From Hellea sp. (GTDB lineage: Bacteria; Pseudomonadota; Alphaproteobacteria; Caulobacterales; Maricaulaceae), in the NCBI GenBank assembly GCA_020631215.1, contig JAHDHS010000001.1, positions 1-64,000 of the forward strand: a stretch of 64,000 bases of DNA, given 5' to 3'. The first letter of the stretch is position 1; each line of letters starts with the position of its first letter. The notes beneath the pieces were generated by a model that searched no databases, was not told the origin of the DNA, and saw nothing but the letters and a program-made list of their open reading frames with translations. Shown here one piece after another: positions 1 to 64,000 of the stretch. The position numbers and the translations under genes are program-made.

Positions 1-18
1 TGCTATTTGATATCGTAT

Positions 19-44
19 GCTGAGCGCTAGATCGCCAGCGGGAG
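19..44 (+). repeat. 3'-end copy of the multicopy structured RNA element (5' part outside window)
   Basis: This 26-nt block starts GCTGAGCGC and ends CAGCGGGAG. It recurs at 32796-32821 (+) and 47361-47386 (-). Only two positions differ among the three copies: the tenth base (T here, C and A elsewhere) and a C/T near the end that turns a G-C pair into G-U. It can fold as GCTG-A-GCG, a six-base loop, then CGC-CAGC. In the two complete copies this hairpin is the 3' end of a longer conserved element, so the rest of this copy should lie left of base 1. The block is followed 23 nt later by TGTCATCCCGCAC (68-80), exactly as in the 47-kb copy. Confidence 0.6.
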
Positions 45-211
45 AAAAAACCTGTATGTCTCTCATGTGTCATCCCGCACGCAGCGGCTTGCCGCGTCCC
101 AGCCCCACTTAGGTGAGGATAAACTCCGGTATGGACGCTAGTGCAATTTGCTCCGCTAAAAAGCGTCTGCAAATGAGCCAGAGATGATTTAAATACGGAT
201 CAGTTGAAAAA
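45..211. other. intergenic DNA with a partial palindromic repeat
   Basis: No gene is visible here. Bases 68-80 (TGTCATCCCGCAC) match an arm of the cloverleaf-like palindrome at 47226-47338. They are followed by a short GCGGC-tt-GCCGC hairpin near 84-95. The rest looks like ordinary intergenic sequence downstream of the leftward tRNA gene. Confidence 0.4.
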
Positions 212-288
<77 letters not shown>

Positions 289-342
289 GTATCGGCTGGC
301 CTCTTAGCCTGTCGGGCGATAGGGCGCAATGACTTTGAGCGA

Positions 343-2577
343 CTAAATGGCGTCTATCATTCCGACCAAATGATAAAGGGTCGAAGCCGGAGAATTGGGG
401 CTGATATCCTGTCCGCTTTGGTTCAGCTTGTCACGATAGACACCCGGCTTGAGCGCGTCTCCGGTTAGGTATAGCCGCCGGATAACGTCCAGATGTTGCA
501 GCGCGCGGTCAACATCCTGACCCGAGGCGAAGCGCAAATTAAAACGCACATATTCGGTTTGAGTCCAAAGGCGATAGCTGGCGCTGTCGACACGGCGGCC
601 ATCGCTGTGGCAGAAATCCATGATCAGGCGGATTTGAGAATTCCAACCATATTTATCAGCAAAGGCCGTCAAAGCCGCCGTTTCAGGCGCGGGTTTCCCG
701 GTAATATTTTTGAAAGTCTTCAGAAGATAAGCCCATTCATAAAGATGGCCGGGCTCAATCAGGCTATGTTTGTCATCGCCTTTAATGACCGTCAGATCAT
801 CATGGAAATATTCGCGCAATAAGCCGTCATCACAGAAAATGTGTTTGAACATATCCACAATATCCGCCGCCATATCGGCAAAGGGTTCCGAGCCATGCAG
901 CTCGGTCCAGGCGAGCGCGGCTTCGAGCAAATGCATATGCGGATTGGCGCGGCGAATGGGGGAGGGCGGCAAGCCCTCTTGGTAACCGCGTCCGGGATGT
1001 TTCAATGCAGTTTGAAGATAGCTTAGGGTTTCTTTTGCTGTTGCGTGCAGGGCTTTATCGCCCGTGACCTTATATGCCCATGCCAGCGCCATCAGGACAA
1101 ACGCATGATCATAAGTGTCGCTGTCATGTTCCGCCCAACTGCCATCCGGTTTATAGATGTGACCAAATCCGCCATCCGCTTTGCGTCCGGTGCTTAGCAA
1201 ATGACCCAACGGTTTTCGCAGGGCTTCTAGGCCCGGTTTCCAGCCCATTTTATCATAGGCATAGGCGAATGAGTAAACCTGCCGGGCATGGACGCGCAGG
1301 CGCACATTTAAGTCTGTCAGGGGACGGCCCTGATAATCACAGGCTTCATAGCTGCCGCCGGTTTGAGGATCGAGAGCTGTTGTGCTCCAATGCGGGAGGG
1401 CCTCATTTAACAGCCAGTTCCGATACCAGTGACGCAAAGCGTGGCGGTCATGACGATGCAGTACGGATTTCACCAATATGGGCGAAACGGCTTCGGGCCG
1501 GTCGGCATCCGCTAATTTGCCGTGAAGGTTCTTGACCATTTGCGATTGATCCCGCGGACAAATCATCACGGCGTCTGCGGTCTCCGCGACGATTAAATCT
1601 TGGACGCCTGCGACAGTTACAAGGCGGGATTGCGCCGCAACCAATGTGCCGGAGGTGTCATGCAAGATGACATCGCCATGGGTGACATTGTTATCGGGAT
1701 CTTTGTCACCGATGTCATGCAGGGCGGCCCAACTGCCGACATCGCTCCAGGTGAAATGACCGCGCACCATGGCCGCTTTGTCTGTGTGTTCCATGACAGC
1801 AAAGTCGATGGAGTCGCTGGGGCAATCGGTGAAATGCGCCCGGTCAAGATGACGGATTTCTGTTGCGCCCAGTTGCTCTTTTTGGGCATTGCCCAAGGCT
1901 TTCACCGCATGCTCGGCTATGCCGGCATTGTATTTTTCAAGCTCGCTCAGGAAGACGTTTGGAGAAAACACAAACATGCCTGAATTCCAAGCATAGCTCC
2001 CGGCGGCCAGATAGGCTTTAGCTGTTTCCAAATCCGGCTTTTCGACGAATTGATCAACCTGGTGTACGCCGTCAGATAAAATCTGACCATATTGGATGTA
2101 ACCAAACCCGGTTTCCGGATGAGTGGGCGTAATCCCAAAAGTCACAATATTCCCGGCTTTGGCCGCCGTGGCGGCTTTGTAGATTGCATCCAGATAAATG
2201 TCGTGATCTTTGATGAAATGGTCTGCGGCCAACAACAGGACGATCCCGTCCTTATCAATATCAGACACCAGTTTCGCCGCCGCCGCCGCCGCAGGGGCTG
2301 TATTACGTCCAAAAGGCTCTGTGATGATATAGCTGGCAGGTGTCCCGGCGTGTGTGAGCTGGGCGGCAATTTCTCCGGCATAGCTCGCGTTTGAGATGAT
2401 GATAGGCTGACCAAAGCGGTCCGATATAGGCGTACGCAGAGCCGTTTCGACAATCAAAGACTTATCCGATATCAGGGGCTGTAGCTGTTTGGGCGCGTGT
2501 TTGCGCGAGGCCGGCCAGAGACGTGTGCCTGACCCGCCTGATAAGATACAGGGATAGATTTTACCGTTGCTCACCAC
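343..2577 (-). CDS. bifunctional mannose-1-phosphate guanylyltransferase / AGE-family isomerase fusion
   Basis: The 744-residue protein has two parts. Residues 1 to about 350 are a GDP-mannose pyrophosphorylase with the nucleotide-binding motif GGSGTRLWP near residue 14 and a later FVEKP motif. Residues from about 370 onward look like an N-acylglucosamine 2-epimerase (AGE) (alpha/alpha)6 barrel, with [20 protein letters not shown] and EPGHLYEW; the histidines of the last two motifs are the family's catalytic type. Many ManC/AlgA proteins carry a cupin mannose-6-phosphate isomerase domain at the C-terminus; here an AGE domain takes that place. I infer conversion of fructose-6-P-derived mannose-P to GDP-mannose for surface polysaccharide. 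The start is GTG at 2577; GTG at 2574 is an alternative. Confidence 0.88.
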
Positions 2578-2676
2578 ATCATCCTAATTAATTCCGTCAA
2601 CACCTTATCCAAGAAGCCTTTATAAACCGTGACTATAAGTGTTGAAATTTGCGGACGCATTGTTCATGCATTCGGC

Positions 2677-3666
2677 ATGAAGTTCGTGAATTTTTTCTTC
2701 TTTGCCTTACTGGCTTTGTGTCTGACCGGTTGTGGGCAGGGTGTGCCTGTCAGCGCAGATGTCACTGATAAGGTCAATGAAGCGCGCGCCCGGAATGATG
2801 GCCCCGCCATCTGGGTGGCCAAGGATTATGACAGTACGCTATACTTATTTGGGACTGTGCATTTACTGCCGGATGATCTGGCGTGGCAAAAAGACGATAT
2901 GCGCGCCGCTTTTGCCAAAGCGGGTACGGTATTTTTCGAAGTCGATACGGGTGAAGACGGGCAAGTCCAAGCGGCGGTTTTGACGACGTCTTTGGGGATG
3001 CGCAGTGATGGTCTGCGCCTTTCAGACAGCCTGGATTCCTATCAACTGAAATTGTTGGAGGCTGCGGCACATAATGGCGGCCTGACCATTGCCTCTTTGG
3101 ATTCGATGAAGCCCTGGCTGGCAGCGGAGTTCCTGTCATTCGCGGCGGCCACCAATGCCGGACTGTCAGCGGAACTTTCCGCTGATGAAGCCCTGAAGTC
3201 ACGCGCGGCGCGCGGCGGGAAAAATGTAATTTATCTGGAGAGCATGGAAGAGCAAATCCGCGCCAGCGCAGAGCTGCCAAAATTCGTGCAAATGAATCTT
3301 CTGACCGAAGCCATGGAACGTTTCAATACGCTGGGGGCGGATATGACGGATGTGGCAGAGGCATGGTCGGTCGGGCAGACAGATGTTCTGACGCGGAAGC
3401 TTATCCGGCCCATGAAAACCCAAGCGCCTGAGGTTTTTAACAGCCTTCTGCGTGATCGAAACCGCAAATGGGCCAGCCGCCTGGCCCGCTTCATGGATGA
3501 TAGCGGGACGGGCTTTGTCGCAGTGGGTACGGCGCATTTGCTGGGCGAGGACAGCCTGCTCGATGAGTTGCGCGAACAGGGCTATACGGTCAGCCGTTAT
3601 TATGCCTTTCAGGGCGAGAACGTAATTGATGCGGTCAATCCGACGATCATCAGGCCTGTAGATTAG
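2677..3666 (+). CDS. TraB/GumN family lipoprotein
   Basis: The protein of about 329 residues begins with a signal peptide and lipobox (LCLTGC). The mature part starts with the TraB/GumN signature: a strand, then LYLFGTVHLLP, then an acidic FFEVDT motif. A second conserved histidine lies near the C-terminus in VAVGTAHLLGEDS. The family resembles the Tiki/erythromycin-esterase metalloprotease fold (GTxH and GxxH motifs), but its substrate in bacteria is not established. I start it at ATG 2677, which gives a clean signal peptide; an in-frame ATG at 2629 adds 16 residues without one. It is convergent with the aminotransferase gene and the stop codons overlap (3663-3666). Confidence 0.85.
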   Translation: MKFVNFFFFALLALCLTGCGQGVPVSADVTDKVNEARARNDGPAIWVAKDYDSTLYLFGTVHLLPDDLAWQKDDMRAAFAKAGTVFFEVDTGEDGQVQAAVLTTSLGMRSDGLRLSDSLDSYQLKLLEAAAHNGGLTIASLDSMKPWLAAEFLSFAAATNAGLSAELSADEALKSRAARGGKNVIYLESMEEQIRASAELPKFVQMNLLTEAMERFNTLGADMTDVAEAWSVGQTDVLTRKLIRPMKTQAPEVFNSLLRDRNRKWASRLARFMDDSGTGFVAVGTAHLLGEDSLLDELREQGYTVSRYYAFQGENVIDAVNPTIIRPVD

Positions 3667-4787
3667 GTGGCAGCATCCCGCGCGGCCGCAATGATCTTAT
3701 CCTGCGTGGTCTCGTCTAAATAGGCATGCATGGGCAGTGAAATCACCCGGGTCATGGCCGCCTCGGTATTTGGTAAGTCCCCGCCCAATCCCGCATATTT
3801 TTCATAAGCGGTTTGGTGATGAATAGGCTGGGGATAATATCTAGCGGTCGGAATACGCGCCTCCTTCATCTTGGCGGCAAAGCCTGCCGGATCAGCTACT
3901 TCAATAGTAAATTGTGCCCAAGTTGAAATGATGGTGTCGGGCACAAATGGGACTGTGATGGTATTACTGCCAAGGCCTTGTATATAACGATCCGCGATTT
4001 GATTGCGGCGCTTGATTTCGTCCTCAAAAATTTCCAGTTTCTGTAAAAGGATCGCCGCCTGTATGGAATCCAAACGCGAATTAATACCGACATTGACATT
4101 GTCATATTTGTCTTCGCCCTTGCCGTGAATACGCAAGGAATCAATCTTAGCAGCCAAGGCCTCATCATCGGTCAGGATCGCGCCGCCGTCTCCATATGCG
4201 CCCAAAGGCTTGGCTGGAAAAAAGCTGGTGGTCGTGACATCTGCCCAGTGGATAGGATGTTTGCTGTCCAGCGTCGATCCAAAGCCTTGAGCGGAATCCG
4301 CGATCAGTTTCAAGCCTTCATCTTCGGTGATTTTGGCTATGGCCGGATAATCCGCAGCCTGACCAAATAAATCGACCGTCATGACAGCTTTGGGCGATAA
4401 TTCGCCATCGGCTTTGACCTTGGCAATGGCGCGCTTCAGACTTTCAGGGCACATATTGTAGGTCTTGGGGTCGATATCGACAAAGACAGGGGTCGCCTTT
4501 GCATTGACGACGCTTTCCGCTGTCGCACAATAAGTGAAAGACGGGCAAAACACGGCATCGCCTTGGCCGATACCCATCGCGACAATGGACAACAAAATAG
4601 CATCCGTCCCATTGGCGCAGCCGAGTGCATATTTCGCCTGACCAAACTTTGCCAGCTTTGTCTCAAACTCAGTGACTTCGGGGCCTAAAATATAAGCGCC
4701 ATGTTCCAGAACGCGCGCAATGGCGGCATCGATCTGGGGTTTGATCCTGGCTTGCTGCGCGTGCAAATCAATGAAGTTAATGGCCAC
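3663..4787 (-). CDS. gnnB: DegT/DnrJ/EryC1 sugar-nucleotide aminotransferase, GnnB/WbpE-like
   Basis: This 374-residue PLP enzyme has the DegT fold. It opens with INFIDLHAQQARIKPQID, continues with ANGTDAI, and carries the PLP-lysine motif FFPAKPLGAYGDGG. The sequence resembles WbpE/WlbC and GnnB aminotransferases, which aminate a 3-keto UDP-sugar. The divergent partner at 4921 is an NAD-dependent sugar dehydrogenase, matching the GnnA/GnnB pair that makes UDP-2-acetamido-3-amino-glucose for amide-linked lipid A. That assignment rests on the pairing and on the known 2,3-diaminoglucose lipid A of Caulobacter; a WbpB/WbpE-type O-antigen role is the alternative. GTG 4787 is chosen because GAGGAG lies six bases upstream; an upstream in-frame ATG at 4922 has no such site. 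Confidence 0.8.
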   Translation of the reverse strand: MAINFIDLHAQQARIKPQIDAAIARVLEHGAYILGPEVTEFETKLAKFGQAKYALGCANGTDAILLSIVAMGIGQGDAVFCPSFTYCATAESVVNAKATPVFVDIDPKTYNMCPESLKRAIAKVKADGELSPKAVMTVDLFGQAADYPAIAKITEDEGLKLIADSAQGFGSTLDSKHPIHWADVTTTSFFPAKPLGAYGDGGAILTDDEALAAKIDSLRIHGKGEDKYDNVNVGINSRLDSIQAAILLQKLEIFEDEIKRRNQIADRYIQGLGSNTITVPFVPDTIISTWAQFTIEVADPAGFAAKMKEARIPTARYYPQPIHHQTAYEKYAGLGGDLPNTEAAMTRVISLPMHAYLDETTQDKIIAAARDAAT

Positions 4788-4920
4788 AACGGGCTCCTCG
4801 AGATATTTGCTCAAACCTCTATCGAAAGGGGTGGGTAGATACGACTCACAATGTGTTTCATTAGGCTGCGAATGTATTTCAAGGCTAGCTATTATTGCAG
4901 ACGCAACGCATATAGGCGGC

Positions 4921-5847
4921 ATGAGTAAGCAATTAAAAGCAGGCGTGATTGGAGCGGGTGTCTTTGGCGGATATCACGCCGGTAAATATTCGGCGCATAT
5001 CGATACAGAGCTCACCGCAATCTTTGATATCGATCCGGTCCAAGGGCAAGCTCTGGCGAAGAAACACGAGTGTGCAGCTTATACGGATTTTGCAGCCTTC
5101 ATGGAGGTGGTTGATCTGGTCTCCTTAACCAGTCCCGCCATATTTCACGCCGATCAAGCGGCGCAATTATTATCAGCCGGAAAGTCGGTCTTGGTTGAAA
5201 AACCGCTTGCGACCACGACTGGGGATGGTGAAGCGTTGCTGCGTTTGGCTGCGGAAAACAAAGCGGTCATAGCCGTTGGGCACCAAGAACGCCTGATCTT
5301 TGAAGCGATGGGGTTGTTTGACATCCCTGAGCGTCCCAAACATATCTCAGCCACCCGTATGGGGCCAAAGAGCGAGCGCGGGACGGATGTGTCCGTGACA
5401 CTGGATTTGTTGGTGCATGATGCGGATTTGGTTTTAACATTGCTGGGCGAAAGTCAGCCTTCAAACCTGTCCGCCAAAGGACGGATCAGCTATTCGAATT
5501 TCTTCGATGACGTTACGGCGGAGATGATGTTCTCTAAAGGCACGCAGGTTACACTCTCAGCAAGTCGCATGCATGACGGGCGGGACCGCCATATGTCTTT
5601 GATTTATGAGTGCGGAGCCGTCGAGATTGATTTTGTGGCGCGGACATTTTCCAATAGGACGCAATATGACTTGAACGAAGACTTCCTTGAAACGCCTGCG
5701 GGTAAGGACTCCCTTGGAGAAAATATCCGGCGTTTTATAGAGGCGGTAAAAGACCCACAAAAAAGCCCCGCCATTTCTGGCGAGGCCGGATTACAGGCTT
5801 TGAACCTAGCTTTAGCGATTGACGCTGCGGCTAAAAATTCAAATTAA
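4921..5847 (+). CDS. gnnA: Gfo/Idh/MocA family sugar-nucleotide dehydrogenase, GnnA-like
   Basis: This 308-residue oxidoreductase has an N-terminal Rossmann motif (GVIGAGVFGGYHAGKY) and the family signature VLVEKPLATT, whose EKP lysine is catalytic in related enzymes. The C-terminal half has the alpha/beta substrate domain. It is divergent from the DegT aminotransferase with about 130 bp between the starts. The pair fits oxidation of a UDP-GlcNAc-type substrate at C3 followed by transamination. ATG 4921 has an AGGCGG ribosome site just upstream and begins directly before the Rossmann strand. The 3' end overlaps the convergent btuB-like gene by 17 bp. The family is sure; the GnnA role is inferred from the partner. 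Confidence 0.78.
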   Translation: MSKQLKAGVIGAGVFGGYHAGKYSAHIDTELTAIFDIDPVQGQALAKKHECAAYTDFAAFMEVVDLVSLTSPAIFHADQAAQLLSAGKSVLVEKPLATTTGDGEALLRLAAENKAVIAVGHQERLIFEAMGLFDIPERPKHISATRMGPKSERGTDVSVTLDLLVHDADLVLTLLGESQPSNLSAKGRISYSNFFDDVTAEMMFSKGTQVTLSASRMHDGRDRHMSLIYECGAVEIDFVARTFSNRTQYDLNEDFLETPAGKDSLGENIRRFIEAVKDPQKSPAISGEAGLQALNLALAIDAAAKNSN

Positions 5848-7747
5848 GACCGCCATAAACCGCGCGGCCCGGAGAGGCATAGCCAACGACTTCCTGGTAG
5901 TCTTCGTCAAATAGGTTTTCTCCGCGAATTGATAATGTGACGTTATCCGTCAAATCATAATTCGCCCGGGCGCCGACCAGCGTGAATGCATCCAGAATGA
6001 CATTTTGGAATGTTGCAAAATCTGTATCCAATTGTTCGCCATTATGATCGATTTGCGCGCTAAGCGATAATTTATCCGTTGCATCCCAAATGACTGAGCC
6101 GCTCGCCAGAAAATCCGGGCGGCGGATTTCTTCCGTGCCGTCTTGGTCACTATCCAGGAAAGTGGCAGACCCCCGCAATGAAAACTGATCGCTTGCCTGC
6201 CAGCGAGCTTCGAGCTCTACGCCCGCACGTGTGCTGTCAGTGCTCAAATTCACAACACTTGTCGTGAAATCTGCGTTAAATAGCGTTGTAATTTCATCTT
6301 CCAGTTCAGATTTGAAGTAATCAATTGAAATATCGAAATCTCCAAACGCGTGCTCGTACCCAAGGCTATATCCAAGGGAGGTTTCAGGTTTCAGGTCTCG
6401 GTTACCCGTAAACCGTGAGGCCGGGAAAAATCCGAATAATTCGATCATAGACGGATTTTTCACGCCTGTCCCGATAGAGCCGCGAATGCGTCCACCAAAA
6501 TCTTCAAAAGCATATCCGGCCCCGACGCGCCATGTGGTGGCGTCATCAAACAAATCATTAATGTCATGCCGTGCTGATGCAGTCAGGCTTAGCGGGCCAC
6601 TATTATAGCGATAATCACCGGCCAGAGCATATGTCCAATTATCCGGCTCTGCTCCCGGCTCGGTAAAGTTGGGAATGATTTTATATTTTTCATGCTCGGC
6701 CTCAGCGAGCGCGGTAAAGCTGTTATTACCGAAATCACGCTTTGCCGCCCAGTTAATACCGTGACGGCTGCCAATGGATCGGCTGCTAAAGCCGCCGCGC
6801 GTATCTGTATCGGTTTCGATCATATGTGAGGTTACCAAGTGATCAAATCCAGCTAACTCAAACCGGGCATCAATTCGAGTTGTGTCTGTTTTTACGGTAG
6901 TTTCGCCATCCGTATTATTAAGGCGTCCATCAAAATCCGTATCGCCGTCAAAATCGACATCCAGACGGGACAGGCCTAACTTTCCAGAGAAAGAAATACC
7001 GCCGATTTCAACCTGATTGAGCCCCACATTAAGACTACGGGATTTGGATCCGTCTTTTTCCCCGTTAAGGCCGGATATGTCATAGCCTTCAGTTGTGAAG
7101 GCGTTACCATTTACGGATAAGGATGCGCTGCCCAAGGGCAGGACCGCGCTGATCTGGCCCTCCAGTGTGTCACGGCTACCGGCTTCGACGCTGGCGCGCC
7201 AGCCTTCACGGGTTGAGCCGGCACGGGTGATTATATTGATCACGCCGCCAATGGCGTCTGACCCGTAAAGCGCCGATTGCTCGCCGCGCAGAACCTCAAT
7301 CCGTTCAACATCTTCGGCGCGCAGGCCGGAAAAATCAAATTCTCCCGCCGCAGGGTTGGCGACTTCAACGCCATCGATCAGCACCAAAACATGATTGGCT
7401 TCGGAGCCGCGCAGACGGATTTGCGTTAATCCTCCGCCGGGACCGGAAGTGTTAACTGCTATGCCGGGTATGGATCGTAATAGCTCTGAAATATAGGCCT
7501 GTCCGCGGGCGTCAATGTCAGTCGATGTGAGTACAGAGACCGGGGATGTCATTGTATCGGCATAGGTAGAACCAATACGCTGACCAATGGCAATAATATC
7601 GCCGTCTTTGTCGGGTATTTCTGTTAATACAGTATGCACCTCGCCTTCCAGCCCCCCAGTCACAGGTTTTTTAGGAAGTTCATGCACCTGCCCAAAGGCT
7701 TGTGACGATAGAGCGGTTACGGCCGCGCCTAAGAATAATCGTTTCAT
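5831..7747 (-). CDS. btuB: TonB-dependent outer-membrane receptor, BtuB-like (vitamin B12 uptake)
   Basis: The 638-residue protein has a signal peptide, a possible TonB box near GDIIAIGQR, a plug domain (VSVLTSTDID, then RLRGSEANHVLVLIDGV, then ERIEVLRGEQSALYGSDAIGG) and a 22-strand-type beta barrel ending in phenylalanine (LNLNF), as outer-membrane barrels do. A cobalamin riboswitch directly upstream makes cobalamin or a cobalamin precursor the likely ligand. I start it at ATG 7747 because GGAG lies seven bases upstream. An earlier in-frame ATG at 7771 lies inside the leader hairpin region. It is leftward and overlaps gnnA tail to tail. Confidence 0.9.
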   Translation of the reverse strand: MKRLFLGAAVTALSSQAFGQVHELPKKPVTGGLEGEVHTVLTEIPDKDGDIIAIGQRIGSTYADTMTSPVSVLTSTDIDARGQAYISELLRSIPGIAVNTSGPGGGLTQIRLRGSEANHVLVLIDGVEVANPAAGEFDFSGLRAEDVERIEVLRGEQSALYGSDAIGGVINIITRAGSTREGWRASVEAGSRDTLEGQISAVLPLGSASLSVNGNAFTTEGYDISGLNGEKDGSKSRSLNVGLNQVEIGGISFSGKLGLSRLDVDFDGDTDFDGRLNNTDGETTVKTDTTRIDARFELAGFDHLVTSHMIETDTDTRGGFSSRSIGSRHGINWAAKRDFGNNSFTALAEAEHEKYKIIPNFTEPGAEPDNWTYALAGDYRYNSGPLSLTASARHDINDLFDDATTWRVGAGYAFEDFGGRIRGSIGTGVKNPSMIELFGFFPASRFTGNRDLKPETSLGYSLGYEHAFGDFDISIDYFKSELEDEITTLFNADFTTSVVNLSTDSTRAGVELEARWQASDQFSLRGSATFLDSDQDGTEEIRRPDFLASGSVIWDATDKLSLSAQIDHNGEQLDTDFATFQNVILDAFTLVGARANYDLTDNVTLSIRGENLFDEDYQEVVGYASPGRAVYGGLNLNF

Positions 7748-7762
7748 TTTACGACTCCATGT

Positions 7763-7781
7763 TTCGCGCATACGGCGCGAA
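7763..7781 (-). promoter_or_regulatory. leader hairpin next to the btuB ribosome binding site
   Basis: On the minus strand TTCGCGC-cgtat-GCGCGAA forms a perfect 7-bp stem with a five-base loop. It ends just before the GGAG site that serves ATG 7747. Together with a GGCGGG/CCCGCC pairing further upstream (about 7805-7845) it could be the expression platform of the cobalamin riboswitch, acting on ribosome access rather than on termination. The mechanism is inference. Confidence 0.45.
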
Positions 7782-7844
7782 GGTTGAACAATGTGTCGTC
7801 ATTGGAGGCGGGCTGGGCCCTTCCATGCGCTGTGGTCTGTCCCG

Positions 7845-8000
7845 CCCAAGCGCGCTGGCGACGTCATTGGCAGGTCTTCTGACTTCCGGCTTGGACGGTG
7901 TTGGCGTCTTCCCGCTTTCGCAGTGACATGTGCCAACCCCTTGCCGGTTACAGCTGCGGGTGCAGTTGGTGAGTTTCACACCATTCCCATTTTCACCCGC
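7845..8000 (-). promoter_or_regulatory. cobalamin (AdoCbl) riboswitch
   Basis: Read on the minus strand, the element has in order GGGAATGGTGTGAAACTC (complement of about 7971-7990), ACTGCACCCGCAGCTGTAAC, GTCACTGCGAAAGCGGGAAG, and the B12 box AGTCAGAAGACCTGCC (complement of 7869-7884). These are the conserved blocks of the cobalamin riboswitch core in the right order and spacing. It lies about 120 nt upstream of the BtuB-like receptor and is oriented with it. The boundaries are approximate. Confidence 0.93.
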
Positions 8001-8010
8001 CGCTATCGCA

Positions 8011-8046
8011 AAGAAAAAGCGCCGGGCACCAATGCCCGACGCTTTA
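8011..8046 (-). terminator. rho-independent terminator of the degP gene
   Basis: On the minus strand AAAGCG-t-CGGGCA-ttgg-TGCCCG-g-CGCTTTTTCTTT forms a long GC stem followed by a T-rich tail. It lies 24 bp after the stop of the leftward protease gene and upstream of the riboswitch, so it separates the two transcription units. Confidence 0.85.
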
Positions 8047-8069
8047 TCAAATATTATATGCTTCGCAAG

Positions 8070-9488
8070 CTATTTCACAGCAAGGAACAAATTGCGACCA
8101 TCACGCTCTACGGACAAAGCATATGGCCCGTCATCGGACATAATGACATCCTCAAAACTGTCGAGATCGTCGATATCTTCGCCATTCACACTGCGGATCA
8201 CGTCGCTGCGGCGGAGCCCCGCGCGCCAGGCTTTGGAGCCACGCTCTACACTCGCGACCATCACGCCGTCATCTCCGCCGCGGAGTTCCATATCGGATGG
8301 GATATTGGAAATGGTCGCGCCGTCAAAGCTTTCCATCGAGGGAATATCTTCAGCGACACTTGTGTCGAGCACTTCGCGGTCTTCTTCGATTTCCGCGATT
8401 TCAATACGGATCGTGCGGCGGCTGCCATCGCGAAGGAAGGTAATATCCGCGCGGGTGCCGGGCTGTACCAAGCCCACGGCATTGCGCAGATCGGAACTGT
8501 CCAAAACGTCTTCGCCGTTAAAGGCAATGACGACATCTCCGGCTTTCAGGCCGGCCTTATCGGCAGGTGTATCTTCACTGACGTCACTGATGAGTGCGCC
8601 GTCAAGAGACTTCAAATTCATGGCTTCACGCAGCTCCGGCGTGATGTTCTGAATGACCACACCGATGCGACCGCGTTTGACTTCGCCTGTGGTTTCGAGC
8701 TGCCCCATGACATTTTCGATAATCCGAACCGGCACGGCAAAGCCGATGCCATTATTACCGCCGGAGCGCGAGACTATGGCCGTATTAATACCGATCAATT
8801 CCCCGCGCGAATTGACCAGCGCCCCGCCGGAGTTTCCGGGATTAATCGAAGCGTCAGTTTGTATGTAATCTGAGTAGTTATCGCCGCCACGCGTGTCCCG
8901 CCCAAGGGCAGAAACGATCCCGGACGTAACCGTCGACGACAGACCAAAGGGATTACCCACAGCAATCACATAATCGCCAACACGTGTGCTGCGTGCGTCA
9001 GCCAATTTTAGAGCTGTCAGATTACGGGCATCAATTTTCAGCAGTGCAAGGTCTGTCTTGGGGTCAGAGCCGACCAATTCGGCTTCGAATTGGCGCTTGT
9101 CATTTAGCGTGACATTAATTTTTTCGGAATTATCAATGACATGATTATTGGTCAGGATCAGGCCTTTGCGGGCATCCACAATGACGCCGGAGCCCAGACC
9201 GTTTCTCGGCTGTGCATTCGGGACGCGTCCGCCAAAAAACCGTTCCAGTAAATCCTCATTATCTCCATAGCGCGAGGCGGGGCGGGCCTTACCGACGGTG
9301 TCGATGCTAACCACGGCGGGCGTGACGCGTTCCAACAGCGGGGCCATAGTCAATATGCCTCGGCTGTCCACGGTCATAGCCTCGGATTGGGATGAAAAAC
9401 GTGATTGCGCATCGGCAGTGAAATTCGGGGCCAGTGTTGCGCCCAGTACCGCCAAACCGGCTGCGCCGCCCAGAAGAAGTTTACGCAT
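8070..9488 (-). CDS. degP: DegP/HtrA family periplasmic serine protease
   Basis: The 472-residue protein has a signal peptide, a trypsin-like domain with all three catalytic residues visible (His in TNNHVID, Asp in KTDLALLKID, Ser in NPGNSGGAL), and two PDZ domains at about residues 265-350 and 385-470. This is the Do/DegP-DegQ layout and points to periplasmic protein quality control. ATG 9488 is preferred over ATG 9512 because AAAGGA precedes it and it starts directly at the signal peptide MRKLLLGG. A second Do-type protease is encoded at 62165-63589; the two differ clearly in sequence. Confidence 0.93.
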   Translation of the reverse strand: MRKLLLGGAAGLAVLGATLAPNFTADAQSRFSSQSEAMTVDSRGILTMAPLLERVTPAVVSIDTVGKARPASRYGDNEDLLERFFGGRVPNAQPRNGLGSGVIVDARKGLILTNNHVIDNSEKINVTLNDKRQFEAELVGSDPKTDLALLKIDARNLTALKLADARSTRVGDYVIAVGNPFGLSSTVTSGIVSALGRDTRGGDNYSDYIQTDASINPGNSGGALVNSRGELIGINTAIVSRSGGNNGIGFAVPVRIIENVMGQLETTGEVKRGRIGVVIQNITPELREAMNLKSLDGALISDVSEDTPADKAGLKAGDVVIAFNGEDVLDSSDLRNAVGLVQPGTRADITFLRDGSRRTIRIEIAEIEEDREVLDTSVAEDIPSMESFDGATISNIPSDMELRGGDDGVMVASVERGSKAWRAGLRRSDVIRSVNGEDIDDLDSFEDVIMSDDGPYALSVERDGRNLFLAVK

Positions 9489-9588
9489 AGATTTATCCTT
9501 TTTATCTATCATAACTTGAATGTAGTCTGCCGCGCTGGCAGGACAAGGGCGGGCGTCAGAACATGACTGTGTTTTAAGGATTGAAACG

Positions 9589-10125
9589 ATGAGACTATTT
9601 GTTAGCGCGGCAGTAATTTTTGTGGGCTTAACGGCCTGTCAGCCTCAAGCGGGCAATTCGCAGGAAGTCTTTGTCGATAATTTAAGTGCTCTCTGCGGGC
9701 AAACATTGACTGGCCAAGTCGTAAGTCAGGATGAAGTTGACGCCGATTGGCGCAAAGTAACCCTAACGGTCGGGCCGATTGATTGCGGCGATAAAATCGC
9801 GATGCCACTGGCCGTTGGCGCAGATCAAAGCCGAACATGGTTTATCACGCAATCCGAAGACGAGCTGACCCTGAAACATCGTCATACGCTCAAAGACGGC
9901 TATCCTGACCCCGTGACCCATTATGGTGGTACGACGGCCACACAAGGCACAGCGACGCGGCAGGATTTCCCCGTCGATCAATACTCCATTGATATGTTCC
10001 TTGAAAACGGGCTGAATGCATCGGTCACGAATGTTTGGTCATTGGAAATAAAACCCGGCGAGGTTTTCGCCTATGAGCTGAACCGCGAAGGCCGCCATTT
10101 TCGCGCGGAGTTTCCTCTGAAATAA
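9589..10125 (+). CDS. hypothetical lipoprotein
   Basis: The 178-residue protein begins with a signal peptide and lipobox (VGLTAC) and is therefore probably membrane-anchored in the periplasm. The mature part has two cysteines that could form a disulfide (SALCGQ and PIDCGD), and a hydrophilic middle with HRHTLKDGYPDP. I recognise no named family. It diverges from the degP gene with about 100 bp between the starts and precedes the sdh operon by 100 bp. It may have its own promoter. Confidence 0.75.
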   Translation: MRLFVSAAVIFVGLTACQPQAGNSQEVFVDNLSALCGQTLTGQVVSQDEVDADWRKVTLTVGPIDCGDKIAMPLAVGADQSRTWFITQSEDELTLKHRHTLKDGYPDPVTHYGGTTATQGTATRQDFPVDQYSIDMFLENGLNASVTNVWSLEIKPGEVFAYELNREGRHFRAEFPLK

Positions 10126-10172
10126 CCTCCGCAGCTATGCAAAATGACGCATCCGCGACGCAAGTTTCGCAG

Positions 10173-10200
10173 TTGACTCGCGTCGCCCCGCCCCTAGTTT
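10173..10200 (+). promoter_or_regulatory. possible sdhCDA promoter
   Basis: TTGACT (10173-10178) and TAGTTT (10195-10200) are separated by 16 bp and lie 28 bp before the sdhC start. The match to the -10 consensus is weak, so this is only a candidate. Confidence 0.3.
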
Positions 10201-10227
10201 ACGAGCCGATACGAATAAGGATTAAAT

Positions 10228-10617
10228 ATGGCTTCCGAGTGGAATGATAAGCGGCCCATGTCGCCGCATTTGCAAATCTGGCGCTGGCATCCAGCGATGA
10301 TGAGTTCCATCCTGCACAGAGCTGCCTCCATCATCAGCTATGCCGGGTTGATTAAAGTCGCTATCGGCTTACTGGTTCTGGCGTTGACAGGGTCGCTGCC
10401 GCTGGAAGGATTGATCTTCTCGCCGCTGGGCGCGATTGGCCTGTTTATCTTTCTGTGGGCTTTTATTTTCATGGCCCTTGCGCAGCTGCGTCACGCCATC
10501 TGGGATAGGGGTGCTTATATGGACCCGGATAAGAACAATGCGCTGTCATATGTCATGATTTTCGCCTCTATCATCCTTGCGGCTATCGGCACATTCATCG
10601 CGACAGGAGCGGTTTAA
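10228..10617 (+). CDS. sdhC: succinate dehydrogenase cytochrome b556 subunit
   Basis: The 129-residue protein starts with the SdhC signature (RPMSPHLQIWRWHPAMMSS), followed by the LHR motif that holds a haem/quinone-site residue, and has three hydrophobic segments. It anchors the succinate dehydrogenase catalytic subunits to the inner membrane and supplies a haem b ligand. AAGGA lies six bases before ATG 10228. Its stop overlaps the sdhD start (TAATG at 10615-10619), so the genes are translationally coupled. Confidence 0.93.
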   Translation: MASEWNDKRPMSPHLQIWRWHPAMMSSILHRAASIISYAGLIKVAIGLLVLALTGSLPLEGLIFSPLGAIGLFIFLWAFIFMALAQLRHAIWDRGAYMDPDKNNALSYVMIFASIILAAIGTFIATGAV

Positions 10618-10952
10618 TGGCTGGAACGGGTACAACACATCACAAGATTCATGGCCTGACAGGTTGGGGCCTGATCATTGGTCTGCCATTCGCGGCCTGC
10701 TCTGCAATCAAAGCTATTGGCGGTGGTGCGGAAGGTTTTGTGAACTGGCTCTCCAGCCCCGTCGGCGGGCTGGGTTTTCTGGCCTTTGTCACAGCCGCGA
10801 TCTGGTATTGCAAACTTGAATTTGACGAAGTGGTGATGGATTATTTTGATGGTGGATTGCGCAGTTTCGCTCTGCTGGCCAATAAAGTTGTCGCCTTTCT
10901 GAGCTGGGCGGCCATCGCCTTTGCTGTCATCAAACTGGCTTTTCTGGGATAA
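10617..10952 (+). CDS. sdhD: succinate dehydrogenase hydrophobic membrane anchor subunit
   Basis: The 111-residue protein has three predicted membrane helices and a position typical of SdhD, between sdhC and sdhA. A histidine in the first part (KIHGLTGWGLI) is a candidate haem ligand. The sequence itself is not strongly diagnostic, as usual for SdhD, so the call leans on gene order, size and hydrophobicity. It overlaps sdhC and ends three bases before the sdhA start. Confidence 0.88.
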   Translation: MAGTGTTHHKIHGLTGWGLIIGLPFAACSAIKAIGGGAEGFVNWLSSPVGGLGFLAFVTAAIWYCKLEFDEVVMDYFDGGLRSFALLANKVVAFLSWAAIAFAVIKLAFLG

Positions 10953-10955
10953 AAC

Positions 10956-12740
10956 ATGACAGACTGGATTGATCATACATATGACGTTGTTGTTGTCGGG
11001 GCCGGCGGGTCCGGCCTGCGCGCTACATTGGGTGCGGCGGAAGCAGGGCTGAAAACAGCCTGTGTCACCAAAGTCTTCCCGACACGCTCTCATACTGTCG
11101 CCGCCCAAGGCGGTATCGCCGCTTCTCTGGGCAATATGGGCCCGGATGATTGGAAATGGCACATGTATGACACGGTCAAAGGCTCTGACTGGCTGGGCGA
11201 TCAGGACTCTATCGAATATCTCTGCCGCGAAGCACCCAAGGCGGTTTATGAGTTAGAAAATTGGGGTATGCCCTTTTCGCGTACAGAAGACGGCAAGATT
11301 TATCAGCGTCCTTTTGGCGGAATGATGCAGAATATGGGGCAGGGCCCCGAAGCGCAGCGCACTTGTGCTGCGGCCGACCGGACGGGTCACGCTATGCTGC
11401 ACACACTATATGGTCAGTCTTTGCGTCATGATGCGGAATTTTTCATCGAATATTTTGCGCTCGACCTGATTATGGAAGATGGCGAATGCCGCGGCATCAC
11501 AGCTTGGAAGCTGGATGACGGCACGCTTCACCGCTTCCGCGCCCAGACCGTGATTTTGGCCACAGGCGGCTATGGCCGTGTATTCTTTAGCGCGACTTCC
11601 GCCCATACTTGCACGGGCGATGGGAATGCTATGGTGCTGCGCGCCGGATTGCCGGTTCAGGATATGGAGTTCATTCAGTTCCACCCAACCGGAATTTATG
11701 GCGCAGGCTGTCTGATCACCGAAGGCTCTCGCGGGGAAGGCGGCTATCTGACCAATTCCGAAGGTGAGCGTTTCATGGAACGCTACGCCCCATCCGCCAA
11801 AGACCTCGCCTCGCGCGATGTAGTCTCCCGCGCCATGACCTTGGAAATTCGCGAAGGCCGCGGCGTGGGCAAAGACAAAGACCATATCTTCCTGCACCTA
11901 GATCATCTCGACCCGGCCGTTCTGGCCGAACGCCTGCCGGGCATCTCAGAGACCGCCAAGATTTTCGCGGGCGTAGATGTCACCAAAGAACCTATCCCTG
12001 TCCTGCCGACCTGCCATTACAATATGGGCGGCGTGCAGACCAATTATCACGGCGAAGTTCTCACCAAGAAAGGTAAGAACCCCGACAGTGTTGTCAAAGG
12101 CCTGATGGCGGTAGGCGAAGCGGCCTGCGTCTCTGTCCATGGGGCGAACCGTTTGGGCTCCAACAGCCTGATCGATCTGGTTGTCTTTGGCCGCGCGGCG
12201 GGACTGCGCTGCGGTGAGGTTTTAAAAGCGGGCGCAGAGCAAAAGCCGCTTCCCGCCAATGCCGGGGCCAATTCGCTGGCGCGTCTGGAGAAATTCCGAA
12301 ATGCGGCCGGCACAAAGCAAACAGCTGATATCCGCCTCGATCTTCAGAAAGCGATGCAGGCCCATTGCGCCGTTTTCCGAACTGAAGAGAGTCTCGCCGA
12401 AGGCGTGGATAAAGTCACCGAGATAGCAGCGTCAATCAAAGATGTCTCTGTCTCTGACCGCACCATGATCTGGAACACCGATTTGATGGAAACGCTGGAG
12501 CTGGATAATCTGCTTTCTCAAGCCATGGTGACGATTGCCTCTGCTAATAACCGCAAAGAGTCACGCGGTGCCCACGCCCATGAGGACTATCCTGACCGGA
12601 ATGACAAGACATGGATGAAGCACACCTTGGCTTGGTATGATGGCGATACGAATTCAGTCAAAATCGATTACCGGCCCGTTCACGATTACACTATGAGCGA
12701 CGAGGTCGATTACATCAAGCCTAAGAAACGGGTTTATTAA
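10956..12740 (+). CDS. sdhA: succinate dehydrogenase flavoprotein subunit
   Basis: The 594-residue protein has the standard SdhA length. The N-terminal FAD motif is [12 protein letters not shown]. The covalent-flavin histidine is in [11 protein letters not shown], and the active-site region carries HPTGI and [12 protein letters not shown]. It oxidises succinate to fumarate and passes electrons to an iron-sulfur subunit. That subunit, SdhB, is not encoded after it or anywhere else in this window; an unrelated 174-residue gene and then efp follow. Confidence 0.97.
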
Positions 12741-12754
12741 CCCGACTTAAATCG

Positions 12755-13279
12755 ATGGCAGAGTTAAAACCCTTCACAGATTGGCCCTCTCGTCCGCTTG
12801 CCGATGTGCGGCGGGCGACGGCTGCACAATTGCTGCATGGCTTTACCGATATCCTGACCCACGAAGCCCCGATGCAGGCATTATCTTTGTTTCAAACCTA
12901 TGCCAAAGCGTCGGGCGTGATGAAAATCGCCGCGCCAATCCGAAAATCACTGGAGCGTGAATTACGTGCGATGGAAAAATCCGGAACGGTTTTGATTGAG
13001 CGTGAAGAAGATGATCCCGAAACGGATGATATTGATGACAGCCGCTGCTGGATTGTCCGCTTGCCGGATCAACCGCGCGTGATTATGCGGGAGTTGGGAG
13101 ATCGCAGTTTTGACGATATTCCCCTTTCCGAACTGGCAGAGCTCGCGCTGGAAATCCGAACCGAAGACGACATGTTAGGGCGCGAGGATATTACTCGTAT
13201 AATTCTTTCACTTTATGGTCTGCAAAAGAAAACCGCTCTGGTCGACCGCCGCATGGCCGCCGTCTTTGCGCGGTTTTAA
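12755..13279 (+). CDS. hypothetical protein after sdhA
   Basis: The 174-residue soluble protein occupies the place where many alphaproteobacteria have a hypothetical gene or sdhB. It has no cysteine clusters (only one Cys, in DDSRCWIV), so it is not the iron-sulfur subunit. It contains a stretch around residues 20-75 (RRATAAQLLHGFTDILTHEA onward) that looks like a helical or winged-helix module, an acidic patch (EREEDDPETDDIDD), and a helical C-terminus. I recognise no family. The 14-bp gap from sdhA suggests cotranscription; the ribosome site is weak. Confidence 0.65.
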   Translation: MAELKPFTDWPSRPLADVRRATAAQLLHGFTDILTHEAPMQALSLFQTYAKASGVMKIAAPIRKSLERELRAMEKSGTVLIEREEDDPETDDIDDSRCWIVRLPDQPRVIMRELGDRSFDDIPLSELAELALEIRTEDDMLGREDITRIILSLYGLQKKTALVDRRMAAVFARF

Positions 13280-13478
13280 AGCCTGCTAAGTTTGGGCGCT
13301 TTCTTTTACTAAGTCGAATGTTCCGGGACAAGCTCTGACGGGCTCATCACTTTTAAATTGATTGCTCATCATGCACAAATCAGCTGCGCAAGGGTGCTTA
13401 CGCTGACATCTCACGGCTTGCCCCCTTGGCGCGGCCCTGATAGAGGGGCGCAAATTCTGTGAGGATATGAGATTTATC

Positions 13479-14042
13479 ATGAAAATGAATGGCAATGAAA
13501 TCAAGCCCGGCAATATCATCAAGCACCAAGACACATTATGGGTAGCGGTGAAATGTAATGCCGTGAAGCCCGGTAAGGGCGGCGCCTTTAATCAGGTCGA
13601 GTTGAAAAATCTGCTGGACGGCCGCAAGCTGAATGAGCGTTTCCGCGCTGCTGAAACCGTCGAACGCGTACGCTTGGAGCAAAAGCCGCATAGCTTTCTT
13701 TATGCCGATGGCGAAATGCTCGTTTTTATGAATAGCGAGACCTATGAACAGATAAATCTACAGGCCGAATTTGTAGGCGAGCAAGCTGTATATCTGACCG
13801 ACGGGATGGAAGTGGAAGTTGAATTTTACGAAGAGCGCCCAATCACTGTCGCTATCCCCGAGCAGGTGACGCTGGAAGTCACAGACACAGAGCCTGTTGT
13901 GAAAGGCCAGACTGCGGCCAATTCCTTCAAGCCCGCGACTTTGTCCAATGGCGTGCGGACTACCGTGCCGCCTTTTGTTGGCATAGGCGAAAACTTGGTC
14001 ATCAATACGGCTGATGGCTCTTATGTGAAGCGCGCTGATTAA
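13479..14042 (+). CDS. efp: translation elongation factor P
   Basis: The 187-residue protein has the three-domain EF-P layout. It begins [14 protein letters not shown] and carries the modifiable lysine loop VKPGKGGAF, a central OB domain ([19 protein letters not shown]), and a C-terminal OB domain ending with the EF-P signature ([20 protein letters not shown]). EF-P relieves ribosome stalling at polyproline. A lysine at the loop tip fits EpmA-type modification. ATG 13479 matches the usual EF-P N-terminus; ATG 13467 adds four residues but sits closer to GAGGAT. The suhB-like gene starts two bases after the stop, so they are probably coupled. Confidence 0.95.
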
Positions 14043-14043
14043 C

Positions 14044-14886
14044 ATGATAGACCAAACGGATAGGGCCGGGCATCTCTCCCCGATCATGCGCGTCATGCAA
14101 AATGCAGCCCGCAAAGCGTCCCGCAATTTGCTGCGCGACTTTGGTGAGGTGGAGCATTTACAGGTCAGCCGCAAAGGCCCCGCCGATTTTGTCTCCAAGG
14201 CCGATAAGCGTGCCGAGCAGGTCATTCATGAAAATCTCAATCGTGACCGTCCGGGCTATAGCTATTTGATGGAAGAGGCAGGGGAGATTGTCGGTTCCGA
14301 CAAGACGCACCGCTTTATCATCGATCCTTTGGATGGGACGACAAATTTCCTGCATGGCATCCCGCATTTTGCCATTTCTATCGCGCTGGAGCGCGAAATT
14401 GACGGCAATCCACGCGAGCTGGTGGCGGGCGTTATTTATAATCCAATCACAGATGAAATGTTTTTTGCCGAGAAAGGGAAGGGGGCCTTTGTCAATGACG
14501 GAACGCGCGGGGGCGGGGACCGGCGGCTGAAACCCTCCAGGCGGGATGTTTTTCAGGACGGCCTGTTCGCGACAGGCATTCCATTTCTGGGCCGGCCGGG
14601 CCACGCAAAATTCCTAAAGGAATTACATCAAGTCATGGGCGCGTGCTCGGGTGTACGGCGCCTGGGTTCTGCGGCGCTTGATCTGGCCTGGACAGCGGCC
14701 GGGCGTTATGACGGGTTCTGGGAACGCGGCTTGGCTGCGTGGGACATCGCGGCAGGCGTTCTGATTTGCCAAGAGGCCGGACTGTCTGTAGAAAGTCTTT
14801 CCGGGGGCGATATCCTGGAAAGCGGTGATGTCATTGTGACCAATGACGCCTTGATGGAGCCGTTAAAACAACGTCTCTCGGTTTAA
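14044..14886 (+). CDS. suhB: inositol monophosphatase family protein, SuhB-like
   Basis: The 280-residue enzyme has the metal-binding signatures of the IMPase family: MEEAGE, then IDPLDGTTNFLHGIPHF, and near the C-terminus WERGLAAWDIAAGVLI. These place the acidic residues that bind two or three magnesium ions. It should hydrolyse inositol phosphate or a related sugar phosphate; SuhB homologues also act in rRNA antitermination. It follows efp by a single base. Confidence 0.93.
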   Translation: MIDQTDRAGHLSPIMRVMQNAARKASRNLLRDFGEVEHLQVSRKGPADFVSKADKRAEQVIHENLNRDRPGYSYLMEEAGEIVGSDKTHRFIIDPLDGTTNFLHGIPHFAISIALEREIDGNPRELVAGVIYNPITDEMFFAEKGKGAFVNDGTRGGGDRRLKPSRRDVFQDGLFATGIPFLGRPGHAKFLKELHQVMGACSGVRRLGSAALDLAWTAAGRYDGFWERGLAAWDIAAGVLICQEAGLSVESLSGGDILESGDVIVTNDALMEPLKQRLSV

Positions 14887-14945
14887 GAGCCTCTTAGCCA
14901 TTTTCTGATAGTAACCCGTCTGAATTAGGTGAAATTGGAGACGGC

Positions 14946-16073
14946 GTGAGCCAGACAATCCAAAAAATAATCAAAACGGCCGATCAGATGACGGAGGCCG
15001 ATTGGACGGCATGGACGGCCCTGCGCGCAGGTAATCCGGCTCTCATCAGCCCTTATTTCCATCCGGATTATACCCGGCTGATTGCCGATTTGCGCGAAGA
15101 TGTCAGAATTGTCTGTGCCTATCAGAACCGGGAACCTGTGGCGTTTTTACCCATACAGGGTGGCCGTTTTGCCCGTCCGCTTGGGGCGCCAATGAGTGAC
15201 TATCACGGGATCATCAGCCGCGGGGATATAGGATATGATGATCTACTATCCGGTTTGCCCATCGGGGCACTGCATTTTAGTGCCGCTATAGATCAAGGCT
15301 GTTTGAAATCATATTGTGTGCTGTCAGAGCAAGAAAGCGCGGCCTTGGATTTACCGGAGGGCGGCCCGGCGTGGCGGGAGAGCAAAGACGGATCATATCG
15401 GCGTCATTTGAAATCCACGCGCCGCCGCATCCGCAAAGCCGAGGAAGAATTCGGTCCGCGTAGATTTGTCTATCGCAGCCGGGATATTGATGTGTTCCGG
15501 CAGTTAATTGACTGGAAATCTCAGAAATTCTCTGAAACGGGTAAATATAATGTGCTCTCCGCCGATTGGACCGCGGCGCTGATCCGGAAGCTCTGGGAGT
15601 CTCCGACAGAAGACGGTCTACGCAATGATATGCAGGCTCTATATTTCGGGGATCGCCTCGCGGCGGTTGATTTGGGCCTCACGGATGGCAAGATCTTCCA
15701 TAGTTGGATCGTGGCTTATGACAGTGATCTGCACAGCTTCGCGCCGGGCATTCAGCTCTTGGAAGGTGTCATCGATGCGGCGGCGGATTTGGGATATAAA
15801 CGGATTGATTTGGGCGCGGGGCTGGACGGCTACAAACGTCAATATGCGACGCATGGGCACAAGGTCGTCACAGGCTATGTACCGATTAGCGGGACAGCCG
15901 GATCGCTTTCCAAAATATATGCCGGTGCAGAACGTTGGGGCGAGAAGGCCCTTGCGGATATTCCCGGCAAGCTTCGACGCCGCTACAGCCAGATCGCGGC
16001 CTGTGAAGATGAAATTTCCGGCCGTGCGAAAGCGATGCTGAGCGCAGTCATGACCAGCCACAGAACATCATAA
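14946..16073 (+). CDS. CelD/BcsL-type GNAT-fold acetyltransferase
   Basis: The 375-residue protein matches the layout of CelD-like (BioF2-like) acyltransferases: an N-terminal GNAT-like half (HPDYTRLI, VAFLPIQGGRFARPLG) and a C-terminal half with the basic helix LKSTRRRIRKAEEEFG and GIQLLEGVIDAAADLGYKRIDLGAG. The family modifies exopolysaccharide or cellulose precursors with acyl groups; the substrate here is unknown. The start is GTG 14946, five bases after GGAG. It stands alone between suhB and the aldehyde dehydrogenase gene. Confidence 0.8.
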   Translation: MSQTIQKIIKTADQMTEADWTAWTALRAGNPALISPYFHPDYTRLIADLREDVRIVCAYQNREPVAFLPIQGGRFARPLGAPMSDYHGIISRGDIGYDDLLSGLPIGALHFSAAIDQGCLKSYCVLSEQESAALDLPEGGPAWRESKDGSYRRHLKSTRRRIRKAEEEFGPRRFVYRSRDIDVFRQLIDWKSQKFSETGKYNVLSADWTAALIRKLWESPTEDGLRNDMQALYFGDRLAAVDLGLTDGKIFHSWIVAYDSDLHSFAPGIQLLEGVIDAAADLGYKRIDLGAGLDGYKRQYATHGHKVVTGYVPISGTAGSLSKIYAGAERWGEKALADIPGKLRRRYSQIAACEDEISGRAKAMLSAVMTSHRTS

Positions 16074-16162
16074 AACCAAATTGGATATATAAGTCTTGAA
16101 ATTTCGATTTCGACTCTTGCCAATCTTCATGCTAAAAACCTCAAAAATAAAGAGGTGAGGAC

Positions 16163-17620
16163 ATGGTAAGACTAAATCCGGACGGGAAAGTCGCAAAAAT
16201 CAAATCAACAAAACCCGGCGATTTGGGTGAAATTCTAAAGGCACAAAAAGCGGCCTTTGATCAGGACTCAAACCCGTCATGGGGGTCGCGTAAGTCAAAA
16301 CTGCTTAAGTTAAGTGCAGTCATCAAAGAATATGAGGCTAATTTTATCCAAGCCATTTCCGAAGATTTTGGTCACCGCGCTGCAGTTGAAACCGTTGTGG
16401 CCGAAAGCCTTGTGATACAGGGTAGTATCAAACATGCGATTAAACATACGCCCAAATGGATGCGTGTGCGCAAAGTTCCGACAGCCTTGCAGTTCAAACC
16501 CGGAAAGAACCGTATCGTCCCGCAGCCGCTGGGCGTGATCGGAATAATCAGCCCATGGAATTATCCGCTCCAGCTTGCAGTCGTGCCTCTGATCGGTGCA
16601 ATCGGCGCTGGTAACCGGGCGATGATTAAGCCAAGCGAATATACGCCAAAATTATCTGAACTTTTGAAAACCGTCCTCGGGAAAGTCTTCACGGATGAAG
16701 AGGTTTTTGTCGCCACGGGTGGTGTGGATGTGGCGCAGGCATTCTCTGCTTTACCATTTGATCATTTGGTCTTTACGGGCTCGACATCGGTCGGGCGCAT
16801 CGTTGCCAAAGCCGCAGCGGATAATCTTGTGCCTTGCACGCTTGAACTTGGCGGGAAATCGCCAACGATTATTGACGACAGCGCGGATATTGACGCCATC
16901 GTTCCAAAAATCGCCAATGGCAAGCTGCTAAATGCAGGACAGACCTGTGTGGCCCCTGATTATGTGTTGATGCCGGAGAGCCGGATAAACGCCTTCTCTG
17001 AAGCGATCTTGAAAAAGGCTGAGGAATTTTATCCAAAAGTTGCAGGCAATGATGATTACACATCGATCATCGCAGACAGTCATTATACCCGGCTTCAAGA
17101 TCTCATCGAAGACGCAGAAAAGAAAGGCGCGACCGTTCGGGTTGCTGGTGATGACGATAAACAACAACTGGCAAAGGAACGCCGTGTGCCGCTGACAGTT
17201 GTGACGGACACAACGCCGGATATGCGGATTATGCAGGAAGAAATTTTTGGCCCGCTCTTGCCGATTGTTCCATCAGAAACGCTCGATGACTCGCTGAAAT
17301 ATGTGCAAGAGCGCGAGCGGCCATTGGCGCTCTATTGGTTTGGTAATGACAATAAGAAACGAGATAAAGTTCTGACGCAATCCATCTCCGGCGGGGTCTC
17401 GATCAATGATGTGGCTTGGCATGTTATCCAAGAGGACATTCCCTTTGGCGGCGTTGGCCCGTCCGGTATGGGGGCCTATCATGGCGAACATGGTTTTGAG
17501 AGCTTCTCCCACATGAAGGGCGTGTTCCTGCAAAGCAAGTTCAGCCAAGGCGGTGCTTTGCACCCGCCTTATACTGAGAAAACCTCTAAAATGATCAATC
17601 TCATGCGGAAGCTGTCATAA
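16163..17620 (+). CDS. NAD(P)-dependent aldehyde dehydrogenase, coniferyl-aldehyde-dehydrogenase-like
   Basis: The 485-residue protein has the ALDH fold with the catalytic glutamate in LELGGKSP, the cysteine in [12 protein letters not shown], and the glycine motif FTGSTSVG. Its opening region and [13 protein letters not shown] place it in the shorter coniferyl-aldehyde / fatty-aldehyde group. GAGGTGAGGAC precedes ATG 16163. The stop overlaps the start of the GMC oxidoreductase (TAATG, 17618-17622). The pair could oxidise an alcohol to an acid in two steps; the substrate cannot be told from sequence. Confidence 0.9.
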
Positions 17621-19236
17621 TGGCGGATCGATATGACTATGTAATTGTCGGGGCGGGAAGTGCCGGATGCGTGCTCGCCAACCGTCTTTCCGAAGACCCG
17701 AATGTTACGGTCTGTCTGCTTGAGGCCGGAGGCAGCCATAAACATTGGAGTGTTTTTACGCCCGGTCTGGCAATTTGGAACATGGTGCTGGGTAAGCGTA
17801 ATTGGCGATTTGAAACAGAGCCTCAAAAAGCCATGAATAATCGCCGGGGCTATCAGCCACGCGGCAAGGTTCTGGGCGGCTCTTCCAGCCTAAACGCCAT
17901 GATCTATATTCGCGGCCACAAGGCCGATTACGATGAATGGGCGAGGCTCGGCAATAAGGGCTGGTCCTATGATGACGTGCTACCCTATTTCAAAAAAAGC
18001 GAACACCGCGAAGCGGGCGGTGATGAATATCGCGGGCAAGGCGGCGAGCTGAATGTCGCAAAGTTAAGGGATACGGGCGCTGCGAATGAAGCCTTTTTCG
18101 AGGCCGGGCGTCAGAACCAATTGCCATTTACCGATGATTTCAACGGAGCGCAGCAGGAAGGCCTCGGCATGTATGAGGTCACGCATAAGGGCGGTGAGCG
18201 CTGGTCAACGGCCCGCGCCTTTCTGGACGACATTGCTGACCGGCCAAACCTGACAGTCATAACAGGCGCGCATACGGAAAAAATTATTGTCGAAAATGCC
18301 CGCGCGACTGGCGTACGATATAAAGCCAAAAAACAAACGCAAACTGTTCACGCAAGCCGTGAAGTTATCCTCTCGGCAGGTGCCTTCGGATCTCCACAGA
18401 TTATGCTGCTCTCAGGCATTGGCCCTAAAGACAAGCTGGAGCCGCATGGCATTTCGCAAGTGCATGATCTTTCGGGTGTGGGTGAAAACCTGCAAGACCA
18501 TATCGACTATGTCATGTCCTACCGGTCGCCGCTGAAAGATAATTTTGGTTTTTCGATCATGGGCAATTTCCGTCAATTAGGGGAATTAATCCGTTATCGC
18601 AAAGAGCGCAAAGGTATGTTTGCGTCCAACCTGGCTGAAAGCGGCGGGTTTCTCTATACGGATAAGTCAGAACCTTCGCCCGATATTTCCCTCGTTTTTG
18701 TGCGGGCTATGGTCGATGATCATGGACGGAAATTGCATTGGGGCCATGGCTATAGTTGCCACGTCTGCGTTTTAAGGCCTAAAAGCCGTGGCGCGCTTTG
18801 GCTAAATAGCGCTGACCCTGCCGCCCCGCCCGCGATTGATCCGGCCTTCCTCGAAGATGAACGCGATATGGATACGCTGGTGCGCGGCGCGCATTTGATG
18901 ACGCAGATCATGGAGGCCCCAGCTTTTGATGAGATAAAAGGTAAGCCGCTCTATGTGGCGGGGACCACGGACACCGAAGAAATCAAAGCCGATATTCGTG
19001 CGCGCGCCGACACGCAATATCATCCGGTTGGCACCTGCAAGATGGGCCATGATGATATGGCGGTCGTGGATGATCGCTTGCGTGTGCATGGACTGGAGGG
19101 GCTTCGTGTGATCGACGCGTCGATCATGCCCAATCTAGTCTCTGGCAACACCAATGCCCCAACGATCATGATCGCTGAAAAAGGCGCGGATATGATCAAA
19201 GAGGATGCGGCGAGCGTGAAAGTAGCCGCGGAATAA
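17620..19236 (+). CDS. GMC family FAD-dependent alcohol/choline dehydrogenase
   Basis: The 538-residue protein begins with the FAD motif [18 protein letters not shown] and has both GMC signatures ([19 protein letters not shown] and [16 protein letters not shown]). The catalytic His is in [10 protein letters not shown] and an Asn-containing motif is [18 protein letters not shown]. It resembles AlkJ-type alcohol dehydrogenases that feed electrons to the quinone pool. It is coupled to the aldehyde dehydrogenase. The alternative oxidase gene converges on it with one base between the stops. Confidence 0.92.
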
Positions 19237-19237
19237 T

Positions 19238-19903
19238 CTAAGTGGCCCGTCGGGCCGCTTCAATTTTGTCGACAAAGGCATGGTTGACATCGCGGTGCTC
19301 GGCTTCATCGGCACGAACCGCGATCACGACATCGCGCAGCCGCGCGTCGGGTTTTAATTGCCAATAATCTATTGCCAGTTTCGGGGCAGGGACATTTTCA
19401 ACGGCCCCGCTGTCGATTTGCTCTAGATATTGTGTGTAGCTGATCACGGCCTCTTCTTCGAAATAGCCGACCACACGGTGCGCCGTCCGCGGCGCGAAAA
19501 GATAGAGGAAGAAATAGAGATTGTAGAAAATCAATTGCACGACAGCGATTAGAAATCGTTCAAATTTATTGGGCTGTGCGATTTCTATAAAAGTCATCAG
19601 GTGCATGCGCTCATTTTCGGCCTCGTCCAGTAATTCCCGAATCCAGCCTTCATCATCACGCATTTTTCGAAGGGCGTGCAGATGTTGCCATAATCCGCCG
19701 ACCATACCGGGTACAGCCGCGACCGTTTCCAAAACGACTGCGCGATTGCCATAACGTTTGGCGAAGAATTTATCGGCAAAAAACCTAAGCAGCCTCACAA
19801 AACGAAAGGCAATTTTATCACTGATCGTGACCGGCGTAACATGCTCGGTCAGGCCTATGTCATAATTGACTTGGCGTGGTATAATCTTTGTAACTTTTTC
19901 CAT
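19238..19903 (-). CDS. aox: alternative oxidase (cyanide-insensitive quinol oxidase)
   Basis: The 221-residue protein carries the four helix motifs of the di-iron alternative oxidase in order: [33 protein letters not shown] and [12 protein letters not shown], which supply the glutamate and histidine ligands. Two hydrophobic stretches suit a monotopic inner-membrane protein. It oxidises ubiquinol and reduces oxygen to water without pumping protons. AOX is scattered among alphaproteobacteria. It is monocistronic and tail to tail with the GMC dehydrogenase, which may supply electrons to the same quinol pool. Confidence 0.95.
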
Positions 19904-20065
19904 AGCGACATCTCTTAGTTACAAAATATATGGGCTGGGTGGGCCGGTTTTAAATAAGCAAAAATGCAAAGCCGTTATGACCGCACCCTGTGAAAGCCCC
20001 AACTTAATTCTTGCATATAACGCTGTACCAAAGATCAAAGCGATTTGGAAATATTCGAATTTTAC

Positions 20066-20097
20066 AAATAAAAAACCCCGCAAAGGCTTGCGGGGTT
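20066..20097 (-). terminator. rho-independent terminator of the M13 peptidase gene
   Basis: AACCCCGCAA-gcct-TTGCGGGGTT followed by TTTTATTTG on the minus strand is a strong hairpin with a T tail. It lies about 40 bp after the leftward peptidase gene. Confidence 0.9.
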
Positions 20098-20139
20098 CGA
20101 TAATAATTAGAATAGCGCCAAATTTATAATGCTATGAGG

Positions 20140-22212
20140 CTACCAAATTTTGACCCGCTCTTCAGGCGGTAGGTACATAGCATGTTCCGGCGTGATATTA
20201 AATGCCTCATACCAGGCATCCAAGTTTCTCACGATACCATTGGCACGGAACTCGCCCGGACTGTGCGGGCCGTTTTTGATTTGTGTGGAGAGGGCTTCGT
20301 CTTTCCACTTAATCGCCCATACTTGAGCCCAAGCCATGAAGAAGCGTTGATCGCCTGTAAAGCCGTCAATGACAGGGGCTTCTTTGCCGTCCAGAGAGCG
20401 CTTGTAGGCTTCATATGCCATGGTCATACCTGTCAGGTCACCAATGTTCTCGCCAAGACCAAGCTTACCGTTCAGGTTCTCGCCCGGTAGAGGTTCGAAT
20501 TGACTATATTGCGTGGCCAAATTATCGGCGCGCGCCATATATTTTTCGGCATCTTCCTCGGTCCACCAATCCCGCTGCACACCGTCACCATCTGATTTAC
20601 GGCCCTGATCATCAAAGCCGTGACCCATTTCATGGCCGATGACCGCGCCGATCCCGCCATAATTAACAGCGGGGTCTGCATTTGGATCAAAGAAAGGCGC
20701 GTCCAAAATGGCCGCCGGGAATACGATCTCGTTTAAGGTTGAGTTATAATAGGCGTTGACGGTTTGCGGCGTCATGCCCCATTCGTCACGATCAATCGGC
20801 TTGCCAAGCTGTCCGATATTATCTTTCCAACCCCATTCGCGTGAGCTTTTCACCGTCCCGATCAAATCATCGCGGTCAATTTCCAGACCTGCATAAGTCT
20901 CCCACTTATCGGGATAACCGATTTTCGGATTGAACTTGGCGAGTTTATATTGCGCCTGTTCTTTGGTCTCCTCGCCCATCCATTCCAGATTGTCGATACC
21001 GTCTTTGAAAGCGGCCCGAAGATTTTCGACCAGGTCTTTCATCTGTGCTTTACTGTCCGGCGGGAAATATGTGTCGACATAGACTTTACCGACGACCTCG
21101 CCGAGCATGTTGTCAATATTGGACACAGCCCGCTTCCAACGGGGCCGCTGCTCTTCCTGACCGCGAAGAGTTTTCCCATAAAACTCAAAGCTGGCATCAT
21201 CAATGCGTGCAGGCAAATATGCGGAATTATTGGATATCAACGACACCGTCAGATAATCTTTCAAGACGTCAACCGAAGTTGCTTTGAACACTTTCGCGGC
21301 ATTGGTGACAGCGGATTTTTCCCGCACGATCAATGTTTGCTCATCGCCGAGGCCGACGCGGTCAAAAATAAGATCCCATGACATGCCCGGTGCCATTGCT
21401 TTGAGCTCATCCCGGCTCATTTTATTATAGGTCAAATCGCGATTGCGGCGCTTAACCCGGTCCCAGTGGCCTTCGGCCAGATTGGTTTCAAACGCCATGA
21501 CTTTCTTGGCGCGGTCCGCCGGATTATCAAGACCGGCCTCTGTCAGCATTGTCGTCATGAAGGCGACATAGCCATCTCTGAGCTTTTGGCCTTTTTCGCT
21601 TTCATCGAAATAATAATCACGATTTGGCAGGCCCAGACCGGATTGCGTTAAGTAAACGATATATTGGTCATTCACCTTGGCATCGATGTAGACATAAGGC
21701 GAAACAGGCGAGTCCAGACCCATGCGGATATCCGCCATTAGTTCTGTGATATCTGTGTGTGTTGCCGCGCCTCGGATTCTGGCGAGATCAGCCTTTATCG
21801 GATCCAGCCCTTTGGCTTCGATCGTCTCTGTATCCAAAAACGCATTGTAATAATCGCCAATGCGTTTCTCATCTGCGCTGGGATTTTCTTTAGATGCCGC
21901 CACTTCGATGATTTTCTTGACGCGCTCCTCTGCCTGATCGCGCAGGATTGAGAAGCTACCATAGCGTGAGCGGTCTGACGGGATTTCAGTATTTTTCAGC
22001 CAGGTTCCATTGACATATTCAAAGAAGTTTTCGCCCGGATCGACGCTGGTGTCCATGTTCTCCAGCGCGATTCCGAATGTGCCCAGCTTGGCAGGCACCG
22101 GCGCCGGAGCTGTTTTGTCGACCGTATGGTCTGTGCCGGCTTTATCGCCGCAAGCGGTTAGGCTGAGTGAAAGGGCGATAAGGCTCGCCCCCATAAGTGT
22201 TTTCAATGTCAT
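20140..22212 (-). CDS. M13 family zinc metallopeptidase, lipoprotein
   Basis: The 690-residue neprilysin-like protein has a signal peptide with lipobox (LSLTAC), the zinc-binding motif IGHEMGHGFDDQG, the third-ligand region ENIGDLTG, and the substrate-binding NAYYNSTLNEIVFPAAIL. M13 peptidases cleave small peptides outside the cytoplasm. The gene begins 38 bp after the RND pump gene on the same strand, with GGGAGAGATGG before ATG 22212. It may therefore be the last gene of the efflux operon, which is unusual. Confidence 0.93.
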   Translation of the reverse strand: MTLKTLMGASLIALSLSLTACGDKAGTDHTVDKTAPAPVPAKLGTFGIALENMDTSVDPGENFFEYVNGTWLKNTEIPSDRSRYGSFSILRDQAEERVKKIIEVAASKENPSADEKRIGDYYNAFLDTETIEAKGLDPIKADLARIRGAATHTDITELMADIRMGLDSPVSPYVYIDAKVNDQYIVYLTQSGLGLPNRDYYFDESEKGQKLRDGYVAFMTTMLTEAGLDNPADRAKKVMAFETNLAEGHWDRVKRRNRDLTYNKMSRDELKAMAPGMSWDLIFDRVGLGDEQTLIVREKSAVTNAAKVFKATSVDVLKDYLTVSLISNNSAYLPARIDDASFEFYGKTLRGQEEQRPRWKRAVSNIDNMLGEVVGKVYVDTYFPPDSKAQMKDLVENLRAAFKDGIDNLEWMGEETKEQAQYKLAKFNPKIGYPDKWETYAGLEIDRDDLIGTVKSSREWGWKDNIGQLGKPIDRDEWGMTPQTVNAYYNSTLNEIVFPAAILDAPFFDPNADPAVNYGGIGAVIGHEMGHGFDDQGRKSDGDGVQRDWWTEEDAEKYMARADNLATQYSQFEPLPGENLNGKLGLGENIGDLTGMTMAYEAYKRSLDGKEAPVIDGFTGDQRFFMAWAQVWAIKWKDEALSTQIKNGPHSPGEFRANGIVRNLDAWYEAFNITPEHAMYLPPEERVKIW

Positions 22213-22250
22213 TCCATCTCTCCCTTTGGTTTTGGAATTTGTTTTAAAAT

Positions 22251-25200
22251 TTATTCTGCTGGTTGCGGCGACGCCCCTTCAATGGCGCCAGGTGGTAAAT
22301 CGGTGACATCCATATCATCCAATGCCAGAACCATATCCGGATCATAGGTGCTGCCCAGACCCGGTTGCTTCTCCCCGCGCCACAGGCCGCGGAAGAAGCG
22401 GGTAATATCAACGCCAATGCCGTACATGGCTGGCACCAGCATGAGCGTCAGGAAAAAGTCAAACAAAACGCCAAACGCTAAAGCGACCACCATCGGTTTA
22501 AGGAACTCAGCTTGCGTACTGGTCTCAAACAAGATCGGAGTAATACCTATAAAGGTCGTGACAGACGTCAACAGGATAGGCCGGAACCGTGCCACACAGG
22601 CATCCAGCATCGCTTGATAAGCACCGACACCCTTATCGCGTAACCGGTTGACATAATCGATCAAGACCAGGTTGTCATTTACCGCCACACCGGAGGCCGC
22701 GAAGAAGCCGAACAAGCTCATAATTCCGAACGGAACTCCTGTCACAAGGTTACCAAAAATCATCCCGATAAAGGCGAAGGGGATTGCGAGCATGATCAAG
22801 AGCGGCTGTGCATAAGATTTAAAGGCAATGGCCAGCAGGCCATACATCATAAATAAGATGGCAATAGCCGAGAGTGATAATTCCCGTGCAAATGTTGTTT
22901 CAATCTCGTCATCTCCAACATTGATACGTTCAGCCAATGGATGACGTAATTTCCATTGCGGGAAGAAGTTTTCATTCAAGTCTTTTTTAATCCGCGCGAG
23001 CTCGGCTTGCTCACCTTTTACCCGGCCGCCGACATATTCAAGACGTTTGCGGTCGCGGCGATTAATCCGGCCTATGCCTTCGGCAAATTCAACTTCGGCC
23101 ACAGAGAAGAGCGGAACCTCCACACCATTGCCGGCGCGAATACGCAGATTATTCAGGCTATCAATGGAGTCTCGGGCTTCTTCGGGGTAGCGCACCATGA
23201 CCCGGACATCTTCACCGTTGCGCGGCAAGCGCTGGACTTCGCGGCCATAATAGGCTTCGCGAACCTGACGTGTCACATCTGAGAGCTGGATACCTAATGT
23301 TTCAGCGCCGGGCTTCAGCGTGAACTGGATTTCGCTGGCAGAACTTTCCAAACCATCCCAGGCTCTGGTCACAGCAGAGTAGCTTTCAATCTCTGTTTTT
23401 ATATCCAGAATAGCATCGCGCAAAGCATCCGGATCAGATGAGGCGACGCCAAAAAATAGACCACCACCGCCGCCACCGCCGCCTTGGCTGTAACCGTAAT
23501 TCATCCGGTAGGCATCTGGCACAGGGCCAACATATTCTTCGAGTTTCTCGGCAATTTCCTTGGTCGTGATATGCTCGCGTTTTTCTGCCTCAACCAAGCC
23601 CAGAAACGCATTCACGGTCCGGCCCTCGGCATAAGAACCTGGTGCAGCGATCAGCGGGTAATCCACACCAAAATCTTCTTTTGTGTTTTCATTCAGCTCT
23701 TGGATGGCTTTATCCAAATCCGCCCGAACTTGATTAACCCGTTCAAAACGCGTGCCCTCAGGGAAGCGGCCTTCGACAAAGATCATATCGCTTTGCACTT
23801 CAGGCAGCATGGCCCTTGGCGCTATTCCGGCCTGTAGCAACATCATTGCCATCACGAACAAACCCACAAAGACAGACACGGTAATATAACGAAATTTGAT
23901 CAGCGTCGCGACAAATGGACGGAATGTATTCTTCGCAAATGACACTAAACTATTGGCGATTTTATCCTGGAACCTCGCCAGCCTGCCAAGCTTGTCATGA
24001 TCCACCGGTTCCAAATGACGTAAATGTGCCGGTAGTATGAAGAAGGCTTCAATGAGAGAGAAAATCAAGACGGCAATCACAACCAAACTGATTTGCTCCG
24101 TCCAGGCTCTGATTGGTCCGGTTAGAAGCATGAAAGGCACGAACATCAAAATGGTCGTGATTACCGCAAAGAAGACCGGTTTCATGACCATGGTCGCGCC
24201 CGCAATCGCCCCGCGTTCACCGGCGATGCCGTTTTCGGCGTGAAAATGCGCGCTCTCACCGACAACAATCGCATCATCCACAACAATACCGATCACCAAT
24301 AAAAAGGCGAAAAGTGAAATCATATTCAGCGTAATGCCCAGAGACGGCCCAATAGCAATCGCGCCCGCAAAAGCTGTTGCGATGCCGACGGTGACCCAAA
24401 TTGCCACTTTCGGGCGCAGGAATAACATCAAGATAATCAGCACCAAAATCATACCAGATATCGCATTACCACTGATCAAATCCATCCGGCTATCAAACAT
24501 AGTGGAGCCATCAAACCAGATCGAAAACTTCATTCCTGGCGGGAGCGACTCCTGAACTTCCTTTTCGTATTTACGGATTGCGGCACCGGCTTTGGTAACG
24601 TCTAATTCATCCGGTGACAAAACCCGGAAAACGGCGGCGTTTTGCCCGTCAAATTTGGAAACGGCTTCGTCATCGTCGAACCCGTCTTCAATAGTGGCTA
24701 TGTCGCGCACGCGAATAATACCGCCATCAGAGGTTTGACGAACAATGATCTTACCAAATTCTTCCTCGGTATTGGCCAGAGCCCTGGCGCGCAGCTGTAA
24801 ATTACCACCCGTCGTTTGCACAGTGCCCGCAGAAATATTGACAGAAGATCCTGAAATGGCCTGAGCAACTTGTGAAAATGTTAGATTATACTGCCGCAAG
24901 GCATCTTCCGATATCTCAATCGTAACCTGCTCGGAGCGTTTCGTAATTTGCTCGGTCAGTTGCAGACCGGTAAGTTTGGTGAGTTGCAGTCGTATTTCAT
25001 TGCCTGCACGCTGTAAGGTCAGGGGATCAAAATCACCGTGCAAAGCAAGGTAGATAAAGTCCGCGCGTGCCTCCCAGCGGTAAACTTGGGGGCGGTAAGA
25101 ATCAGGCGGTAGGTTACGAATGCCGTCGACACGGGATTTTACTTCATCAAGAACTTTGTCGTAATCTGCGTCCAGCTTGGTTCTGATATTCACCGAACCG

Positions 25201-25466
25201 CTGCCCTCGCGGGCATTGCCTTCAAGATAGTCAATACCGTCCAGCCCATCGACAGCTTCTTCAATTCTAACAACCAGTTGTTCTTCTACGTCACGCGGAG
25301 ACGCGCCGGGCCAGCCAACATTTACTGTCATACCATTGACAGTGACTTGTGGAAAGAACTCGCGTTCGAAGCTTTTATAACCGTAAAAGCCACACGCGAA
25401 GAGTGTGACCATTATGAGATTGGCGGCGACGGGGTTCTTGACGAACCAGGAAATAATATTCTTCAT
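22251..25466 (-). CDS. RND efflux pump, inner-membrane permease
   Basis: The 1071-residue protein has the AcrB/MexB-type RND architecture: an N-terminal helix (IISWFVKNPVAANLIMVTLF), two large periplasmic loops and twelve membrane helices. The paired aspartates in TM4 (GIVVDDAIVVGES) are the proton-relay type. Typical AcrB proteins are near 1050 residues. A run of eight glycines (23461-23484) sits in the second periplasmic loop. The start overlaps the adaptor gene stop (TAATG). With the adaptor and outer-membrane factor it should form a tripartite efflux complex; the substrate is unknown. Confidence 0.95.
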   Translation of the reverse strand: MKNIISWFVKNPVAANLIMVTLFACGFYGYKSFEREFFPQVTVNGMTVNVGWPGASPRDVEEQLVVRIEEAVDGLDGIDYLEGNAREGSGSVNIRTKLDADYDKVLDEVKSRVDGIRNLPPDSYRPQVYRWEARADFIYLALHGDFDPLTLQRAGNEIRLQLTKLTGLQLTEQITKRSEQVTIEISEDALRQYNLTFSQVAQAISGSSVNISAGTVQTTGGNLQLRARALANTEEEFGKIIVRQTSDGGIIRVRDIATIEDGFDDDEAVSKFDGQNAAVFRVLSPDELDVTKAGAAIRKYEKEVQESLPPGMKFSIWFDGSTMFDSRMDLISGNAISGMILVLIILMLFLRPKVAIWVTVGIATAFAGAIAIGPSLGITLNMISLFAFLLVIGIVVDDAIVVGESAHFHAENGIAGERGAIAGATMVMKPVFFAVITTILMFVPFMLLTGPIRAWTEQISLVVIAVLIFSLIEAFFILPAHLRHLEPVDHDKLGRLARFQDKIANSLVSFAKNTFRPFVATLIKFRYITVSVFVGLFVMAMMLLQAGIAPRAMLPEVQSDMIFVEGRFPEGTRFERVNQVRADLDKAIQELNENTKEDFGVDYPLIAAPGSYAEGRTVNAFLGLVEAEKREHITTKEIAEKLEEYVGPVPDAYRMNYGYSQGGGGGGGGLFFGVASSDPDALRDAILDIKTEIESYSAVTRAWDGLESSASEIQFTLKPGAETLGIQLSDVTRQVREAYYGREVQRLPRNGEDVRVMVRYPEEARDSIDSLNNLRIRAGNGVEVPLFSVAEVEFAEGIGRINRRDRKRLEYVGGRVKGEQAELARIKKDLNENFFPQWKLRHPLAERINVGDDEIETTFARELSLSAIAILFMMYGLLAIAFKSYAQPLLIMLAIPFAFIGMIFGNLVTGVPFGIMSLFGFFAASGVAVNDNLVLIDYVNRLRDKGVGAYQAMLDACVARFRPILLTSVTTFIGITPILFETSTQAEFLKPMVVALAFGVLFDFFLTLMLVPAMYGIGVDITRFFRGLWRGEKQPGLGSTYDPDMVLALDDMDVTDLPPGAIEGASPQPAE

Positions 25467-26923
25467 TATTCGGTTCCTTCCATGCCTGCGTCCTTGGCCG
25501 TTGCGTCTGCGGCATTATCCGCTGATTTGTCACCGGACGCGTCATCACTGGCGGGCTGGTCTGACTTTTTTAGAGGTCTTTGAGGTTTGTCTTCATCCTC
25601 TTTATCACCCCGCCTTTTCCGCTTTTTCTTTTTATCGCCGCCTTCAGATTCTGCTTTTTCTTTCTCGATCAACCATTGTGGCTTGGGCGGATCAACCAAG
25701 ACAGTCTTTGGGTTGTTAATGTCCAAGACCTTCAAAGTCATTTGCGTTCTCGAGCGCTCCATTGGCGAGAGTACAATTAATTCGCCAGCTTCTACGCCGT
25801 CTGTCAGAACGGCCCGCTCCGGAGCAGTGTCTAATACGCCGACTTTGCGGATTTCGGATTTGCCCTTGTTGTCAACAACATAAACTTCATTATCAGGACG
25901 AAGGCCGTCGCGCGGAATCACAATCACGTTATTGTAAGTCTTGCCATTGACCTTGGCATCGACGAACAGGCCGGGAGCGAGTGGCACACCATTATCAGAG
26001 GCGCCTTTGCCGTAAGGATCAAAGACTTCGGCAATCGCAAATAACGCCCGGCTTTGCGTGTCATATGTGGCATCAGTGCGCATGATGCGTCCAGACCAGT
26101 TTTGGGTCTGTCCGGCAATCTCTGCGCTTAGACTGACCAACGGGGCTGTGTCTCGGGATTTAGCGACATAAGCAATCGGCAAATCCATTTTGGATAAATC
26201 TTCATTGGTGAGTGGCAAACGCACTTCGATAATGTCTGTTGAAAAGATACGGCCTAGGGTGAAACCGGGGCTGACAAATTGTCCGACATCGGAGGTTTTA
26301 CTGCGCACGCGTCCACTGAATGGCGCGCGGACGTAAGTCCGTTGCAATTGTAAATCAGCGGCGCGCAGTTCGGCTTTGGCGGCTTGAAGGGCGGCTTTGG
26401 CTTGTTGCTGTTGGGGTTCTCTTAAAGCCAGTGGGGATGGCGTTCCGCGACCGAGTTCTTCATAGTCACGTTTGGCGACTTCCGCCTCTGCCATTTCGCG
26501 CACTAGCAATTGCTCGGCTTGCGCGACATTGGCCTCGGCGCGGATTTTCGCGACCTGATAATCCGCATCTTCAATTCTGATCAGAGTTTCGCCTTTTTTG
26601 AAAATACCGCCTTCGATAAAATTCGGGGAAACATAGACGATTTTGCCGCCAACTTGCGGCACAAGATTAATCTCTGTACGCGGGCGAGCCTCGCCTTGTG
26701 TCGAGATTTTCAACTGTACATCGTCGGACTTGGCGTAATCGGCCATGACCGCGAGCGTGTTGAAAGGTCTTTTCTTTTCTTCAGGTTTTTTATTCATCGC
26801 AATAACAACCCTGGTCAGGATAAAAAACCCGACGACGATCAGGATTGGTATCAGCACGATCAATAATTTACGAAGACGTCCCCTTTTTTCTTGAGACGGG
26901 GTATTTTGGGCCTGACGTGCCAT
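25466..26923 (-). CDS. RND efflux periplasmic adaptor subunit (HlyD/MFP family)
   Basis: The 485-residue protein has one N-terminal membrane helix, a lipoyl-like half (GGKIVYVSPNF and VRAPFSGRV), a helical hairpin (residues about 130-190), and beta-barrel domains. It bridges the pump and the outer-membrane channel. The C-terminus carries about 65 extra residues that are strongly charged (KKKKRKRRGDKEDEDKPQR, then an Asp/Ala/Lys-rich end), which is unusual for this family. The gene is coupled to the pump gene by a TAATG overlap and lies 29 bp after the outer-membrane factor gene. Confidence 0.93.
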   Translation of the reverse strand: MARQAQNTPSQEKRGRLRKLLIVLIPILIVVGFFILTRVVIAMNKKPEEKKRPFNTLAVMADYAKSDDVQLKISTQGEARPRTEINLVPQVGGKIVYVSPNFIEGGIFKKGETLIRIEDADYQVAKIRAEANVAQAEQLLVREMAEAEVAKRDYEELGRGTPSPLALREPQQQQAKAALQAAKAELRAADLQLQRTYVRAPFSGRVRSKTSDVGQFVSPGFTLGRIFSTDIIEVRLPLTNEDLSKMDLPIAYVAKSRDTAPLVSLSAEIAGQTQNWSGRIMRTDATYDTQSRALFAIAEVFDPYGKGASDNGVPLAPGLFVDAKVNGKTYNNVIVIPRDGLRPDNEVYVVDNKGKSEIRKVGVLDTAPERAVLTDGVEAGELIVLSPMERSRTQMTLKVLDINNPKTVLVDPPKPQWLIEKEKAESEGGDKKKKRKRRGDKEDEDKPQRPLKKSDQPASDDASGDKSADNAADATAKDAGMEGTE

Positions 26924-26952
26924 TTTATCTTACCTAACTATCTGAAACAGAT

Positions 26953-28419
26953 TTATAAAATACCGGACAAAATTCCGCGATATGGGGCGGCTTCTGGAAT
27001 AGGCGGCACAGCACCATATTGGCCACCGCCCAAAGCTACATGTAAACGCACACGATTGGCAAGCCGCTCTTTGCGCGCACTGATTAACTGCCCTTCGGCT
27101 GAAAGGCGTCTGGCCTGGGCGTCGAGCAGCTGTAAAATCGTTGCCAGCCCTTCAGTATATCGCAGTTCCAGACGTTCTTCGGCTTTACGGGATTCTTCCA
27201 GTGATACTCTCAGCGCCGCTTCGCGTTCAGCTAAGCGCGTTTCCGCGTCCAATGCGTTTTCGACTTCTAAGTAAGCCTGCAATACAGATCCCGCATAAGA
27301 TTCGATTTGAGATCGCAGCAAAGCTTCCTGTTGTTCAACATTGCCTTGCAGGCGTCCGCCTTGGAAAATCGGGGCTGACAGATTGCCGATCAGATTGGCG
27401 ACCAACGCATCGATATCAAAGAAATTTCTCAGACTATTGCCGCTGGCTGTGGAGTCGCCGGACAAGGTCAAGCTCGGCAGCAAAGCCTTGCGGGCGATGT
27501 CGACCTGCAGGCCTTGGCTGTGCATGCGGGCATCAGCCGCTAACAAATCCGGCCGCCGCGCCAAAACATCGCCGGGCAGGCCAATATTAGACAGAGGCGG
27601 CAGTTCCGGCAATTCTCGCGCCGCTTCAATTTCTTCGGCAGGGTAACGGGCGAGCAGCACTTCAAGCTGCCGCGCCGTGGCGGATTTGGACTGCTCTCTT
27701 AGGGCCTGTAGGGCCTGCGAGCTGGCCAGGTTTGACCGCGCCAGACGGACATCGGAACTTCCCGTGACGCCGCCTTCAAAACGGCGCTCGGTCAAGCGCA
27801 AAGCCCGTTCCTGTGTTTCGATGTCTCGCTCGGATAATTCGGTTAAAAGGCGCGCTTCGATCAGGTTCAGCCAGGTTTGAGTCACCTGTCCGGCAATGGA
27901 CAGGTTGGCCCCGGCCAAGTCTGCGGCGCTGGCTTGGGTGTCAAGCTCACTAGCATCAACAGAATTACGAATGCGGCCCCATAAATCCGGCTCCCATGAG
28001 GCGTTCAGGCCTGCCGATATGCCTGTGCGGTCACCAAAGGAACTGCCCGCATCTTCTGTGCGCGACAAGCGGCCACTGCCCGATAGGGTGGGCTTACCGG
28101 CGGCGCCAGCAATACGTTCGCGGGCCAGAGCGGCGTCCAGCCGCGCAGCGGCGGCAGAGATATCATTATTGCGCGAAAGGGCCTCGGCGACCAGTTGCGT
28201 CAGCTGGCTATCGGAAAAGCTGGCGATCCAGTCATTATTGGGCAGGGCGGCCTGAGCTACGTTAAGCGGGGCAGGTTCGGCCCAATCAGGCCGCATCACG
28301 ACCTCCTTGGCCGTATTGACGTCCATAGGCTTTGGCGCAAGCCCTGTGCTCGCACATGATGCCAGCAAACTGGCCGTCAAGCTAAGCGGTAAAAATATGG
28401 ACCCGGCAGATGGTCTCAT
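26953..28419 (-). CDS. RND efflux outer-membrane factor (OprM/NodT family lipoprotein)
   Basis: The 488-residue lipoprotein (lipobox LLASCAST) has the two repeated halves of a TolC-like channel. Landmarks are NAAARLDAAL-type helices, EPDLWGRIRNSVDASE, ARLLTELSERDIETQERAL and the PDLLAADARMHSQGLQVD region. It forms the outer-membrane exit duct of the efflux system and is the first gene of the operon. AAGGAG lies eight bases before ATG 28419. The promoter and start region are covered by inverted repeats. Confidence 0.95.
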   Translation of the reverse strand: MRPSAGSIFLPLSLTASLLASCASTGLAPKPMDVNTAKEVVMRPDWAEPAPLNVAQAALPNNDWIASFSDSQLTQLVAEALSRNNDISAAAARLDAALARERIAGAAGKPTLSGSGRLSRTEDAGSSFGDRTGISAGLNASWEPDLWGRIRNSVDASELDTQASAADLAGANLSIAGQVTQTWLNLIEARLLTELSERDIETQERALRLTERRFEGGVTGSSDVRLARSNLASSQALQALREQSKSATARQLEVLLARYPAEEIEAARELPELPPLSNIGLPGDVLARRPDLLAADARMHSQGLQVDIARKALLPSLTLSGDSTASGNSLRNFFDIDALVANLIGNLSAPIFQGGRLQGNVEQQEALLRSQIESYAGSVLQAYLEVENALDAETRLAEREAALRVSLEESRKAEERLELRYTEGLATILQLLDAQARRLSAEGQLISARKERLANRVRLHVALGGGQYGAVPPIPEAAPYRGILSGIL

Positions 28420-28457
28420 AACATGTCTCCTTATGCGCTAGACATAACGAGACCATC
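28409..28457 (-). promoter_or_regulatory. overlapping operator-like inverted repeats at the RND operon start
   Basis: Two nested dyads are visible. The inner one pairs 28425-28435 with 28443-28453 (10 of 11 bases, 7-nt centre). The outer one pairs GATGGTCTC (28409-28417) with GAGACCATC (28449-28457) perfectly. They share the GTCTC arm and cover the -10 region, ribosome site and start codon of the outer-membrane factor gene. A repressor of the TetR or MarR kind bound here would block transcription, but no such regulator gene is adjacent. Confidence 0.55.
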
Positions 28458-28468
28458 TTGAATGTCAA
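28441..28468 (-). promoter_or_regulatory. predicted promoter of the RND efflux operon
   Basis: On the minus strand TTGACA (28463-28468) matches the -35 consensus exactly. TATGTC (28441-28446) follows after 16 bp as a weaker -10. A start near 28434 would leave a leader of only about 15 nt with AAGGAG inside it. Confidence 0.5.
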
Positions 28469-28470
28469 TC

Positions 28471-28497
28471 AATTATTATTGAAAAACGATAATAATT
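28471..28497. promoter_or_regulatory. AT-rich inverted repeat upstream of the -35
   Basis: AATTATTAT (28471-28479) and ATAATAATT (28489-28497) are perfect 9-bp arms around a 9-bp centre. The repeat lies just upstream of the predicted -35 box and could be a regulator or RNA-polymerase upstream site. It is strikingly AT-rich against its surroundings. Confidence 0.45.
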
Positions 28498-28613
28498 AGA
28501 TTTTTATGGTCGCTGCGCATATTCGGCCAGCGTCATAACCGATTTATGGGCTTTGGCAGCTTAAAAATTGGTATGAGTCATTTCTATCACGCGCAAAAAG
28601 GCGCGCTGAGGGT

Positions 28614-28661
28614 CTATCGATTATAGATCAGGCTGGATACCAGCAGAAGCATGACATACAT
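28614..28661 (-). CDS. possible 15-residue hydrophobic micropeptide
   Basis: ATG (complement of 28659-28661) is preceded by GGAGG with a five-base spacer, a better site than most real genes here have. The peptide would read MYVMLLLVSSLIYNR and is hydrophobic enough for a single short membrane segment. The frame can also be read from an upstream ATG at 28730, giving 38 residues, but no ribosome site precedes that one. Without comparative data this may be chance. Confidence 0.25.
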   Translation of the reverse strand: MYVMLLLVSSLIYNR

Positions 28662-28750
28662 AATTTCCTCCATCATCTCGTGATGAAGAGACACTGCCCA
28701 AATATCATGAAATCTGTAAGACAAACCCATGACAGGGGCGTAAAATGACG

Positions 28751-28777
28751 AAAGCCGCACAGAATTTGCGCGGCTTT
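28751..28777 (-). terminator. hairpin downstream of the prolyl oligopeptidase gene
   Basis: AAAGCCGC and GCGGCTTT pair around an 11-nt centre. On the minus strand the tail is CGTCATTTT, a weak T-run. It lies about 35 bp past the oligopeptidase stop. On the plus strand the tail GGTCTGTTTTT is equally plausible, so it could act in both directions. Confidence 0.55.
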
Positions 28778-28810
28778 GGTCTGTTTTTGCTGATATAAAG
28801 GACTCTCGGC

Positions 28811-31003
28811 CTATTCTCCGTCTTTGAGCTTTTGCATCAAATATGTGTGCTGGAGCGCCAGCCGTTTGGCGGTTTCCTTCAAGTTCGCTGCCGCGGAGTG
28901 TCCGCCATCAATGTTCTCATAATACAGGAAATCATGACCTTGGTCTTCCATCCGTTTGGCCATTTTGCGGGCATGGCCCGGATGGACGCGGTCATCCTTG
29001 GTTGAGGTGATAAAGAAGATTTCCGGATAATCCGCCTCTGGATCGATATTATGATAGGGGCTGATCTTACGCAGAAAGGCCCCTTCAACCTCATCATCCG
29101 GATCGCCATATTCGCCCATCCATGACGCCCCTGCCAGCAATTTATGATAGCGCATCATATCCAGCAGCGGCACAGCGCAGACAACGGCATTGAACAAATC
29201 CGGTCTTTGCGTGGCCATCACGCCCATCAACAGACCGCCATTGGACCCGCCTTCAATGCCCAGATGTTTCGGGCTGGTGATATCTTTGGCAATGAGATCC
29301 TCTGCCACGGAAATGAAATCATCATAGATGCGCTGGCGCTCGGTTTTCAGACCGGCCTGATGCCAGTTCGGGCCATATTCCCCGCCGCCGCGAATATTGG
29401 CGAGCACATAAACCCCGCCGCGCTCGATCCACAGCTTGCCGCGCGTGGCCGAATATGACGGGTTCAGAGAAATCTCAAATCCGCCATAGCCATAAAGCAA
29501 AGTCGGGTTGGTGCCGTCCATCGGCGTGTCTTTGCCGCGCACCACGAAATAGGGCACTTTGGTGCCGTCATCGGATGTCGCGAAAAATTGCTCGGCCGCC
29601 ATATTGGACGCATCAAACCAGTCCGGCAAAGACTTGGCTTTCGCTTTTTCGCCTGTGGCTGTGTTATAGGTCCAAAGCGTATCGGGCGATAAGAAGCTTT
29701 CCGTATTGATGAAAGCGACATCTTCTTTGTCATTCGTCGCCCCGATGGAGACCGTGCCATTGGCCGGGAAGTCGAGCTTATCTGATGTCCATTTTTTCCC
29801 GTCCCAATCATAGGCATAGGCTGTGCCCGCCACATCACGGGAAATGCTCATCAACACTTTAGACTTGGTCGAGCCAAAGCCGTTGATCGAGGATTTCTCG
29901 TCCGGCGAATACACCACATGGACATCGCTGATCTCGCCGTCTTCCATGAAGTCATCCATTGCGAAGCTGACCAGGTCGCCGGATTTGTGACCGCGCCAAT
30001 CTTCGGCCAATGTCATCAAGACCTGACCTTTAAATTCGCCGGAAAGTGAAGATTTGGCCGGTACAGGGAATTTCACCGCCGCGCCAATGCTCCCGTCTTC
30101 CTTTTGCGGGAACCAGTAATATTCGCTTTCATAGAAAGTTACAGAGCGGCTGACCATAATCTCATTGCGCCCGTCAGAGAGCTCCCACGTATAGGGCCAA
30201 TAGCCGACATCGGCTTTCTCGCCGCGGCCCAGCTCGACTGCCTCGCTCATGGGTGTGCCGCGCTTCCATAGCTTAGCCACCATCGGATAGCCGCTATCCG
30301 TCATTGTGCCTTCGCCGAAATCCACACCGAAAACCAATGTGTCCTTATCCAGCCATGACGCCGTGCCCTTGGACTCGGCGGTTTCAAACCCGCCATCGAC
30401 AAAGCGTTTGGTTTTGGCATTAAATTCGCGGCGCACGACCGCGTCCTTCCCGCCATCGGACAGGTTCACCATGCAAAGCTCATAATCGGGCGCGAGGCAG
30501 GTATTGCCCTTATAGACCCAGTTTTTGTCTTCATCCTTTGACAGCTGGTCAAAATCCAGCACGGTTTCCCACGCGGTGTCACCGGAGAGATAGCTGTCCA
30601 GCGTGGATTTGCGCCAGATGCCGCGCACATGATCGGCGTCCTGCCAGAAATTATGCACTTCCCCGCCCCGGTAGGACACATAAGGAATTTTCTCCTTGGA
30701 GTTCAAAATCTCCAGCGCCTCGGCCTCCATTTCGGCAAAACGCGGATCAGCGGTCAGGCGGTCAAGGCTGCGCTTGTTCCAAGCCTTCACTTCGGTTAGG
30801 GCCGCATCGCCCAAAACCTCTTCCAGATAGATGTGATCCTCATCCGTCTGTCCGGGCGTATCATATGTGATCATCGTATTGACATGGTCCTTTAAAGTCT
30901 CTGCCGGCGCGGACACGTCTGATTGACCGCAAGCCGTTAAGGCAAGGGCGGTGATCATGGCCGTCGTCAGGCATAATTTTGATTTGGTTTTCATAAAGCG
31001 CAT
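28811..31003 (-). CDS. prolyl oligopeptidase family serine peptidase, lipoprotein
   Basis: The 730-residue S9A-type protein has a lipobox-like signal (LALTACGQ), a seven-bladed propeller region, and a C-terminal alpha/beta-hydrolase. The catalytic serine is in EGGSNGGLLMG, the aspartate in STKDDRVHPGHA, and the histidine in IDGGHSAA. It should cleave proline-containing or related short peptides outside the cytoplasm. ATG 31003 is preferred because GGGGA lies seven bases upstream; in-frame ATGs at 31033 and 30994 are alternatives. It diverges from dapF. Confidence 0.93.
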   Translation of the reverse strand: MRFMKTKSKLCLTTAMITALALTACGQSDVSAPAETLKDHVNTMITYDTPGQTDEDHIYLEEVLGDAALTEVKAWNKRSLDRLTADPRFAEMEAEALEILNSKEKIPYVSYRGGEVHNFWQDADHVRGIWRKSTLDSYLSGDTAWETVLDFDQLSKDEDKNWVYKGNTCLAPDYELCMVNLSDGGKDAVVRREFNAKTKRFVDGGFETAESKGTASWLDKDTLVFGVDFGEGTMTDSGYPMVAKLWKRGTPMSEAVELGRGEKADVGYWPYTWELSDGRNEIMVSRSVTFYESEYYWFPQKEDGSIGAAVKFPVPAKSSLSGEFKGQVLMTLAEDWRGHKSGDLVSFAMDDFMEDGEISDVHVVYSPDEKSSINGFGSTKSKVLMSISRDVAGTAYAYDWDGKKWTSDKLDFPANGTVSIGATNDKEDVAFINTESFLSPDTLWTYNTATGEKAKAKSLPDWFDASNMAAEQFFATSDDGTKVPYFVVRGKDTPMDGTNPTLLYGYGGFEISLNPSYSATRGKLWIERGGVYVLANIRGGGEYGPNWHQAGLKTERQRIYDDFISVAEDLIAKDITSPKHLGIEGGSNGGLLMGVMATQRPDLFNAVVCAVPLLDMMRYHKLLAGASWMGEYGDPDDEVEGAFLRKISPYHNIDPEADYPEIFFITSTKDDRVHPGHARKMAKRMEDQGHDFLYYENIDGGHSAAANLKETAKRLALQHTYLMQKLKDGE

Positions 31004-31111
31004 AGCTTTTCCCCGTCGATATAATTGTATCAAATTTGTCTGGCCGTCTTTTACGCAGGGTTTGCACAGCGATGCAAGTGCGCCTATGTGACATTGACGA
31101 AAGGACGCGCC

Positions 31112-31966
31112 ATGCGGTTTTTAATCATGAACGGAGCCGGCAACCGCTTTGCGGTGTTTGACTCAAGGCAGCAGCCCGACTTCGCGCTCTATGACGGCAA
31201 GGTCAAAGCGATCTGCAAACCGGGCAGCCAAGTCATGGGCCCCAAAGGCGCGGATCAGCTGATTATCCTGCGCGCCCCCAAAAGCAATGACGCTGATATC
31301 TTTATGGAAATCTGGAACCGCGAAGGCGGGCAGGTCAATGCCTGCGGCAACGCCACGCGCACCACGGCCTGGCTCTATATGCGGGATGAAGGCGTGGATG
31401 TTTGCCGGGTGCAAACCAATGACGCGATCCTGCATTGCCGGGCGGCGGGCGAGAAACGCATCGCCGTGGATATGGGCCCGCCCAAGCTGGAGTGGCAGCA
31501 AATCCCGCTCAAAGAGGCGATGCACACACATCATATTGATGTCAAACTCGGCCCGATTGACGACCCCGTCCTGTCCAATCCCGGCGCGGTCTCCATGGGC
31601 AATCCGCATTGCGTTTTTTTCGTCGATGACTTTACGACGGTCAAACCCGAACTGGCCGGGCCGATGATCGAATATCACCCGCTCTTCCCAGAGCAGGTCA
31701 ATGTCGGCTTTGCCAAAATTCTGCCGCCTGACGATAACGGGATGAACCGCATCCGCCTAAAGGTCTGGGAACGCGGGGCGGGGCTCACCCTTGCCTGCGG
31801 CACAGGCGCCTGCGCCGCCCTCGTCGCCGCCCACCGCCAAAAAAGAACCGGCCGCAAAGCCATCGTCCAAGTCGACGGCGGAGAGCTGCTGATCGAATGG
31901 CGAGAGGCCGATGACCACGTCATCATGACCGGCCCGGTGGAGCTGGAGATGGAAGGGACATTCTAG
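31112..31966 (+). CDS. dapF: diaminopimelate epimerase
   Basis: The 284-residue enzyme has the duplicated DapF fold with both catalytic cysteines: NACGNATR and LACGTGACAAL. It interconverts LL- and meso-diaminopimelate for lysine and peptidoglycan synthesis. ATG 31112 follows AAGGA and opens with the family's usual N-terminal strand and NGAGNRF motif. In many Caulobacterales dapF is next to mtaB and ftsY; here those genes lie 12 kb away. Confidence 0.95.
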   Translation: MRFLIMNGAGNRFAVFDSRQQPDFALYDGKVKAICKPGSQVMGPKGADQLIILRAPKSNDADIFMEIWNREGGQVNACGNATRTTAWLYMRDEGVDVCRVQTNDAILHCRAAGEKRIAVDMGPPKLEWQQIPLKEAMHTHHIDVKLGPIDDPVLSNPGAVSMGNPHCVFFVDDFTTVKPELAGPMIEYHPLFPEQVNVGFAKILPPDDNGMNRIRLKVWERGAGLTLACGTGACAALVAAHRQKRTGRKAIVQVDGGELLIEWREADDHVIMTGPVELEMEGTF

Positions 31967-32020
31967 ACCTAGCCAATCTGCCACATTGCGCAACGGCGTT
32001 CTGACTGCCACTAAACCCTT

Positions 32021-32443
32021 ATGGCGGGCTGGATACTTCGGATTGGGTTTTATGGGTTGGGGCTTTCGGCGATTGCGATTGGCTTATCCTTTATCGGCTT
32101 TGGCGTGGACGCGGCGGGGCGGTTTTTCAAAGGGCTGATGGATTATACCTATCCGACCGAACCCTTGACCGGGCTGGACAATCCCAATGCGGATGGCGAG
32201 CTGCGCTTTTATTCTGTGTTCTGGATCGCTTACGGGATCTTACTCGTACAAACAGCGCGCGATTTAACCCGTCACATCGCCCGTATTCCATGGCTGATTG
32301 CGCTGTTCTTTGCAGGCGGACTTGCACGTGTGGTCAGCTATGTAAAACTCGGCCCGCCCCATGCGTTTTTTATGATCTTGATGGCCATTGAGTTGATCTT
32401 ACCCATCATCCTGTTTCTCGCCTATCGCCGCTGGCTGAAATAA
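32021..32443 (+). CDS. DUF4345 family membrane protein
   Basis: The 140-residue protein has four hydrophobic segments (residues about 7-27, 66-80, 89-107 and 112-134). It carries the DUF4345 features ELRFYSVFWIAYGILL and GGLARVVSYVKLGPPH. It is an inner-membrane protein of unknown function. It is followed by a long non-coding region. Confidence 0.82.
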   Translation: MAGWILRIGFYGLGLSAIAIGLSFIGFGVDAAGRFFKGLMDYTYPTEPLTGLDNPNADGELRFYSVFWIAYGILLVQTARDLTRHIARIPWLIALFFAGGLARVVSYVKLGPPHAFFMILMAIELILPIILFLAYRRWLK

Positions 32444-32500
32444 GGTTGTTTCCCCGCGAAACGTCCCAATTCTGCATATATTTCAACGCTGGAATAACAT

Positions 32501-32532
32501 TAAATCCTCACCCTTCGAAACTCGCTTATATT
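32501..32532 (+). promoter_or_regulatory. promoter-like block of the structured RNA candidate
   Basis: TAAATCCTCACC (32501-32512) and TATATTCA (from 32527) recur on the minus strand at 47703-47714 and from 47688. In both places the first block starts 26 bp before TATATT. The spacing fits a -35-like or activator element plus a -10 box, giving a start near 32540. The bases between are not conserved. Confidence 0.5.
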
Positions 32533-32539
32533 CATACCG

Positions 32540-32821
32540 TTCCTTTCACAGGGGCAGGCAAGTGCACATTGCTTCGCTGGTGAGGGGACGGCGTTTGCCG
32601 GTGTAGCTTCGGGCGTAATGATCCCGAGGGCGGCTGGTTCAGCGCGAGCTGATTAGAGCACGACTATCTAGTTCGGCCGCTGGTAGAAGACGCCGCCGCA
32701 GGGTTTGGCCCCGCGTAAAATTGTTAGTTTTTTGGTGTTCCATCGCGGACGCTAACCCTGCGGACTGCCCCAATTATGAGGTTTACGCGAAAAAGGCTGA
32801 GCGCCAGATCGCCAGCGGGAG
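32540..32821 (+). ncRNA. candidate structured non-coding RNA, copy A
   Basis: This region aligns with the minus strand of 47675-47361. A long-range helix pairs GGGGCAG (32551-32557) with CTGCCCC (32765-32771); in the other copy it is GGGACAG with CTGTCC, a compensated change. GCAA/TTGC (32558-32572) corresponds to GTAAC/GTTGC there. CCGCAGGGTT (32696-32705) pairs with AACCCTGCGG (32754-32763) and encloses CCGCG/CGCGG; the other copy has a different 17-bp stem in the same place. The enclosed loop keeps GTAAAAT and a TGG-tgtt-CCA hairpin. The 3' end is the invariant hairpin 32796-32821. The two copies do not conserve a reading frame. I cannot match it to tmRNA, RNase P, 6S, SRP RNA or a riboswitch class. 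The ends are estimates. Confidence 0.55.
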
Positions 32822-32898
32822 AAGAAACTCGGCTTTAAGTATGGCCGCGCAGGTGAGCGTTCACAAAGCCGCAAGTTTCGGACGCGGCCCAGGCGGCA

Positions 32899-32968
32899 CC
32901 AGCCCACTCCCCCTCCCGACCACCCACAGGGTCATACTCATGGGTGGTCGGGAGGGGGAGTGGGCTGG
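32899..32968. repeat. perfect 28-bp inverted repeat
   Basis: Bases 32899-32926 and 32941-32968 are exact reverse complements with a 14-nt centre (32927-32940). The left arm is pyrimidine-rich (it begins CCAGCCCACTCCCCCTCCCG). As RNA it would be a very stable hairpin; as DNA it could extrude a cruciform. No T-run follows, so it is not a standard terminator. It lies about 80 bp past the structured RNA candidate. Confidence 0.85.
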
Positions 32969-33129
32969 AGATGCCCGCCGCGCCCTGTTCTTTCGTTCAA
33001 ATGCCTGGGCTCCTGCGCCGCAAATGAAAGGACTGACGAAAAGATGCTTTGCGTGAAAGACCTGTATTATGAACCTTGCGGGACTCGGTCATTAATGCGA
33101 GGTTCAGGGTGATTTTTGTAAGGTGCAAC

Positions 33130-33315
33130 ATGAAATATGTGATTTTTACGCTCAGCGCCGCGATAGCTATGGCGGGCTGTGTGCCAAAAGTTCAGATCGT
33201 TCCGTCGGATAAACCGATTAAAATCGAGCTGAATGTGAAAATTGATCAGGAAGTCCGTGTCCGTTTGGACAAGGATGTAGAAGACCTGATCGAGAGTAAC
33301 CCGGATTTGTTCTAA
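33130..33315 (+). CDS. ynbE: YnbE family lipoprotein
   Basis: The 61-residue lipoprotein has a signal peptide with lipobox (MAGC) and the YnbE core IKIELNVKIDQEVRVRLDKD. YnbE in E. coli is an outer-membrane lipoprotein that works with the AsmA-like protein YdbH in lipid homeostasis, and YdbL is the third partner. The ydbL gene follows ten bases after the stop, but no ydbH-like gene is in this window. ATG 33130 is chosen because it opens a clean signal peptide; an in-frame ATG at 33076 would add 18 residues that do not fit. Confidence 0.88.
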   Translation: MKYVIFTLSAAIAMAGCVPKVQIVPSDKPIKIELNVKIDQEVRVRLDKDVEDLIESNPDLF

Positions 33316-33325
33316 GGAGGGACGT

Positions 33326-33709
33326 ATGGGTATGAAAAAAATAATCGCGGCAGTCTCTGCCATTGCTATTTTGGGCGGCGGCGCGATTGCGCTCAATGCG
33401 CTGGATATGAATTCGGCGAGTGCGCAGGCGGCCAATGCCAAGGCGACCGTGGATTCCGCCAAAGCGCGCGGCGAGGTCGGCGAGCAGATTGATGGCTATC
33501 TCGGGATTGTCCCGGGCAGTAGCCCGTCAGCCGCTGTGCGCAGCGCGGTGCAGGAAATCAATATCGGCCGTAAAACCGTTTATACCAATCAGGCGCGCGC
33601 TAATAATGTGCGCACTGAGGATGTGGCCGGTGTATCCGGTGAGAAACTGATCAACCGGGCCCCGTCGGGCCAGATGGTCAAGGGCAATAGCGGTTGGTAT
33701 AAACGCTAG
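33326..33709 (+). CDS. ydbL: YdbL family protein (DUF1318)
   Basis: The 127-residue periplasmic protein has an N-terminal signal peptide and the YdbL core: AKARGEVGEQIDGYLGIV, then INIGRKTVYTNQA, then GEKLINRAPSGQMV. It is coupled to ynbE by close spacing, with AAGGAGGG before ATG 33326. It probably assists the YdbH/YnbE system. A strong terminator follows. Confidence 0.9.
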   Translation: MGMKKIIAAVSAIAILGGGAIALNALDMNSASAQAANAKATVDSAKARGEVGEQIDGYLGIVPGSSPSAAVRSAVQEINIGRKTVYTNQARANNVRTEDVAGVSGEKLINRAPSGQMVKGNSGWYKR

Positions 33710-33733
33710 GCCGTGGGCAAGCTTTGAATATCA

Positions 33734-33766
33734 AGCCGCCGGGTGATCATCCGGCGGTTTTTCTTT
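33734..33766 (+). terminator. rho-independent terminator after ydbL
   Basis: GCCGCCGG-gtgatcat-CCGGCGGT followed by TTTTCTTT is a GC-rich hairpin with a T tail, 25 bp after the ydbL stop. Confidence 0.92.
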
Positions 33767-33827
33767 GCCTCACACCCCGAATTGATTCACATAGGGCCCT
33801 ATGTGATTTGCAAAGCCGGAGAGAGAG

Positions 33828-34475
33828 ATGAGCGGAAACATCACCAAATTAACGCCGTCGGGGCTTGCGGCGCTGCTATGCGCCCGGATTTGTCATGATC
33901 TGGTCAGCCCGGTCGGCGCGCTGGGCACGGGTCTGGAATTGCTCGACGATGAGTCCAATGCCGATATGCATGAGGATGCGATGGAGTTGATTAAGACGTC
34001 GTCGCGCCAGGCTTCGGCCAAGCTGAAATTTCTGCGGTTGGCCTTCGGGGCGGGCGGCTCCGCGCCCGGCGTGATCGCGGCGCAGGAGATCAAATCTCTG
34101 GCCGGGGATATGTTTGCGGACGGCAAAGCTCAGCTAAGCTGGGAACTTACCGGTGACGGATTGGAAAAAGGTCACGCGCGTTTGCTGTTAAACCTGATCA
34201 TGCTGGCGGTTCAGGCGATTCCCCGGGGCGGAGATGTGACGATCAAACAAGCGGGTTCGGATCTGGTTTTAACGGCGACAGGGCCCAAAGCCCGGCTGGA
34301 TGAGACCGTCGAGAAAACTCTGGCAGGCAAAGCGCCGGATGACGGGTTTGACGGGCGCTCCATACAGCCCTTCTATGCCGGTATGATGAGCCGCGAAATG
34401 GGCGGCTCTGTCACCGGATCGATTGATGGGGAAACCGTTACGCTCATTGCCAATCTGCCGGAATCGCCGACCTAA
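33828..34475 (+). CDS. chpT: histidine phosphotransferase ChpT
   Basis: The 215-residue protein matches Caulobacter ChpT in length and layout. A helical hairpin carries the phospho-accepting histidine in ARICHDLVSPVGALGTG, then DDAMELI-like helix DAMELIKTSSRQASAKLKFL and FLRLAFGA, followed by a degenerate HATPase-like domain. In Caulobacter ChpT passes phosphate from the kinase CckA to CtrA and CpdR and so controls the cell cycle. It is the first of four genes on this strand, and a terminator separates it from ydbL. Confidence 0.93.
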   Translation: MSGNITKLTPSGLAALLCARICHDLVSPVGALGTGLELLDDESNADMHEDAMELIKTSSRQASAKLKFLRLAFGAGGSAPGVIAAQEIKSLAGDMFADGKAQLSWELTGDGLEKGHARLLLNLIMLAVQAIPRGGDVTIKQAGSDLVLTATGPKARLDETVEKTLAGKAPDDGFDGRSIQPFYAGMMSREMGGSVTGSIDGETVTLIANLPESPT

Positions 34476-34537
34476 AATTTAGACCCTTTTAACTTTATGC
34501 GCCCAATCTGGCCGTCCTTATGGAAAGGCCGAATCAC

Positions 34538-35515
34538 ATGGGACACAGGGAAGGCGACGACCTGAAAATGGCGCAGGGTTTTGTGGATCAGACCACAAAT
34601 ATGCTGCGCGGTTATTTTGATCAGCCGGCTCTGCCTGCCGCGGAAGAGTTGATTGGCGCGATGGGCGATGTTCAGCGCGGCGCCAAACGCCTGCGGGCCC
34701 GTGCGATCTATCAAAGCGCTCAGGGCGTGATCAGCTGTCTGGATACGGTTCCTGTGTCGGAGTCGGCCATTGCCGGACGCCTACTCGCGCTCAATAAGCT
34801 TGTCACCCAATATGCGGGCGGCCTCGCGGAAATTCAGGCGCCGGAGGCGATCAAGGCCGAAGCGCTCAGTACGCCCGATGTTATGAATGTGGAAATGACC
34901 ACACCAGCCAATGATCCTGCCAATGATTATGAGGCCGCGAAACAAACTCTATCGGAACTCCTCCCTCACGCCACACAGGCCGAGGCGACATCCTTGACCC
35001 GGCTCATGACGCTGGAAGAGCGCAAGCAGCCGATTATCAGAGAGATCGAACTGGAAAGCCTGATGCGGGATATCGTGCAGGACGCTTTGTCCATCGCCCG
35101 GATCAGCGGAAAAACGATCAGTATTTCCTATGATATGGGCCAGACATTTGTCCGGGAAGATTTTCAGGCGACCTTACAGGTACGGCTTAGCCGGGCCTTA
35201 CGGGCGTTAATTTTGGAAACCCTGCCGCGTGAGGGCACAGGCCATATGGACATCACAGCCACTATGGAAGAGGTGTGCATCAAAGCCGGCGGGCCTGCGC
35301 CGCAATTCATGCCAGACGGGGTGCGAGCAGAAGAGGCTTCGGGGATCACCCGGATATATCTGGCCGTGAATGGCGATCAGGCGGCTTTACCGGATGAACA
35401 CTCTATGCCGGATGCTCCAAAGCGTATGATCACGGATGAGACAGAAGAGACCTTGCGGGCGCAATTATCAGAATTAATGGAACCCGGAACCGTTCTGGCT
35501 GAGGTTCGGCCATGA
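34538..35515 (+). CDS. unrecognised protein of the chpT locus, Hpt/kinase-like architecture
   Basis: The protein of about 325 residues is followed by a receiver gene that overlaps its stop by four bases (ATGA). Residues 10-95 form a helical region resembling a four-helix Hpt bundle, but the position where the phospho-histidine would be reads RARAIYQSAQGVI with no His. Later, residues about 170-270 (LMRDIVQDALSIARISGKTISISYD onward) resemble the helix and start of a GHKL domain without clear ATP-binding glycine boxes. Function is unknown; a scaffold or pseudo-transmitter is one reading. ATG 34538 has GGAAAGG upstream; ATG 34520 and 34568 are alternatives. Confidence 0.6.
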   Translation: MGHREGDDLKMAQGFVDQTTNMLRGYFDQPALPAAEELIGAMGDVQRGAKRLRARAIYQSAQGVISCLDTVPVSESAIAGRLLALNKLVTQYAGGLAEIQAPEAIKAEALSTPDVMNVEMTTPANDPANDYEAAKQTLSELLPHATQAEATSLTRLMTLEERKQPIIREIELESLMRDIVQDALSIARISGKTISISYDMGQTFVREDFQATLQVRLSRALRALILETLPREGTGHMDITATMEEVCIKAGGPAPQFMPDGVRAEEASGITRIYLAVNGDQAALPDEHSMPDAPKRMITDETEETLRAQLSELMEPGTVLAEVRP

Positions 35516-35877
35516 AAACTTGTTTAATCGTCGATGACAGCCGGATGATCCGCCGCGTTGCGGGCCGGATCGTCAAGGATATGGGGTTTGAAACCATTGA
35601 AGCCGCCAATGGTCAAGAGGCGCTGGATGCCTGTCTGGTAGAGATGCCACATGCGATTTTACTCGATTGGAATATGCCGGTCATGGACGGGTTTAGCTTT
35701 CTTAAAACTCTACGCGCAGAAAAAGACGGGGATAAACCTATTGTCCTGTTTTGTACCTCAGAGAGAGACATTGACAAAATCATCGAAGCCCTCTCAGCCG
35801 GGGCCAATGAATATATCATGAAGCCGTTTGACTCCGCGATTATTGAGTCAAAATTTCAACTTGCGGGGCTGCTTTAG
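35512..35877 (+). CDS. single-domain response regulator (CheY-like)
   Basis: The 121-residue protein is a receiver domain only. It has the acidic pair (IVDDSRM), the phospho-acceptor aspartate in LLDWNMPVMDGF, the threonine/serine switch in FCTSERD and the lysine in MKPFD, so it should be phosphorylatable. It overlaps the preceding gene and is followed three bases later by the CheR-like gene. It may be an output or phosphate sink of the ChpT neighbourhood. Confidence 0.93.
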   Translation: MKTCLIVDDSRMIRRVAGRIVKDMGFETIEAANGQEALDACLVEMPHAILLDWNMPVMDGFSFLKTLRAEKDGDKPIVLFCTSERDIDKIIEALSAGANEYIMKPFDSAIIESKFQLAGLL

Positions 35878-35880
35878 GCC

Positions 35881-36807
35881 GTGCGGGGAGCTCTGACACT
35901 TAAACCGTCCTATTATGAGGCTCTAAAGCGGCTGACTTTGGAATTGGCCGGGGTTAATTTAGGCTCCGACCATACATTTTTGGTTGAAACACGTCTGTCC
36001 GGTCTCGCCGAGCGCGAAGGCTATGACAGTCTCAGCACGATGATTGAGGAGTTGTTTACCAGCGGGCAAACTAGGTTAGCCGTGCAAATTGTTTCGGCTC
36101 TCGTCGAACGGGATATGCATTTCTTCCGTGACCCGAAAAGCTTTGAACACCTGACCGAAACCGTATTGCCCGCTCTGCATGAAGCGCGGGGAGGTGGGCG
36201 TATCCGTATTTTATCCTTTGGGTGTGCGAGCGGACAGGAAGCATATGGCGTGGCCATGCGGGTAATGGAACTTGCTGACAGGCTTCCGAATTTAAAAATC
36301 GATATTATCGGTGTCGACTACCCGTCCCAAGCGCTTGAGCGGGCCAAGGAAGGCCGATATACGCATTTCGAAGTACAGCGCGGTTTGCCGGTGCAAGATT
36401 TGGTTCAGCATTTCACGCGCGACAACGAAGATTGGGTGATCAAACCGGCCTTAAGACACGCAGTGGAGTTTAAAGAGATGCATTTGCTCTCCAGCCTCGA
36501 AAGCCTCGGGCAGTTTCATGCCGTTATGTTCAGAGGTGCTTTGCCGCATTATAGTAGTTCCGCTCAGGTTCGCGTATTGCGAGGATTGGCCAATTTGGTT
36601 CAGGAGTTCGGCTATCTGATTTTGGGATCTGATGAGACACTCAACAATATCAATTACGGCTTTGACAAAGTTTATGGGAAAAGCGGCCTGTACCGAAAAC
36701 GCGAAGATGAAATCGTCGAACCGGAACCTGATCCCAATGTTAAGCAACCGACCGATCGCAAAACCTTCGAACGGACCGTGCGCAAGAAACGCTCCATCTC
36801 GGGTTAG
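35881..36807 (+). CDS. CheR-like methyltransferase with divergent active-site motifs
   Basis: The 308-residue protein has the CheR layout: an N-terminal helical domain, then FFRDPKSF (the conserved FFR arginine), the SAM-binding loop SFGCASGQEAYG, and GVDYPSQALERAKEGRY. The block that in CheR normally reads CRNVxIYF is FRGALPHYS here, and GHSE is GSDE. These changes suggest altered or lost methylation of receptor glutamates. The last 35 residues are a basic tail. No receptor, CheA, CheW or CheB gene is nearby. The start is GTG 35881, three bases after the receiver stop. Confidence 0.8.
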   Translation: MRGALTLKPSYYEALKRLTLELAGVNLGSDHTFLVETRLSGLAEREGYDSLSTMIEELFTSGQTRLAVQIVSALVERDMHFFRDPKSFEHLTETVLPALHEARGGGRIRILSFGCASGQEAYGVAMRVMELADRLPNLKIDIIGVDYPSQALERAKEGRYTHFEVQRGLPVQDLVQHFTRDNEDWVIKPALRHAVEFKEMHLLSSLESLGQFHAVMFRGALPHYSSSAQVRVLRGLANLVQEFGYLILGSDETLNNINYGFDKVYGKSGLYRKREDEIVEPEPDPNVKQPTDRKTFERTVRKKRSISG

Positions 36808-36830
36808 GCCCGCTTGACCTCTTGCCTTAC

Positions 36831-36847
36831 GCGCGTAAAAGACGCGC
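36831..36847. other. short GC-rich hairpin before pheS
   Basis: GCGCGT-aaaag-ACGCGC is a perfect 6-bp stem, 33 bp before pheS. No T-run follows in either direction. It might be a leader structure or a weak terminator. Confidence 0.3.
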
Positions 36848-36879
36848 CTGACTTTCAGATATGACGGAAAGCCCGAAAG

Positions 36880-37947
36880 ATGAGCGATATAGCCGCCACC
36901 AAAGATAAATACGCCGCCCAGATTGCAGGCGCTGAAGACCTGCGCGTACTGGATGATATTCGCGTGGCGGCGCTGGGTAAAAAGGGCGAAGTATCCAAAA
37001 TGATGCAGGGCTTGGGTAAAATGTCCATAGACGAAAAGAAAGTCATGGGCCCGGCGCTGAACGGGTTGAAGAATGATATCGCCGCGCTGATTGAGGCCAA
37101 AAAGACAGAGCTGGAGGACGCTGCTCTGGACGCAGCCCTGGCCTCTGAGACCATGGACATGACCCTGCCTGTCGGCAGTCCGTCCGGCACGCTGCATCCC
37201 GTGCAGCAGGTCATGGAAGAAATGGCGGTGATTTTTTCCGATATGGGGTTTTCTGTCGCCGAAGGACCGGACATTGAAGATGATTTTCACAATTTCACGG
37301 CGCTGAATTTCCCGCCGGGTCATCCCGCGCGCGATATGCATGATACGTTTTTCATGACGTCCCAAGAAGGAGAGGAACCCAAGGTTCTTCGCACTCACAC
37401 CTCGCCTGTGCAAATCCGTACTATGATCAATCAAAAGCCGCCAATTCGCATTATTGCGCCCGGGCGAACCTATCGCTGTGACAGTGACCAGACCCATACG
37501 CCTATGTTTCACCAAGTCGAAGGTCTGGTGATCGATAAAGGCATTCACATGGGCCACCTGAAAGGGGTCTTGATGGATTTCGTTAGCGCGTTTTTCGAGA
37601 CAGATGTCGATGTACAATTCCGTCCGCACCATTTCCCATTTACTGAGCCGTCTGCGGAAATGGATGTGCGCTATGAACGCGATGGGGCGGCTATCAAAAT
37701 TGGTCAGGGCGAGAGCTGGATGGAAATTCTCGGCTGCGGCATGGTGCATCCGAATGTGCTACGCGCCTGTGGTCTTGATCCCGAAGAATATCAAGGCTTT
37801 GCCTTCGGAATGGGCGTGGACCGTCTCGCTATGCTCAAATACGGTATGCCGGATTTGCGTGATATGTTCGCTGCCGATACGCGCTGGCTCGCCCATTACG
37901 GCTTCGACCCACTCTTGCAAGCGAATCTGGCGAGCGGGTTATCATGA
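36880..37947 (+). CDS. pheS: phenylalanyl-tRNA synthetase alpha subunit
   Basis: The 355-residue protein has an N-terminal coiled coil (residues about 1-90) and the class II catalytic core: [40 protein letters not shown], the motif 2 region with PGRTYRCD, and motif 3 [14 protein letters not shown]. It charges tRNA-Phe as an alpha2-beta2 enzyme with PheT. Its stop overlaps the next gene by four bases, and that gene separates it from pheT. Confidence 0.97.
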
Positions 37948-38633
37948 GTCAAAACGACCCGACAACTGGCTTGGACCCAACCAAGGCACCGCATAAATCC
38001 ATCCTCAAGCGGATTGATATTGGCTTGACAACGGGTCTGTGCGCGCTGGCGATTTCCTTTGTCGGGATTGTCACCTCCCGTGCTACGTTCAAGATGAACC
38101 AGGAAACGCAGAAAGCCCGAGTTCTGCCCATAATCGATATTGATATGGGTTATCTGAAAAGGCCAAATGCCAAAGGTGAGATGCGTGATTATTTTGAAGT
38201 GACGCTGAATAATGTTGGCGCCGGGATCGCGCATCTACAGCGTGTGACCCCCGTGCAAAATGGCAATCCGGTCACTGATTATCAGGCCTTTGAGGACGCC
38301 GTAATGACCCGCCGCATGCGCAGCTGGGCAAAGCTGACGGAAAAGCCTGCCGCCGGGTTTCTGCGCGCGGGGGACAGCCTCACGCCGGTCTCCTATAATA
38401 TGGGCATGCCCGGTTCTGAGCTGACAGCTTACTTGCGCGGGGAGTGGGGCGCGCCCATGGACGGGCTTGATGTGCAGGTCTGCTATTGCAGCATCTTTGA
38501 GGATTGCTGGACGGTGAGCTATCTGGACAGAAAACTGCCTCAGGCCGTGAAGGATTGCGGCATAACCGACGTGCCCGAAGACGGGTTTCAAACGCTGAGC
38601 GATCAGCGAATGGCCAACCGGCAAAAGAATTAG
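37944..38633 (+). CDS. unknown membrane-anchored protein between pheS and pheT
   Basis: The 229-residue protein starts with a polar segment, then one hydrophobic helix ([19 protein letters not shown], residues about 30-48), and a soluble domain rich in beta-type sequence ([31 protein letters not shown]). Three cysteines cluster in [13 protein letters not shown]. It lies inside the pheS-pheT operon with ATGA overlap on one side and an 8-bp gap on the other, so it is cotranscribed. pheS and pheT are normally adjacent. I do not recognise the family. Confidence 0.75.
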
Positions 38634-38641
38634 AGACATAG

Positions 38642-41029
38642 ATGAAATTCACATTAAGCTGGCTGAAAAAGCACCTCAAGACAGAGGCAGGCATTGACGA
38701 GATTGTCAAAGCCATGACGCTTGCGGGGTTGGAGGTTGAAGAGGTTGAAAATCCGGCTGAGAAACTGGCGGCGTTTTCCGTCGCCAAGGTCCTGACAGCC
38801 GAGAAACATCCCGATGCTGACAAGCTGAAAGTCTGTACGGTGGAAACCCGTGACGGGGTGAAGCAAATTGTGTGCGGCGCGCCAAATGCCCGCGCGGATA
38901 TGACCGTCGCCTATGCGCCGCTTGGGGCCTATATACCGGGGCTGGATTTCTCGCTCGACAAGAAACCCCGCAAGATACGCGGCGTGGAGAGTTCCGGCAT
39001 GATGTGCTCCGGAAAAGAGCTGGAAGTTGATGAGGATGCGGACGGCATTCTTGATCTGGATTCGTCTTTTGATGTGGGAACATCCATTGCCGACGCGCTG
39101 GGCCTGAACGATCCGGTGATTGATTTTGAAGTCACGCCGAACCGCCCGGATTGGCTGGGCGTAGACAGCATTGCGCGAGATCTGGCCGCCGTTGGGGTCG
39201 GAGAATTGATTACACCGGATATTCCTAAAACGAATGGCAGTTTCCCCTGTCCGGTCGACATCAAGACCGAGGTGCCGGAGGCTTGCCCGACCTTCATCGG
39301 CCGCGTGATCAAAGGCGTCAAGAACGGGCCATCGCCGCAATGGCTGCAAGATCAGCTCAAAGCCATTGGCCTGCGTCCGATCTCGGCTCTGGTCGATATT
39401 ACCAATTTCATCACCTATGACTGCGCGCGGCCTTTGCATTTCTATGATACCGCCAAGCTGCAAGGGGGTATCACCGTACGCATGGGTAAGGATGAAACAT
39501 TCGATGCGTTGGATGATAAAACCTACATTGCCACATCCGAAGATGTCGCCATCTGTGATGAAAGCGGCATTCTGGGTTTGGGCGGAATTGTTGGCGGTGA
39601 GAGTACAGGCTGTGATGAAAGCACGACCGATATTCTGATCGAATGTGCTTATTTCGATCCGCTGACCATACGCCGCTCTGCCAAGCGCCTCGGCGTCAAC
39701 AGTGATGCCAAATACCGGTTTGAGCGCGGGGTGGATACAGGGTTCCTGCTGGGCGGGATGGATCTGGCCACGCAGATGGTTTTGGATATTTGCGGCGGCG
39801 AGGCCAGCGAGGTTCTCATTGCCGGAGAGGTTCCAACGCCCCCCAAAGCAATCGAATTTGACCCGATGCGCGTGACAGAGTTGACGGGTTTGTCGCTCTC
39901 TGATGACGAGGTCGAAGTCATTCTGACCAAGCTGGGCTTTGGAGTGAAACGCGGCCCCGTCTGGACAGTGGATGTCCCTACATGGCGGCGTGATTGCAGC
40001 GAAGCGGCTGATCTGGTTGAAGAAGTGGCCCGTATTCATGGCTATCACAATCTTGAGGCCGTCAGCCTGCCGCCTCTTTCCGGACGGCGGGAGCCGACCG
40101 CAACGCTGACGCAGAATCGCACACGCCTGGCCCGCCGGGCTTTGGCTGAGCGCGGTCTGTCCGAAGCCATCACCTGGTCCTTCGCCTTGCAAAACCACTG
40201 CCGGCTTTTTGGCGGCGGTGAGGACATGATGCTCTTGGATAATCCGATTTCCTCTGATCTGGATTCTATGCGGCCCTCTGCGCTGATCCACCTTCTGCTC
40301 GCGGGGCAGCGCAACGCTGACAAAGGCTATCCGCGCAGCGCTTTGTTTGAGCTCGGCCCCGTCTATCGCGGAACGGAGCCGGGCGATCAATCGCTGAGCT
40401 TGGCCGGGATGCGCCGTGTGGAAACAGAGCGGCACTGGGCGGGCGAGTGCGAGATCACGGCGCTTTCCGCCAAAGCTGACGTGTTCGCCGCGCTCTCTGC
40501 CATGGGCGCAAATATTGACAATTTGATGACATTGGAAGCTATTGGTGATTACTGGCATCCGGGCCGCTCCGCCAGCTTGCGTATGGGTCCGAAAAATGTG
40601 CTGGCCAGTTTTGGCGAGTTGCACCCCCGCGTGCTCAAGGCCATGGGGATTGAGTGCCGGGTCGTGGCTTTTGAAATCTGGCCGGAAAACCTGCCTAAAC
40701 AAAAAATGAAATCTGCCGGCAAAGCTAAATCGGCACTGTCCCTGTCGGATTTCATGCCTGTGCATCGTGATTTTGCTTTTATAGTTGCGGAAGACACCAA
40801 GGCAGGTGACCTCATCCGCGCGGCCAAAGGCGCGGACAAACAGCTGATTTCCGACGTCTCGCTCTTTGATGTCTATCAGGGCCAAGGCGTAGAAGACGGC
40901 CATAAATCCTTGGCCATTGATGTCACGATTACGCCCAAAGACGCGACTTTGACGGATAAAGAAATCGATGCGATTTCCGAAAAGATTATCGCCGCCGTGA
41001 TGAAGGTTGGCGGAAGGCTGCGGGGCTGA
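38642..41029 (+). CDS. pheT: phenylalanyl-tRNA synthetase beta subunit
   Basis: The 795-residue protein has the usual PheT domains in order: B1 and the EMAP-like tRNA-binding domain at residues 40-150 (FSVAKVLTAEKHPDADKLKV), B3/B4 editing domain (about 210-390), B5 (about 400-470), the catalytic-like core, and a C-terminal ferredoxin-fold anticodon-binding domain (PVHRDFAFIV to the end). It supplies editing and tRNA binding for PheRS. Confidence 0.96.
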   Translation: MKFTLSWLKKHLKTEAGIDEIVKAMTLAGLEVEEVENPAEKLAAFSVAKVLTAEKHPDADKLKVCTVETRDGVKQIVCGAPNARADMTVAYAPLGAYIPGLDFSLDKKPRKIRGVESSGMMCSGKELEVDEDADGILDLDSSFDVGTSIADALGLNDPVIDFEVTPNRPDWLGVDSIARDLAAVGVGELITPDIPKTNGSFPCPVDIKTEVPEACPTFIGRVIKGVKNGPSPQWLQDQLKAIGLRPISALVDITNFITYDCARPLHFYDTAKLQGGITVRMGKDETFDALDDKTYIATSEDVAICDESGILGLGGIVGGESTGCDESTTDILIECAYFDPLTIRRSAKRLGVNSDAKYRFERGVDTGFLLGGMDLATQMVLDICGGEASEVLIAGEVPTPPKAIEFDPMRVTELTGLSLSDDEVEVILTKLGFGVKRGPVWTVDVPTWRRDCSEAADLVEEVARIHGYHNLEAVSLPPLSGRREPTATLTQNRTRLARRALAERGLSEAITWSFALQNHCRLFGGGEDMMLLDNPISSDLDSMRPSALIHLLLAGQRNADKGYPRSALFELGPVYRGTEPGDQSLSLAGMRRVETERHWAGECEITALSAKADVFAALSAMGANIDNLMTLEAIGDYWHPGRSASLRMGPKNVLASFGELHPRVLKAMGIECRVVAFEIWPENLPKQKMKSAGKAKSALSLSDFMPVHRDFAFIVAEDTKAGDLIRAAKGADKQLISDVSLFDVYQGQGVEDGHKSLAIDVTITPKDATLTDKEIDAISEKIIAAVMKVGGRLRG

Positions 41030-41080
41030 GTTGCAAATTTGCCGCGTGTCAAATGCGGCATTTATCCCTAAATAGATATT

Positions 41081-41530
41081 ATGAGCCAAGCGGCCTATAG
41101 CTATCGGGACGACCCAAGTGTTCCGGCATTTCAAGATGATAAACCGATTATCGTCTTTGACGGACATTGTGTATTGTGTTCGGGATTTGCAAATTTCGTG
41201 ATCAAACATGACAAGGCCCGCCGGCTAAGATTGCTGGCTGCACATAGCGATCTGGGTGAGGCGCTTTACGGGCATTTTGGTTTAAAGCCTGATGATTTTG
41301 AGACGAATCTCTTGATAGAAAATGGCCATGTTCGGACCAAGGCGGACGGCACAATGGCGATGTTCGCCTATCTAGGATGGCCTTGGAAAGCTTTAAGCAT
41401 TGGACGGGCTTTACCAAAAGCCATGCAAAATTGGCTCTATAATATCTTGGCGCGCAATCGCATAAGATGGTTTGGGCGCAATGAGACATGCTATATTGCG
41501 CCGCCCGAAGAAAAAGACAGGTTCCTGTGA
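41081..41530 (+). CDS. thiol-disulfide oxidoreductase DCC family protein (DUF393)
   Basis: The 149-residue protein has the defining DCC-type motif IIVFDGHCVLCSGF near residue 24, giving a CxxC pair in a thioredoxin-like setting, and a C-terminal ARNRIRWFGRNETC region. Redox activity is predicted for the family but substrates are not established. Its stop overlaps the start of the next gene (TGATG), so the two are coupled. Confidence 0.88.
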   Translation: MSQAAYSYRDDPSVPAFQDDKPIIVFDGHCVLCSGFANFVIKHDKARRLRLLAAHSDLGEALYGHFGLKPDDFETNLLIENGHVRTKADGTMAMFAYLGWPWKALSIGRALPKAMQNWLYNILARNRIRWFGRNETCYIAPPEEKDRFL

Positions 41531-43194
41531 TGCATGTGATTATCATCGGTGGATATGGGACTTTCGGCTTAGGAATTGCCAAACTCCTTTCAAATGAAAC
41601 CGGCTTGACGATTACTTTGGCGGGCAGGAACCGGGCCAAAGCTGAACGTGCCGCCGCGCACATCAATGGGGCGGCTAAAGTTCTGGCATTGAAATTGGAC
41701 CGCAATGGCGACCTGGCCCAACAGATAGCAAAGCCGCCGGATGTGATCATAGACGCCTCTGGCCCGTTTCAAAATTACGGAGACGACCGGCAGGACAATG
41801 TTATTCAATATGCGCTTTCCCAAGGCTGTCACTATTTGGATTTGGCGGATGATTTGGAATTTGTGGAGCATATCGGCGAATATGATAGCGCCGCTAAAGA
41901 CAAGGGCGTAACTCTGCTCTCCGGTCTTTCGACATACCCTGTCTTGACGTCGGCCGCCGCCAAAGAATTGTCCCGCAACATGGAGGGCACGACCTCGATC
42001 ATGGCGGGCATTGCCCCGTCCCCAAAGGCTGTGATGGGCCGAAATGTCATTGAGGCCATTGCCAGCTATGCAGGTAAAAAACAGGTCGGGGTTCTGGAAG
42101 ACGGAAAATTTCAACTGACCTATGGCCTGACAAAGACGAAACGGGAAACCATCTGCGTGCCGGGCTATGATCCCTTGTCCAATATTTTGTTCTCTTTGGT
42201 TGAAGGGCCTGACCCGAAAATTCTGCAGGATCAATTTGAGGGTTTGCAGGATGTGCAGCTTTATGCCGGCCCCCGGCCTGAATTTTTGCACCGTTTGATG
42301 ATTGGACTGTCTTGGCTCGTGAGGGTGAAACTGCTCCCCGGGCTGAGCGGTTTGGCCGGGCTGTTTCATGCCGTTCAATCGCGGATTGGCTGGGGGGAGC
42401 ATCGGGGCGGGATGATTGTCCGCGTTCAAAATGAAACCCAAAGCCGGAGCTGGCATATGATCGCCGAAGGCGATCACGGCCCGCTCATCCCCGCCATACC
42501 TTGCACTATCATGATACGAAAATGGCTTCGGGGAGATATGATCACGCCGGGGGCAAGAGCCGGTCTGTCTGACATTTCTTTGGCGGATTATGATGAGATA
42601 TTTCAGCAGCTGAATATTCGTCACGGCATGCGCCAAGACAATGTAAAAGCCGCCAATTTGTATGAGGAAATATTGGGCGAGGCCTATCAGGAACAGGCGC
42701 AGCCTATTCAAGATTTGCACCGTATTGGCCAAGGCAAAATATTTGAAGGCCGCGCCAAGATTACCCGCGGAAAAAATCCTGTGGCGGGGCTGGCCGCTGA
42801 TATTTTTCGGTTCCCAAAAGCGGGCAGCGATATTCCGGTCAGAGTCAGTCTGACCCGGGACGGGGATAAAGAAATCTGGCTGCGGGATTTTGGCGGGAGA
42901 AAAATGCGATCCACACAGGAGGCGGGAAAAGGCAAAAGAGCCCATCTGGTGATTGAGCGTTTTGGGCCTGTGGCGGTTTATCTGGCTGTGATCATCAAGG
43001 AAGGCCGTCTGAGACTTCAAACCAAGGGCTGGTCTGTTTTCGGTATTCCCTTGCCGCGTTTTCTGGCGCCGGGCGGTGATGTCTATGAACATGACGCAAA
43101 TGGCCGCTTTAATTTTTATGTTGATATTTGCGCTCCGGTTTTAGGGAGGTTGGTAAAATATGAAGGTTGGTTGGAACCATTAAACCCAGACTAA
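41530..43194 (+). CDS. saccharopine-dehydrogenase-like protein with DUF4166 domain
   Basis: The 554-residue protein begins with a Rossmann motif (VIIIGGYGTFGLGIAKLL) and a saccharopine-dehydrogenase-like NAD(P)-binding half to about residue 370. It ends with a DUF4166 domain (LHRIGQGKIFEGRAKITRG, EIWLRDFGGRKM, APVLGRLVKYEGWL). Similar fusions are annotated as putative oxidoreductases; the reaction is unknown. ATG 41530 overlaps the DCC gene stop and starts directly at the Rossmann strand. It converges on the methyltransferase gene with five bases between. Confidence 0.82.
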   Translation: MHVIIIGGYGTFGLGIAKLLSNETGLTITLAGRNRAKAERAAAHINGAAKVLALKLDRNGDLAQQIAKPPDVIIDASGPFQNYGDDRQDNVIQYALSQGCHYLDLADDLEFVEHIGEYDSAAKDKGVTLLSGLSTYPVLTSAAAKELSRNMEGTTSIMAGIAPSPKAVMGRNVIEAIASYAGKKQVGVLEDGKFQLTYGLTKTKRETICVPGYDPLSNILFSLVEGPDPKILQDQFEGLQDVQLYAGPRPEFLHRLMIGLSWLVRVKLLPGLSGLAGLFHAVQSRIGWGEHRGGMIVRVQNETQSRSWHMIAEGDHGPLIPAIPCTIMIRKWLRGDMITPGARAGLSDISLADYDEIFQQLNIRHGMRQDNVKAANLYEEILGEAYQEQAQPIQDLHRIGQGKIFEGRAKITRGKNPVAGLAADIFRFPKAGSDIPVRVSLTRDGDKEIWLRDFGGRKMRSTQEAGKGKRAHLVIERFGPVAVYLAVIIKEGRLRLQTKGWSVFGIPLPRFLAPGGDVYEHDANGRFNFYVDICAPVLGRLVKYEGWLEPLNPD

Positions 43195-43199
43195 TCATT

Positions 43200-44000
43200 T
43201 TATGCAGCCAGCTTCGCCACTATCAAATCCTGTGTGCCCATGACGCCTTTGCCGCCCGCCCATTGACCACGCTGTAAATCCATCAGTGACAGGCCGTGTT
43301 GGGCATAAAGGGACTTTACCCAATCCATATCAAAGGCGATGGCCGCTTCGGGATTTTCCGCAACAGTCGTGCGGCTGATGTCGTCAACGTCATAGCGAAA
43401 ATCATAAACCGGATTATGAGGCAGGCCGTCTTCATATAGAAACCAGCTGATCAGACATTGCCCGCCGGGCTTTAGAACGCGCGCTATTTCGCTCATATAA
43501 TTTTCGACATCGTCCTTGAACATATGGGTGAAAACGGAAGTTAGATAAATCATATCAAATTGATTATCCTCATATGGAAATCGGAAATCCTTCGCAGCAA
43601 TACGGCCGGATGGATTATATCTTTCATTGATAATATCGGCATGAACGAAATTGAAATTCGGCATATCGGCATAATGAGTCCGGCACCAGACTATCCCTGA
43701 TTTATCAATATCAAAGCCGTGATAGCTGCCGGTCAACCAGCCCGCCAAAGGCCGGGCCATGCGCCCTTGTCCGCAACCGACATCCAACACATCCATATCA
43801 GGCCGCAGACCATATCGTTTCAAGATGTTGAAGAACGCGTCCCCGACTCCGGCAAAATCCCCGCCGCCAATAAAGGTCTTGGCGCGGGGCGGAACTTTGG
43901 GCGCTTTGATCGGTTTGACGATATCCAGTAATCTGTATCCGGCCGTTTTTAACTGCATCCGCACAGTCAGGGGCAGGAATTTTTTTAATATGGCTCTCAT
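43200..44000 (-). CDS. class I SAM-dependent methyltransferase
   Basis: The 266-residue enzyme has a basic N-terminal extension of about 55 residues and then the class I motifs: VLDVGCGQGRMARPL (SAM binding), YHGFDIDKSGI (motif II acidic residue), and the post-motif LKPGGQCLISWFLYE. Such proteins often methylate small molecules or surface glycans; the substrate is not indicated. It is divergent from mtaB. Confidence 0.88.
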   Translation of the reverse strand: MRAILKKFLPLTVRMQLKTAGYRLLDIVKPIKAPKVPPRAKTFIGGGDFAGVGDAFFNILKRYGLRPDMDVLDVGCGQGRMARPLAGWLTGSYHGFDIDKSGIVWCRTHYADMPNFNFVHADIINERYNPSGRIAAKDFRFPYEDNQFDMIYLTSVFTHMFKDDVENYMSEIARVLKPGGQCLISWFLYEDGLPHNPVYDFRYDVDDISRTTVAENPEAAIAFDMDWVKSLYAQHGLSLMDLQRGQWAGGKGVMGTQDLIVAKLAA

Positions 44001-44065
44001 GGCTTCGCCTCTTAACCCTGTCCGCTACGCTTGACCACAGGCAGTTTCATCGCCACATAGCCGCC

Positions 44066-45343
44066 ATGTCTGAAGAGACCAAAGTCATAAATCTGGGCTG
44101 CCGCCTCAACGCTTATGAAAGCGATGTGATGGCCGGCCATGCGCGCGATGCCGGTTTGACAGATGCGGTCATCATCAACACCTGCGCCGTGACCAATGAG
44201 GCCGTCGCGGAGAGTCGCCGTATGATCCGCAAGGCCGCCCGCGAAAACCCGGACGCGACTGTGATCGTGACGGGCTGCGCGGCCCAGATTGACCCGGCCG
44301 CCTTTGCCGAAATGGACGCGGTTGATCATGTTATTGGCAATGACGAGAAAATGCAGCCCGGTAGTTTTGATCCGGAGTTTTTGGCAGGGTCTGAACCCAT
44401 TCGCGTCAACGACATCATGAGCGTTACAGAAACCGCCCCGCAATTTCTCGGCAGCGCCAATCAGGCGCCCTCTAAAAGCCAGTCCCGCACGCGGGCCTTT
44501 TTGCAAGTGCAAAATGGCTGCGACCACCGTTGCACCTTTTGCATCATTCCCTATGGCCGGGGGAATTCCCGATCTGTACCTGCGGGCGAAGTTGTGAATT
44601 CCGTCAAATCCCTCGTTACGCAGGGCTATAAAGAAGTCGTGCTGACAGGCGTAGATCTGTCCAGCTGGGGCGGAGATTTGCCGGGACAACCGCCTATGGG
44701 CGATCTGGTTCGCCGCGTGCTGAAGCTCGTTCCGGATTTGCCACGTCTGCGCCTGTCGTCGATTGATCCGGCCGAAGTCGACGACACGCTGTTTGATTTG
44801 TTGACGACCGAGCCGCGTATGACGCCCTATCTGCATATCTCTCTCCAATCCGGGGATGACATGATCCTAAAGCGCATGAAGCGCCGCCATGACCGGGCAC
44901 AAGCTGTGGATCTGTGCGCGCGCCTGAAAGCCGCCCGCCCGGAATTTACGTTCGGGGCGGATATCATTGCCGGTTTTCCGACCGAAGATGACATCATGTT
45001 TGAAAATTCGCTTTCAGTGATTTCAGAGATCGGCATTCCCTGGCTGCATGTCTTTCCTTTTTCGGCCCGCGAGGGTACGCCTGCTGCGAAAATTCCGTCC
45101 GTCAATGGGAATATCGTCAAATCCCGTGCCAAAACTTTGCGCGATGAAGGTGCCCGTGTGAAGGCCGCGCATCTGACGTCCCGCATCGGACAAAATGACA
45201 TGGCCCTGTTTGAAGAAACGGGCCTTGGGCGACTGCCTGATTTTTCGCTGATAAACGTGGACAATCCGCCCATGGCAGGTAGTCTGGCGCAAGTAAAAAT
45301 CACGGGATCAACTCCCGACCATTTAACGGGACATCTGATTTAG
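44066..45343 (+). CDS. mtaB: tRNA t6A37 methylthiotransferase MtaB
   Basis: The 425-residue radical SAM protein has the MTTase layout: three N-terminal cysteines (NLGCRLNAYES, NTCAVTNEA, VTGCAAQ) for one 4Fe-4S cluster, then the radical-SAM cluster CxxxCxxC in NGCDHRCTFCIIPYGRG, and a C-terminal TRAM-like end. It converts t6A37 of tRNA to ms2t6A. Its stop overlaps the ftsY start codon by one base, a pairing commonly seen in this group of bacteria. Confidence 0.95.
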   Translation: MSEETKVINLGCRLNAYESDVMAGHARDAGLTDAVIINTCAVTNEAVAESRRMIRKAARENPDATVIVTGCAAQIDPAAFAEMDAVDHVIGNDEKMQPGSFDPEFLAGSEPIRVNDIMSVTETAPQFLGSANQAPSKSQSRTRAFLQVQNGCDHRCTFCIIPYGRGNSRSVPAGEVVNSVKSLVTQGYKEVVLTGVDLSSWGGDLPGQPPMGDLVRRVLKLVPDLPRLRLSSIDPAEVDDTLFDLLTTEPRMTPYLHISLQSGDDMILKRMKRRHDRAQAVDLCARLKAARPEFTFGADIIAGFPTEDDIMFENSLSVISEIGIPWLHVFPFSAREGTPAAKIPSVNGNIVKSRAKTLRDEGARVKAAHLTSRIGQNDMALFEETGLGRLPDFSLINVDNPPMAGSLAQVKITGSTPDHLTGHLI

Positions 45344-47139
45344 TGGCTGAGAAAAAGAAAAAAGGATTCCTCTCAAGGCTGGGCTTTAAATCCAAAGAGG
45401 AAAAGCTGGCTGAAGAAGCCGCAGAGAAAGCCGCCAAGCAGAAACTCGTTGATGAACAAATGGCGGCGCGTATGGCGGCGATCAATGCTGCCGCGCTGAA
45501 ATCCGCCCGGGAGCAGGATGAAAAATCCGCCGGTATTTCTGACGAAGAAAAAGCCGCGTTAGAGGCCGAGGAAAAACGGCAGGCGGAAATCCAGGCCGCC
45601 AAGGATGTCGCCCGCGCCAAACAGCTTGCCGAAGAGAAAGCCCGTAAAGAAGAGGCGGCCAAGAAAGCCGCTGAAGAAAAAGCGGCCCGTGAGGCGGAAG
45701 CCAAGAAGCGCGCCGAAGAACAGGCCCGCAAGGAGGCGGAAGAGCAAGCTGCCCGTGAGGCCGAGGCCAAAGCCCGCGCCGAAGAGGAAGCCCGCATCAA
45801 GGCCGAAGAGGCCAAAGCTTTCGCGGCAGCCAAGCGCAAATCCAACGAAGAAGCTGCGGCGCTAAAGGCCAAACAAGAGGCCGAAGCCAAAGCCCGCGCC
45901 GAAGCAGAAGCCAAGCGCCTTGCAGAGGAAGCCCGCCAAGCCGAAGAGGCGAGACTTGCGGCCGAAAAGGCTGAGGCAGATCGGTTGGAGGCCGAGCTCC
46001 TCGCGGCGGAGAAAGCCGAAGAAAAGCGCCTGCGCGATGAAGCCAAAGAGGCGGAACGCCGCGCCAAGATCGCCGAGGAACAGGCCGCCCGCGAACAAAA
46101 AGAACGCGAAATCGCCGCCGAAAAAGCCGCAGCGAAAGCGGCCAAGGAACGCGAAGAGAAAATCGCCCGGGGCGAAGACCCGGACGCGCCAGAGGTCGAT
46201 CCCATGGCCGAGGGCGGTTTCTTCAAGCGCATCACCAAAGGCCTGTCCAAATCCACTTCCCGCATGTCGGAGCAAGTCTCTGCCGTCTTCACCAAACGCA
46301 CGCTGGATGATGCGGCACTGGAGGAACTCGAAGATATTTTGATCATGTCAGACCTCGGACATAGCGTTGCCTCCAAAGTGACCTCCGCTCTGGCTGAGGA
46401 TAAATTCGATAAACAGGTCACCGATCTGGAAGTGAAAATCGCGCTGGCCGATGTCATTTCAGATATCCTTACGCCGCTGGAAAAACCGCTCGTACTCGGC
46501 TTGGCCAAACCACAAATCCTGCTTTTTGTCGGGGTCAACGGGTCGGGCAAGACAACGACTTTGGGCAAGATCGCGAAACGCTATACGGATGAGGGCAAGA
46601 AGGTTCTCATCGCGGCGGGCGATACGTTCCGCGCCGCCGCCGTCGAGCAGCTCACCGTTTGGGGCGAACGGGCGAAGGCTCCGGTCATCGCCGCCAAGAC
46701 GGGCGCGGATGCGGCCGGCCTGGTCTATGACGCGATCAAACAGGCGCAGGACAAAGCCTATGATATCCTGATGATTGACACGGCGGGCCGTCTGCAAAAC
46801 CGTACAGAGCTGATGGATGAGCTGTCCAAAATCATCCGCGTCATTCAAAAACAAGACCCCTCCGCCCCGCATCACTCCATCCTCGTTCTGGATGCCACGG
46901 TCGGACAAAACGCGCTGATGCAGACCGAAGCCTTCCAGAAAACGGCGGGCGTGACCGGGCTGATCATGACCAAGCTGGACGGCACGGCCAAAGGCGGGGT
47001 GCTGGTTGCGCTGTCAGAGAAATTCAAACTACCCATTCATTATATCGGCATTGGCGAGCGCATCGAAGACCTCGAACATTTCTCCGCCCCCGTCTTCTCC
47101 GCCGCCCTGTCCGGCGTGGCCGATGAGATGACAGCCTAA
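45343..47139 (+). CDS. ftsY: signal recognition particle receptor FtsY with a long charged N-terminal region
   Basis: The 598-residue protein has its NG domain in the last 300 residues, with GTPase motifs GVNGSGKTTTLGKIA, DTFRAAAVEQL, DTAGRLQNR and TKLDGTAKGG. Residues about 10-290 are almost entirely Ala, Glu, Lys and Arg and look like a long single helix or coiled coil. This A domain is longer than usual; E. coli FtsY, already with an extended acidic A domain, is about 500 residues. It delivers SRP-bound ribosomes to SecYEG. The start is GTG 45343, overlapping the mtaB stop. Confidence 0.95.
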   Translation: MAEKKKKGFLSRLGFKSKEEKLAEEAAEKAAKQKLVDEQMAARMAAINAAALKSAREQDEKSAGISDEEKAALEAEEKRQAEIQAAKDVARAKQLAEEKARKEEAAKKAAEEKAAREAEAKKRAEEQARKEAEEQAAREAEAKARAEEEARIKAEEAKAFAAAKRKSNEEAAALKAKQEAEAKARAEAEAKRLAEEARQAEEARLAAEKAEADRLEAELLAAEKAEEKRLRDEAKEAERRAKIAEEQAAREQKEREIAAEKAAAKAAKEREEKIARGEDPDAPEVDPMAEGGFFKRITKGLSKSTSRMSEQVSAVFTKRTLDDAALEELEDILIMSDLGHSVASKVTSALAEDKFDKQVTDLEVKIALADVISDILTPLEKPLVLGLAKPQILLFVGVNGSGKTTTLGKIAKRYTDEGKKVLIAAGDTFRAAAVEQLTVWGERAKAPVIAAKTGADAAGLVYDAIKQAQDKAYDILMIDTAGRLQNRTELMDELSKIIRVIQKQDPSAPHHSILVLDATVGQNALMQTEAFQKTAGVTGLIMTKLDGTAKGGVLVALSEKFKLPIHYIGIGERIEDLEHFSAPVFSAALSGVADEMTA

Positions 47140-47225
47140 CCATTCCGCAACCACTTTAGAGATATTTGCGGGTAAATTTCAGCAGCTATTCCTGACGGTC
47201 GCAGAAACATTTCCAGCCAGAATAA

Positions 47226-47338
47226 ATGTCATCCCGGACAAGCCGCATAGCGGCGCGATTCGGGACCTCTTAACTGTTTGTGGGTCAAGAGGTCCCGCAT
47301 CAGCGCAGCCGTAAACGGCTGCTTGTGCGGGATGACAT
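47226..47338. repeat. cloverleaf-like palindromic element
   Basis: The outer arms 47226-47243 and 47321-47338 pair at 17 of 18 positions; the arm starts ATGTCATCCCG. Three further hairpins are nested or overlap: GCCGC-ata-GCGGC (47242-47254), an 11-bp stem CGGGACCTCTT with AAGAGGTCCCG (47261-47297), and GCAGCCGT-aa-ACGGCTGC (47305-47322). One arm end also occurs at 68-80. This looks like a dispersed intergenic palindrome of the kind common in alphaproteobacteria. Confidence 0.75.
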
Positions 47339-47360
47339 GTGGGATTTAGACATGCGATTA

Positions 47361-47675
47361 CTCCCACTGGCGATCTTGCGCTCAGCTATTGGGTTAAATC
47401 CTTGAGGTAAGGACAGCCCGCGAACCCTGGCGTTCATGATGGACACCATTGGGTTAGAATCATATTTTACACGAACGCCAAGGTTCGCGGCGATGCGTTT
47501 TCGCTGACGGCCGGTATATACGCAGACAGTCAATGCAGATGTTGTAAATATCTGCACGTCTGGTCAGCTCTCGCCAGCAGGCCCGGCACAGCCGAATGTG
47601 TCACCACCCGGCGCTCAACCCGCACCGTCCTCTGACCCAGCAACTGACCGGTTACCTGTCCCAAGGCCAAAAGAA
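47361..47675 (-). ncRNA. candidate structured non-coding RNA, copy B
   Basis: This is the minus-strand counterpart of 32540-32821. Its long-range helix is GGGACAG (47656-47662) with CTGTCC (47411-47416). The main inner stem pairs CGCGAACCTTGGCGTTC (47473-47489) with GAACGCCAGGGTTCGCG (47419-47435), 16 of 17, and encloses GTAAAAT and an ATGG-tgt-CCAT hairpin. A further stem GCAGAT/ATCTGC (47535-47555) is specific to this copy. The 3' hairpin is 47361-47386. Downstream, 23 nt later, comes the arm of the palindromic element. An 85-codon frame through it is not conserved in copy A. Confidence 0.55.
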
Positions 47676-47682
47676 CAATTTG

Positions 47683-47714
47683 AATATAGGGGCGTTTTCA
47701 AAGGTGAGGATTTA
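47683..47714 (-). promoter_or_regulatory. promoter-like block of RNA candidate copy B
   Basis: On the minus strand TAAATCCTCACC (47703-47714) and TATATT (47683-47688) have the same 26-bp start-to-start distance as in copy A at 32501 and 32527. A start near 47675 is expected. Confidence 0.5.
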
Positions 47715-47828
47715 GTTTTTTCGTGCCCTGTAAGATAAGGGAAATTTGGCATTTCAGCGAGGATTTAACTGTTATGTCGCCCCGCCGTCATGCTTGGTTT
47801 TGGCGTGAGCGGATGTTTGTGATAGAGC

Positions 47829-48605
47829 ATGATTATGATGCGAATTATTATGATGATTGCGGTTTGGGTTTTGATGAGCGTGCCTGTTTGGGCGAATGCA
47901 GAGATCACGGCGATGATCATGCGTGGGGATTATGAGACGGCCATCACCCAGGCCGAAGCCTTACAAAGCGCGCAGGGCTATGCGCTGGCGGCAGAGGGGT
48001 TGAACGCACAAATCCTGCTGGGTGAGGTCGATGATATCAATGATGAAGCCAAACGCTCGCGCGATCTGGCCAGCCGGGCTCTGGCCATCGAGCCGGATTT
48101 GTTTAATGCCCGCCTGCAATATGCGCTGGCGGACGGGTTTGTTACGCGTTCCAGCAGTACATTTAAGGCTTGGCGGAAAAAGTTGCCTGCTAAAACTTTG
48201 GCGATTGCCACGGCTTTACATGATGATTATCCGGATGACCCACGCAGTGCCGCCTTATTAGGCGCTTGGCATTTGGGCGTGGTGCGTAAGGCGGGCGAGA
48301 AAAACGGGGAGAAGTGGTTTGGCGCGTCCACAGAGGAGGGCCGTAGGCTTTATAATCTTGCCAGAGCCGCTGCGCCCCAGGATATTCTGATCTCGACCAA
48401 TTACGCCGCCGCTTTGCTCGCCTTAGATGAGGCTGCCTATGCCAATGATGTTTATGCTATTCTGTCATCAACCATGGAAATGGTCGCCGCCAATGATGTC
48501 GAGCGCAAGGTGCAGGCACAGGCCGGTTTGATCTTATCCCACATGGATGATCTGGATGACGCGAAAGATGTTGCCGAGGATTTTCTGGACGGAGAGTGGG
48601 ATTAA
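47829..48605 (+). CDS. exported TPR-like helical protein of unknown function
   Basis: The protein of about 258 residues has a signal peptide (IIMMIAVWVLMSVPVWANA) and then helical repeats suggestive of TPRs: GDYETAITQAEALQSAQGYAL, ALAIEPDLFNARLQYALADG, and LARAAAPQDILISTNYAAAL. It is likely periplasmic and protein-binding; no partner is evident. ATGs at 47829, 47835 and 47838 are all possible, with only a weak AGAG upstream. Its stop abuts the stop of the convergent S24 repressor gene. Confidence 0.75.
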   Translation: MIMMRIIMMIAVWVLMSVPVWANAEITAMIMRGDYETAITQAEALQSAQGYALAAEGLNAQILLGEVDDINDEAKRSRDLASRALAIEPDLFNARLQYALADGFVTRSSSTFKAWRKKLPAKTLAIATALHDDYPDDPRSAALLGAWHLGVVRKAGEKNGEKWFGASTEEGRRLYNLARAAAPQDILISTNYAAALLALDEAAYANDVYAILSSTMEMVAANDVERKVQAQAGLILSHMDDLDDAKDVAEDFLDGEWD

Positions 48606-49232
48606 TTACTGCGAGGCCCAGACAATGCGGGCGACCCATTGCACCTCTTTCATTGATAAAATACGGTCTTCATATTCCGGATTCAGAGATATCAGCTCGA
48701 TTTTATGCGCGGTTTTCCGGTGCAGTTCTTTGGCCATCACCTCGCCGTCAATGGTTTTGACGACGACGCGGTCGCCGCGCCGGACGGGTTCATTGGGCGC
48801 GACCAGCACGCGATCCCCCGCGCGAAGGACGGGGGCCATGCTGTCACCCGCAATTTCCAGCGCATAAATATTCTCATCGCGCACACCGGGGACGCGCACA
48901 TCATCCCATCCGCCGCCGACAGGAAAACCGGCATCATCAAAAAAACCGTCATCCCCTGCCTGCGCCAGACCTATGACAGGAATGGCAGGGCCGGGAATCA
49001 GATTGCCATCAGCAAAGCGGGCAAATTCCTCAAAGCTCATGCCTACCGTGCCGAGCACTTTGGACAGGCTTTCTGTGGAGGGCCAGCGGGGTTTGCCCGC
49101 TGATGATGTGCGTTTGGATTTATTGAAACTGGTTGGGTCGAGCCCGGCCTGTTTGGCTAGGCCGGAAGGCGAGGTGCTGTGATGTTGCGCCAAATTGTCG
49201 AGCGCACGCCAAATATCAACATGTGAAAACAT
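48606..49232 (-). CDS. HTH-type repressor with S24 (LexA-like) peptidase domain
   Basis: The 208-residue protein has an N-terminal XRE-type helix-turn-helix (SGLAKQAGLDPTSFNKSKR) and a C-terminal S24 domain with the catalytic serine in AGDSMAPVLRAGD and lysine in TIDGEVMAKEL. An Ala-Gly site in GLAQAGDDG is a candidate self-cleavage point. Such chromosomal proteins resemble phage CI repressors, but no phage genes are near. It could be a stress-responsive regulator. The gene stands alone and convergent with the TPR-like gene. Confidence 0.9.
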   Translation of the reverse strand: MFSHVDIWRALDNLAQHHSTSPSGLAKQAGLDPTSFNKSKRTSSAGKPRWPSTESLSKVLGTVGMSFEEFARFADGNLIPGPAIPVIGLAQAGDDGFFDDAGFPVGGGWDDVRVPGVRDENIYALEIAGDSMAPVLRAGDRVLVAPNEPVRRGDRVVVKTIDGEVMAKELHRKTAHKIELISLNPEYEDRILSMKEVQWVARIVWASQ

Positions 49233-49268
49233 GGATTTGTTTTAGGGAAATATTCCTATGCTGTCAAA

Positions 49269-49300
49269 TAAAAAACCGCGCCCGTCAAACAGGCGCGGTT
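49269..49300 (-). terminator. rho-independent terminator of the first amt gene
   Basis: On the minus strand AACCGCGCC-tgtttgac-GGGCGCGGTT followed by TTTTATTTG. It lies about 25 bp after the ammonium transporter stop. Confidence 0.9.
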
Positions 49301-49325
49301 CGGGAGAACAGAATGAACAGCTGTT

Positions 49326-50594
49326 TTAGTTATAAGCGCTTTCGCCGTGCTGGCTGATATCCAGACCCACATATTCGGCTTCCTCATCGACGCGCAGACC
49401 CATCACCGCTTTCAGGGCGAAAAGTATGATCGCGCTGGCAATGGCCGACCAAGCCACGACGGCGGCTGTACCGGTTAGCTGGACAAGGAAATCACCATCC
49501 CCGGTGCCGCCGAGAAATTCTGCGGACAGGAAGGGCAAAAGCAAGATGCCGAGGATGCCGCCGACACCGTGCACGGCAAAGACATCGAGACTGTCGTCAA
49601 TTTTCAGGCGCACACGGATGAGGTTGACAGCGAGATAACAGAGCACACCGCCGGCCAGACCGATCAGCAGCGCGCCGCCCGGGCCGAGCACGCCGGCCGC
49701 CGGGGTGACAGTGGCCAGACCCGCAATCGTCCCTGTAGCGGCGCCGACAAGTGTAGGCTTGCGTCCGCCAAAGCTTTCAAAGGCGATCCAGACCAGTGTC
49801 CCCATAGAGGCGGCAATATGCGTGACCAGCAGCGCCATACCGGCCCCGCCATCGGCGGCCAGTTGTGAGCCGCCATTAAAGCCGAACCAGCCGACCCAGA
49901 GCATCGCCGCGCCCATCATGACAATGCCCGGACGGTGCGGCACAGATAAATCATTTGGGAAACCTTTGCGCTTGCCCAACATGAAGACATAGACGAGGGC
50001 CGAGATACCGGCCGTCGCGTGGACAACCAGACCGCCCGCAAAATCAATAACGCCTTTTTCTGCGAGCCATCCGCCGCCCCAAATCCAGTGGGTGACGGGG
50101 GCATAAACGACCAGAAGCCACAGCACGGTAAAGATCAGCACAGGGAAGAACTTCACACGCTCGACAAAAGCCCCGACAATCAGGCCGGGCGTGATAACGG
50201 CAAAGGTCATCTGAAAGGCGAGAAAGACGCTCTCCGGAATTGAACCGGAGACAGCATCACGGCCGAGATTTTTCAGGAAGAGATTATCCAATCCGCCCCA
50301 CCAGCCATTCGCGCCGCCAAAGGCAATGGAATAGCCGGCCACGACCCAGACGATAGAGGCGAGGGCGGCGATGGCGTAGATTTTCATCAGGACAGATAGG
50401 TAATTCTTGGCCCGTACAAGACCGCCATAAAACAAAGCCAGTCCGGGCAGCGACATAAACAGCACAAGCGCCGTGGCGGTTAATATCCAGGCGGTATCGC
50501 CGGAGTTGAGCGCGGCCGTATCTTGGGCCGCGGCGTTGGTTGGTACTACCATCAGACCCAGGGCCGGTATGACAGCGCGCATAATTATATTCAT
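49326..50594 (-). CDS. amtB: ammonium transporter (Amt family)
   Basis: The 422-residue protein has a signal peptide, eleven predicted membrane helices and the twin pore histidines in GLVVHATAGISAL and FAVHGVGGILGIL. FYGGLVRAKN is the family's first-loop motif. It conducts ammonium or ammonia across the inner membrane. ATG 50594 follows GAGGGG with a seven-base spacer; frames further upstream have no support. A second, more distant Amt gene follows upstream. No glnK/P-II gene is adjacent, unlike the usual glnK-amtB pair. Confidence 0.93.
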   Translation of the reverse strand: MNIIMRAVIPALGLMVVPTNAAAQDTAALNSGDTAWILTATALVLFMSLPGLALFYGGLVRAKNYLSVLMKIYAIAALASIVWVVAGYSIAFGGANGWWGGLDNLFLKNLGRDAVSGSIPESVFLAFQMTFAVITPGLIVGAFVERVKFFPVLIFTVLWLLVVYAPVTHWIWGGGWLAEKGVIDFAGGLVVHATAGISALVYVFMLGKRKGFPNDLSVPHRPGIVMMGAAMLWVGWFGFNGGSQLAADGGAGMALLVTHIAASMGTLVWIAFESFGGRKPTLVGAATGTIAGLATVTPAAGVLGPGGALLIGLAGGVLCYLAVNLIRVRLKIDDSLDVFAVHGVGGILGILLLPFLSAEFLGGTGDGDFLVQLTGTAAVVAWSAIASAIILFALKAVMGLRVDEEAEYVGLDISQHGESAYN

Positions 50595-50705
50595 CGTGAT
50601 TCCCCTCACATTTAAAGACGTCTGTCTCTTAACGGCTAGGCAATGTGGGGCGCGGCTTAGCGAATTAATGTTTGGGGAGTTGTGGGTGTTGCACAAAAAA
50701 TACAC

Positions 50706-50748
50706 GAAAAAACCCCGGCTTTGCACAAATACTGTGCTTGGCCGGGGT
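50706..50748 (-). terminator. rho-independent terminator of the second amt gene
   Basis: On the minus strand a long hairpin (CCCCGGCCAAGCACA pairing with TGTGCAAAGCCGGGG) is followed by TTTTTTCG. It ends the upstream amt transcript before the downstream amt promoter. Confidence 0.9.
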
Positions 50749-50823
50749 GAGGTTTTCGCGTTTGTCTATGACGCGAGGGGAAAGACCCTGTGGGCGGCCC
50801 GGCAAGCGGGCCGCGATATTCTG

Positions 50824-52122
50824 TTATCCATTGACGAATTCAGGATAGGACGGCACGCCGATTTCGGCTTGGTCCAATCCGGTATATTCGTCTTCTTCGC
50901 TCACTCTCACGCCGATCGTGGCTTTCAAGGCAAACCAGATGATGGCGGAGACAAGGCTGACGAAGACGCCGACCATGACCACACCGACGAGCTGCCCAAT
51001 AAAGGTCGCCTCGCTATTGGTCAGGGGCACGATTAATGTCCCGAAGATACCGGCCACCAAGTGAACCGGGATCGCGCCGACGACATCATCAATCTTGAGC
51101 TTATCCAGCAGCGGCACGGTGAGACAGGCCAGGATGGAGCCAATCGCGCCAATCAGCAGGGCAAATGGCACAGAGGGCGTAAGCGGTTCGGCGGTAATGG
51201 CGACCAGGCCTGCCAGCGCGCCGTTCAGCGCCAATGTCAGATCAATCTTTCCATAGCGAAGCTGGCAGTAAATCACGGCGGCGATGACGCCGGCTGCGGC
51301 GGCCATATTCGTATTGACGAAGATTTTCGCGATGGAGTCCGCGTCGCTGATCGTGCCCATGGCAAGCTGTGACGCGCCGTTAAAGCCGAACCAACCTAGC
51401 CACAGAATGAAGACACCCAGCGTCGCCAGCGGCATGGAAGATCCCGGGATCGGGTGTACATTCCCGTCAACATATTTCCCTTTGCGCGCTCCAATGACGA
51501 TCGCGCCGATGAGCGCGGCCCAGCCGCCTGTGGAGTGAACAAGGGTCGATCCGGCAAAGTCAGAAAAGCCCCATTTGCTGTCCAGATAGCCGCCGCCCCA
51601 TTCCCAGCTGCCGACAATCGGATAGATGAATCCGGTCAACAGGACGGTAAAGATGACGAAGGGCCAGAATTTAATCCGCTCGGCAACTGTGCCTGAGACA
51701 ATAGAGGCCGTCGTCGCGCAGAAGACCATCTGGAAGAACCAATCAGAATAGGAGGAATATCCCGTCCCGACATCTTCGGCGGCATAGCTCATCATGGCGA
51801 ATTTTCCAAAAAACGTCCCGCCGCCATACATAAGTTGATACCCCACAACCCAGAACATTAGACCCGCGACTGAATAAAGCGTGATATTTTTTAGGCACTG
51901 CATGGAGACATTTTTTGTACGGACAAATCCGGCCTCCAGCATGGCAAAGCCTGCCGCCATCCACATGACTAGAAAGCCGCCGATTAAAAATAGCAGCGTA
52001 TTAAAGACAAAGGCGTCATTAGCCGCCAGACTTTCCAATGTCGGAGCGTCCTGCCCCCAAGCGAGTGCGGGCAAGGCCGATAAGGCTGCCGCCCCGAATA
52101 AAATTTTCCCAAACTTGCGCAT
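50824..52122 (-). CDS. ammonium transporter, second copy (Amt family)
   Basis: The 432-residue protein has a signal peptide, eleven membrane helices and the pore histidines in STLVHSTGGWAAL and IPVHLVAGIFGTL. Its first-loop motif is EAGFVRTKNVSMQCLKN, which is closer to the longer eukaryote-like Amt subgroup than to the first gene here. ATG 52122 follows GGAAGGG. The gene is separated from the first amt gene by its own terminator, so the two are probably controlled separately. Confidence 0.92.
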   Translation of the reverse strand: MRKFGKILFGAAALSALPALAWGQDAPTLESLAANDAFVFNTLLFLIGGFLVMWMAAGFAMLEAGFVRTKNVSMQCLKNITLYSVAGLMFWVVGYQLMYGGGTFFGKFAMMSYAAEDVGTGYSSYSDWFFQMVFCATTASIVSGTVAERIKFWPFVIFTVLLTGFIYPIVGSWEWGGGYLDSKWGFSDFAGSTLVHSTGGWAALIGAIVIGARKGKYVDGNVHPIPGSSMPLATLGVFILWLGWFGFNGASQLAMGTISDADSIAKIFVNTNMAAAAGVIAAVIYCQLRYGKIDLTLALNGALAGLVAITAEPLTPSVPFALLIGAIGSILACLTVPLLDKLKIDDVVGAIPVHLVAGIFGTLIVPLTNSEATFIGQLVGVVMVGVFVSLVSAIIWFALKATIGVRVSEEDEYTGLDQAEIGVPSYPEFVNG

Positions 52123-52291
52123 GGTTTTCCCTTCCAATTTATTTCACAGCTCACACATCCTGCTTTAGACAGGCACTGGCGACTCTGTGCTGCGTGGATT
52201 GGGTGAGTTGCAGGGCCCCGCGCATTTTCTGTGCGGCAATTGCGAAGATTTGCTCTAATCTTGTGCGGAGCGATAAAGATCAGGAGATTCG

Positions 52292-52648
52292 ATGAGCTCT
52301 CAATATATCTATAAAATCTTCCGCCCCGAAGAGTGGGCACGATTCCAAGAAACGAAAGTTTTCGCGGGCAGCCCGGATGATCTGCGCGACGGTTTCATCC
52401 ACTTATCGGAGGCCAATCAACTGGCAGGCACTTTGGCCAAATATTATACAGACGGGGCCGATGTAATATTGGCTGAAGTTGACGCACGTGGTCTAAGCAA
52501 GGCGCTGAAATATGAAACCAGCCGCGGCGGGGCGCTGTTTCCTCATCTCTTTTCGGATTTAAATATGCGCGCGGTCAATCGTCACTGGGTGATTGCGGCG
52601 GAAGATGACAAAAGCTATGTCCTGCCCGAATTAGGAAGCCCATCATGA
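52292..52648 (+). CDS. DUF952 family protein
   Basis: The 118-residue protein matches DUF952: YKIFRPEEWARFQ, then DLRDGFIHLSEANQLAGTL and LFPHLFSDLNMRAVNRHW. The fold resembles an ADP-ribosyltransferase-like barrel in related structures, but function is unknown. AGGAG precedes ATG 52292 and the stop overlaps pyrD by four bases (ATGA). Confidence 0.88.
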   Translation: MSSQYIYKIFRPEEWARFQETKVFAGSPDDLRDGFIHLSEANQLAGTLAKYYTDGADVILAEVDARGLSKALKYETSRGGALFPHLFSDLNMRAVNRHWVIAAEDDKSYVLPELGSPS

Positions 52649-53703
52649 GTCTGTTTTACAAAGTCGGCACGTCAGTATTGCGGAGCCTGCCAGCGGAAAA
52701 AGCGCATGTGACGACGATCAAGTTACTCCGAAAAGGGCTGGGCCCGACCGCGCCGCGCCGTGATTATTCTATGCTGGCGATCAATGTTGGCGGCCTGTCC
52801 CTGCCTAATCCCGTTGGTCTGGCTGCCGGATTTGATAAGGATTGCGACGTGCCGGATGCGATGCTGCGCGCGGGCTTTGGCTTTGTGGAATGCGGCACGG
52901 TCACGCCCAAACCGCAAGCGGGTAATCCCAAGCCGCGCCTGTTTCGGCTGCCCGAAGACGAGGCGGTTATCAACCGGATGGGCTTTAACAATAAAGGCCT
53001 GGATCATTTCGCCAAACGCCTGACCGCGCGTCAGGGCCGTCCCGGTATTGTCGGGGCCAATCTGGGCGCGAATAAAGACAGCGAAAACCGCGCAGCGGAT
53101 TATGTGACGGGGCTTGTCCGTTTGTGGGGTAAAGCCGATTATTTCACGATCAATATCAGTTCCCCCAACACGGCGGGCCTACGTAAATTACAGGGCGCGG
53201 ACGCCATGGAGGATCTATTGGGCCGCCTATCTGAAACCCGCGCCAAGCTCGCCGGAGACGACGCGGCCGCTCCGATGTTCTTAAAGGTCGCGCCTGATCT
53301 GGATGTCACGGAAGTCGACCGCGTGGTCGAACAGGCCCGCACTTACGGGCTGAACGCGATCATCGTCTCCAACACGACGATTGACCGCCCGGACAGCCTG
53401 CAAAGCGCGCATGCCAGTGAGAGCGGAGGCCTGTCAGGACAACCGCTTTTTGAAAAATCCACAAAACTTTTGAGTGAGTTTTACAATGAGGCAGCCGGAA
53501 AAATCGATCTGATCGGCGTAGGTGGTATCAGCAGTGGCGAGCAGGCCTATGCCAAAATCCGCGCCGGGGCCAAAGCTGTCCAGCTTTACTCCGCGCTGGC
53601 CTATCAAGGCCCGCAGCTCGTCACGGAAATCTGCGATGACCTCATCGCCCGCCTAAGAGCCGATGGTTTTACCTCCATAGAAGAGGCTGTCGGCACAGCC
53701 TAA
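52645..53703 (+). CDS. pyrD: dihydroorotate dehydrogenase (quinone), class 2
   Basis: The 352-residue enzyme has the class 2 extras, an N-terminal helical membrane-association segment before the barrel. Motifs are NPVGLAAGFDKDC, GTVTPKPQAGNPKPRLFRL, INRMGFNNKG, the catalytic-serine region NISSPNTAGLR, and SNTTIDRP. It oxidises dihydroorotate to orotate with quinone as acceptor in pyrimidine synthesis. It overlaps the convergent sigma-factor gene by three bases. Confidence 0.96.
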   Translation: MSLFYKVGTSVLRSLPAEKAHVTTIKLLRKGLGPTAPRRDYSMLAINVGGLSLPNPVGLAAGFDKDCDVPDAMLRAGFGFVECGTVTPKPQAGNPKPRLFRLPEDEAVINRMGFNNKGLDHFAKRLTARQGRPGIVGANLGANKDSENRAADYVTGLVRLWGKADYFTINISSPNTAGLRKLQGADAMEDLLGRLSETRAKLAGDDAAAPMFLKVAPDLDVTEVDRVVEQARTYGLNAIIVSNTTIDRPDSLQSAHASESGGLSGQPLFEKSTKLLSEFYNEAAGKIDLIGVGGISSGEQAYAKIRAGAKAVQLYSALAYQGPQLVTEICDDLIARLRADGFTSIEEAVGTA

Positions 53704-54935
53704 AGTGCCTGCATCTTGGCTTTCAAGAAATTTCGTTCGGCGTTATTCTCCGAAAGAGCCAAGGCTTTTTCAAACGCGGCTCTCGCTTGTGCTTTATCAC
53801 CCTGACGCATATGCAAATCTGCGCGCAACGCATAATAAGGCTGGTAGGTCTCAAGCTGGGGGAAAATCTCATCCAATATTTCAAGGGCTGCGGTGGTTGA
53901 TTGCGAATATGAGATTGCCATGGCCATGTTCAAACGAATGACAGGTGATGGCGTCATCCGCAGCAGTAGCTCATACAAAACCGTAATTTGGGACCAATCT
54001 GTAGAGACCCAATTATCCGCCTCACAGTGCAAGGCACTGATACAGGCCTGAATCTGGTAAGGACCGATAGCCTTCTGATCCATCGCGTAGGCCAAAAGTT
54101 CTTTGCCTTCGGTTATTTTTGATCTGTCCCATCTGTTCCTATTTTGTTGCTCCAGAGGAACCATTTGTCCGGTTTCATCTGTACGGGCGTAGCGTCGTGA
54201 ATCATGCAACATCATAAGTGCGAGCAGTCCTGTAATTTCCGCTTCTTCGGGCATCAGACTATGCAGGATACGGGCAATGCGAATGGCTTCTTCCGATAAA
54301 TCAACCCGGGTTAAATTTGAACCGGATGAAGCAGAATAACCTTCATTAAAAATGAGATAAACCACACCGAGAATATCGGATAGACGACTGGGTAATTGTG
54401 ATTTATCAGGAATGGTATATGGGATGCCTGCAAGTTTGATCTTGTGTTTGGCGCGGGTCAGGCGTTGTGCCATGGTTTTAGGGTTGTCGAGAAACGCTTT
54501 AGCAATTTGCTCAGTCGTTAGCCCGCCTATGGTACGCAACGTCAGAGCGACTTTGGTTTTCTCAGCCAGACTTGGATGACAGCAGGTGAACATCAATTCC
54601 AGCCTTTTATCGGGAAGAGCATCCATATCGATCTCGCTTTCAGAGTGCTCAAGTTCCGTCAGAAAGGCGATCTCACTTTGCTTTCGCGTGAAGATCTGAT
54701 CGCGTCTAATGCTGTCAATCGCTTTGCGCCTTGCTGTGGTGATTAACCAGGCCGCCGGTGATTTGGGTAGGCCCTGTTCAGCCCATTTGACCAGAGCAAT
54801 TTCCACGGCATCCTGCAGGCTGTCCTCAGCCAGTCCAAGGTCCCCCAGAGATTTTGTCAAGCTGGCGAGAATGCGCCCCCAATCTTCCCGGACAATACTA
54901 TTGATAGACTGTGTCAGAGAGAGTGGAGGCATCAT
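53700..54935 (-). CDS. ECF42-type RNA polymerase sigma factor
   Basis: The 411-residue protein has sigma region 2 (LAEDSLQDAVEIALVKW, then AAWLITTARRKAIDSIRR), region 4 (LRTIGGLTTEQIAKAF, then QRLTRAKHKI), and a long C-terminal part of about 220 residues with TPR-like helices. This combination and the adjacent DGPF-domain gene are the marks of the ECF42 group, which lacks an anti-sigma factor and needs its C-terminal extension. It lies 12 bp after the DGPF gene on the same strand. I could not find a matching ECF42-type promoter upstream. Confidence 0.88.
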   Translation of the reverse strand: MMPPLSLTQSINSIVREDWGRILASLTKSLGDLGLAEDSLQDAVEIALVKWAEQGLPKSPAAWLITTARRKAIDSIRRDQIFTRKQSEIAFLTELEHSESEIDMDALPDKRLELMFTCCHPSLAEKTKVALTLRTIGGLTTEQIAKAFLDNPKTMAQRLTRAKHKIKLAGIPYTIPDKSQLPSRLSDILGVVYLIFNEGYSASSGSNLTRVDLSEEAIRIARILHSLMPEEAEITGLLALMMLHDSRRYARTDETGQMVPLEQQNRNRWDRSKITEGKELLAYAMDQKAIGPYQIQACISALHCEADNWVSTDWSQITVLYELLLRMTPSPVIRLNMAMAISYSQSTTAALEILDEIFPQLETYQPYYALRADLHMRQGDKAQARAAFEKALALSENNAERNFLKAKMQAL

Positions 54936-54947
54936 GATAGCGTCTGA

Positions 54948-55298
54948 TTATTCAAACACGACAACCGGACGGATTTCTACCCGACCATGTTTGGCCGATG
55001 GAATTTTGGCCGCATATTGAATGGCCTCATCCAGATCCTTGCAGTCCAGTAAGTAATATCCGCCTAATTGCTCCTTAGTTTCAGCAAAAGGTCCATCACG
55101 GGTTTCCAGCTTACCATTTTCCATCGTGACCGTAGTCGCCGTCGCAATGGGTTGCAGCTCATCACCGGCGACGAAAGCGCCTGAGGCCTGAACCTCTTGA
55201 GTGAAAGTCATATAACCCTGCATGAATTCACCAAACTCGGGATCGCCGCGCTGCGGCCCTGCATTTTCAGCGGCATAGATTAAGCATAGATATTGCAT
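54948..55298 (-). CDS. YciI-like DGPF-domain protein
   Basis: The 116-residue protein has the DGPF core: MQYLCLIYAAE at the start and ETRDGPFAETKEQLGGYYLL. It is the usual genomic partner of ECF42 sigma factors. The biochemical role is unknown. AGGAGAC precedes ATG 55298, and the sigma-factor gene follows directly, so they form a two-gene operon. Confidence 0.92.
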   Translation of the reverse strand: MQYLCLIYAAENAGPQRGDPEFGEFMQGYMTFTQEVQASGAFVAGDELQPIATATTVTMENGKLETRDGPFAETKEQLGGYYLLDCKDLDEAIQYAAKIPSAKHGRVEIRPVVVFE

Positions 55299-55495
55299 TT
55301 TTGTCTCCTGTTACAGTTCCAAGCATGTTGCTTGTACCCTTTAAACGAATGGCAAGGTGCGAAATCTACATCTGTATAAATTTATTTTCAGAGGTCCTTC
55401 AATCACAAAGCTGAATTTGGGCCATGCGGGGGTTTGACTGGTCATGGCTGCGGGATTTTGTTATGTAGCAGTGATATCTCAGGGAGAGACGCCGC

Positions 55496-55954
55496 ATGAC
55501 CAAAATAAATCTGAACGGGAAACCGACCACGCTGAAGATGGATCCTAATACGCCCTTGCTGTGGGCAATTCGGGAAGAGGCGGGTTTGACAGGCACGAAA
55601 TTTGGCTGTGGGGCGTCGCTTTGCGGGGCTTGCACGGTGCATGTAAACGGCGAGGCCGTTAGGTCATGTACGACATTTGTGGCGGATGTGGATGGTGCGG
55701 ATGTGACGACCATTGAAGGCATCAAGGGCGATGACGGCACGCTGCATGCCGTGCAGCAGGCCTGGATCAAACATCAAGTGCCGCAATGCGGCTATTGCCA
55801 ATCGGGGCAAATCATGTCCGCGGCGGCCTTGCTAAAAGAGACGCCGAACCCGACAGATGAGCAAATCGAAACATTCATGGCGGGCAATATCTGCCGCTGC
55901 GGCATGTATCAGCGCATCAAAGACGCGATTAAAACAGCCGCGAGGGGAGCGTAA
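55496..55954 (+). CDS. iorA: two-[2Fe-2S] subunit of a molybdenum hydroxylase (IorA-like)
   Basis: The 152-residue protein has the plant-type [2Fe-2S] ligands in [13 protein letters not shown] and the second cluster in [12 protein letters not shown] and CRCGMYQRI, as in isoquinoline 1-oxidoreductase alpha. It passes electrons from the molybdopterin subunit encoded next. GGGAGAG precedes ATG 55496. The natural substrate is an aldehyde or N-heterocycle by family, not determined here. Confidence 0.93.
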
Positions 55955-55956
55955 TC

Positions 55957-58227
55957 ATGGCCAACCTTTCAAGAGCAGAGAAGAAAGCCGCCAAGAAAGA
56001 CCGCCGCGCCGGCGAAAGCCGCGCGCGCAAATGGACGCGGCGAGGCTTTATTGGGGCGGGCGCCGTGGCGGGGCTGGCCGCAGGCGGAGCCTTGGTTGTT
56101 GGCGTGGCAATCCGTCCGGGTGACCGCACGGATGAACTGGCCAAATTAGCCGCCGCAGACGGCGAAAGCCTGCTGACGACCTGGGTGAAGGTCGCGCAGG
56201 ACAATACCGTGACGGCAATTATTCCGCATGGCGAAATGGGACAGGGCATTCACACAGCGCTATCTGCGATGCTGGCCGAAGAGATGGAAGCCGATTGGGA
56301 GGCCATGGAAGTCATGGAAGCCCCGGCGGAAAAAGACTTTGCCAATTTTGAACTCGCCCGTGAGTTTCTGACAGGCAATATGAACATTCCAAATATTCTG
56401 TTTGATACGGTCAATGGGACTATGCTGGCTGCGGCCAAGGGCATGAATATGCAAATCACGGGGGGGTCGACCTCTGTACGCTTTACAGGCGTAGGCGCGA
56501 TGTTAACCGCAGGCGCGGCAGCGCGGGAGTTGCTGATCAAAGCGGCGGCCAAGGATTGGGATGTGGCCGAGGCAGAATTGCGGGCTGAGAAAAGCTTTAT
56601 CTATCATGACATCTCCGGCAAGTCTGCGCCTTTTGCGGCCTTTGCCGAAACCGCCGCGACGATGAAACCAAACATCCGGCCCAAGCTGAAGAAACGCAGC
56701 GAGTATAAGCTGATTGGACAATCCCTGCCGCGTATCGATATTCCGGCCAAGGTCGACGGCACCGCTATGTTCGGGATTGATGCGCAGGTTCCGGGTATGA
56801 AATATGCCACCCTGATGCAGGCACCGGTTCATGGTCAAAGCGTTGCCAAGCTGGATAAATCCGATGCGAAGAATATGCCGGGTGTGATTGGCATATATAA
56901 TATGGGCGGCTATGTCGGCGTGGTGGCTGAGGGTTATTGGCAGGCCAAACAGGCCCTGAATATGTGTGAGGTGACCTGGACGGAAGACGTCACCGCCACG
57001 GTCTCGCAGGACAGTATTTTTACGCAATATGCGGCTGCGCTGGACAATGGAAAGCGCAAAGTCATGCACAAGGCGGGCAATGTCGCCAAAGCGGGCGGCG
57101 CGTCTACGCATGAAGCGGAGTATAAAGTGCCTTATCTGGCCCATGCCTGTATGGAGCCGATGAATGCGACGGCCTGGGTGCGGGACGGCAAATGCGATCT
57201 TTGGGCGGGTACGCAAAACCCGCTGGGCACGCGAGAGGAAGTTGCCGGGCATCTGGGCATGGAGAGTGAAAATCTGACTCTGCATACATTCTTCATGGGT
57301 GGTGGCTTTGGCCGTCGGGCCTCCAATGATTTTTCAATTCAGGCGGCGGATTTATCCAAGAAATCCGGCCATCCCGTAAAATTGATTTGGTCGCGGGAAG
57401 AAACGACGCAGCAGGATCAATACCGGCCCTCTGTTCTGGCGCGCCTAAAAGCGTCAGTAGATGAAGACGGCATGCCGGTAAGCTGGGAGAGCACTTTTGT
57501 GCATAAGCTCGACCCGCCCGAGGCCAGCGATATTTTCTATAATATCCCTAATAAATCCATAGGCTTTGTTGAAAGCCCGACCCATGTAAGGCTTGGCCCG
57601 TGGCGATCTGTCGATCACACACAGCATGGCTTTTTTACGGAAAGCTTTATCGATGAGCTGGCCGCGAATGCGGGGGCGGACCCTTATGATTATCGCCGCA
57701 AATTGCTGGCGGGCAAGCCGCGCCATTTGAAGGTGCTGGATACCGCTGCGAAGATGGCGGATTGGGGCAAGCCTCTAGCTGCGGGTCAGGCGCGAGGCAT
57801 TGCCATAGTCGAAAGTTTCATGACCATTGTGGCCGAAGTGGTAACTGTGGATATCACCGGAGACGCGCCGCGCGTGACACATGTGGCCTGCGCCGCGGAT
57901 GCGGGTCTGGCGGTCAATCCGGATGGATTTAAGGCACAAATGGAAAGCGGTATTTTATACGGCCTGACGGCGGCTCTGCATGGCGATATCTCCATTGCAG
58001 ACGGCTCGGTCGAGCAAAGCAATTTCCATGATTATCCAATTATGCGCATGGATGAATCGCCCCAGATTGATGTTGCGATTATAAGCTCTGATGCGCGTAT
58101 TGGCGGAGCGGGGGAGCCGGGCACGCCGCCTATTTCCCCGGCGCTCAGCAATGCGCTTTTTGCCGCCACAGGACAGCGCCTGCGGGAACTCCCCGTCGCC
58201 AAAGCCGACTTTGGCGGTGCCAGCTAA
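55957..58227 (+). CDS. iorB: TAT-exported molybdopterin-binding subunit of a molybdenum hydroxylase (IorB-like)
   Basis: The 756-residue protein has a TAT signal ([14 protein letters not shown]), two molybdopterin domains with [14 protein letters not shown] and [14 protein letters not shown], and a C-terminal glutamate region in [16 protein letters not shown]. It belongs to the xanthine-dehydrogenase superfamily, single-chain subgroup without an FAD subunit. It starts two bases after iorA. The TAT signal indicates a periplasmic enzyme that could carry the small subunit along. Confidence 0.92.
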
Positions 58228-58232
58228 ATTGT

Positions 58233-59342
58233 ATGGTTGAGATAGCCGCTGAGAAAAAACCGACATGGCAAATTGTCATGCGGATAATCATAGCAGTCAT
58301 TTGCGTGATTGCTTTTGCGTTGGCGATCTTTGCGCATCGCATGGGCGCCTTAATGAATTTCGTGACAGTCGGCCTGATGGCCGGCTGTATCGTCGTTCCT
58401 TTGGCGCGCATTCCCTATATGGTGAAAAAGGAAATGCATTGGCGTTTCTGGAAGTCGCCATTTTCCAGAGAAAATCGCCGTTACTGGCGGCCCATTTTAC
58501 TCAGAGTGATATTCTGGCTGCTTTGCGCTTTGCTTGTTTCAAAGTCGGTTGTTTATGCGCAATTTGACCCGCCGCTCTTAAGGGCCGTGTTGGGTATGAC
58601 TTGGGGCATGGCGATATTCTTGGCTTTGTTGAGCCTTTTCCCGAAACGTGTGGGCGGTAAGCCGATGAGTATTTTCTCCGCCATAGCGGCGGTTTGTCTG
58701 TCGGTGGTTCTGATCGATAGTCTTTATCCGCAACTCACCGGCAAAGGCGCAGTTGAGGTGCATTCGCCCTTTGAGACGGAAAGCGTGATGTTTCACGCAG
58801 GGCATAATACGCTGGTCAATTATCATGTGGCGCATAAGTCACAAAAACACGCTATCGACGTAAATTTGCCAATGCCAAGGATGCTTGAAGTTCCAATAGG
58901 CGAAAAGGAATTGGAAGATTTCGCCTGTTTTGGCGCGCCATTAATTGCGCCCGCAGCGGGCGAAATTGTGAAAGTTGTCAGCGATCTGCCGGATCAAGAG
59001 ATTGGAACAACCAATGCCAAAGCCCCTGCCGGAAATCATGTCGTGATTAAAATGGATGACACGCACTATGCTTTGTTGGCTCATATGAAACAAGGCAGCG
59101 CAAGCGTCTTCGAAGGCGATCAAGTCCAAATCGGGCAACGCCTGGGTGAATGCGGGAATTCAGGTAATACGAGCGAGCCCCATCTGCATTTCCAAGTGCA
59201 GAGATATCCTGAGCTTTTTGCCGAGGGCGGTTTTACATATCCGGTAAAGTTCAACGGCACGACCCGCATCAGGGGCAAAAGCCGCCTCAGCCAGGACGGT
59301 CTGTTTTATCGCCGCAATGACAGAATGCTGCCGAATCCATAA
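58233..59342 (+). CDS. membrane-anchored M23 family metallopeptidase
   Basis: The 369-residue protein has about four N-terminal hydrophobic segments (residues 15-33, 38-58, 88-108 and 118-160) and then an M23 (LytM/DD-endopeptidase) domain. The zinc and catalytic residues are visible: His and Asp in KHAIDVN, and HLHFQV. The family hydrolyses peptidoglycan cross-links. It begins five bases after iorB with no clear ribosome site; an in-frame ATG lies at 58278. It is probably cotranscribed with iorAB, an odd pairing. Confidence 0.82.
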   Translation: MVEIAAEKKPTWQIVMRIIIAVICVIAFALAIFAHRMGALMNFVTVGLMAGCIVVPLARIPYMVKKEMHWRFWKSPFSRENRRYWRPILLRVIFWLLCALLVSKSVVYAQFDPPLLRAVLGMTWGMAIFLALLSLFPKRVGGKPMSIFSAIAAVCLSVVLIDSLYPQLTGKGAVEVHSPFETESVMFHAGHNTLVNYHVAHKSQKHAIDVNLPMPRMLEVPIGEKELEDFACFGAPLIAPAAGEIVKVVSDLPDQEIGTTNAKAPAGNHVVIKMDDTHYALLAHMKQGSASVFEGDQVQIGQRLGECGNSGNTSEPHLHFQVQRYPELFAEGGFTYPVKFNGTTRIRGKSRLSQDGLFYRRNDRMLPNP

Positions 59343-59457
59343 CTCGCCCCGCAGGTGAACTATCTGACTTATTCCCGTCTAACTGTATAATCTGGATGCA
59401 TCTGTCACATTTATGCTTTAATTGACCGCTAATGGGGCTGAAACATTGGAGGGACTC

Positions 59458-59922
59458 GTGAATCGATCCATGAAATTTGCGGCTCTGGCCAGTTTGGCCT
59501 CGGCTTTAACAACATTGCCAGCGACCGAAGCTCAGGCGCAATTTGGCGATTTATCACCGGTCTTGCTTGTAGAGAGCGGGCCTTCGGACAATCCTGAATA
59601 TCGCCGCATGGTGTTTGTCAAATTCCTGTCCGGCAACCGGGTCAGTGTGAATTACAAAGCCTATAACCGTACGGAATTCATTCAGGTGCCAAATGGCACG
59701 CCGGGGGATGTTGTCTCTGCCTGCGCGAATGGCGCGGCGTCATCTTTGCGCGAAATCCGTAGTTTTGAACGGGCCGAAGCCAAACGCAAACGGTCAGGCC
59801 AGACCCCCGAAGTTGTTCGCTTTTGCATCAAAAACGTTCAGAACTGGGAAGGCGGCAACCGCAAAGCCTATCTGGACCCGATTTTCAACGGCATGCCTTA
59901 CGCGGCCTCACTGAACAACTAA
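59458..59922 (+). CDS. exported protein of unknown function
   Basis: The protein of about 154 residues has a signal peptide ending near EAQAQFGDLS. The mature part is beta-rich (RRMVFVKFLSGNRVSVNYKA) and has two cysteines (VVSACANGAA and VRFCIKN) that may form a disulfide. I recognise no family. GTG 59458 is chosen because GGAGGGA sits five bases upstream; ATG 59470 is 17 bases from it. Confidence 0.65.
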   Translation: MNRSMKFAALASLASALTTLPATEAQAQFGDLSPVLLVESGPSDNPEYRRMVFVKFLSGNRVSVNYKAYNRTEFIQVPNGTPGDVVSACANGAASSLREIRSFERAEAKRKRSGQTPEVVRFCIKNVQNWEGGNRKAYLDPIFNGMPYAASLNN

Positions 59923-59979
59923 AAGCCAATCCGTTTAGCCAGTCAGCTTAGTCTGACAAAAGTTTCATCAAACTCATAT

Positions 59980-60007
59980 TGACCACACATGTAGTCGCTT
60001 TTATGAC
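59980..60007 (+). promoter_or_regulatory. predicted promoter of the blaI-like operon
   Basis: TTGACC (59980-59985) and TATGAC (60002-60007) are separated by 16 bp and lie just before the repressor gene. The first operator dyad sits between them and the second overlaps the -10. Confidence 0.6.
59981..59996. promoter_or_regulatory. BlaI/MecI-type operator, site 1
   Basis: GACCACACATGTAGTC is an almost perfect dyad (one mismatch) of the TACA/TGTA type recognised by BlaI, MecI and CopY regulators. It lies within the promoter spacer. Confidence 0.65.
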
Positions 60008-60020
60008 TACGTGTGTAATC
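60005..60020. promoter_or_regulatory. BlaI/MecI-type operator, site 2
   Basis: GACTACGTGTGTAATC is a second, weaker dyad, 24 bp from the first (start to start). It overlaps the -10 and transcription start, so the repressor should shut off its own operon. Confidence 0.6.
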
Positions 60021-60033
60021 AATAGGGTTTGCT

Positions 60034-60402
60034 ATGAAAATTCGTGTCTCCCAATCAGAATTGGATGTAATGAATGTGCTTTGGGCCCAAAGCCCAATGG
60101 CCGCCAGTGAGGTAGCCAAAGCTCTGGAAGGCCGCAAAGACTGGAACATCCGTACCGTTAAAACCTTACTGTCTCGTCTGGTTGAGAAAGGCGCTTTATC
60201 AACGGTGGCCGACGGCCGCCGCTATCTCTACAGCCCAATTTTGTCCAAGGACAAATATGCCGCCAGAGCCGCCAAGCGCCTGTCCGATAAATTATTTGGA
60301 GGCCGCGCCGCGCCGCTTGTCGCTTATCTGGCAGAGGGTGACGGGCTGTCGGATTCAGATATCGCGGAACTGGAGGCCTTGATCGCGGAGATGAAAAAAT
60401 GA
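60034..60402 (+). CDS. blaI: BlaI/MecI/CopY family transcriptional repressor
   Basis: The 122-residue protein is a winged helix-turn-helix of the BlaI type: VSQSELDVMNVLW, then WNIRTVKTLLSRLVEKG and GRRYLYSP. The usual dimerisation tail follows. In staphylococci such repressors are cleaved or inactivated via BlaR1 when beta-lactams bind. Here the partner gene overlaps its stop by four bases, and two matching operators precede it. No beta-lactamase gene is in the window. Confidence 0.93.
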   Translation: MKIRVSQSELDVMNVLWAQSPMAASEVAKALEGRKDWNIRTVKTLLSRLVEKGALSTVADGRRYLYSPILSKDKYAARAAKRLSDKLFGGRAAPLVAYLAEGDGLSDSDIAELEALIAEMKK

Positions 60403-62078
60403 GCTGGGAGCGCGTTATAGGCTGGGGGGCCGAAACCGGCCTTATGATCACCGTATTGATCGTTTTTGTCTTACTTATTCGCCGCCCGGTTGCCAAAACC
60501 TTTGGGGCAAAGGCAGCCTACGCATTATGGGCGCTGCCGATCATGCGCCTGTTTACGCCAGGCATAACCCTGCCTAATTTTCTTCCCGCAAAGCCGGATG
60601 TGCTGACGGTGAATGAGATATCTTATGCTTATACTTCGTCAGATGTCCTTGTTGCGCCTGTGGCTGCTGATTGGACGACTTACATGCTCCCGGTTCTGGC
60701 GGTCATTTGGGTCATGGGCGCGGCGATTTATCTGTTAAATCAGGTTTTAAAGCAGTCTGAATTGGCGGACCGCCTCAATTACGAATCCGAAGCCGCTCCA
60801 ATGTCTATTAAATCATTGGCCAAAGATGCAGCAAAGCAACTTGGCTTTAAAAAAGTGCCTGCCATTCGAATGGGACTGGAAGGCACCGGCCCATTGGTTT
60901 GCCGGATTACGAAACCCACAATCTATCTGCCTTATGACTTTGAGCAGCAATTTACCCTAAGTCAGCAGCGCTTTGCGTTGTTGCATGAGATGGCGCATAT
61001 TAAACGGCGTGATCTCTGGGCGGCCTGGGCGTGGCTGATCTTTCGGGCTGTGAATTGGCCCAATCCATTGGTGCATTATGCTAATCATGCCTTTCGCGCG
61101 GATCAGGAAGCGGCGTGCGATGCCACCGTCATCGCATTAGTGGGGCCTCAAAAAAGTTCCATTGTGGCCTATGCCGAAACCCTTTTGCGTGCTGCTCAAA
61201 ACGCAGCCCAAACCGGACGTGCCAGTCCGGCCCGTGGTGAGCTGGCGCTCACCATTCATCAACCTCTGAAAGAGAGACTTAATATGTTAAACACAAACAC
61301 ATCTAAATCCGGCTGGCTTGCTCGAGTCGGCGCCAGCGCGATTGTCATTGCCGCCTTTGGCCTAACCGCGCCGCTAAGCTTGGCGGAGAATCATCCTCAT
61401 GATGACGCCCCCGTGAAAACAGAAAAGAATGTCAGTAAATCCGTCATGAAATTCATCACGAATGAAGACGGCAAGGAAATGAAACGCCATATAGAAATCA
61501 TTACCGAAGATGGTGAGGTCAAAGCCTATGAAATCGACGAAGATGGCGACAAAGTCGAGATCGATCCCGATGACATTGACATTGAAGGATTTGATATCGA
61601 AACCATGAAAGGCGGGCGTGCTTTCGCTTTTTCCAGCGGTGGTGACGGCGAAGGTAAAGTCATGAAGCGGGTCATGAAAATGATGAGCAAAAAAGACTTC
61701 GACAAATGGCGCGATGGCGATTTCAAAGAATGGAAAGACGGTGAGTTTGCCGAATGGGTTGAAAAGCAATCTGATGGTAAGGAAAATGTCTTTGTCTTTA
61801 AAGGCGAAGGCGGCGAGATGATGTTTCCGCACCCGCCCAAAGCGCCGAATGCGCCGCATGTGCTTCGGTTTGAAAAACATGGCAGCCACGCGCCCGGCGA
61901 CATGCACATGAAAATGCGGATCAGGTCAGCGGAATCCATGCTGGAAGCGGCAGAGACTATGATCGAGGAAGCCGAAAAAACAGGGGAAGACGCGCGTAAA
62001 TTGGCAAAGGCCAAACGGTCTTTAGAAAAGGCCCGTAAATCTCTCAGAGACGCGGAAAAAGCGCTGCTGGACGATTAA
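60399..62078 (+). CDS. M56 family (BlaR1-like) membrane metallopeptidase with a non-penicillin-binding C-terminus
   Basis: The 559-residue protein has membrane helices in the first 130 residues and the zinc peptidase motif in FALLHEMAHIKRRD with the downstream RADQEAACDATVI. A further membrane segment (residues about 305-330) leads to a C-terminal part of about 225 residues. That part is acidic (EDGDKVEIDPDDIDIEG), then a His/Pro patch, and ends with a helical Glu/Lys/Ala stretch. BlaR1 proteins carry a penicillin-binding sensor there; this one does not, so another signal is likely. It is coupled to the blaI-like gene. Confidence 0.87.
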   Translation: MSWERVIGWGAETGLMITVLIVFVLLIRRPVAKTFGAKAAYALWALPIMRLFTPGITLPNFLPAKPDVLTVNEISYAYTSSDVLVAPVAADWTTYMLPVLAVIWVMGAAIYLLNQVLKQSELADRLNYESEAAPMSIKSLAKDAAKQLGFKKVPAIRMGLEGTGPLVCRITKPTIYLPYDFEQQFTLSQQRFALLHEMAHIKRRDLWAAWAWLIFRAVNWPNPLVHYANHAFRADQEAACDATVIALVGPQKSSIVAYAETLLRAAQNAAQTGRASPARGELALTIHQPLKERLNMLNTNTSKSGWLARVGASAIVIAAFGLTAPLSLAENHPHDDAPVKTEKNVSKSVMKFITNEDGKEMKRHIEIITEDGEVKAYEIDEDGDKVEIDPDDIDIEGFDIETMKGGRAFAFSSGGDGEGKVMKRVMKMMSKKDFDKWRDGDFKEWKDGEFAEWVEKQSDGKENVFVFKGEGGEMMFPHPPKAPNAPHVLRFEKHGSHAPGDMHMKMRIRSAESMLEAAETMIEEAEKTGEDARKLAKAKRSLEKARKSLRDAEKALLDD

Positions 62079-62164
62079 TCGACATTTGAAACAAATGTGA
62101 AAAATTCCCCATAATCTGAACCCGTCTCTTTCATAAGCAGGCGGGTTTACCTATTTAAAGCCCT

Positions 62165-63589
62165 ATGAAACGTTCACTTTTATCTCTTTTGGGTTCTGCG
62201 CTTGTCCTGGGGACAGCCGCACCGGCAGCCGAGGCGCAAATCTTTGACGCGCCGGCTCAGCGGGTTGTGCCAAGCTCTCAGTCACAGGTTCAGCTCTCTT
62301 ACTCCCCCGTTGTCAAGCAATCCGCGCCGGCTGTGGTCAATGTCTTTACGTCGCGTACAGTCAGAACGCGTTCGCGGCCCAGCTTTTTTGATGAAATGTT
62401 CGGTATGCGCCGCGCCCCGCAGGAACGCGTGCAAAACTCTCTGGGGTCCGGCGTTATTGTCAGAAGCAATGGCATCATTGTCACCAACGCCCATGTCGTC
62501 AAAGGCGCGGATGAGCTGAAGATCGTCCTCAATGACCGCCGCGAATTTGAAGCCGAAGTCATCGCGCAAGACGAAGAGACAGATCTCGCAATTCTGAAAA
62601 TCGACCCAAAGGGTGAGGCGCTGCAAAGTTTGCGGATCGGCAGTGAGACTGAACTTGAAATCGGAGATATCGTTTTGGCGATTGGCAATCCGTTCGGGGT
62701 CGGCCAGACGGTGACGAGCGGCATCATCTCGGCGCTGGGCCGTACCAATGTGACGGATGTATCCAGTTTTATCCAAACCGATGCGGCGGTGAACCCGGGC
62801 AATTCCGGCGGAGCACTCGTCAATTTAAATGGCGAATTGATCGGCGTGAATACTGCGATCTTTTCCCGCTCCGGCGGGTCAAACGGTATCGGTTTTGCGA
62901 TCCCGGCTGAACTGGTCTCCCGCGCGGTGGACAGCGCCTTATCCGAAGGCCGGATTGTCCGGCCATGGATCGGCGCGCGCACAAATGGCGTGGACGCCAC
63001 GATGGCTGCGGCACTTGGACTTGACCGTGCCAAAGGGGCGGTGATCAATGAAATTCTTCGCGGCGGCCCGGCCGATAAGGCAGGTCTGTCGAAAGGTGAT
63101 GTGATCCTGTCTGTCGGCGGGACGGATATCAATGATGATAGCGGGCTGCGGTTTAAGCTGGCGACTTTGAAACGCGGCGAGCGGACACGCGTGAAATATT
63201 TTCGCGGCGGGCAGGAGCGTATCAGCTCTGTACGCGTGGACACACCTCAGGAATCCCCGGCGCGTGATGAGCGGCAGATCGAAGGCTATCACCCGCTCGA
63301 CGGGGCGGTGCTGGTCAATATGAGTCCGGCTTTGGGCGAAGAGCTTGGTTTTGACCCCTATTTAACAGGCGTCATGGTTTTGAAGGTTCAGCGCGGCTCT
63401 GCGGCCAATTATAACCGTTTACGACCGGGTGACTTGATCACAGAAATAAATGGCACGGCGATCAGCTCGAGCCGCCAAGCCGAGGCCTTAATGGCCAGTC
63501 TAAGTGACACGGATAAATGGGACATCGAAGTGGACAGAAATGGCCGCATAGGTTTGCTGCCCATCCGATATCTACCTGCGGAGCGATAA
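62165..63589 (+). CDS. Do/DegP family periplasmic serine protease, second copy
   Basis: The 474-residue protein has a signal peptide, a trypsin domain with His in VTNAHVVKGA, Asp in EETDLAILKID and Ser in NPGNSGGALV, and two PDZ domains (about 275-365 and 390-470). The LA loop is short (FFDEMFGM), more like DegQ/DegS-type proteins. It follows the BlaR1-like gene by 86 bp and may have its own promoter. Placement beside a membrane-protease sensor suggests an envelope-stress link, which is inference. Confidence 0.92.
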   Translation: MKRSLLSLLGSALVLGTAAPAAEAQIFDAPAQRVVPSSQSQVQLSYSPVVKQSAPAVVNVFTSRTVRTRSRPSFFDEMFGMRRAPQERVQNSLGSGVIVRSNGIIVTNAHVVKGADELKIVLNDRREFEAEVIAQDEETDLAILKIDPKGEALQSLRIGSETELEIGDIVLAIGNPFGVGQTVTSGIISALGRTNVTDVSSFIQTDAAVNPGNSGGALVNLNGELIGVNTAIFSRSGGSNGIGFAIPAELVSRAVDSALSEGRIVRPWIGARTNGVDATMAAALGLDRAKGAVINEILRGGPADKAGLSKGDVILSVGGTDINDDSGLRFKLATLKRGERTRVKYFRGGQERISSVRVDTPQESPARDERQIEGYHPLDGAVLVNMSPALGEELGFDPYLTGVMVLKVQRGSAANYNRLRPGDLITEINGTAISSSRQAEALMASLSDTDKWDIEVDRNGRIGLLPIRYLPAER

Positions 63590-63675
63590 GCGCATAGGCG
63601 GATTAATTTCCGTTCATTTACTTTTCATGTTGCCTCTGCCAATAGCTATTCAAAGCTAGGCAATGGGAGGGCATC

Positions 63676-64000
63676 ATGGCTGAACGTAGAGTGGACGAAT
63701 ATCAACCGCTGAATTTTTATAAAAAGCACAGTATAGAAAAAACATCCGGATTTTCAAAATTTGAGGTGGACGGGGCGTATTATTTCTGCCGTTATATTGA
63801 CGGGAAAATCGGCCTGATCAGTCAAGCCTATGTCGGCGAATCCGGACGCGATAATGGCATTGAGTCTGTCACGAAAAATTCCAAGTTGAAAAAACGCTAC
63901 AGTTTCGAAGACCGCCCTTCGGGCAAATATGGATTTTCGCTTAAGGCGGGTAATCACCAAGAGATCGCGATCAGCCCTGACTTTACCAGCCGCAAACAAG
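63676..64000 (+). CDS. DUF1508 (YegP-like) protein, truncated by the window end
   Basis: An open frame starts at ATG 63676 after GGGAGG and runs off the window, giving at least 108 residues. FEVDGAYYFCRYIDGKIGLIS, shortened here to its ends, followed by GESGRDNGIESVTKNSKL, then KYGFSLKAGNHQEIAIS, matches the tandem YegP-type repeat, which in other proteins reads GxxIAxSxxYxSKxxxxNGIxSV. The role is unknown. The rest of the gene lies beyond base 64000. Confidence 0.78.
   Translation, partial: MAERRVDEYQPLNFYKKHSIEKTSGFSKFEVDGAYYFCRYIDGKIGLISQAYVGESGRDNGIESVTKNSKLKKRYSFEDRPSGKYGFSLKAGNHQEIAISPDFTSRKQ

Follow-up and report, generated by a model that had tools for sequence, protein, structure and literature searches.

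Among the described systems closest to the locus reported here is OLE, a structured non-coding RNA of bacteria; it assembles into a homodimer in which one contact is a symmetric kissing loop with an evolving palindrome (PMC12286853, in its accessible text). The accessible part of the description of OLE gives a length of ~600 nt and an occurrence mostly in Gram-positive extremophiles. GOLLD and ROOL form homo-oligomeric RNA-only complexes partly held by kissing loops, with cages of 14 and 8 chains, and the argument that a palindrome speaks for intermolecular pairing has been applied to OLE and GOLLD loops (both from the accessible text of PMC12286853). The same text holds that, outside viruses, RNA homomers have scarcely been demonstrated to matter biologically; RNA homodimers have been mapped in living cells, according to the accessible part of PMC9104694. 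In the accessible text of PMC11109978, a mobile/repeat category of candidates rests partly on frequent transposase, integrase, nuclease or helicase association.

The locus described here, copy A, lies in a window of 64,000 nucleotides, which is the whole stretch of DNA that was analysed. The HIV-1 DIS, a part of the viral genome, is a hairpin loop whose six-base palindrome starts RNA dimerisation; GTGCAC and GCGCGC are DIS palindromes. In the HDV ribozyme, the helix order is P1-P2-P3-P1-P4-P2. The OLE, ROOL and GOLLD classes are included in Rfam 15.

An earlier note on this DNA had proposed a structured RNA present in many copies, with compensated helices and outside known families, and the tools used here agree. 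Beyond that note are the copy number, a pseudoknot, a self-complementary P3 loop and domain swapping. We conclude that copy A quite likely belongs to a large family of non-coding RNA genes, dispersed and each standing alone; the best reading of these genes is a predicted new class of self-dimerising structural RNA.

The observation of the earlier note is confirmed, and the likeness of copy A to other sequences was above chance: copy A returned 47 blastn rows in its own genome, with a best non-self E of 8e-131. A query with copy B, which lies on the minus strand of the window, also gave 47 rows, at partly different places. Copies A and B match each other over just 46 bases, comprising the promoter and start (E 0.0015), and are thus in different subfamilies. 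Many copies sit at contig ends, as is expected because repeats break assemblies. The covariance model R1, which spans 87 positions of the promoter and 5' domain, found 51 matches at E<=1, and 42 at E<=1.3e-4, in the own genome of 2.5 Mb. Family-wide, with up to 32 candidates scored per genome, 30 of 137 genomes, spread over 6 of the 19 genera, matched R1 at E<=1e-4. Deeper scoring (E<=0.01) gave 53, 48, 56 and 33 matches in genomes G013, G009, G007 and G034, respectively, and zero in G014, G017, G005 and G001, which are of the same genus and 91-100% complete; the RNA is therefore not essential in some genus members. Order-wide, 22 of 398 genomes matched, all within the family except for two single weak hits of 34-35 bits.

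Named genomes among the matches listed in a pattern scan were Litorimonas cladophorae KCTC 23968, Hellea sp. MAG-194 and uncultured Caulobacterales. The L. cladophorae genome had 53 matches (NCBI taxonomy places Litorimonas in Robiginitomaculaceae, Maricaulales). One Omnitrophota contig from the same scan was unconfirmed by R1. IMG/VR gave zero matches with three exact patterns; there was likewise no match in phage records with copy A as a query, or in plasmid records with one L. cladophorae copy as a query.

At gathering thresholds, Rfam 15 detected in the window only a cobalamin riboswitch (7852-8049, minus strand, 101 bits) and a tRNA (tRNA-Arg, anticodon CCG, 212-288, minus strand), both elsewhere. 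The stretches with copies A and B gave, at E<=10, sub-threshold matches, mostly to miRNA models. In 17 further loci scanned at E<=1, a SAM riboswitch was found in the upstream flank of a G034 copy, in the opposite orientation (L080:1274-1378, minus strand), together with four sub-threshold matches in the flanks of L119, L126 and L131. OLE, ROOL and GOLLD gave no match in the scans of the window, of copies A and B and of the 17 further loci, and the element itself, as the earlier note had expected, was without a match in Rfam.

Two alignments were used to define the parts of the RNA: A3, with 44 5' domains, and A4, with 38 full-length copies. Copy A itself lies outside A4, and its closing helix is A4 helix 4 of relatives. 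The parts of copy A are as follows.

32501-32512, plus strand: upstream promoter box TAAATCCTCACC, at about the -35 position (copy A sequence)
32527-32532, plus strand: -10-like box TATATT (copy A sequence, 5' alignment)
32539, plus strand: inferred transcription start, the G of GTTC, 6 nt past TATATT (box spacing)
32541-32549, plus strand: P1 5' strand, partner 32580-32588
32551-32557, plus strand: P2 5' strand GGGGCAG, crossing P1 as a pseudoknot (A4 and direct reading of copies)
32558-32572, plus strand: P3 hairpin GCAA-GTGCACA-TTGC (A3 and A4)
32562-32567, plus strand: hexamer GTGCAC in the P3 loop, self-complementary and the proposed site of kissing-loop dimerisation (loop comparison)
32580-32588, plus strand: P1 3' strand, partner 32541-32549 (A3 and A4)
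32589-32593, plus strand: central-domain closing helix, 5' strand CGGCG (partner 32691-32695, read by eye)
32594-32690, plus strand: central multi-branched domain, variable, swapped among copies (A4 helices 5 and 6)
32691-32695, plus strand: central-domain closing helix, 3' strand CGCCG (A4 helix 4 in relatives)
32696-32763, plus strand: long hairpin CCGCAGGGTT...AACCCTGCGG (A4 helices 7, 100% of cells, and 8, 96.8%)
32765-32771, plus strand: P2 3' strand CTGCCCC (A4 and direct reading of copies)
32796-32821, plus strand: conserved 3' hairpin block GCTGAGCGCCAGATCGCCAGCGGGAG (blastn matches, copy comparison)

In copy A, 26 bases separate the start of TAAATCCTCACC from the start of TATATT, the distance given in the earlier note, and the minus strand of copy B has the box at 47703-47714. 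Throughout the family, the promoter is an unusual one, a conserved box pair, ATCCYCRCC and TATATT, with a variable spacer; among 47 close copy pairs, identity was 94-100% at 36-32 and 30 bases ahead of the start, and not so in the spacer. The first G of GTTC, 6-7 nt beyond the second box, was taken as the start. The GT found there is invariant (44 of 44 aligned 5' domains), and copy-to-copy identity goes up at this point. Copy A is probably transcribed from G32539, judging by box spacing, and the predicted RNA, from GTTC through the end of the 3' block, is about 280 nt long. In many own copies a second, ATCCNCGC-like box lies ~70 nt above the main box, and is possibly a tandem promoter or activator site. 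An identical extra leader of ~104 nt is present between TATATT and GTTC in three own copies (L033, L059 and L063, on contigs C64, C61 and C79); since it is found under three different promoters, it travels with the RNA body. A weak R1 match to the promoter part only (L308:3425-3473, minus strand, own contig C69, 18.9 bits) immediately precedes a 225-aa ORF adjoining an sppA-like gene, and the RNA promoter type may drive protein genes too.

The surroundings of 61 copies with flanks were compared. The downstream neighbour was on the same strand in 36 cases, on the opposite strand in 23, and not found in two; the orientation of the upstream neighbour was similarly mixed. Seven of the 61 copies fall within a mechanical ORF of at least 120 aa. 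No family was matched by more than three of 112 neighbouring proteins, and the protein flanking copy A had only weak, partial matches within the genus. A family member behaves as a stand-alone intergenic gene. At four loci from four genomes of two other genera (L117, L119, L131 and L133), an ORF of 92-148 aa lies 3' of the RNA, convergent with a common gene, which we take to be sppA-like. Small ORFs following some copies matched no convincing Pfam family, and the sppA-like neighbourhood in the source genus held no full copy. Three G009 copies (L262, L263 and L266) share a palindromic repeat of the GCGGGATGAC type directly upstream, and palindromes related to this type lie downstream of many own copies. 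Immediately downstream of copy A is an inverted repeat (32892-32975) with 35-nt arms that are 91% complementary; it is probably another dispersed repeat, since similar sequence is found 3' of a copy in L062.

RNAalifold, when run on the first 5' alignment, returned a misleading fold, because two P1 subtypes had been misaligned; in the rebuilt alignment the sequences end at CGG after P1. In A3, every cell of the four P1 pairs was paired, as were 84.9% of the P3 cells; the covariation score reached 0.500 versus 0.311 in shuffles, none of 500 being as high. The helices of A4 were found by a scan of all column pairs and then counted, so the structure was found on A4 itself; its 41 pairs were paired in 97.0% of 1552 cells, versus 88.9% in shuffles, and slid controls gave 41-52%. 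Both sides had changed in 23 pairs, with 145 double-sided cells versus 36.6 in shuffles (0/500 as high). Helix 1 of A4 is P1 (8 pairs, 97.7% paired), which by reading varies in length from 7 to 10 pairs. When 20 held-out copies were added to A4 without refitting, 744 of 801 cells (92.9%) were paired, compared with 40-50% in slid controls: 155/160 in P1, 72/80 in P2, 52/57 in P3, 98/100 in the central closing helix, 141/149 in the long hairpin and 63/79 in the weakest central helix. The covariation signal that the earlier note relied on thus persists after homologues are added (A3, A4 and the held-out copies).

P2 consists of a GGGAC strand within P1 that pairs with GTCC at the far 3' end, and since its 5' strand lies inside P1 and the partner far 3', P1 and P2 make a pseudoknot. 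All five P2 bases were paired in 95 of the 98 copies read with a search pattern that favoured such strands (GGGAC/GTCCY in 83, GGGGC/GCCCC in nine, AGGAC/GTCCT in three and one mismatch in three). In copy A, the predicted RNA combines the P1/P2 pseudoknot with the P3 hairpin, the branched centre, the long hairpin and a further hairpin at the 3' end. The 3' half of the fold rests on part of the family, as 105 of 167 copies fit the 3' pattern in the full-length reading; copies outside the pattern include several with other 3' domains (e.g. in G034 and G009), with inserts or with contig run-off. A4 cells contain 286 G-U and 11 A-C combinations, and we conclude from this excess that the RNA strand is the plus strand of copy A. 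Alternatively, P2's 3' strand can pair with sequence immediately downstream (e.g. GTCCTA..TAGGAC). A downstream stem scoring at least 4 was available to it in 33 of 97 distinct tails, versus 15.5 expected from shuffles, a mild enrichment, and a conformational switch between P2 and a downstream hairpin is possible.

The compensated pairs reported in the earlier note are present, GGGGCAG/CTGCCCC against GGGACAG/CTGTCC and GCAA/TTGC against GTAAC/GTTGC, and the CCGC..GCGG stem was found where it had been put; the long hairpin of copy A contains an inner stem CCGCG/CGCGG and TGG-TGTT-CCA. The common 3' block, GCTGAGCGC..GGGAG, is 26 nt long and differs between copies A and B at two positions, as had been stated. 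The proposed local CGGC/GCCG hairpin had to be given up: in the wider alignment CGGYG instead pairs with CRYYG about 100 nt or more downstream (A4 helix 4, where three copy-A-like rows are shifted in the alignment). The remaining features of the family in the window are listed below.

47361-47714, minus strand: copy B (blastn, R1 model, sequence reading)
47703-47714, minus strand: copy B promoter box (sequence reading)
47676, minus strand: copy B inferred start, GTTC from here (sequence reading)
47656-47662, minus strand: copy B P2 5' strand
47647-47652, minus strand: copy B hexamer ACCGGT
47627-47637, minus strand: copy B P1 3' strand
47411-47416, minus strand: copy B P2 3' strand
47361-47386, minus strand: copy B 3' block
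1-44, plus strand: third copy, 3' end, truncated by the contig end (match at 19-51, sequence read)

The P3 loop holds the hexamer GTGCAC in copy A and ACCGGT in copy B. The 165 copies compared reduce to 61 distinct P3 loop regions, of which 49 contain a perfect palindromic hexamer, of 17 kinds; shuffles gave a mean of 6.5 and a maximum of 13 (n=300). With G-U allowed, 57 of 61 loops were self-complementary (shuffles: mean 24.7, maximum 34), the eight G-U-dependent loops being weak evidence alone, because shuffles reach many such matches. A reading of 44 copies gave 35 perfect hexamers, and the other nine were self-complementary with a terminal G-U. The hexamer was missing from four of the 61 loops, two of which are mis-anchored regions that actually hold AGGCCT and GACGTC; the true exceptions are GAGATCG (three copies) and GGGACCTC (one copy). 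Since copies are related by descent and exchange, copy counts overstate independence, and the number of palindrome kinds, 17, is a safer measure.

Because a self-complementary hexamer leaves no bases over for a loop, it cannot fold back on itself, and its pairing must be intermolecular. This strongly suggests that two molecules would join via the P3 loop hexamer in a predicted homodimer. The P3 palindromes are, on the sequence evidence, what marks a homodimer joined by a kissing loop, such as that of HIV DIS or OLE RNA, and the changes among copies are palindrome-preserving, as in the symmetric kissing loops by which such contacts are recognised in the accessible text of PMC12286853. Eight hexamer kinds were found among 36 own copies read, and with several hexamers per genome the RNAs should sort mainly into like-with-like dimers; TGATCA and TGATCG copies, in which the last base alone differs, might mix. 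We suggest, tentatively, that the genome makes a repertoire of self-recognising RNA homodimers, from ~50 genes with one promoter type and one fold, with loop palindromes diversified and whole domains swapped under local promoters. If true, the repertoire would parallel, in RNA alone, the diversified multigene families of proteins.

The copies are mosaics: one and the same stretch of 109 bases from the start is joined to promoters, central domains and 3' ends that differ from copy to copy. In 47 own-copy pairs that were at least 96% alike over +1..+100, likeness extends from +1 to +109 (median 97% across the first 100 bases); upstream, the median identity is 0.57 in the spacer (-27..-14) and only 0.42 further out (-95..-41). 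Within the RNA, at +110, identity drops sharply a second time. Pairs picked on +46..+105 had a milder step at +1, where identity went from 0.66 to 0.96 and then to 0.72-0.81 at +8..+40; breakpoints therefore also fall away from the start. The rise in identity at the inferred start had brought up a retrotransposition model, which was down-weighted given the milder step in control pairs, the second drop at +110 and the absence of RVT_1 matches from the own genome and G013, both copy-rich, which means that a resident reverse transcriptase is not needed. Within the genus, RVT_1 was present in four of 12 carriers and in two of six genomes without RNA matches.

Among copies with flanks, 35 from the own genome and 20 from G013 had no position clearly in common, and for just two own copies was a neighbour gene similarly placed beside one of the sampled G009 or G034 copies (L041/L271 and L060/L277). 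G013 and G009 share three positions with common neighbours (one on both sides, two downstream only), where the hexamers differ between species, and the same pair of genes flanks one copy in two genomes of genus g12; some loci thus look old. Gene order around ftsY, where G009 also has a weak copy, is not kept in the genus, and this neighbourhood therefore could not reveal an empty site. The mosaics, the mostly different positions and the hexamer changes fit conversion or recombination among copies.

The main rival, compatible with the same anatomy, is a MITE- or SINE-like mobile element, non-coding and selfish, whose RNA or DNA would fold and dimerise only in the service of its own spread or conversion. 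Such an element would account for many dispersed copies with a patchy distribution (53, 48 and 56 in three genus members, none in four), for positions that mostly differ between genomes, for close pairs that are alike from +1 to +109 and unlike upstream, and for concerted, mosaic evolution. We nevertheless consider it rather unlikely, because RVT_1 is absent from the own genome and G013 despite their many copies, no transposase or integrase recurs among the 25 commonest of 177 families matched by the 112 neighbouring proteins (a scope that could hide single ones), no copies were found in IMG/VR, phage or plasmid records by the queries used, the three G013/G009 positions and the g12 position look old, and the identity step at +1 is milder under the +46..+105 choice of pairs.

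A riboswitch-like cis-acting leader or terminator of the next gene, whose fold would switch when the P2 3' strand re-pairs downstream, is very improbable: the downstream stem in 33 of 97 distinct tails (15.5 expected) and the small ORF after the RNA beside the sppA-like gene at L117, L119, L131 and L133 speak for it, but in 23 of 61 copies the downstream neighbour has the opposite orientation, copy B and the gene next to it converge, and the neighbours have no common family. Palindromic hexamers and hairpins would also suit a DNA-level hairpin or a palindromic protein-binding repeat in which RNA structure is incidental, and many elements adjoin other palindromic repeats. The 286 G-U versus 11 A-C cells on the RNA strand, the conserved promoter block immediately upstream, 17 palindrome kinds, unlike the site of a single protein, and the crossing of P1 and P2, unlike a simple DNA cruciform, make that explanation hard to credit. 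An HDV-like self-cleaving ribozyme is equally hard to credit; the family does have the nested pseudoknot order P1-P2-P3-P1-P4-P2 (here P1a-P2a-P3-P1b-(P4 region)-P2b), but no Rfam ribozyme matched even at relaxed thresholds, the 5' end of the RNA is the promoter-defined start, with no leader to cleave in most copies, and the length of P1 varies from 7 to 10 pairs.

For a family of stand-alone genes of a self-dimerising RNA, the following mechanism may be proposed. One promoter type would drive dozens of RNA genes per genome, and each transcript would fold into the P1/P2 pseudoknot, P3, branched centre, long hairpin and 3' hairpin. The P3 hexamer would then join two molecules, giving homodimers that are mainly like-with-like. 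More speculatively, the homodimer might be a structural two-fold scaffold for a protein or other ligand, a role that we guess by analogy with OLE RNA; no linked or co-occurring partner protein was found. Also speculatively, recombination between copies would keep the fold alike and vary the sequence. With 17 different palindromes at one loop, evolution has repeated an experiment many times, and the family opens three questions to direct test: is dimerisation under selection, do the various dimers within a cell leave one another alone, and by what means do ~50 RNA genes keep one fold while being shuffled?

Literature on these organisms and such RNAs yielded no description in the set searched, outside which subscription papers mostly lie. 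Like HDV-like ribozymes, the family has a crossing P1/P2 order around P3, and differs from them in the absence of a covariance-model match. With the mobile/repeat category, as far as the accessible text of PMC11109978 describes it, the family shares several structured copies per genome, and differs in that the gene association was not found. Both GTGCAC and GCGCGC occur among the P3 loop palindromes; the HIV-1 DIS is one viral locus, whereas the RNA described here forms a multigene family, and a sequence relation is not claimed. GOLLD and ROOL resemble it in kissing-loop self-association, which here is predicted from sequence, but they form cages, and since only one self-complementary loop is evident in our RNA, a dimer and not a cage is predicted. 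OLE is likewise a structured bacterial RNA with a kissing-loop dimer, such as is predicted here; our family is shorter, is present in dozens of copies per genome, and has hexamers of 17 kinds. Kissing-loop homodimerisation is already known, and, as far as the literature was searched, a dispersed ~50-member family with diversified palindromes is new; the newness is in the fold and the genomic habit, not in the kissing loop as such.
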